IMG/VR virus record: IMGVR_UViG_3300028610_001068
Coordinates: 1-26,274 of that record
DNA from: a virus
Strand: one strand, 5' to 3'
DNA length: 26,274 nt
In this document: positions 1-26,274 of the stretch, piece after piece
How positions within the stretch are numbered: position 1 is the stretch's first letter
Layout: every line of letters starts with the position of its first letter
The notes under the pieces: generated by a model
What the model was told of the DNA's origin: nothing
The model's database searches: none
What the model saw: the letters and a program-made list of their open reading frames with translations, nothing else
Program-made: the position numbers and the translations under genes

Positions 1-2
1 TA

Positions 3-113
3 GTCGCATTGTGTAAGCAACTGGGCATCCTCTACGACAACGCCCATGACGCCCTCGCGGACTGTCTGGCAGCGGCCGAACTCTACAAGCAACTCTTGAC
101 TTTCGATGCCTGA
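3..113 (+). CDS. DnaQ-like 3'-5' exonuclease, C-terminal fragment
   Basis: Only the last 36 codons are in the window; the gene enters from the left edge. The visible peptide contains YDNAHDALADCLAAAELY. The H-x4-D spacing in HDALAD is the last motif (Exo III) of the DEDDh exonuclease family, which includes DnaQ, the proofreading epsilon subunit, and RNase T. In that family the histidine and final aspartate take part in two-metal hydrolysis of a DNA or RNA 3' end. A phage copy would most likely trim or proofread DNA or RNA during replication. The stop overlaps the next start by 8 bases (ATGCCTGA), so translation is probably coupled. The call rests on one motif, because motifs I and II lie outside the window. 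Confidence 0.6.
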   Translation, partial: VALCKQLGILYDNAHDALADCLAAAELYKQLLTFDA

Positions 114-456
114 TTTACCCACCCAAATGACTGATACCTTACCACCCTTCAAAGAGGGTCGTGACCGGAAATCGCATTTCGAGCCGGACGGTACACTCAT
201 CTACGCACGGGAAGAAGGCGACTGGGAACCACCCCGAGCGATTGATGGGTTCGAGGCTGATCCTGACAATCCATGGCGGCTCAAGCCGCTCTGGGGCTCC
301 TGTGTGGCCCGCCTGCACACAGCGGTCCGATTCCCAGCCTGTGGCTGCATCGGCCTCATATCACGCTGTAGCGAGCCCAGAGCCCTCTTCATGCAGCGTG
401 TGACCTTTGAGGTGTGTGAACAGTGCCCCATCACGGAGACCAATCATGCCCTGTGA
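106..456 (+). CDS. Cys-rich phage protein of unknown function, paralogue 1
   Basis: This 116-residue protein has no function I recognise. Its start overlaps the exonuclease fragment by 8 bases and has no clear Shine-Dalgarno sequence, which fits translational coupling. The second half resembles the next gene. Shared features in order are a G-x-hydrophobic-x-Y segment, EPP, a glycine followed by F or Y, D-x2-NP, L-x-P-x-W, a Cys, a Gly-rich Cys stretch (ACGC here), C-x2-P, and a terminal C-x-x-C (CEQC). Repeated conserved cysteines ending in CxxC suggest a small zinc-binding fold; this is inference. No signal peptide or membrane segment is visible. Confidence 0.7.
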   Translation: MPDLPTQMTDTLPPFKEGRDRKSHFEPDGTLIYAREEGDWEPPRAIDGFEADPDNPWRLKPLWGSCVARLHTAVRFPACGCIGLISRCSEPRALFMQRVTFEVCEQCPITETNHAL

Positions 457-904
457 CGACTGCCCTGAACACGCTGCCCCTGACAATCCCCAAGGCACTG
501 CTCTCATCGTTTACGCAGGCGGGCCGCCCCACACCTCTTTCGCGGCCGTGGCCCTCACCCTGTCAGATGACGATCCGGCCGTGGTGACCAAATGGAGCAA
601 GCCAAAAGTTCACCCCAAGGGCGAGATCGAGTACCAACAAAATGAAGCGGAGCCGCCGGAGATTGAAGGCTATCAACGTGATGCCTCGAACCCCCGGCTA
701 CTCCGCCCTGTCTGGCCGCATTGCAATTGGCGATGTCTCCATGTCTGGCGAGCCGATGACGGTCAAGTCCGGCTTACGGCCGGCTGCCTGACCCCTGCCT
801 CAAACATCAAGCCTTATGTGATTCTCTCTCTGGCTCAATGCCAAGAGTGTCTGAACCTCCCTACTCAGTCCCCTCCGAAACCGGAAGGGACTGACCATCC
901 ATGA
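446..904 (+). CDS. Cys-rich phage protein of unknown function, paralogue 2
   Basis: This 152-residue protein is related to the preceding gene. The core runs EPPEIEGY, D-x2-NP, L-x-P-x-W-x2-C, a central GC-x2-P, and a final C-x-x-C (CQEC). I chose the ATG at 446 because GGAG lies about 8 bases upstream and the 11-base overlap with the previous gene is typical of coupling. An in-frame ATG at 407 would add 13 residues but lacks a good ribosome site. The extra length is N-terminal, where CDDC is a second CxxC pair. The 3' end runs 44 bases into the end of the opposing SPFH gene. Function is unknown; a zinc-binding role is inferred only from the cysteine pattern. Confidence 0.7.
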   Translation: MPCDDCPEHAAPDNPQGTALIVYAGGPPHTSFAAVALTLSDDDPAVVTKWSKPKVHPKGEIEYQQNEAEPPEIEGYQRDASNPRLLRPVWPHCNWRCLHVWRADDGQVRLTAGCLTPASNIKPYVILSLAQCQECLNLPTQSPPKPEGTDHP

Positions 905-1427
905 CAAGTTTGTAGACTCGACAGTCCGCAAAATCTGTCAACTTGCATCGAGAGACAAACACTCCGAACTGTCGGAGTTCCTTCCTTGTCGCCTCTGACA
1001 ACGCATCATTCATCGTATCCTTAGCCACCATATCCAGCAACTCTTGCAACGTGTGGCGTGCAATAACGCTCACGACGGCTGCTTGTGTGATGTCGTTGAT
1101 CGTTGAGTCTACATCCCAGTTGGTCTTACCGATAGCCTGCACCACGTCTCTGATCTTGTAAACCACCACCGTACCAATGACAATCTTCTTGTGGTCCTTG
1201 GTAGTCAACACTTGCTTTGGGAGCGCAAGCGTTTGACGGGCAGTAACAATGATCTCGATCTCTGTTACCAGCGGCCAGTAGACATGGAGCCCGGACAACA
1301 TCGGAATGACCTTACTACCATGTCGCCATTTGACTCCACCGTGAGTCGCACGCACAATCAAAATCCGAGGTATGAAACTCAAGAGGGCATCGAAAATCTG
1401 CCCAAGCCAAGCGAAGGCTGTTTCCAT
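861..1427 (-). CDS. SPFH/band-7 (stomatin-prohibitin-like) domain protein
   Basis: The 188-residue product has a hydrophobic N-terminus (about residues 1-27) followed by a band-7 core. Typical signs are the segment with MLSGLHVYWPLV, then ALPKQVLTTKDHKKI, then VVVYKIRD, and a helix-rich end. SPFH proteins such as stomatin, prohibitin and HflK/HflC assemble on membranes as rings and often regulate proteases or channels. I chose the ATG at 1427 because the sequence AAGGGGAGAG sits just upstream and starts within the TAA of the tail hub gene. An upstream ATG at 1445 would overlap the hub gene. It is the last gene of the minus-strand structural operon. The family call is fairly secure; a role in host-membrane remodelling or protease control is inference. 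Confidence 0.75.
   Translation of the reverse strand: METAFAWLGQIFDALLSFIPRILIVRATHGGVKWRHGSKVIPMLSGLHVYWPLVTEIEIIVTARQTLALPKQVLTTKDHKKIVIGTVVVYKIRDVVQAIGKTNWDVDSTINDITQAAVVSVIARHTLQELLDMVAKDTMNDALSEATRKELRQFGVFVSRCKLTDFADCRVYKLVMDGQSLPVSEGTE
865..894. terminator. Hairpin at the convergent gene junction, possible bidirectional terminator
   Basis: An inverted repeat forms an 8-bp stem (TCAGTCCC pairing with GGGACTGA), one C/A mismatch, then a 4-bp stem (TCCG with CGGA) closed by the loop AAAC. It lies inside the overlap of two convergent genes, so it is coding on both strands. Neither side has a good T-tract, so canonical intrinsic termination is uncertain. Position and symmetry suggest it limits read-through in both directions. 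Confidence 0.45.
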
Positions 1428-1437
1428 GTCTCTCCCC

Positions 1438-4278
1438 TTACTCATCGTCCCGCAAGAAGGCTGTGCCAGCAGCCCACAGTTCGTGTTCGTCCGACCATTT
1501 GAAGTCAAAGATTTCGCCTTGTGGATGGTCGTCATTCCCGATCAATAGGTCTTTCTTGAGCATCAACTTTTTATCTTTATTCAGCCCCATGATAAAGCTA
1601 CTCAAGAGGGCGTAAGAAGACGGCGAGTCCTCGCTGTCGATGATATGAGTCTTCCGAATGTCAATAACCTGAGCCGTTTGCAATGCTATAGGCGGACCGG
1701 GATTAGTTGGTTCAGCCATGAATGAACGGAGATTCAGACGTGGCTTCGAGCCCCCGGAGACCTCGGCATAGTTCGGCAACACTCCAATATCCTGTGCGGT
1801 ATAACCCACATCTGTCGGGTGCCGATCACCAATGTCACTCTGCGGGCGGTAGACCACGTTAGGGCCGCCAACAATAACAATATCACTGGCTTCGATATCC
1901 TCAAAATACCCTATCGGCAACGTACCGGTCGCGCCCATCCCCTCACCACCGCCGCCGGCATCGCCAGCAGCAATCTCATCGGGCGGAGGCCATGTCAAAT
2001 TGAACGCAAGGCCGGACGGCCAGAACCAATCATACTTCGACATCTGACCCGCTTTAACCGGAACAAGACAAGTGAAATCAATCAAGTTGGTCTCAGAATT
2101 GTAAGTCGCCTCCTCAACTAACGCCTTGATTGAACCACTGGCTACGTAACCCTGCGAGAAGTCAAGCGTCACACAGTCAAAAGGCTCAAGATTCAGTTTG
2201 TTCAGGAAAGTGCTGAATCGAATCCGCTTCCATGTATTCGAGTTCCGAATCAACCAGAACGTGGCCGCCTTGTAGATGGTGTCAGGCTGATTGTAGATGT
2301 ACCAATCGTAGCCCTCCTCTTGCACCCCGTAGCGATTGACATTGTGTCGCAGAATGATGGTCTGCTCACTTCGGTCCTTCTCACGATCCGTGATGCCTGG
2401 TGACCAACGCATTCGCCATCCTATCTTCATCTTCGTGACCAAATCCTCCGTCGTGGTCAACTCCACTTGCACACCCTCTTCGGCGTCAATATCGCTGACG
2501 GTAATCGTACCATCGCTATCAGGTTCATCCGGGAGGTACTTGATGAAAAACTTTCCATTGTTAAGCCACAGGGCGCAGCGGGCTTGGAAAGCAATCTCTT
2601 GCAATATCTGGACAGTGTTCTTTCGCTCCAACACTGGAAAGTTCACCGGGAAGGCATCAAGTTTACCACGCACATACTCGAATGAATCATAATCGTACGT
2701 CAAGTCAGTGAAATGTTCGATTATGTAAATCAAAGTGTCAATCATGTCAGGACCAACAGCAGCATGTGATCGAAACGTCACATAGAGATCGTCAGTCCAC
2801 CCTTGATCGGCATACGAACTCAACGGGCGCTCCGTGACAATCTGAACTGTCTTGAGAGTCCCGTAGTCGACATTCTGCACAGTGTAATAGCTCGACGGTA
2901 CATCAACCAAACGTCGCTCCCCGGGAAACTCTTTGTACGCTCGAACCGCTAGGACAGTCCCAGGGTTGTAGGTGTAGAGTGCTGCTACGATGTACGTGAT
3001 CGGCTCGGAACTGAAAATACGTACCGTGGCACCGGGCTCCGCCCAGAATTGCTGTGGAATCGCGTCATCTGACATACGCGAAGCACGGCCGCCACTACCT
3101 GCAATGATGTAACCATGTTGACGGCAAGAGCAGCCAGTCCAGCGCGCATTCCCGCAATCACACGGAACTGGGATGCGATAGTCGTAATCAGTGACACCAC
3201 CTCCCGGGGAAAGAGAATACGGGCACGTCTCAAGCACATCATCAGCTTGATTGTCCGCCTCAGTGTCTCCATCCGGCCATGATCGACTTGAAACATGAAA
3301 ATCCTGCTCAGAAAAGTATCCCACAAAAAGAGCGCCGTTGATCTCAAGGGTTAAAGTTTCCCCCTGGGGAAAATCCTCACCACCGAGAATTCGCAACGGG
3401 TTACATCCCAAGCCTTGAGCCGCAGCCTCCGTGACTCGTCGATTACGCTCCCAACTCGCGCATGCCGCTTGCGAGGCGGCATTGGAAAGAATCTGACCTT
3501 GCTGATCTTCGAGAAGATTGATTTGATCGAGCAACTCTTCCGACTTACCTGAGTCGTAGCCTCGATAACAATACATGGCACACCACAGTGCGCTGGACTG
3601 GGCAGCGATCAGTGCAAGTGATACATAGATGCTGGAGTCAGAATTTTGGCCATCACTAAAAAGAGACATGGACGACAAGTAGTCTAAGCCCGAAATCACT
3701 CCGACGCCGCACAAGGTAGTGCCGGATACAGCCTCATTAACCTGGAGAGCAGGGCTATCTAACACAGTTCCGAAAATCATCGGCCAGGGTTTACCTACCA
3801 TCGCAGACGGCAGCCACTCGAACTGACCCTCTTCAGGGCTAAAGCCAACTTCCTTGTCTTCAATCTGTGAGATGACCGTGAACTGGATAGATCGCTCGCG
3901 CTCATCCCATACAATTGGTGAGCTAATCTTGCCGGCAAAGAGAAGGAACTTGTCGTCCAAGTTCAACCCTTCAAACCACTGATACACACGAGCGGTTCGC
4001 TTATGAATATCTGAGGCATCGAAAATGGCTTTGATGCTGCCGTCCGTGTCGTCCAAAGTCACTGTAATCTGTTGCGACGAAACATTGTTGGAGACGCCAA
4101 CGACATTATCAAGATTTCCGACTTGCAGAATCTTACCGAGAATACTACCCACAGTGCGGTCACCGTACCATTTTGGTGTGGCGTCCTCCTGCCAATCAAC
4201 TTGCAACAGAATGATTGGTTCGCCGCCATGAGTCTGTGTCAGTTGGGCTAAGCCGTTAACTGAAATTGAGCGTACCAT
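1438..4278 (-). CDS. Large tail hub / tail tip protein with central Cys cluster
   Basis: At 946 residues this is the largest protein of the tail-tip block. Its N-terminal 150 residues (PIILLQVDW and following beta-rich segments) and its middle part (about 500-740, including LERKNTVQILQEIAF and LEPFDCVTLDF) look like siphophage hub and tip-attachment proteins, which close the tail tube and hold the fibres. Residues 373-385 carry C-x-C-x7-C-x-C, with H388 nearby. A Gly-rich linker at about residue 770-785 separates a C-terminal beta-rich domain of about 160 residues. The start overlaps the previous stop as TAATG, and GAGG lies upstream. I infer a hub role from position, length and general pattern; no single hub motif is decisive. 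Confidence 0.65.
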   Translation of the reverse strand: MVRSISVNGLAQLTQTHGGEPIILLQVDWQEDATPKWYGDRTVGSILGKILQVGNLDNVVGVSNNVSSQQITVTLDDTDGSIKAIFDASDIHKRTARVYQWFEGLNLDDKFLLFAGKISSPIVWDERERSIQFTVISQIEDKEVGFSPEEGQFEWLPSAMVGKPWPMIFGTVLDSPALQVNEAVSGTTLCGVGVISGLDYLSSMSLFSDGQNSDSSIYVSLALIAAQSSALWCAMYCYRGYDSGKSEELLDQINLLEDQQGQILSNAASQAACASWERNRRVTEAAAQGLGCNPLRILGGEDFPQGETLTLEINGALFVGYFSEQDFHVSSRSWPDGDTEADNQADDVLETCPYSLSPGGGVTDYDYRIPVPCDCGNARWTGCSCRQHGYIIAGSGGRASRMSDDAIPQQFWAEPGATVRIFSSEPITYIVAALYTYNPGTVLAVRAYKEFPGERRLVDVPSSYYTVQNVDYGTLKTVQIVTERPLSSYADQGWTDDLYVTFRSHAAVGPDMIDTLIYIIEHFTDLTYDYDSFEYVRGKLDAFPVNFPVLERKNTVQILQEIAFQARCALWLNNGKFFIKYLPDEPDSDGTITVSDIDAEEGVQVELTTTEDLVTKMKIGWRMRWSPGITDREKDRSEQTIILRHNVNRYGVQEEGYDWYIYNQPDTIYKAATFWLIRNSNTWKRIRFSTFLNKLNLEPFDCVTLDFSQGYVASGSIKALVEEATYNSETNLIDFTCLVPVKAGQMSKYDWFWPSGLAFNLTWPPPDEIAAGDAGGGGEGMGATGTLPIGYFEDIEASDIVIVGGPNVVYRPQSDIGDRHPTDVGYTAQDIGVLPNYAEVSGGSKPRLNLRSFMAEPTNPGPPIALQTAQVIDIRKTHIIDSEDSPSSYALLSSFIMGLNKDKKLMLKKDLLIGNDDHPQGEIFDFKWSDEHELWAAGTAFLRDDE

Positions 4279-4673
4279 TACTGTTCCTCTCCCTCGAACT
4301 CGATGTCGATGCTCACCGTCTCGCCACGGGGCATCGGAGAAATCGCCGGGGCCGCCCGGCTTTGCGTTTCAAATTCAAACGGATTGCTTGTGAAGTAGCC
4401 CACCCAAGTTCGATTGCGGTGGTCAACAATCTTGATCTGCGAAGCGAAATACGCGATGAAGAAAGCCCGCACCTCCAAGCCCTTGTTTCGTGACAACTTG
4501 AATGTCCATTGAAGCTTACTACGCGCACGGCGTTTCACGTAAGTGTAACGTGTCCCATCCATCGCGGTACGCCGCGAGACGGTATTCAAATTCGTCTCTT
4601 GATCCGAGAATGTCGGATTCGGCATCACAGTCATGGTCTGGGATGCGGGGTATGGTGCTGTCATCCGAAACAT
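4278..4673 (-). CDS. Minor tail protein related to the C-terminus of the 841-residue repeat protein
   Basis: This 131-residue protein lies between the repeat protein and the hub gene. It aligns by eye with the last 120 residues of the upstream 841-residue protein. Shared features are a YP near the start, a Val-Ser-Arg segment, a Gly-Thr followed by a Tyr, L-x3-F-x2-L, an F-x2-A helix, a D-x3-R-x-W-x-G motif, and an ending of EFEGE. The ATG at 4673 is preceded by AGGTGA. Its stop overlaps the hub start by one base. It probably forms part of the distal tail, perhaps a Dit-like or hub-adjacent ring, but I cannot name the family. Confidence 0.65.
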   Translation of the reverse strand: MFRMTAPYPASQTMTVMPNPTFSDQETNLNTVSRRTAMDGTRYTYVKRRARSKLQWTFKLSRNKGLEVRAFFIAYFASQIKIVDHRNRTWVGYFTSNPFEFETQSRAAPAISPMPRGETVSIDIEFEGEEQ

Positions 4674-4684
4674 GCTTCACCTAC

Positions 4685-7210
4685 TTAGGGGCCTGGGTCA
4701 TACGTCGCCATCTCGCCTTCAAACTCGAAGCCGACTGAATACTTACAACCGCGACCATCCTGAACAACTGGTTTCGACAAATCGGTGATGATTCCCCTCC
4801 AGAATCGATGCTCCCAATCCAGCATCCCGATCTCCAAGCCGAGATGGGCATTCATGAATGTGTGGAGTCCACTAGCCTCAGCTTGTGTGAGACCTGAGAA
4901 ATCAAGCACGAGTGTTTGTATCACGGGCCACATCGGATCGGCATAAACAATCAGTGTGCCACCTCGCGTCTCACGACTCACACGACTCATCTGAAGCTTG
5001 TCACGGTTACCAAGATTCGGGGCCCGCAGCGTCAACGTGTCACTGAAAGGGCCCGTTACCGGATAGACCAGTTGAAATGGAACCGTGATACCTGGAATCG
5101 GACCATCGAGTTCAAGTGGCGGTGGCGTCGGCGCAGACGACGGACCGGAGCCTGCAAACGGGTGATACTCGTAGAGATAGTCTTCCAGTCGATTGTACCA
5201 AAGAACCGATTCGCTCAGTACAATCGAGTCACTGGCTTCGAGGTTACGAATAACATTGCAAGTCGCCGAGTCAGACAGACTCAAACTGTCTGCCAGAAGC
5301 TTAGTTGTCACGGCCTCTGCCGTGTCAATAACAGTGAGGTCATCAGAAGCAGTAGGCGTTATGTTCGTCCGGGCCTCGTCCGATAGTGACAGACTATCCG
5401 AAGCAGAGGCAGCAATCGCGGCGGCCAGAATTTTGATGGCCACAGCCTGCTCACCGAACGACAGATGATCCTCAGCCTCTTTCGGATCAGAGTAGGTGAC
5501 CGATGTTTGAGCCGTGTCTTGAAGACCGACATAAAACACCGTCTCTTCCAAAGTCGCAGGGTCAACCTCAATGTGCTCCGTCTGGAGTGCATCGGACGCT
5601 GTGACCCGTTGAAAACCTGGCCAAGCGTGCTCAGCAAGAGTTGTAATGTAATCTCGCGCCGAAACATTCCTGACAATGTTGTACGATGCCACATCCGTGA
5701 GAGCCAGCATATCGAGAGCATCAACTCGATCCCGAACCCCCTCGGCAACGTCCGTGAGGTAAAGCAACTCGTCGTAGGCCACCTTTGAGTAGTCAGCCGT
5801 CGCGGTATCTGTTATGACCAACGTGTCAGTCGCATCGTGCAGCAATCCCGCTTGATCGGCCAAACTTAGAGCATCACTCGCCGAGACATCAATCTCGCGT
5901 TCCAAATTCGCATCGTCGATCAAGATCAAAGTGTCGTAGGCATCAACACCGCGAACGATAATGAAAGTGGCTTCATCCGTCAGAACCAGGGTGTCCGCAA
6001 TCAAACGAACAAGCTCAAAATCAGCCTCATCCTCCAGAACCAAAGTGTCTTCGGCAACTCGACAGTAATCACCGACCGCAGCATCAACGAGACTCAAGGT
6101 ATCGGAAGCTGCTCGCTCAGCAACAAAGCCCGGTATGGTGGAATCGGCGAGCACCAACGTATCGCTGGAGGTTCTCGAAAAGACCGTCACACAAGTGGCC
6201 GAATCGCTCAGAGTCAGCGAGTCACTAACACCAAGAATCAGATCAACAGTGGCCACATCACTCAGCACCAGAGTATCTGAAGCCGACTGTATTCGGTTAG
6301 CTTGATCGGACAAGACCAACCAGTCGATGCCCTCGCCAATCATAATGCGAGATACTGTAGCTTCGTCATCCAACGTCAACGAATCGGTCGCGCTGCGAAA
6401 TACTTCAGCAACAACAGTCGCGGTACCACTCAACACCAAAGTATCAGTCACCGAGCGGGTTACTTCGACATCAGCGATAGCTTCATCAATCAAGACTAAA
6501 GTGTCTATCGCCGGGCGAACATACTCACCCACGGCCTGATCGTTCAGGGCTACGGAATCAGACGCAGAAACCTCATAAATACGACGGACCACTTCTGTGA
6601 AGCTCAAAGTATCTGATGCCGTGACTCCAAACTCCCCCGTCACCAGAACTTCTTCACCCAATACAAGAGCATCAACAGCATCAACATAGTAGAAGGTAAC
6701 TTCGACCGCCAAAACCCCTAACTGGAAGTAGAGCCCGGGAAGTGTGTTGATCGTGGCCAGCATTCCGGTCGGGCCGGTAGGTAACGGTTCTGGTTCAACA
6801 TACTGGTTCGCTGGATCGCCAATCTGCATGGTTCGTCCAAGAATCGAACTCGAAGAACCGAGGCGACCAGTCAGCGTAGGAATAAAGACGCCTGGAGTGA
6901 CTGAAACCGGCATTCCAAGAATAAGAGTCGAGCCCGCTAGTGATGACTTGATCGTCCCCAACTGACTCGTAAAGCCACGATGCACATTGTGAACGCAAAC
7001 CTCGATCCACTGCGCCGCAATGCGCAACTCCGGCTCGAAATCATAGCCAGCGGCAATGACTTCAGCCCACTGTGAAGTCACACGTAGATCAGGCTCAAAG
7101 TCGTAACCCGAAGCAACCACATCGATCCATTGCGATGTGACGCGCAGATCGGAAGCCGTGAAATTACCCGTTGCAACTTCGGCAAATTGTTGTGTTACCC
7201 GTAATGCCAT
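4685..7210 (-). CDS. Repeat-rich tail appendage protein (SDTLxLxDxA repeats)
   Basis: This 841-residue protein is built from repeats. Residues 3-75 hold four copies of a unit of about 20 residues with LRVTSQW at its centre. Residues about 175-670 hold roughly 25 degenerate copies of a unit whose core is SDTLVLSDEATV, spaced 17-30 residues apart. A Pro-rich linker (about 690-705) precedes a C-terminal domain related to the next gene. Such regular acidic beta-type repeats suggest an extended shaft or adhesin, with the C-terminal domain as the tail anchor. This is inferred from architecture and from its place between the lectin-like genes and the hub. The start has only a weak GGCCGGG upstream. 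Cysteines are rare and no membrane segment is seen. Confidence 0.6.
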   Translation of the reverse strand: MALRVTQQFAEVATGNFTASDLRVTSQWIDVVASGYDFEPDLRVTSQWAEVIAAGYDFEPELRIAAQWIEVCVHNVHRGFTSQLGTIKSSLAGSTLILGMPVSVTPGVFIPTLTGRLGSSSSILGRTMQIGDPANQYVEPEPLPTGPTGMLATINTLPGLYFQLGVLAVEVTFYYVDAVDALVLGEEVLVTGEFGVTASDTLSFTEVVRRIYEVSASDSVALNDQAVGEYVRPAIDTLVLIDEAIADVEVTRSVTDTLVLSGTATVVAEVFRSATDSLTLDDEATVSRIMIGEGIDWLVLSDQANRIQSASDTLVLSDVATVDLILGVSDSLTLSDSATCVTVFSRTSSDTLVLADSTIPGFVAERAASDTLSLVDAAVGDYCRVAEDTLVLEDEADFELVRLIADTLVLTDEATFIIVRGVDAYDTLILIDDANLEREIDVSASDALSLADQAGLLHDATDTLVITDTATADYSKVAYDELLYLTDVAEGVRDRVDALDMLALTDVASYNIVRNVSARDYITTLAEHAWPGFQRVTASDALQTEHIEVDPATLEETVFYVGLQDTAQTSVTYSDPKEAEDHLSFGEQAVAIKILAAAIAASASDSLSLSDEARTNITPTASDDLTVIDTAEAVTTKLLADSLSLSDSATCNVIRNLEASDSIVLSESVLWYNRLEDYLYEYHPFAGSGPSSAPTPPPLELDGPIPGITVPFQLVYPVTGPFSDTLTLRAPNLGNRDKLQMSRVSRETRGGTLIVYADPMWPVIQTLVLDFSGLTQAEASGLHTFMNAHLGLEIGMLDWEHRFWRGIITDLSKPVVQDGRGCKYSVGFEFEGEMATYDPGP
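5200..6687 (-). repeat. About 25 degenerate coding repeats, consensus SDTLxLxDxA
   Basis: The encoded units include SASDTLVLSDVATV, GVSDSLTLSDSATC, AASDTLSLVDAAV and EASDSIVLSESV. Spacing varies from about 17 to 30 residues, so the units have diverged and expanded unevenly. At DNA level the plus strand shows recurring acc-a-a-[agt]tgtc[ag] blocks, with no exact long repeat. This is a protein repeat inside the 841-residue gene rather than a mobile element. Confidence 0.85.
7000..7205 (-). repeat. Four N-terminal coding repeats with LRVTxQW core
   Basis: The start of the 841-residue protein holds four copies of a unit of about 20 residues: LRVTQQFAEV, LRVTSQWIDV, LRVTSQWAEV and LRIAAQWIEV, with SGYDFEPD or AGYDFEPE in the linkers between later copies. 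The middle units are very similar at DNA level, which suggests recent local duplication. The unit differs from the main repeat array in the same protein. Confidence 0.85.
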
Positions 7211-7225
7211 GTACCCGGCCTGTTG

Positions 7226-8287
7226 TTAGCTACCCACTTCAATTCCAAACTTCGCGGCATTGACACCACCGGATGTCCACAATAAACCCGTGGCCGGATC
7301 AGTGGCAAGAGTTCCAAGGATGAGCCCATACTCATCCCACATGAGCTTCTCAGTCAACACATCCACTTCAGAAGCATCACTAAGGCATTTAACATCTAGT
7401 GTCAATGCTTGCGGGTTAGTGACCCGTGTGACTGTCGCCACCTGCACCGCTTGGATCGTAGCCCCGCTGTATTCACTCGGAAGCGATTCGTAGGTGAACA
7501 AATCCCTATCAGTCGGTGTGTCCGAATGCAAGTAATCAGCATTAGTCCAGACAGCGGCATCAGCAGGACGTACCGGACCATCGCTAATCGCATCATAATG
7601 TTGAATCGCGCCTGCCACACCCCAACCAACCGAATGATCGCCAACAGGCCACAACACTGGAATCTTCACGTCGCCAAGGAAACCATTATTCTCGGACCCC
7701 TGGTCGCTGCAAATGTAAACATCGTCAATGATACAGCCTGAATTACTCCACCCAAGCATGGCTAAACTGGTATAACCGTCCCAACTTTGATACGCCATGT
7801 CCACGCCCACGCCCTCAGCAACAGTTTCACCATTGATACGTAACTCGTAGGCGCCATTCGCGCCGCCCCTGGCGAGAACATAAAACTCGATGTAATACCA
7901 GCGACCAGCTTGGAGGCCGGCATCATAGAGAGGCATTCCGTTGAGCAATCTCAACCCGCCGGCAGCAGTAAGCTGAAGCTCGAATTGGGTATCGTTGATC
8001 GTGTAGTATCGTACCGGAGTGCAAGTACTAGGTGTCCCCAAAAGCTTCAAAGCGAAGCCCATGTACACATGGTTCGATCCAGAATACAACGCTGGAAAAC
8101 GAAGATACTGCGTCGTATGACCAAAGTATATCCCAGTGCCTCGGGCTCTACCTTGAGTAGCATAGCCATCGGGAGGAGAGGAAGTAAGCGATCTCCCCTG
8201 ATAGCGCTGACCAAGCGCCCACGAAGCTTCATTGGTCGAAGCTGCTGGATCAATCCAATCGAAACCATCTAACCACAACTGTGACAT
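7226..8287 (-). CDS. Lectin-like (LamG/ConA-type) tail fibre protein, paralogue C
   Basis: This 353-residue protein is the third of three tandem paralogues. Its order is an N-terminal WLDGFDWID motif, a jelly-roll region (about 70-190) with MGFALKLLG, W-Y-Y-I-E-F and ELRINGE strands, then IDDVYICSDQG, FLGDVKIPVLWP, and a C-terminal beta domain ending in AKFGIEVGS. The strand pattern with a Trp-Tyr pair before ExxV and a later IDD resembles LamG/concanavalin-like folds, which bind sugars. A tail fibre or receptor-binding role is inferred from the fold and position. The gene starts one base after the previous stop (TAACATG), with GGGGTGG upstream. Confidence 0.6.
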   Translation of the reverse strand: MSQLWLDGFDWIDPAASTNEASWALGQRYQGRSLTSSPPDGYATQGRARGTGIYFGHTTQYLRFPALYSGSNHVYMGFALKLLGTPSTCTPVRYYTINDTQFELQLTAAGGLRLLNGMPLYDAGLQAGRWYYIEFYVLARGGANGAYELRINGETVAEGVGVDMAYQSWDGYTSLAMLGWSNSGCIIDDVYICSDQGSENNGFLGDVKIPVLWPVGDHSVGWGVAGAIQHYDAISDGPVRPADAAVWTNADYLHSDTPTDRDLFTYESLPSEYSGATIQAVQVATVTRVTNPQALTLDVKCLSDASEVDVLTEKLMWDEYGLILGTLATDPATGLLWTSGGVNAAKFGIEVGS

Positions 8288-8288
8288 G

Positions 8289-9350
8289 TTAGTCCACCCC
8301 TACTTTAATTCCGAATTTCGCAGCGTTAACACCAGCCGGTGTCCACAGCACGTCAGTATCCGGATCAGTTTCGAGCACCCCAGTTAGGATTCCATATTCA
8401 TCCCACATCAACTTCTCCGACGCCACATCAGCCTCAGTCGCATTACTATCACACAAAACAATCAATGTTTTCGCTTGAGGATTAGTGACTCGTGTCACAG
8501 TCGTTACTTGGACTCCTCGAATCGTCGCTCCACTATACTCACTGTCGAGAGCGGAATAAGTGAACAAGTCTTTCGTGTCCAACACACTCGCGTAAAGGTA
8601 GTCGGTATCATCCCATACCTCACCACCGACGGCCACAACCGGAGTTTCATCCACCGCCTGATAATTCGTCCCCACCCCAGAAATCGACCAGTTCGAGGTG
8701 TCATCCCCATCAGGTATAATGGCCGGGATTTTCACATCACCTAAAAAGGTGTTGTTTATCGAACCCTGATCATCGCAAATGTAGATGTCGTCAACGATCG
8801 TGCCAAAATCACTCCAGCCAAACTGAAACAGATTGGTCCAACCATCCCAACTCCTCTGCGCCATATCAACACCCGTGCCCTCAGCAATAGTCTCACCATT
8901 GACACGAAATTCGTAGGCGCCTCCGGAAGACTTGGCAAGAACATGAAACTCAATATAATACCAGCGGTCGACTTTGAGACCGAAGTAAGTAAAAGGCATT
9001 CCATACGTCAGACGAACCAAGCCATCGTCAGACAACTCTATACCGAATTGAATATCGTTGTACGTATAGACTTGAATCGGGAAGCCATTCGCAGGCGGAC
9101 CAAGAAGCTTAATAGCAAAGCCCATGTACATGTGCTCGGAACCCGGGTTCAATGCAGGATACCTCAACCACTGACCCCGATGACCCCAACTCAGCGCACT
9201 CCCGCCATTACGCCCAGCCGTCATAGTAGCGTCCGGAGAACTGTAGATAAGATAATCCTCCAAATACCGCTTTCTGAGTGCCTGTCGCAACTGCAAAGTG
9301 GTGGACGTGATATCAATCCAGTCAAAACCTTCAGCCCATAGGAGTGCCAT
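8289..9350 (-). CDS. Lectin-like (LamG/ConA-type) tail fibre protein, paralogue B
   Basis: This 353-residue protein is the closest relative of the 7226-8287 product. It has the same motif order: EGFDWID at the N-terminus, MGFAIKLLG, RWYYIEFHV, FRVNGETIAEG, IDDIYICDDQG, FLGDVKIPAI, and an ending of AKFGIKVGVD. Equal length and colinear motifs show they arose by duplication, while frequent substitutions show they have diverged. The start follows TAACATG, with GGAGG about 10 bases upstream and overlapping the end of the preceding gene. Its likely role is surface or sugar binding at the tail tip; the ligand cannot be read from sequence. Confidence 0.6.
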   Translation of the reverse strand: MALLWAEGFDWIDITSTTLQLRQALRKRYLEDYLIYSSPDATMTAGRNGGSALSWGHRGQWLRYPALNPGSEHMYMGFAIKLLGPPANGFPIQVYTYNDIQFGIELSDDGLVRLTYGMPFTYFGLKVDRWYYIEFHVLAKSSGGAYEFRVNGETIAEGTGVDMAQRSWDGWTNLFQFGWSDFGTIVDDIYICDDQGSINNTFLGDVKIPAIIPDGDDTSNWSISGVGTNYQAVDETPVVAVGGEVWDDTDYLYASVLDTKDLFTYSALDSEYSGATIRGVQVTTVTRVTNPQAKTLIVLCDSNATEADVASEKLMWDEYGILTGVLETDPDTDVLWTPAGVNAAKFGIKVGVD

Positions 9351-9351
9351 G

Positions 9352-10398
9352 TTAGTCTACCTCCACACCAAATTGTACTGCATTGAGATTCGCTTCTATC
9401 CACGCCGCGCTGGTGTCAGGATCAGTCTCCATTATATCTTGAATCTGAGTGTAAGTAGCGCTTGCGATATTTTGAGCAGGGCGGGGGTACTCCGTCCCGC
9501 CAGACTTGACTTGTTGGATCAAATCGAGAGCCACATCGTCCTGTCGCGGTGAGGTGCAAAGTTGAACCCCATGCACGTCAGTCAAACCAGCCGGAACATC
9601 CTCGTAAGTAAACAAGGTCTTCTGACCAGTCGTGCCAGAAAGATAGGTGGTGTCATCATCAACAGGTTCATTCTCGTCAACCAAAGCGTAGCTATCACTC
9701 CCTCCAGAAAGCGTCCATTGCTCATCGGCTGTATCGCCATCCGGTTTCAAATGGAAAACACGAAGCGGTCCAAGGAAATCAGCACCAGCGCCCTGCGCAA
9801 CGTACATGTCATCAATCCGACTATCACCCGAACCCCAAGAGTACCAACGAGCGCCAATGCAACCATTCGGTGTATGAATTTCGGTATCAAGACCTGTCTC
9901 AGAAAGAACCGTCTCACCATTGATGCGAATTTCAACAGTTCCAACCGAATTGTCGAAATAGACCTTGACCTCAATATAGAACGACTGTTGCCTGTAACTT
10001 CGGATCGTTGCAGGTATGACCGCAATGTGCCAACCCTCAGTCCGGTAGTAAATAGTCCCATCACTGTGCAACCACAATGCGCCCTGCTGTTCGCGTTCGC
10101 TATTGATAAAAGTGAAAACACAAATGTGATCGGTAGCCACAGAAGTAAAACGAACCCGAAATCCCGTCACCCACGTTCCGGATATGTCGCTCGGTACAAG
10201 GGCTGGAGTTTCAATCCACTGGCCGGCTTCACGAAACGACAATGCCTGCCCCTCCCCGAAAGCATCGTCAGTGATGATGGCATTAGGACTCGTGGTAACA
10301 TTGACATAAGCGTATCGCTTAGCGAGAATATTCGCTAACTGCGCATCAGTGATACCAGTGCCAATCCAATCGAATCCTTCAATCCAACGCAATGCCAT
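9352..10398 (-). CDS. Lectin-like (LamG/ConA-type) tail fibre protein, paralogue A
   Basis: This 348-residue protein is the most divergent of the triplet. It keeps EGFDWIG at the N-terminus, a central jelly-roll with FYIEVKVYF and EIRINGETV, then IDDMYVAQG, FLGPLRVFHLKPDGD, and the end VQFGVEVD. I start it at the ATG at 10398 because this gives TAATG with the preceding gene and aligns with the starts of the paralogues. The ATG at 10413 would add five residues inside the upstream gene. The middle loops differ strongly from the two downstream copies, as expected if they face different receptors; that point is inference. Confidence 0.6.
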   Translation of the reverse strand: MALRWIEGFDWIGTGITDAQLANILAKRYAYVNVTTSPNAIITDDAFGEGQALSFREAGQWIETPALVPSDISGTWVTGFRVRFTSVATDHICVFTFINSEREQQGALWLHSDGTIYYRTEGWHIAVIPATIRSYRQQSFYIEVKVYFDNSVGTVEIRINGETVLSETGLDTEIHTPNGCIGARWYSWGSGDSRIDDMYVAQGAGADFLGPLRVFHLKPDGDTADEQWTLSGGSDSYALVDENEPVDDDTTYLSGTTGQKTLFTYEDVPAGLTDVHGVQLCTSPRQDDVALDLIQQVKSGGTEYPRPAQNIASATYTQIQDIMETDPDTSAAWIEANLNAVQFGVEVD

Positions 10399-11312
10399 TA
10401 GCCCAAACTCCAATGCTTGAGGTACGTGTGGTGTTCGTACACGTTACTGGATCGATCATGACCGAATCCAATTCTATTCCCACCGTTACTGAGGTAGGCG
10501 TCCCGCGCTTGTGACAAAAGTTCAAGCCAATTCGTACCATCGACGCTGAGATAAAACTTGTGATTGACGCTATCGTCCGCAAACCGAAGCCAAACGACAT
10601 CACTAAGTAATCCTATCGCCGTCCAATCAACGGGATGAGGAGCATCGTACGAACTATAGCTGTCCATGTGAGCAACTTGGATTCCTGGCTGCGCATCATA
10701 GCGATGATGTACGACAAGAGTTACCAGCTTACCATCACCGCTGTTCTCGATAGTGATCCCGCATCGCGGATATGTTGTCCCCGTCTGACGCCACAGCACT
10801 GAAAATGCGGCTGTCAACACATAAGGTGTTGATGGAGGTGTTATGTACTTCCCGCGAAGCTGGCTTCCAGAGCCTCCGTCAGCCTTCAACAGAATACTAC
10901 CATCCGCCACGTCCACCGTGCTCGCTTCTCCACCTTGATTGTACCAAGTGAAATCAGCGGCTGCGGCAAGGTCACCATTCGCTTTGAAAATACGGAAAGG
11001 CGGAGTGTTGTCAGGAATATAAAGCGCACAGAAATCAGACAGGTGTTTTTGCAACGAACCTTCAGTAACAATCACTCGCACAATCTGCGCGTCGGCGTGC
11101 TCAGCCGGCGTCGTGTTTTCGATGCCGCGCTCGACAGTCAACACGTGAGTGGAGCGAGCAGTCACAAGCAGCAACTCCGATTCAATGAGAATCCGAAAAT
11201 CGCCCTCAGCCGGAAACTCGGAACCATCGTCCAAAGTAAGACTGGTCGCTCCTGATGAAATCAAACCGTCAAGCGTCGATTTCGTATTATTGACATAGCG
11301 TTCTTGTCGCAT
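10398..11312 (-). CDS. Tail fibre-like protein, 300-residue family, paralogue C
   Basis: This 304-residue protein is the last of three tandem relatives. The N-terminal 100 residues share a pattern with both sisters: a start of M-x3-R-x-V-N-N, TLDG, TSLTL, FPAEGDFRI, a V-T-x-R-G-x-E turn, and a Gly-x-L-Q-K-H-L helix. The C-terminal 180 residues are beta-rich with WLRFADDSVN and SVDGTNWLELL, the kind of strand-turn-strand seen in DUF1349/ConA-like modules. A fibre role, with an N-terminal attachment and a C-terminal binding domain, is inferred. GAGGAG lies before the ATG and overlaps the end of the upstream gene. Confidence 0.55.
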   Translation of the reverse strand: MRQERYVNNTKSTLDGLISSGATSLTLDDGSEFPAEGDFRILIESELLLVTARSTHVLTVERGIENTTPAEHADAQIVRVIVTEGSLQKHLSDFCALYIPDNTPPFRIFKANGDLAAAADFTWYNQGGEASTVDVADGSILLKADGGSGSQLRGKYITPPSTPYVLTAAFSVLWRQTGTTYPRCGITIENSGDGKLVTLVVHHRYDAQPGIQVAHMDSYSSYDAPHPVDWTAIGLLSDVVWLRFADDSVNHKFYLSVDGTNWLELLSQARDAYLSNGGNRIGFGHDRSSNVYEHHTYLKHWSLG

Positions 11313-11318
11313 GATTTC

Positions 11319-12209
11319 TTACTCCTCGATCCATGTTGAGTACGAGGCATAAATCCCCATACTTTCTGAATCATTACCAGCCAGACAAAGTTCGTCAGGG
11401 CCTTCGTCTGACATCCAACCAGCCCACGCTTCTGAATGAATCTCAATCCAATTGAAACCGTCCGGACTAACGTAGGCTTTCAAATTGGTGCCGTCATTTG
11501 CGACTTTCAACCAAATAAAGTTTCCAGTGCCACCGAAAAGCTCACCAACATCACCAAGGAAAGTCGTTGGATCAGTCCACTTTTGAACCCTGACGCCCGT
11601 ATGGCGAAAAGCTAACACAAATAGCTTACCAGTGTCACTCTCACGGTAGGCGATGCCAAAGCATCCTGCATCCGCCGATACAACACCGCGTACTGAAACA
11701 ATGAGCGCTGAGGGGGAAGCCGGAACTACCGGCGCAGCTTTCTTCCAAACACGAAGACTGGGAGAACCCGATGGCGGCACATACAAAGAGACACCGCCAT
11801 TACCGTAGTCTACAAGAGTCGAACCACCTTGATTGATTGCGGCAAAACTGGAGGCTGTTAAAATACCACCAGCCTTGTCAACCAGTGTATTCGCTAACGG
11901 CGCATCACTCTCACCGAAAAGCGGAACACTATTCTGGAGATGACGCAACAAGCTTCCTGCCGTCAGAATGTGAGCCACAATTGCGCCATCACTATGAGGT
12001 GTGGCATCAGACCCTTCGTAACCACGGACACAAGTGAAAGTGTCACCAGTGACCGATGTGACTTGAATGATCTCCCTATCCACAATAATAACAAAATCAC
12101 CGACACTCGGAAAAGCCGAAGCATCCGAAACGGGAATCGAAGTCACGGAGCCATTTATAGCGCCGGACAAAGTGGTGATTGCGTTATTGACAATCTGTTC
12201 TCGCGCCAT
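11319..12209 (-). CDS. Tail fibre-like protein, 300-residue family, paralogue B
   Basis: This 296-residue protein has the same two-part build as its neighbours: an N-terminal part with TLSGAINGSVTSIPV, FPSVGDFVIIVD, CVRGYEGS and GSLLRHLQN, then a beta-rich C-terminal part with FIWLKVANDG and SPDGFNWIEI. The N-terminal half is better conserved across the triplet than the C-terminal half, which fits a common anchor with variable binding heads. The ribosome site and stop of the preceding copy form GAGGAGTAAGAAATCATG, and the same 18 bases recur before the next gene. Confidence 0.55.
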   Translation of the reverse strand: MAREQIVNNAITTLSGAINGSVTSIPVSDASAFPSVGDFVIIVDREIIQVTSVTGDTFTCVRGYEGSDATPHSDGAIVAHILTAGSLLRHLQNSVPLFGESDAPLANTLVDKAGGILTASSFAAINQGGSTLVDYGNGGVSLYVPPSGSPSLRVWKKAAPVVPASPSALIVSVRGVVSADAGCFGIAYRESDTGKLFVLAFRHTGVRVQKWTDPTTFLGDVGELFGGTGNFIWLKVANDGTNLKAYVSPDGFNWIEIHSEAWAGWMSDEGPDELCLAGNDSESMGIYASYSTWIEE

Positions 12210-12215
12210 GATTTC

Positions 12216-13118
12216 TTACTCCTCAATCCAGGTTGAAAAGACTACTTGACCGTCGGCGTCCTCAGCCAAAATGTTGCCATGCAAACCGATTTCATCCGGA
12301 GTGGCCAACCAATTTGTACGAGACTGAGTGAGTAGAGTAAGCCAATTCTGCCCATCAACACTGTATCGGAAAATGTGGTTAGTAGTGTTGTCTTCAATCT
12401 GCAACCAGAGAGGAGAAGAGATGCCAATCTCTATCGCCGCCACATCACTATCCCAAACTGTCGGGCTAGTCATCTTGGAAACACAAATCTGACCAGACAC
12501 CGCGAAGCTCAAGAGGAGCAGTTTAACCCCACTTGCATCACGAAGACCGATTCCAAAAGTCGAACCCTGATCCAAACCCACGTCACGAGGCATAATCCAC
12601 CGTGGAATCTGAGCCGTCAACGTGTAAGCTGGCGTTGGAGCCGCACGCTTATAAAAGCGAACTGAAGTGGCCGACGGGCCGGGCACAAACAGAAGCAAGC
12701 CACCGCTATTGTAATCCGTCAGCGTTGAAGTGCCCTGATTCACAGCAGTGAAATTGCTGGCAGTCAAAACAGCATCGGCGTCATCGACAAGGTAATTTGA
12801 TTTGGGTAAAGCTGAGTCATTGAATAGCGAAACACCATCACGAACGTATCGTTGGAGACCTCCAACAGTGATAATCTGAATAACAGAGACCCCATCTCCG
12901 TGAGTCACCCCTGTGGTATTCTCCCGCGCCCGCACAACAGTAAACGTATTGCTCGACACACCAGTGACAAGCATGATTTCATTATCGACCACAATCCGGA
13001 AGTCACCTTCCGCCGGAAAGTCTGCCGCGCTAATCACATCAAGACTGGTCACCGCAGCGTCAATCTGCCCGTCAAGGGTTGACGCTGCGTCATTAGCGAA
13101 TCGTTCTCGGCGTGACAT
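12216..13118 (-). CDS. Tail fibre-like protein, 300-residue family, paralogue A
   Basis: This 300-residue protein is the first of the triplet in transcription order. Motifs in order are TLDGQIDAAVTSLDV, FPAEGDFRIVVDNEI, VVRARENTTG, GLQRYVRDGV, a central KRAAP-containing strand region, and PLWLQIEDN with SVDGQNWLTLL near the end. It ends in WIEE like paralogue B. The ATG follows GAGG, and an intrinsic terminator lies just upstream. Transcription must therefore read through that terminator or start close by; I see no convincing promoter in the 92-base gap. Function is inferred as for its sisters. Confidence 0.55.
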   Translation of the reverse strand: MSRRERFANDAASTLDGQIDAAVTSLDVISAADFPAEGDFRIVVDNEIMLVTGVSSNTFTVVRARENTTGVTHGDGVSVIQIITVGGLQRYVRDGVSLFNDSALPKSNYLVDDADAVLTASNFTAVNQGTSTLTDYNSGGLLLFVPGPSATSVRFYKRAAPTPAYTLTAQIPRWIMPRDVGLDQGSTFGIGLRDASGVKLLLLSFAVSGQICVSKMTSPTVWDSDVAAIEIGISSPLWLQIEDNTTNHIFRYSVDGQNWLTLLTQSRTNWLATPDEIGLHGNILAEDADGQVVFSTWIEE

Positions 13119-13132
13119 AGCAAATCCTCATG

Positions 13133-13177
13133 TAAAAGAAATAGGCCGGATCGGGCCGTGAAGCACCGACCCGGCCT
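13133..13177 (-). terminator. Intrinsic terminator after the 202-residue virion gene
   Basis: On the minus strand AGGCCGGGTCGG pairs with CCGATCCGGCCT (12 bp including one G-U pair) around an 11-base loop, followed by ATTTCTTTTA. Stem plus T-rich tail is the classical intrinsic terminator form. It sits between the 13211-13819 gene and the first 300-residue paralogue, so it would reduce expression of the fibre and tip genes relative to those upstream. Confidence 0.8.
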
Positions 13178-13210
13178 TGGCGAGGGAGAGTTCCCTACAA
13201 TACACGTCGG

Positions 13211-13819
13211 TTACGCACTGACCGAATACGTCACCTTCAACTGGTCGTCATCCTGGACTGTCACCGCTCCCGATGCGAAACCGGTAACACACCAGAGGAT
13301 GTTTTCGTTGGGCGGAGAGCCCGCCGTATTGTCGCCCTTGGTGGCCGCATTCGGACCGCCGGCCAAGAACAAGCCGTACACCGCGCCTGAAGCACTGATG
13401 GTAAAGACCACCGGAGAGGCATTAGTGATAACTTGACTGGCCGCCGCACCGGGCGTCCAAGCAGGTCGAGTCGATTCATCGTAGCTCTGCCACGAGTCCC
13501 AAACATTGGAGCCATTGATCTGAGCATACGTGTCACCGACCGCCGGAGATGGGGTTGGGTCTGCGTTATCCACAAGTCCCAAGTACCACGTCTCGTACCG
13601 CGCATACGTTGCAGCAGCATTAAACATCGTGTTGAAAAGCCGATTCTTGGCTTCGTTAGTAATCAGGTTAGGTGCGTGATACACACCAATCCTCTCACCC
13701 GCCCGCCAATGCGCAACCCGAAAGGCACCTCTCGGACGCAGCATGTCAAAAACTTTCCTGGCGGGGCGGATTATTTCACAGGCCGCACCGTCTTGGATCG
13801 CCAGTCGATCATTACCCAT
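13211..13819 (-). CDS. Phage virion structural protein, probably abundant
   Basis: This 202-residue protein shows the pattern NLITNEAKNRLFNTMF, TWYLGLVDN, a W-x2-Y-x4-RP-x-W segment, and a final hydrophobic beta domain with VYGLFLAGGP. I recall this arrangement from phage proteins annotated only as structural. No catalytic motif is visible. The start is preceded by AAGGAG. Its position directly after the tape measure, with its own terminator, suggests a highly expressed tail or decoration component; that is inference. It differs from the two triplet families that follow it. Confidence 0.6.
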   Translation of the reverse strand: MGNDRLAIQDGAACEIIRPARKVFDMLRPRGAFRVAHWRAGERIGVYHAPNLITNEAKNRLFNTMFNAAATYARYETWYLGLVDNADPTPSPAVGDTYAQINGSNVWDSWQSYDESTRPAWTPGAAASQVITNASPVVFTISASGAVYGLFLAGGPNAATKGDNTAGSPPNENILWCVTGFASGAVTVQDDDQLKVTYSVSA

Positions 13820-13833
13820 GGTAATTCTCCTTG

Positions 13834-16800
13834 TTACAAAGTTGTAGTACCGCGCCGCAGTTCGCGTCTTAACTGAACGGCGATGGACCTAGCCGTTTGA
13901 CGGCCCGTGTCGCCGCCCTTAACAGTCACATTGATGTCGCCAATGTTAGTGACGCTCCCACCTACACTACGGTAAGTGGGCTGAACATTAGCGTTCATCG
14001 CTACAAGCTGCGAAGCGAATCTACTCGTCGCTTGCGCGTTCATCACATATTCCCCGCGCGCTAACCACGCAGGCACCACATCCGTGCCCACCGGGCCACC
14101 GGCCGCTAAGTAACGACCAACCCGGCCTCCATGAGCCGAAAGCTCAGGCGCTGCCGGTGTCTGCACTGACATCGACGCCGCCGCCAAATCCCACATCGCT
14201 GAAGCCGCTGCTGAAGTCTGCGTCGTCAGGCTGGACATACTAATCTGCGAAACCGCCGCAACACTAGTTCGAGCGATACCCGCTTGCTCTTGGACTTGCT
14301 GGGCCGCACCCCTGGCCTGTTGAAGAGCCCCCTGAGCATCTTGAGCCTTCTGAAGAGCTTCTTGCAACAGCGTCCGCAATTCACTCGCCTCAGTAGCACG
14401 CTGCTCCAGACCAACCCCACCCTCCGGCCCTCGGAGTCCTTTAAGCAACTTCGCCTTAGCATTAGCCTGTGAAGCCGCTGCGGCAGCATCCTGTATGTAC
14501 GCTTCCAACACCGCCTGAACATCGGCAGGTGGTTTGATCTGTTCAATGTAATCGTCATAAGCCGCCTTCAAAGCAGCAAAATCACTCACATCCAAAGCAG
14601 TCGCAGGCACAAGAGAATAACGATCCACAGCCGCTAAGAAATTCTCAACAACATCTTTCAACACCGGCTCAGACCACGCTGTCATACCAGTGATATCGTA
14701 ATTCTCTGGACTTAACCCTATCTCCACCCACTTGTCAAGATCGGCTTGGGCATTTTTCTGATGCGCAGTGATTTGCTGATTAGCAACTGATACCGCATCC
14801 GACATTTCAGCATATTGCCGAAGAATAGCATTTGTCTTACCAAGCTCACTGGAGAGAATCGACAGTGTCTCCTCGGCGCCCGCGCCTTCAACCATTTCTT
14901 GAAGTCGGGGTGGGAGTTGAGGAATAACCGTGTCCAACATGACACGAACGGCTCCAACACCTTGCTCAATCTGCGAACGGAAGTCAGCAAAAGTCGCAGG
15001 CAACGCAGTAAGCCTCTGCACCTGCATCTCGGTAACGCCACCCTCAAGAGCAGTCTGTACACGCTGCTGAAGCTTATCAAAAGCCATCATGTCCGCAACG
15101 TCAATCTGCTTACCACCGAGCCAGAGCTTGCGGAACTCATCGACGCTAGCAGAAAGTCGCGCTTGCTGTTCCTGCAATGCCTTAGGGTCCTTTGCCCCGG
15201 TCTTATCGAAAGCTTGCAAATCCTCAAGAATGCCCTTCATCAAGACTTTCATCTTGCTCAAGCGTCCAGCCTCCTTCGCCGCCTCGTCAGCAAGTCGCTG
15301 GGCCTCTTTAGCTTGAATCTTCTGCAACTCTTTCTCGGCTCCAATCTTCTGCCGCATGATGAATAGAATTCTTCGCTGAGCATCACTCTGTAGCAACGTA
15401 TTCTTGGTACCGCCGGCAATGTTTTCGGCTTCTTGAGCCGCTGCATCAGCACGTTGGAAGAGCGCCGATGCCGATGCTATCGCTTCCGGTGTTTGCGCTG
15501 AGCGCATGGCTTCGCTAGCTTCACGCGCCAAGAAGGCCGCTCGCCGCATATAGTTCTCGGCCTTTTGATAGGCACCCTCATTCTTGTTCGCGTATTTGAA
15601 CATCGTGTCCGAATAATCAGCCTCAGCATCGGCCTGACGCTCACGCGAAGCTTGTATTGCATCCGCAGCCGCCTTCGCAGCCGTCCGATAAGCAGCAACC
15701 ACACGCTCTTGAGACTTGACCATTGAAGCCAGAGTCTCTCGGGTGTCATTAACAAGCTCTTTGTTTTTGGCTTTGAGATCATCAATTGCTTTGAAGTATG
15801 TCCGGCGAATCGCCGCGGCCCCTTGCTCCCAAATACGGTCTTGCTCGCGTCGGGTGTCGTCCGCTTCCTTACGAGCTTCTTGATTGACCTTTTGAATCTC
15901 CTGAATCTGCTCTTCAGCAGCTCGGCGTCGAGCTTCAGCCGCATCACGAATCGAAGCAACCTCGGACGCCGACCGATAGATACCGACCGCAATGATTGCC
16001 GAAACACCCATCAACGCCAGACCGAGTGGTCCAAGTGCAGCGTTGGCAAGCAACGCTTTCACCGCAAGAACTGCCAACGCCGCACCCAGAAAGGTCACTA
16101 CACCTGTAACTGCTTGCAATGCGGCAACAAGCTGATTCGCCCCGCCAACCCATTGCAGAATCGAACCGAGTACCTGAGTCAATGTCATCCCCAACTCTTG
16201 TGTCAAAGTGACCTTGAGTTTGTTGATTTCATGAGTCAGTTTTTCGGCGGGCATTTCTTTGAACTTCTCCCACAGTTCATCAAGGTGCTCAGCAGACGAC
16301 TGCGCCATCGCCTTCACTGCGTCCTCATACGCCTGAGCATCGTCACGTGTCAAAGCCAAACTCGCCGTCAAAGCTCGGATTCGACGAATGGACTTCGCGT
16401 ATTCGGAGGCCATGTTCTTCGATTCATTGCTGATCGTCTTCAACGCACCGACAAAACCTTCGGCTTGAACAATCTGCTCAGCATTCGCATAACCCAATTC
16501 CCGTAGAACCTTCTTCATGTCCTCGGAAGGCTTCAAGAATGCCAACATTGCTTGACGCAGACCAGTAGACGCCTTGTGTGCCTCGATACCGCCGATGGTT
16601 AATGACACATAGGAAGCAGTCACCTCTTCAAGCGTAATACCAAGCTGCGCAGCGATTGGAATAATAGAACCGAGCGTATCCGCCAATTCCTTACCACGGA
16701 CACGACCCAACTGAATAGTACGGAAAAACTGTGCCGCAACCTGATCGGCATTTTGCGATGACATGCCGTAAGCGTTCAACACCCCTGTCATCAATAGCAC

Positions 16801-17580
16801 TGAGTCTTTCAGATCAATGACACCAACTTTCGCCAGCTTCATCGACGCTTCCATGATATTCGTGCGTTCAGAGACTTCGACAAATTGATTCGAGATCGTC
16901 TGATAGATGCCTTCAACAGCTTGCCCGAGGTCCACATTGAAGCGGCGAGCCATATTAGCCGCCTCATCCGTGAGTGTTTGAAACGACGATGTAGTCTCCC
17001 GCATCGAGCCTTCAAGCGGCGCCATCGTAATCAGCAGAACTTCAGAGATCGCACGCTGGAACTTGATCGACTCGCCAACCGACTCACGCAGAAGATTGCG
17101 GACCTGTGACAAGGCGCGAACAATTGCCTGTGTAAAAACAATCCGTCCCATCATCTGGAACGACATCATAAGCCGTTTGGACGAATTACCCGTCTCATTA
17201 AGAGCCCGGGTGCCCTTTTGTCCGGCTTGTGCCATCTGCTGTCCCGCTGAAGCCGATGATCGACCCAAGGCAGCCATACCTTGATTGACTTTGTCGATCT
17301 GCTCTTGCGTCCCAGGCGGCAGCCCGAGATTTGAACCTGTCGTCTGAGCAGCAGGCGTCGGAGTGGCAGGAGTTGTAAGCTTACTCAACCGAGCCGACGC
17401 TGTAGCCAATTGCTTCATAGTCGACAAGGCCGCTTGAGCCTGTGAATTCCACGTATTCAATTGACCAGCGTGCGTTTGCAGCGCAGTAGCCGACGTTTGC
17501 AACTGACTGTCAAGTCGTTGCAACGAATCAAGTGCTTGCGCTACATCGAAGCCAAGTTTACTGACAATTTCGTCGGCCAT
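13834..17580 (-). CDS. Tail tape measure protein (TP901 type)
   Basis: The 1248-residue product sets tail length and is ejected with the DNA. Residues about 170-385 form a TP901-type core, with Q-x3-E-x2-L, AANMARRFN, LLMTGVLNAYGMS, GRVRGKELADTLG and GIEAHKASTGL. Residues about 475-545 are very hydrophobic (likely two membrane-spanning segments). A long Ala/Glu/Arg coiled-coil region follows. The C-terminus has the familiar GTDVVPAWLARGEYVMNA. At about 0.15 nm per residue, the rule known for tape measures, the tail would be near 185 nm. The start has only a weak ribosome site and lies five bases after the preceding stop, so coupling is likely. Confidence 0.9.
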   Translation of the reverse strand: MADEIVSKLGFDVAQALDSLQRLDSQLQTSATALQTHAGQLNTWNSQAQAALSTMKQLATASARLSKLTTPATPTPAAQTTGSNLGLPPGTQEQIDKVNQGMAALGRSSASAGQQMAQAGQKGTRALNETGNSSKRLMMSFQMMGRIVFTQAIVRALSQVRNLLRESVGESIKFQRAISEVLLITMAPLEGSMRETTSSFQTLTDEAANMARRFNVDLGQAVEGIYQTISNQFVEVSERTNIMEASMKLAKVGVIDLKDSVLLMTGVLNAYGMSSQNADQVAAQFFRTIQLGRVRGKELADTLGSIIPIAAQLGITLEEVTASYVSLTIGGIEAHKASTGLRQAMLAFLKPSEDMKKVLRELGYANAEQIVQAEGFVGALKTISNESKNMASEYAKSIRRIRALTASLALTRDDAQAYEDAVKAMAQSSAEHLDELWEKFKEMPAEKLTHEINKLKVTLTQELGMTLTQVLGSILQWVGGANQLVAALQAVTGVVTFLGAALAVLAVKALLANAALGPLGLALMGVSAIIAVGIYRSASEVASIRDAAEARRRAAEEQIQEIQKVNQEARKEADDTRREQDRIWEQGAAAIRRTYFKAIDDLKAKNKELVNDTRETLASMVKSQERVVAAYRTAAKAAADAIQASRERQADAEADYSDTMFKYANKNEGAYQKAENYMRRAAFLAREASEAMRSAQTPEAIASASALFQRADAAAQEAENIAGGTKNTLLQSDAQRRILFIMRQKIGAEKELQKIQAKEAQRLADEAAKEAGRLSKMKVLMKGILEDLQAFDKTGAKDPKALQEQQARLSASVDEFRKLWLGGKQIDVADMMAFDKLQQRVQTALEGGVTEMQVQRLTALPATFADFRSQIEQGVGAVRVMLDTVIPQLPPRLQEMVEGAGAEETLSILSSELGKTNAILRQYAEMSDAVSVANQQITAHQKNAQADLDKWVEIGLSPENYDITGMTAWSEPVLKDVVENFLAAVDRYSLVPATALDVSDFAALKAAYDDYIEQIKPPADVQAVLEAYIQDAAAAASQANAKAKLLKGLRGPEGGVGLEQRATEASELRTLLQEALQKAQDAQGALQQARGAAQQVQEQAGIARTSVAAVSQISMSSLTTQTSAAASAMWDLAAASMSVQTPAAPELSAHGGRVGRYLAAGGPVGTDVVPAWLARGEYVMNAQATSRFASQLVAMNANVQPTYRSVGGSVTNIGDINVTVKGGDTGRQTARSIAVQLRRELRRGTTTL

Positions 17581-17585
17581 CTTAT

Positions 17586-18089
17586 CTATCGCACACGGAC
17601 ACTTTTGATATGCGGGGCTACCGCGGGTAAACTAACGTGACTGGTATTGTGAAGAAAAGCCGCCGCACCTTTGACTTGAAAGTCGTAGGGACCTGGCCTC
17701 TTCAACTTGGAAAACAATGTCGGATCAGGATCAATGTTCGCGTTATGGAACTCATTCCAGACTAACCACGGCAAATCAGTCCCATACTTGAACACATACA
17801 AACCACTCTCGGCGTCGGTCACCATTTCCCCGGTGCTCGCCGCCATTCCCATCGCAGTCCGATCCATCGGAGCAGGGATTCCGCCAATCGGTACCGAAGC
17901 GTCGATCTTACTTGCGATCTTCACAAAAGTGGCTCGGGATGCACCACTCCAAATCGGAACTTCTGCAACAACAGCTTCTAGCCAAGCCATCAATCCCTGT
18001 GCTAGCACCTCCCGCATCGCGGCATCCAATGCCTTCTTGTACCCCGCCAAATTCAAACGCGGGGCCCGATATTTGTGGGTGAACTTCAT
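17586..18089 (-). CDS. Minor tail protein (HK97 gp10-like or related)
   Basis: This 167-residue protein starts at the ATG at 18089, two bases after the stop of the -1 frame chaperone extension (TGACCATG), with AAGAG upstream. A GTG at 18182 would add 31 residues, but these overlap that extension and look non-native. The product has an N-terminal helix, then VPIWSGASRATF, IPAPMDRTAMG, FKYGTDLPWLVWNEF and a Pro-rich end. The W-S-G-x-x-R and Y-G-x3-P-W features resemble gp10-like tail-completion proteins of siphophages. Its place between chaperone and tape measure fits a minor tail or joining role, but the family assignment is tentative. Confidence 0.5.
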   Translation of the reverse strand: MKFTHKYRAPRLNLAGYKKALDAAMREVLAQGLMAWLEAVVAEVPIWSGASRATFVKIASKIDASVPIGGIPAPMDRTAMGMAASTGEMVTDAESGLYVFKYGTDLPWLVWNEFHNANIDPDPTLFSKLKRPGPYDFQVKGAAAFLHNTSHVSLPAVAPHIKSVRVR

Positions 18090-18091
18090 GG

Positions 18092-18382
18092 TCAGGCTCT
18101 TCGACTTCGTGGACCTCGGCGCGCTGGGGACGGCAGTGAGCCCGAACCAGGTGTGCGAGCCCCGGCAAGCTTCGCCTGCCACTGCTCTTCGTCATAGCTG
18201 CACGTCTGATCGAACGCTATCACCAAAGCCTGGGCTTCCAAGCCACACTCATCCCACATTGCTTCAACGCCAGGTGGACGAATCCCTAGCCTTTGGCAGG
18301 CGCGCCAGATGGCGTACTCACCGGTTCGGTAGCTTGGCCAGAGGACGCTTGCACTGCCTGAACCTGACCAAGAAGAAAAACT
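18092..18382 (-). CDS. -1 frame extension of tail assembly chaperone (gpT-like part)
   Basis: This 96-codon stretch has no start of its own and lies in the -1 frame relative to the 18286-18813 gene, overlapping its last third. It looks coding, not random: motifs include GEYAIWRACQRLGIRPPG, MWDECGLEAQALVIAFDQ and DEEQWQAKLAGAR, typical of C-terminal parts of tail chaperone fusions. It ends at TGA, two bases before the next ATG. In lambda and many other siphophages, gpG and gpG-T chaperones are made from one start by -1 slippage and load the tape measure. A shift at the T-run at 18376-18380 would give a fusion of about 240 residues. The shift site itself is inferred. Confidence 0.75.
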   Translation of the reverse strand, partial: SFSSWSGSGSASVLWPSYRTGEYAIWRACQRLGIRPPGVEAMWDECGLEAQALVIAFDQTCSYDEEQWQAKLAGARTPGSGSLPSPARRGPRSRRA

Positions 18383-18813
18383 TCACGGGCCTTCCTTAGC
18401 TTGGCTTCATCGAGTGCATTGGCCTCCATGACCGTCGCCAGAACTCGACTACATTCGATCTCACTCAGACCACCATTGCGAAGATCATCTTCCCAATTCC
18501 TCCACGAACGTGGATTGTCCTCTTCGATCGTGTCCCATTCAATGTCGCTCGGCTCCAGCGAATTGACCACAATGTAACCAAGGCGCTTCTTCGCCCACTG
18601 ATCGATCATCTCTTTGTAAGACACGTCCTCAGGCATAGGGACTGCGCCATCCCGAGTCAATTTGGTTGGCATCTTTGGCTGCGGGCAAAGATCATTGAAC
18701 TTGTCCATGTCCTTCAGGCCACGCGCACGAAAAACGATCTCATCCTCACCGCGAGGTAAAACCAAGAGCACTTCGTTACACAGTTTTTTGGGGTCAACAC
18801 CACCAATCTTCAT
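18286..18813 (-). CDS. Tail assembly chaperone (gpG-like)
   Basis: This 175-residue, mostly alpha-helical acidic protein sits between the major tail proteins and the tape measure, where siphophages encode the gpG-type chaperone. I start it at MKIGGVDPKKL (18813), which has GAGGGAGAACG upstream; an in-frame ATG at 18843 lies in the terminator hairpin. Recognisable stretches are VLLVLPRGEDEIVF, MPTKLTRDG, WAKKRLGYIVV and EVFLLGQVQAV. The last 30 residues are low complexity (Ser, Pro, Ala), as if the ordered part ends where the frame switch occurs. The unshifted and -1 shifted products would work together in tail assembly. Identity rests mainly on position and on the extension. Confidence 0.7.
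   Translation of the reverse strand: MKIGGVDPKKLCNEVLLVLPRGEDEIVFRARGLKDMDKFNDLCPQPKMPTKLTRDGAVPMPEDVSYKEMIDQWAKKRLGYIVVNSLEPSDIEWDTIEEDNPRSWRNWEDDLRNGGLSEIECSRVLATVMEANALDEAKLRKAREVFLLGQVQAVQASSGQATEPVSTPSGAPAKG
18376..18381 (-). promoter_or_regulatory. Candidate -1 ribosomal slippage site
   Basis: Reading on the minus strand, codons GTT TTT CTT contain a run of five T. A tRNA-Phe on TTT can re-pair on TTT one base back. The -1 frame is closed by TGA just upstream (18383-18385) and open from here to 18092, so any shift must occur between here and the in-frame stop at 18286. It is not a perfect X-XXY-YYZ heptamer, so another site in that interval is possible. Confidence 0.35.
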
Positions 18814-18830
18814 AATTCGTTCTCCCTCAA

Positions 18831-18872
18831 GAAAAGAAGGCATCGGTACCGAATGCCATCCGGCACCGATGC
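18831..18872 (-). terminator. Intrinsic terminator after the major tail protein genes
   Basis: On the minus strand GCATCGGT pairs with ACCGATGC (8 bp), with a possible further 3-bp CCG/CGG stem inside the loop, followed by CTTCTTTTC. It lies in the 71-base gap between the second major tail protein and the chaperone gene. A partial terminator here would give more tube subunit than chaperone, as is common in tail operons. Confidence 0.75.
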
Positions 18873-18884
18873 GAGAAACTCGGG

Positions 18885-19904
18885 TTACACACGCGAGACG
18901 TCGGGCTCGATGACATTACATTTGCCAGTGAGCGAGATCGTTGCGTCTTTAAGGTTGACTTCCTTGGTATCCGCCCGGAAGTCCGGGAAGAGCGTGATTT
19001 CCTTCTGAGCACCACCGCAAGGTGGGGTGTGCTCGATTTCGATGTCGATGGCATACGGTTCGCACTGGTCAGTTGACGAACTGACCCATCCAGACGCGCC
19101 ACCAATACCTTTCAACGCATCAATCGGGGCAATCGTTTCCGAAGTTCCCGTCGTGATGTGTTCATAGGTCGCTTCCAGCCTCACATCAAGAGGCACTTGA
19201 TCGCCTTCACGCACGGTGTCAAGATCGCCCCGGTCCAACATGTACTCGTAGGTCCGATGCTCGGTGTAGGTAACGTTGCCGTCACCGACCTTGATCTCGA
19301 TCTGCTGCGGTAAAAAGGTGACAACAGCATTATCTGCTGGGATACCGTCAACATCACTCAAAGCTGGAGTAAACGTCAACTGGCACGTCACTGTTCCAAC
19401 AGCGGCGACCAAAGCGGCTACTGCTGTCTGAGCACCCCCCGTCAACAAAGCGTCATCGGCAACCAGCAAGGTACTGTCGCCTTCAGGATTGACAAACTCT
19501 ATGAGGTAGAGAGTACCAGGCGTACCGTAGACATTAACCGTGGTGACGCTGGTAAGACCCTCCAACGCCGCCTTGAGAAGAGCAAGCGTGATATCGTAAG
19601 CAAGCGCTGCTGTCTCTTGACTCTTATAAGACAGAGTAAAGGTCCCGCCGGTAGCGTCGATCGTCACACTTTGTACTTCATTGGCGTCCTGCGCGGTCAC
19701 TGTGCGAGTCAAAGTGGCGCCAACTACCGTGAAACGGGCGCCCACAGGCACAAGGTACGTGTTGTTAGTCAGATCGGCAACAGTGTCGATCTCCATTACG
19801 GTATCAAGTGCGGCAAGAGCACTATCGGGATCATTCACCGCAGCCGACCCACCGAAACCATCCTTGAACCGAATAATACAGTCACGAAGTTCGATCCTGG
19901 CCAT
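18885..19904 (-). CDS. Major tail protein with inserted domain
   Basis: This 339-residue protein is a near copy of the next gene upstream, except for an insertion of about 95 residues at residues 75-172. The shared parts are the MARIELRDCI start, LVPVGARFT, and the long C-terminal part from VVTFLPQQIEIKVGDGN onward, ending KCNVIEPDV. The insert has VTIDATGGTFTLSY, ALAYDITLALLKAALEGL and TLYLIEFVNPEGD, a repeatable module I recall from phage tail and bacterial surface proteins. Major tail (tube) identity follows from position before the chaperone and tape measure, the duplicate, and the strong ribosome site AGGAGG. The insert may decorate the outside of the tube. Confidence 0.7.
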   Translation of the reverse strand: MARIELRDCIIRFKDGFGGSAAVNDPDSALAALDTVMEIDTVADLTNNTYLVPVGARFTVVGATLTRTVTAQDANEVQSVTIDATGGTFTLSYKSQETAALAYDITLALLKAALEGLTSVTTVNVYGTPGTLYLIEFVNPEGDSTLLVADDALLTGGAQTAVAALVAAVGTVTCQLTFTPALSDVDGIPADNAVVTFLPQQIEIKVGDGNVTYTEHRTYEYMLDRGDLDTVREGDQVPLDVRLEATYEHITTGTSETIAPIDALKGIGGASGWVSSSTDQCEPYAIDIEIEHTPPCGGAQKEITLFPDFRADTKEVNLKDATISLTGKCNVIEPDVSRV

Positions 19905-20360
19905 GAGATTACCTCCTAGTCTTCTCGGTCAACGTCGGGCTCGATGACATTACACTTGCCGGTGAGCGAAATCGTTGCGTCTTTGAGGTTGACTTCCTTG
20001 GTGTCCGCCCGGAAATCCGGGAAGAGCGTGATTTCCTTCTGAGCACTACCGCAAGGCGGGGTATGCTCGATTTCGATGTCGATGGCGTATGGTTCGCATT
20101 GGTCAGTTGCAGAAGTGACCCATTCGGCCGCACCATCAGTACCTTTCAACGCATCAATCGGGGAAATCGTTTCCGAAGTTCCCGTCGTGATGTGTTCATA
20201 GGTCGCTTCCAGCCTCACATCAAGAGGCACTTGATCGCCTTCACGCACGGTGTCGAGATCGCCCCGGTCCAACATGTACTCGTAGGTCCGATGCTCGGTG
20301 TAGGTAACGTTGCCGTCACCGACCTTGATCTCGATCTGCTGCGGTAAAAAGGTGACAACA
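18900..20360 (-). repeat. Direct repeat of major tail protein 3' halves
   Basis: Positions 18900-19326 and 19934-20360 are a direct repeat at an offset of 1034 bases. Within 19126-19325 I count only a few mismatches, for example tcaag versus tcgag near 19229. The 5' parts of the two genes differ much more. Uneven divergence along one gene pair suggests gene conversion or a recent recombination that homogenised the 3' halves. Confidence 0.85.
19388..19682 (-). other. Inserted domain in one major tail protein copy
   Basis: This coding segment (about residues 75-172) is absent from the sister gene, while sequence on both sides aligns. It begins near VQSVTIDATGGTF and ends near VAALVAAVGTV. It is a compact beta/alpha module with the helix ITLALLKAALEGL in the middle, and it inserts in a position that in the sister is a short Thr/Pro-rich loop. 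Confidence 0.75.
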
Positions 20361-20656
20361 CCATCCTCAACATACGTTCCGGCTCCAAGTGCAGGAGTGA
20401 ACTCAATGTTCGTCGTCGGGCTCGCACTCTCAGGAGTTCGAGCCGTAACCACATGCACTTGGGTCGCATCCGTCTCACCGGCGCAAGTAAAACGAGCACC
20501 AACCGGCACCAAATCAGCGTCGGTAGTGTTAAGAACAACGGTGTCGATGTCCATCTCAGCGTCAGTCGCAACAGGCGGCGTTGCCGTCAATGCTGCGGTA
20601 CCGCTCAATCCATCCTTGAACCGAACAATACAGTCACGAAGTTCAATTCTGGCCAT
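19916..20656 (-). CDS. Major tail protein, short form
   Basis: This 246-residue protein is the simpler copy of the pair. It shares with the downstream gene the start MARIELRDCI, the middle VPVGARFTC, and almost the whole C-terminal 145 residues (for example YEYMLDRGDLDTVREGDQ and IEHTPPCGSAQKEITLF). A probable HK97-like tube subunit, it is preceded by GAGGAG. It lies directly after the tail terminator gene, in normal siphophage order. Which of the two copies builds the bulk tube cannot be told from sequence; the shorter one is the more conventional candidate. Confidence 0.7.
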   Translation of the reverse strand: MARIELRDCIVRFKDGLSGTAALTATPPVATDAEMDIDTVVLNTTDADLVPVGARFTCAGETDATQVHVVTARTPESASPTTNIEFTPALGAGTYVEDGVVTFLPQQIEIKVGDGNVTYTEHRTYEYMLDRGDLDTVREGDQVPLDVRLEATYEHITTGTSETISPIDALKGTDGAAEWVTSATDQCEPYAIDIEIEHTPPCGSAQKEITLFPDFRADTKEVNLKDATISLTGKCNVIEPDVDRED

Positions 20657-20675
20657 TTGATTTCTCCTCTCATGG

Positions 20676-21176
20676 CTATTCGTCGGTTGTCAATTCCATC
20701 ACATACCAGCAGTCAACCATCGATTGCCGAAGCCGATCTGTCGGAGTCATCTGACCAAAATGAAACACCCGTAGTGCATCATTCCGACCTTTTGCCGGCG
20801 ACAAACAGCCAAGCTGTGTTTGGTCATCAATCTCTGGATCGTCTCCGTACCGATAGACCGCAATTACGGCATCCAACGCCTCGTGGTAGATACCAGCAAC
20901 TCGTTGCGGTGAATACCGATTCTTGGGCGGATTATCCATCCGGTCCTGAATCAGTATACGAACTCCAACTCTGAGTTCGTAGTAGTTTCGACTCATCTCA
21001 CGGGAGAAAGGTCCGGTTATAGCAATCTCGACGTGTTCAGGCGCTTGCATGATTGCGTCGGTACGGTCATCCACACCCTCAACGAGAGCGGGGATATTAT
21101 TATCCGTAGCGACTTCCTTCAGGTACGTCGCCAACGAGGCGAAAATCCAGCGTGCCCAATGCGGGTTCGCAGACAT
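20676..21176 (-). CDS. Tail terminator / tail completion protein
   Basis: This 166-residue protein starts at MSANPHWARW (21176), one base after the preceding stop, with GAGGTGG upstream; a further in-frame ATG at 21209 lies inside the previous gene. Features are an N-terminal helix (RWIFASLATYLKEVA), a beta segment HVEIAITGPFSREMSRNYYELRVGVRILI, and a C-terminal strand region. The alpha-beta pattern and place just before the major tail protein fit the terminator that caps the tail tube and meets the neck. I infer this from position and pattern. Confidence 0.6.
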   Translation of the reverse strand: MSANPHWARWIFASLATYLKEVATDNNIPALVEGVDDRTDAIMQAPEHVEIAITGPFSREMSRNYYELRVGVRILIQDRMDNPPKNRYSPQRVAGIYHEALDAVIAVYRYGDDPEIDDQTQLGCLSPAKGRNDALRVFHFGQMTPTDRLRQSMVDCWYVMELTTDE

Positions 21177-21177
21177 C

Positions 21178-21690
21178 TTACACCACCTCTTCGGCTGCGG
21201 CATCTTCAACAGTCAGCACATCAGACGCTTCCAATGACTGCTGTAGCCCGGTCTCCAAATCCGTCTCACCGAGAAGAGCCTTACCTGTAATGATCCAACC
21301 AGTTCGGAATTCCAGTGTCTCGATTTTCTCGAACTGGTACTTGACGCCATCCCATACAACCCAGTCATCATGACTCAACACCAGAGATCGAGCGTCACGT
21401 CGATCAATGATGAAAACACGCTTGCTAGCATCGTAACTCCCGCCTTGGACCATCTGCTTATCGGCCGAGATAATCGAGATGTTGCGAACAACATCACGAG
21501 TCATCATCGCCGGCAAAACAGCAGCACGTCTGACGCGGGTGACTTGGGTTCTGACAGCGGCCTCACCAGTCCGAGGATCAACCTCAGAGGTCAACAGTCG
21601 GTAGATAGCAATCGGACCGCCGTATTGTCGCTTCAAAACGTACAATGCAGTCTGTATCTGGCGACTTAGAAAATACTGATGAGGTTGCAT
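21178..21690 (-). CDS. Head closure (head-tail joining) protein with a C-terminal repeat unit
   Basis: This 170-residue protein has the beta-rich pattern of head closure proteins: RQIQTALYVLKRQYG, VFIIDRRD, and SHDDWVVWDGVKYQFEKIETL followed by WIITGKAL. Its last 22 residues (QSLEASDVLTVEDAAAEEVV) look unlike the rest and match the SDTLxLxDxA repeat of the 841-residue tail protein 15 kb away. AAGGGCG lies upstream. It sits between the small membrane protein and the terminator gene, in the usual place for a head-tail connector. The closure call is from position and pattern. Confidence 0.6.
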   Translation of the reverse strand: MQPHQYFLSRQIQTALYVLKRQYGGPIAIYRLLTSEVDPRTGEAAVRTQVTRVRRAAVLPAMMTRDVVRNISIISADKQMVQGGSYDASKRVFIIDRRDARSLVLSHDDWVVWDGVKYQFEKIETLEFRTGWIITGKALLGETDLETGLQQSLEASDVLTVEDAAAEEVV

Positions 21691-21699
21691 ATCACGCCC

Positions 21700-21963
21700 T
21701 TAGTCTTTCGATTGAGCTTGAGATTGTTTCCAGCGCTCATCTAGCGCTCGCTCCAACCGACTCATGATACCAGTGTTCCGAGTAATGACCCGAGCGCACT
21801 TTTTCACAAGTGGTAGAAGCACTTTCCGCTGCTCGTCTTCCAATTTGTCGATACGATCCGTCAACCGACACTCGCGCATCCAGCCTTGCCACAGCAGAAA
21901 ACCCACAACCACAACCAGAGGCCCGTACTGCTTCACAACAAACAGCACTGTAGTCCAATCCAT
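21700..21963 (-). CDS. Small one-span membrane protein with coiled coil
   Basis: This 87-residue protein has one hydrophobic helix (about residues 5-28, containing GPLVVVVGFLLW) followed by a charged region predicted to form a coiled coil (RLTDRIDKLEDEQRK) and a basic C-terminus. This layout resembles small phage holin-like proteins, but a holin between the coat and closure genes would be unusual, and other roles such as assembly at the membrane are possible. The start is preceded by TGGAGG. A terminator lies between it and the coat gene. Confidence 0.55.
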   Translation of the reverse strand: MDWTTVLFVVKQYGPLVVVVGFLLWQGWMRECRLTDRIDKLEDEQRKVLLPLVKKCARVITRNTGIMSRLERALDERWKQSQAQSKD

Positions 21964-21979
21964 GTCTACCTCCAGTACA

Positions 21980-22029
21980 CAAACAGTGAAGGAAGGCCAC
22001 CCTCCCGGATCGCTCCGGGAGGGAAGGCC
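21980..22029 (-). terminator. Intrinsic terminator after the coat protein gene
   Basis: The 10-bp perfect stem CCCTCCCGGA/TCCGGGAGGG closes on a 4-base loop and is extended by outer GGCC/GGCC pairs. On the minus strand it is followed by TTCCTTCACTGTTTG, a moderately T-rich stretch. It lies directly downstream of the coat gene, which needs far more product than the genes behind it. Confidence 0.75.
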
Positions 22030-22058
22030 ATTTCAGACAACACACAACGAAACGTGGT

Positions 22059-23477
22059 TTAGCCGAGAAGGACCACGCACAGGTTTTCATCCAGGACCGC
22101 AACGCCGGCCAGAATGTCCAGATTGACCACAGTACCGCCTTCTTGGATGTCGTACTGCATCGTCACACGCATGGCGATGTTGTTGTACGAACCCACGCTG
22201 CTCATCACACCCAGTCGACCATTCGGAACGGCGAGTGGGCGGGTGACAAGCGCCAGGCTGTCACGATGGAACGCCATGTTCAGCGCACCAGCGGGACCCG
22301 GGAAGGCATCGTCGTTATCAGCCAACAGCACCTCAAGCGGTCGGTCCAGAAGAATCGACTGTTCGCCACTGGCACTCAGCCAACTCTCAATGATCGTGTA
22401 GGTCCGGCGGTTAGCACTAGCCCCGAACGCGACCAACTGACCGATTTGAGGAGCGACAGTCCAACCGTCGAGCACAATCGCTTCGCTGTAAGCGGCGGCG
22501 AAGTCACCCTTGACAGCCATCTTCACATAGACCGTGAGCACAGCAGAAGACAAGGTCGCGTACTTGTTGACCTCGTTCATGGTGACCGCTGTGGTGTCAG
22601 TAGCCGCGGTTACGGCGGTAAGGTAAGTAGGCTGATCGTTGCCGGCCACATTGGCGAATTCACCAACCGACGCTTCGTAGCCAGTGATGAGACACGCCTG
22701 GGAACCGCTTCCGCCAGCGGCGAGAGGATTGGTGATCGTACCAGTCTCGACCTGACCGACCATGGTGGCAGCCGCGAGACTATTCACATTCTGGTCCATG
22801 TAGGTCGTGAAACCGAGGATTCGGCCGAGTTCGGCGTTCTCCAAGGCGGTACCACCATCACCACGCTCGTTGGCCTTCAAGAACATGTCGTTCTTGAGCA
22901 ACGCAGTCTCGCTGGCCGCGGCCAAAACGAGATTACGGCCATCGGTCGGGGCCTTGTTGACGTTCAACACCTCACGGGCTTCCAGCATGTAGTCCTTGCT
23001 GTTGGCGCTAGTGAGATTCTGGAGGCGACCAACACGGTTGGCCGGGGCTCGCAGGAAGTTGTGACAGCGGCCGAGAACGGAGCGGTCCACAGCCCGAGCG
23101 ATGGTCTGCATACCGGGACGAAGGTAGATGTCCACCAAGTCCTGGAACGACTTACTGGCCTCACCGTCCTTAATGACGAACGAGTTGTAGAACCATTGAT
23201 CCAGAGGCACCTGCACGTTGGTCGCGCTGGCATCTTGCTGGGACAAGGTGGTTCCGTCACGCTTCCGGTTGATCCGGAAAGTACCGGGCCGACGGGTGTT
23301 GACCACATCGCCGAAATCCTTGACTTCATCCTCGAAGTCACGGTGGACGAGATTGGCCACAACCATGTTCTCTTCCAGAATCGCCAGACCTTCTTGGGCC
23401 CAGTGTTCCGGAATGAAGGCGTCATTGTCGTTAGCGAAGCAAGCGACCTGAGCCTTGGACAAATACAGAGTGTTCAT
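22059..23477 (-). CDS. Major capsid protein, P22 coat-like
   Basis: This 472-residue protein shows the N-terminal features of P22-type coat proteins: HWAQEGLAILEENMVVANLVH, RDFEDEVKDFGDVVNTRRPG, FVIKDGEASKSFQDLVDIYL, and AVDRSVLGRCHNFL. P22 coat is about 430 residues; the extra length here matches an insertion in the middle (about 240-380), where P22 has its beta-barrel I-domain. It assembles the icosahedral shell with the scaffold protein encoded just upstream. GGAG lies before the start. The N-terminus MNTLYLSKAQVACF resembles that of the scaffold protein. Confidence 0.85.
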   Translation of the reverse strand: MNTLYLSKAQVACFANDNDAFIPEHWAQEGLAILEENMVVANLVHRDFEDEVKDFGDVVNTRRPGTFRINRKRDGTTLSQQDASATNVQVPLDQWFYNSFVIKDGEASKSFQDLVDIYLRPGMQTIARAVDRSVLGRCHNFLRAPANRVGRLQNLTSANSKDYMLEAREVLNVNKAPTDGRNLVLAAASETALLKNDMFLKANERGDGGTALENAELGRILGFTTYMDQNVNSLAAATMVGQVETGTITNPLAAGGSGSQACLITGYEASVGEFANVAGNDQPTYLTAVTAATDTTAVTMNEVNKYATLSSAVLTVYVKMAVKGDFAAAYSEAIVLDGWTVAPQIGQLVAFGASANRRTYTIIESWLSASGEQSILLDRPLEVLLADNDDAFPGPAGALNMAFHRDSLALVTRPLAVPNGRLGVMSSVGSYNNIAMRVTMQYDIQEGGTVVNLDILAGVAVLDENLCVVLLG

Positions 23478-23497
23478 TGCGTTTCTCCGTTGGTTTC

Positions 23498-23527
23498 GTT
23501 AGACGCACGGTGCGTCCATTCAGTCAA
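23498..23527 (-). promoter_or_regulatory. Possible weak promoter with palindrome upstream of the coat gene
   Basis: On the minus strand TTGACT (23522-23527) is followed after 18 bases by TCTAAC (23498-23503), a poor -10. The 15-base palindrome GACGCACxGTGCGTC (23502-23516) lies between them and could be an operator or a small hairpin in the leader. The match to a sigma-70 promoter is weak, so this is only a candidate. Confidence 0.2.
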
Positions 23528-23563
23528 TTCACACCCCTGACAGGTTTTAGCGGCGACCGAAGC

Positions 23564-24511
23564 TTAACGATTCGGTCGCAACCCCAGAGCTTCAGGGTCC
23601 TTCTCTCGGAGTTCTCGGTATTGCTGCGGAGTCAATTTCCGCACGTCTACCTTGCCGCCTTTACCCAGTGCTGTTCCACTGGTCGCTTGTCCTGCCCCGA
23701 TCCCACTCACGACACCCGACTTGAACAGGTTCCCGTAGGTCTCAGGCAGTTCTTTCATCCGCTTCACCGCTTCCGCTGGTGTACGAACCATGGTAGCCGG
23801 TTCACCCGTCTTGGGATCAACATCTTTCATCGTAACCATCGGTCGATATGTCCCAGTCGGCTTACCGGATTCCTCGTCCACCTCCTCCAGAAGTTTGGTT
23901 TGAGGACGCAAAAGCACTACAATCTGGTCGGCATTGAACGCCTCGTTTTTGACAGCGGCGTCCTGTAAAGAACGCTCCACCGTGCTATCACGGTACAGGT
24001 TTTCCCAGAACTCCACTTTCTTCTTCAAGTCGATCACGACCGTGCCGTGTGATTCCTCCAACTGCTGCTTCTCCAACGCCAACTGCTGTTCTTTCGTTCG
24101 CAATTGACCTTGAATCGAAGACAGGTTGTCCTCCAAAGCCTTCCGTGTTGCTTCGGTCATATCCTTGTCTGTGAGGGCCTCGGTCAACTTCAACTCCACT
24201 TGAGCCAAAGCTGCTTGATGCTTTCGACGATCCTCAGCCAGGAAACGATTTACATCGTCCTGATCGAACGGCTTTCCTGTCGAACCGCCATCACCAGTCT
24301 TGCCAGCGTCACCACCTCCGGTGCCACTACCCGCGCTACCTGCTGCCGCTACCGTTGCCGCTGCCGCAGCCGCAACCGCAGCCGCAGCCGCAGCCGCATC
24401 ACCGGTACCAGCACCCGCACCAGCACTCCCTGCGCCGCCATCGCCTCCCTCACCATCAAAGCAAGCAACACGACTCGGGGCCAAATACAGTTTGCGCAAA
24501 TTGATGTTCAT
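23564..24511 (-). CDS. Capsid scaffold protein
   Basis: This 315-residue protein lies directly upstream of the coat gene. Order: a short N-terminal motif (LYLAPSRVACF), a Gly/Ala-rich linker (about 19-78), a long charged coiled coil (about 85-175, with ALEDNLSSIQGQLRTKEQQ), then a C-terminal part ending in a basic tail (VDVRKLTPQQYRELREKDP). Acidic coiled coil plus basic C-terminus is the common build of internal scaffolds. A protease cut site is not evident. TGGAGG lies upstream. Function is inferred from position and composition. Confidence 0.75.
   Translation of the reverse strand: MNINLRKLYLAPSRVACFDGEGGDGGAGSAGAGAGTGDAAAAAAAVAAAAAATVAAAGSAGSGTGGGDAGKTGDGGSTGKPFDQDDVNRFLAEDRRKHQAALAQVELKLTEALTDKDMTEATRKALEDNLSSIQGQLRTKEQQLALEKQQLEESHGTVVIDLKKKVEFWENLYRDSTVERSLQDAAVKNEAFNADQIVVLLRPQTKLLEEVDEESGKPTGTYRPMVTMKDVDPKTGEPATMVRTPAEAVKRMKELPETYGNLFKSGVVSGIGAGQATSGTALGKGGKVDVRKLTPQQYRELREKDPEALGLRPNR
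24363..24398. repeat. Hexamer tandem repeat in the scaffold linker
   Basis: Six copies of gccgca with one mismatch encode part of the Ala-rich linker of the scaffold protein. The number of copies could vary by slippage in steps of two alanines without breaking the frame. Confidence 0.85.
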
Positions 24512-24641
24512 TACTGAACCTCCACCTGACGAATGTTATCAACGAACCTTATACGAGTCGTCAGTTACTCGCGGTTCACCCAGCAATTCGTGCCCGCTGG
24601 TAAAGCAAGACGTAACAACAAGCTACGCCGGACGGACGAGG

Positions 24642-25178
24642 TTACGAAACCCTCGACAACTTGATTGCATCACCGTCCCGTAAATACGGCCTAAGCAGAC
24701 GCCACGCGACTGCATTCGGAATGAGATTGATGAGATGTTCCAACGGCAATTGATCGCGTTGGAACATTGTCTTAACACCTCCGTATGTCGCACTGGTGAC
24801 CGCCAGAAGTTCCAATTCCATGTCAGGGTCTCTGTTGTCCAAAAGACTGTGCGCAAGTTCGTACTGTGCAATTCGGATGTCTTCAGGAATAAGAATATCA
24901 ACACCACGAGGAAACTCATTTGCTTGTGCCGCTTCGGCGACCCGAATCTCCTCACGAATGGGATCAGTCAAAACTTCACCATCATGCGCTTCCATGACCA
25001 CGTAGACGGTAGCTTTGTAACCCTTGTAAGCGAGAGCATCAATCAAGCGTCGAGCCGCAATCAATGCGTTTTCCCGATCAGTAGCCGAGGCATCGGTCCA
25101 AGCCCACTCGTGAAGGCGCTTGGCAAAGTATTCGCCAGCTTCGACAACTGTACCGTAAAAAGTCTCATTCAACGCCAT
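24642..25178 (-). CDS. Head-tail adaptor (connector)-like protein
   Basis: This 178-residue protein starts with AGGTGACCC upstream of the ATG and overlaps the preceding stop region. N-terminal helices contain YFAKRLHEWAW, a charged DRENALIAARRLIDAL segment, and GYKATVYV, a pattern seen in phage head-tail adaptors that sit below the portal. A second helical half follows (IREEIRVAEAAQANEF, QYELAHSLL). Such proteins are usually encoded near the coat gene; here it is upstream of the scaffold. The family call is moderate. Confidence 0.5.
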   Translation of the reverse strand: MALNETFYGTVVEAGEYFAKRLHEWAWTDASATDRENALIAARRLIDALAYKGYKATVYVVMEAHDGEVLTDPIREEIRVAEAAQANEFPRGVDILIPEDIRIAQYELAHSLLDNRDPDMELELLAVTSATYGGVKTMFQRDQLPLEHLINLIPNAVAWRLLRPYLRDGDAIKLSRVS

Positions 25179-25188
25179 GGGTCACCTC

Positions 25189-26274
25189 TCAATACCTCGT
25201 CAACCAGTCCATGCTTTGTCGGTCTGGATGTGATTCATACCAGCCATTGTCCCAGAGATCGTCAAGCATCTCGAAGTATTCTTGGTACATCCACTTCACC
25301 CGATCCATGCTATAGTTCGCTACGGCTCGTTGGTGAATGTACCATGGATCGAGTTCATGGACGTGTTGCGCTGCCCAGGCAAACTGATCTAACGTGTGGC
25401 AACGGAATCCTGTTCGGCCATGCTCAACAGTCTCAGTAAACGCGCCGAAGTCAGTCGAGATAACAGGCGTACCCGCCATTTGTGCTTCGACAGCAACTCC
25501 GCCGAATGGTTCAACGTAGTACGTCGGAGTGAACGCGGCTTTCGCCTTTCCAAGCAATTGAGCTTTCTCGTCGCCAGTGACACACCCTACGTACTCCAGA
25601 TGATCGCCTTCAAACACCTCACCACCGACGCAGTGGATTTTGTTTCCTTCGACTTTCGTGACTCCCTGCCCGGCAAGGACCAACTTGGCGCCAATCCGTT
25701 TGCAAGTCTCAACGGCGGCGTTGATGCCTTTCCGTCGCATGATCCGACCCATGAACAAGTAGTAGTCTTCCTTTTGCGGTTGGAATGGGTAGTCGGCCGG
25801 GTTGAAGTAATTCGGCACAACCGTATCGTAAAACTTACCGTCCGGGTCGCGTCCACCTTGAAACGCCCACATCATGTGCATGTGAGAGTAGCTCTCGAAG
25901 CACCGATACTTGCTGAACGTTCCAGTGTACCCGATCCCGTACTCGACCGGTAACACATCCTCTTCACCAACTGCTTCGATAATCGGGGCACTCAATGAGC
26001 CGCAAATCAAGGCGAGAATATCTCGCCGCTCTTTCCGAGCATTGATCGCTGCGGAGGCTCGGCCATTTGTCAGTGGCCAGTAGGGTTCCTTTCCAGTCCA
26101 CCCCAAATTGTAAAGAGCATTCTTGTCCCACTCGCCGAAATACTTGATCTGCTCATCTCGGCTGATAGTTTGAATATGCTCGTCACATTCGACTTCACTT
26201 CCTTCCGCGCCATAGTGAAACACCGTATGGCCCAGAGACTTCATCATCTGGACAAAGTGCAACACCTTCATCGT
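25189..26274 (-). CDS. GT-B (GT4-like) glycosyltransferase, 5' end outside window
   Basis: At least 361 residues are visible. The first ATG in the window is at 26271, but the frame stays open to the edge and TMKVLHF reads like an internal part of a Rossmann strand, so the true start is probably outside. The C-terminal half has the sugar-nucleotide half of a GT-B fold: YYLFMGRIMRRKGI, AKLVLAGQG, and YYVEPFGGVAVEAQMAGTPVI, with the E-x7-E motif typical of GT4 retaining enzymes. It would transfer a sugar from a nucleotide sugar to an unknown acceptor. The place in the head operon suggests virion glycosylation, or else modification of host surface sugars; this is inference. Confidence 0.8.
   Translation of the reverse strand, partial: TMKVLHFVQMMKSLGHTVFHYGAEGSEVECDEHIQTISRDEQIKYFGEWDKNALYNLGWTGKEPYWPLTNGRASAAINARKERRDILALICGSLSAPIIEAVGEEDVLPVEYGIGYTGTFSKYRCFESYSHMHMMWAFQGGRDPDGKFYDTVVPNYFNPADYPFQPQKEDYYLFMGRIMRRKGINAAVETCKRIGAKLVLAGQGVTKVEGNKIHCVGGEVFEGDHLEYVGCVTGDEKAQLLGKAKAAFTPTYYVEPFGGVAVEAQMAGTPVISTDFGAFTETVEHGRTGFRCHTLDQFAWAAQHVHELDPWYIHQRAVANYSMDRVKWMYQEYFEMLDDLWDNGWYESHPDRQSMDWLTRY

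Follow-up and report, generated by a model that had tools for sequence, protein, structure and literature searches.

The closest described counterpart of the locus analysed here is the G/GT tail assembly chaperone pair of phage lambda. Flanked by the genes for the major tail protein and the tape measure, this pair comprises two products made from one start, and the longer of them owes its C-terminal extension to a -1 shift late in the first frame. The lambda slip motif is a heptamer of the G_GGA_AAG type, and a chaperone gene usually abuts the tape measure gene. Shorter sites have been studied in E. coli, where all Z_ZZN tetramers were tested and, in the presence of a pseudoknot stimulator, ranked A_AAG >> U_UUC > U_UUU (Sharma et al. 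2014, PMC4066793). T_TTT and T_TTC have been described as weak -1 tetramers in that organism; with a stimulator both act above background and both occur in IS elements, while tetramers lacking a stimulator reach about 0.15%, barely above background (PMC4066793). Some tailed phages are known to frameshift without evident stimulators (reviewed in PMC5009743).

We analysed a 26,274-nucleotide stretch of viral DNA (IMG/VR record IMGVR_UViG_3300028610_001068, hereafter the window), in which a region on the minus strand appears, with high confidence, to encode a tail assembly chaperone pair of the G/GT type through a -1 frameshift. The features concerned are as follows:

18885..19904, minus strand: major tail protein, the upstream neighbour (phrog_10909, E 2.9e-07)
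18286..18813, minus strand: zero-frame tail assembly chaperone, 175 aa, gpG-like with a predicted XkdN/YqbN-like fold (open reading frame and protein model)
18376..18379, minus strand: candidate slip tetramer T_TTT, made up of the Phe codon 18378-18376 and the preceding T at 18379 (invariant T_TTY in relatives, third-base constraint, known shifty class)
18092..18376, minus strand: -1 frame extension with a T-like domain, 94 aa, from TCT at 18376 to TGA 18094-18092 (relatives; linker and two helices)
17586..18089, minus strand: small conserved gene, 167 aa, between chaperone and tape measure (no family match above the cut-off)
13834..17580, minus strand: tail tape measure protein (PhageMin_Tail, E 5.7e-23; phrog_991)

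The zero frame runs from the ATG at 18813 to a TAG at 18288-18286. The -1 frame is closed by a TGA at 18385-18383, opens with AGT at 18382, continues to 18095 and ends at its TGA, so that it overlaps the end of the zero frame; its extent from 18382 to 18092 and this overlap confirm what the first-pass annotation had described. As had also been noted there, the -1 frame stops just short of the next gene, whose ATG at 18089 follows after two bases, and has no start of its own, the earliest possible start codon lying about 120 nt beyond the slip site, within the conserved domain. The predicted fusion, whose residues 1-146 are common to the zero-frame chaperone, has a length of 240 aa, in agreement with the roughly 240 residues proposed earlier, and a long-conserved -1 frameshift that produces it is very probable. 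The C-terminal domain had been described as acidic and Trp-rich; the peptide quoted in support, GEYAIWRACQRLGIRPPG, is indeed present in the -1 frame, but the extreme C-terminus of the extension (RRGPRSRRA) is basic.

The gene order, in which the chaperone follows the major tail protein gene and is separated from the tape measure gene by one small gene, supports the tail chaperone interpretation that had been suggested. Counting only contigs long enough, and loci that are not all distinct, the major tail gene lies upstream in 147/147, the conserved small gene follows the chaperone in 146/146 and, beyond it, the tape measure gene is present in 136/136. This extra conserved gene, placed after the extension and ahead of the tape measure gene, distinguishes the locus from lambda. 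Elsewhere in the window, three tandem genes at 7226-10413 (minus strand), each of exactly 353 aa and all assigned to phrog_2448 (unknown function), look like tandem paralogs, and three consecutive genes of about 300 aa at 10398-13118 (minus strand) share the tail-fibre profiles phrog_8469 and phrog_19068 and are possible paralogs. A glycosyltransferase gene at 25189-26271 (minus strand; phrog_3408, E 4e-65) adjoins the head-tail adaptor in the structural module.

Relatives of the chaperone were collected from IMG/VR. A search with the first domain returned 24 loci. An alignment of that domain then gave 124 matches and the -1 domain by itself 276, with 80 retained in each case, and alignments of greater divergence contributed additional loci. 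This revealed that the second domain overlaps the end of the first and lies in the -1 frame in 163 of 163 loci of a first set and subsequently at 179 of 179 distinct junctions with both halves readable, and that no IMG/VR relative with both halves readable carries the two domains in one frame. As the domain occupies the -1 frame in all 179 distinct relatives, the arrangement is not due to chance, and the check on -1 frame conservation that had been proposed thus has a positive outcome. Three loci lack the second domain, and each of these stops at a contig or locus end.

The junctions also delimit where a slip could take place. The possible stretch is bounded upstream by -1 frame stops that can begin just 7 nt ahead of the Phe codon and downstream by zero-frame stops that can come just 18 nt beyond it, and the only Z_ZZN motif common to all junctions inside it is T_TTY, a tetramer in the zero frame with the codons NNT TTY. 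It was found at 103 of 103 and then 179 of 179 distinct junctions, counts of related sequences for which a parsimony count on a tree is offered as a correction. On a tree built without the codon preceding Phe, that codon changed 29 times and kept T at its third base throughout; at the first 103 junctions it specifies V, S, L, T, A, N, F or D with an invariable final T. Among 145 codon columns it alone combines several amino acids with complete third-base identity: the next best column with at least four amino acids, a nearly invariant Trp, reaches 0.97, and the median is 0.51. The Phe codon itself is TTT at 174 and TTC at 5 of the 179 junctions, compared with TTT for 40% of Phe elsewhere in these genes. 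The five-T run that had been put forward as the slip candidate is real (18380-18376), but the relatives require T_TTY only, the run being 5 T long at 70 of 103 junctions, 4 at 28, 7 at 4 and 3 at one. The absence of a classical heptamer likewise held: no canonical X_XXZ_ZZN heptamer lies at the window junction, and among the 103 distinct relatives only 6 have one there. The motif differs from the G_GGA_AAG-type heptamer, while U_UUU and U_UUC are exactly the tetramers of the IS1/IS3 sites (Sharma 2014, PMC4066793). It had been suggested that the mechanism might be unusual; since Z_ZZN tetramers have been tested in E. coli, the site belongs to a known shifty class and is uncommon rather than new.

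These observations bear on several alternatives to a frameshifted fusion. The -1 frame could be a separate gene with its own internal or non-standard start, expressed by coupling or re-initiation with no fusion being made, and in some relatives it is indeed open for hundreds of bases upstream. This is very unlikely, as 100 of the 103 distinct junctions are free of ATG, GTG and TTG in the -1 frame across an interval reaching from 30 nt upstream to 80 nt downstream of the slip site, and the T_TTY constraint would be left unexplained. A mixed mRNA population generated by RNA polymerase slippage would draw on the T run present at the site, yet just 4 or 5 T are present at 98 of 103 junctions and 3 at one, which is shorter than known slippage runs, which usually comprise eight or more; we give this explanation slightly less weight still. 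A sequencing error or a decayed, frame-broken gene has nothing in its favour beyond the split itself and is contradicted by the same split in 179 distinct relatives, none in one frame, which makes it exceedingly improbable. On the sequence, the basis of the predicted -1 frameshift is the overlapping, conserved -1 frame domain together with the invariant T_TTY at the junction.

How the ribosome would slip is a narrower question, which concerns the surroundings of the tetramer. The window itself carries an SD-like sequence, AAGGAAGG (-7.0 kcal/mol), but across the family SD-like stimulators are not enriched (mean -3.2 versus -3.9 kcal/mol for synonymous shuffles), and for a downstream stem-loop RNAalifold returned no consensus structure, with a shuffle z near 0, in folds that exclude pseudoknots. 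The IS1/IS3 sites differ in this respect, as their rates were measured with the IS3 pseudoknot and no conserved stimulator was found in the chaperone family; they also serve transposases rather than a tail chaperone. The codon following Phe varies (CTA, CTT, CTG, TTA, TTG, GTA, CAA, ATA and CCA), and where it encodes leucine it is CTA in 60% of cases versus 5.5% of leucine codons elsewhere. CTA is thus the one remaining stimulator candidate and could slow the ribosome. The excess would fit slippage of the P-site tRNA-Phe on its own during a delay at a slow A-site codon, as opposed to slippage of an A-site tRNA on the tetramer. However, dual coding may explain it, because a base of the next codon doubles as the first position of a -1 frame codon for which Thr, Ser, Cys and Ala are the sole residues. 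Next codons other than CTA are also found, the window having CTT (18375-18373, minus strand). We regard the P-site route as a possibility worth entertaining, though the less probable of the two; both routes yield the same protein here.

To assess the identity of the domains, they were compared with sequence libraries and structures. Pfam, PHROGs and NCBIfam gave no convincing match for either domain, including the -1 frame peptide that the first-pass annotation had advised comparing with tail chaperone families, and the family differs from lambda G/GT in having no sequence match to any library family. Isolate phages gave no match to the -1 domain and one insignificant match to the first (E 0.5), and scans of genome contigs, covering prophages or hosts among sampled prokaryote genomes, gave none. 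Reading by eye, unaligned, the chaperone genes of Dinoroseobacter phage R5C and Streptomyces phage Hiyaa, two isolates whose tape measure or capsid proteins are related, revealed no obvious resemblance. An AlphaFold2 model of the first domain (mean pLDDT 78) found its best PDB match in YqbN (3klu; Z 5.9 over 99 residues, rmsd 3.6), which we take to be a member of the XkdN tail chaperone group, with the runner-up at Z 3.0. Identity over the aligned part is 15% and, as a Z below 8 can reflect a common arrangement, this middling match is support rather than proof. The second domain is modelled as a linker followed by two helices, and this T-like domain has no confident fold match among structures. 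Taken together, the -1 domain in all 179 distinct relatives, the third-base constraint, the synteny and the best fold match to YqbN support the gpG-T-like fusion that had been proposed. Counting against the G/GT reading are the efficiency of about 0.15% for bare tetramers in E. coli, the lack of a family-wide stimulator and the T-like domain without a confident fold match.

By the G/GT reading, most ribosomes would complete the 175-aa zero-frame protein, while on a minority tRNA-Phe on UUU 18378-18376 would slip back one base, re-pair with the overlapping UUU and then read UCU, completing the 240-aa fusion. The expected partner of the first domain is the tape measure protein and that of the -1 domain the major tail protein: by analogy with lambda gpG/gpGT, the N-terminal part shared by both products would coat the tape measure protein, and the less abundant fusion would bring in the major tail protein via its helical C-terminal domain (PMC5009743).

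Judged by its sequence, the putative chaperone represents a large family that is new, lacks annotation and is of the same kind as lambda G/GT, its slip motif being minimal. This kind is already known, and what is new is the family and its four-base motif. Both halves can now be named for a family that the annotation libraries used here miss and that spans from more than 100 (first half) to more than 270 (second half) uncultivated viral contigs, and frameshift finders that seek heptamers would miss most of its members. The 179 distinct junctions form a natural alignment by which the slip site can be pinned down to four bases, and the family offers a way of testing whether such a tetramer depends on a stimulator in its natural context. 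We tentatively suggest, while considering it rather doubtful, that in a large group of uncultivated phages the chaperone ratio for tail assembly has, over a long evolutionary time, been determined by a bare U_UUY site, perhaps together with a slow codon after it, and without an RNA structure or SD stimulator. If true, a four-base site and codon choice would be enough for programmed -1 frameshifting.
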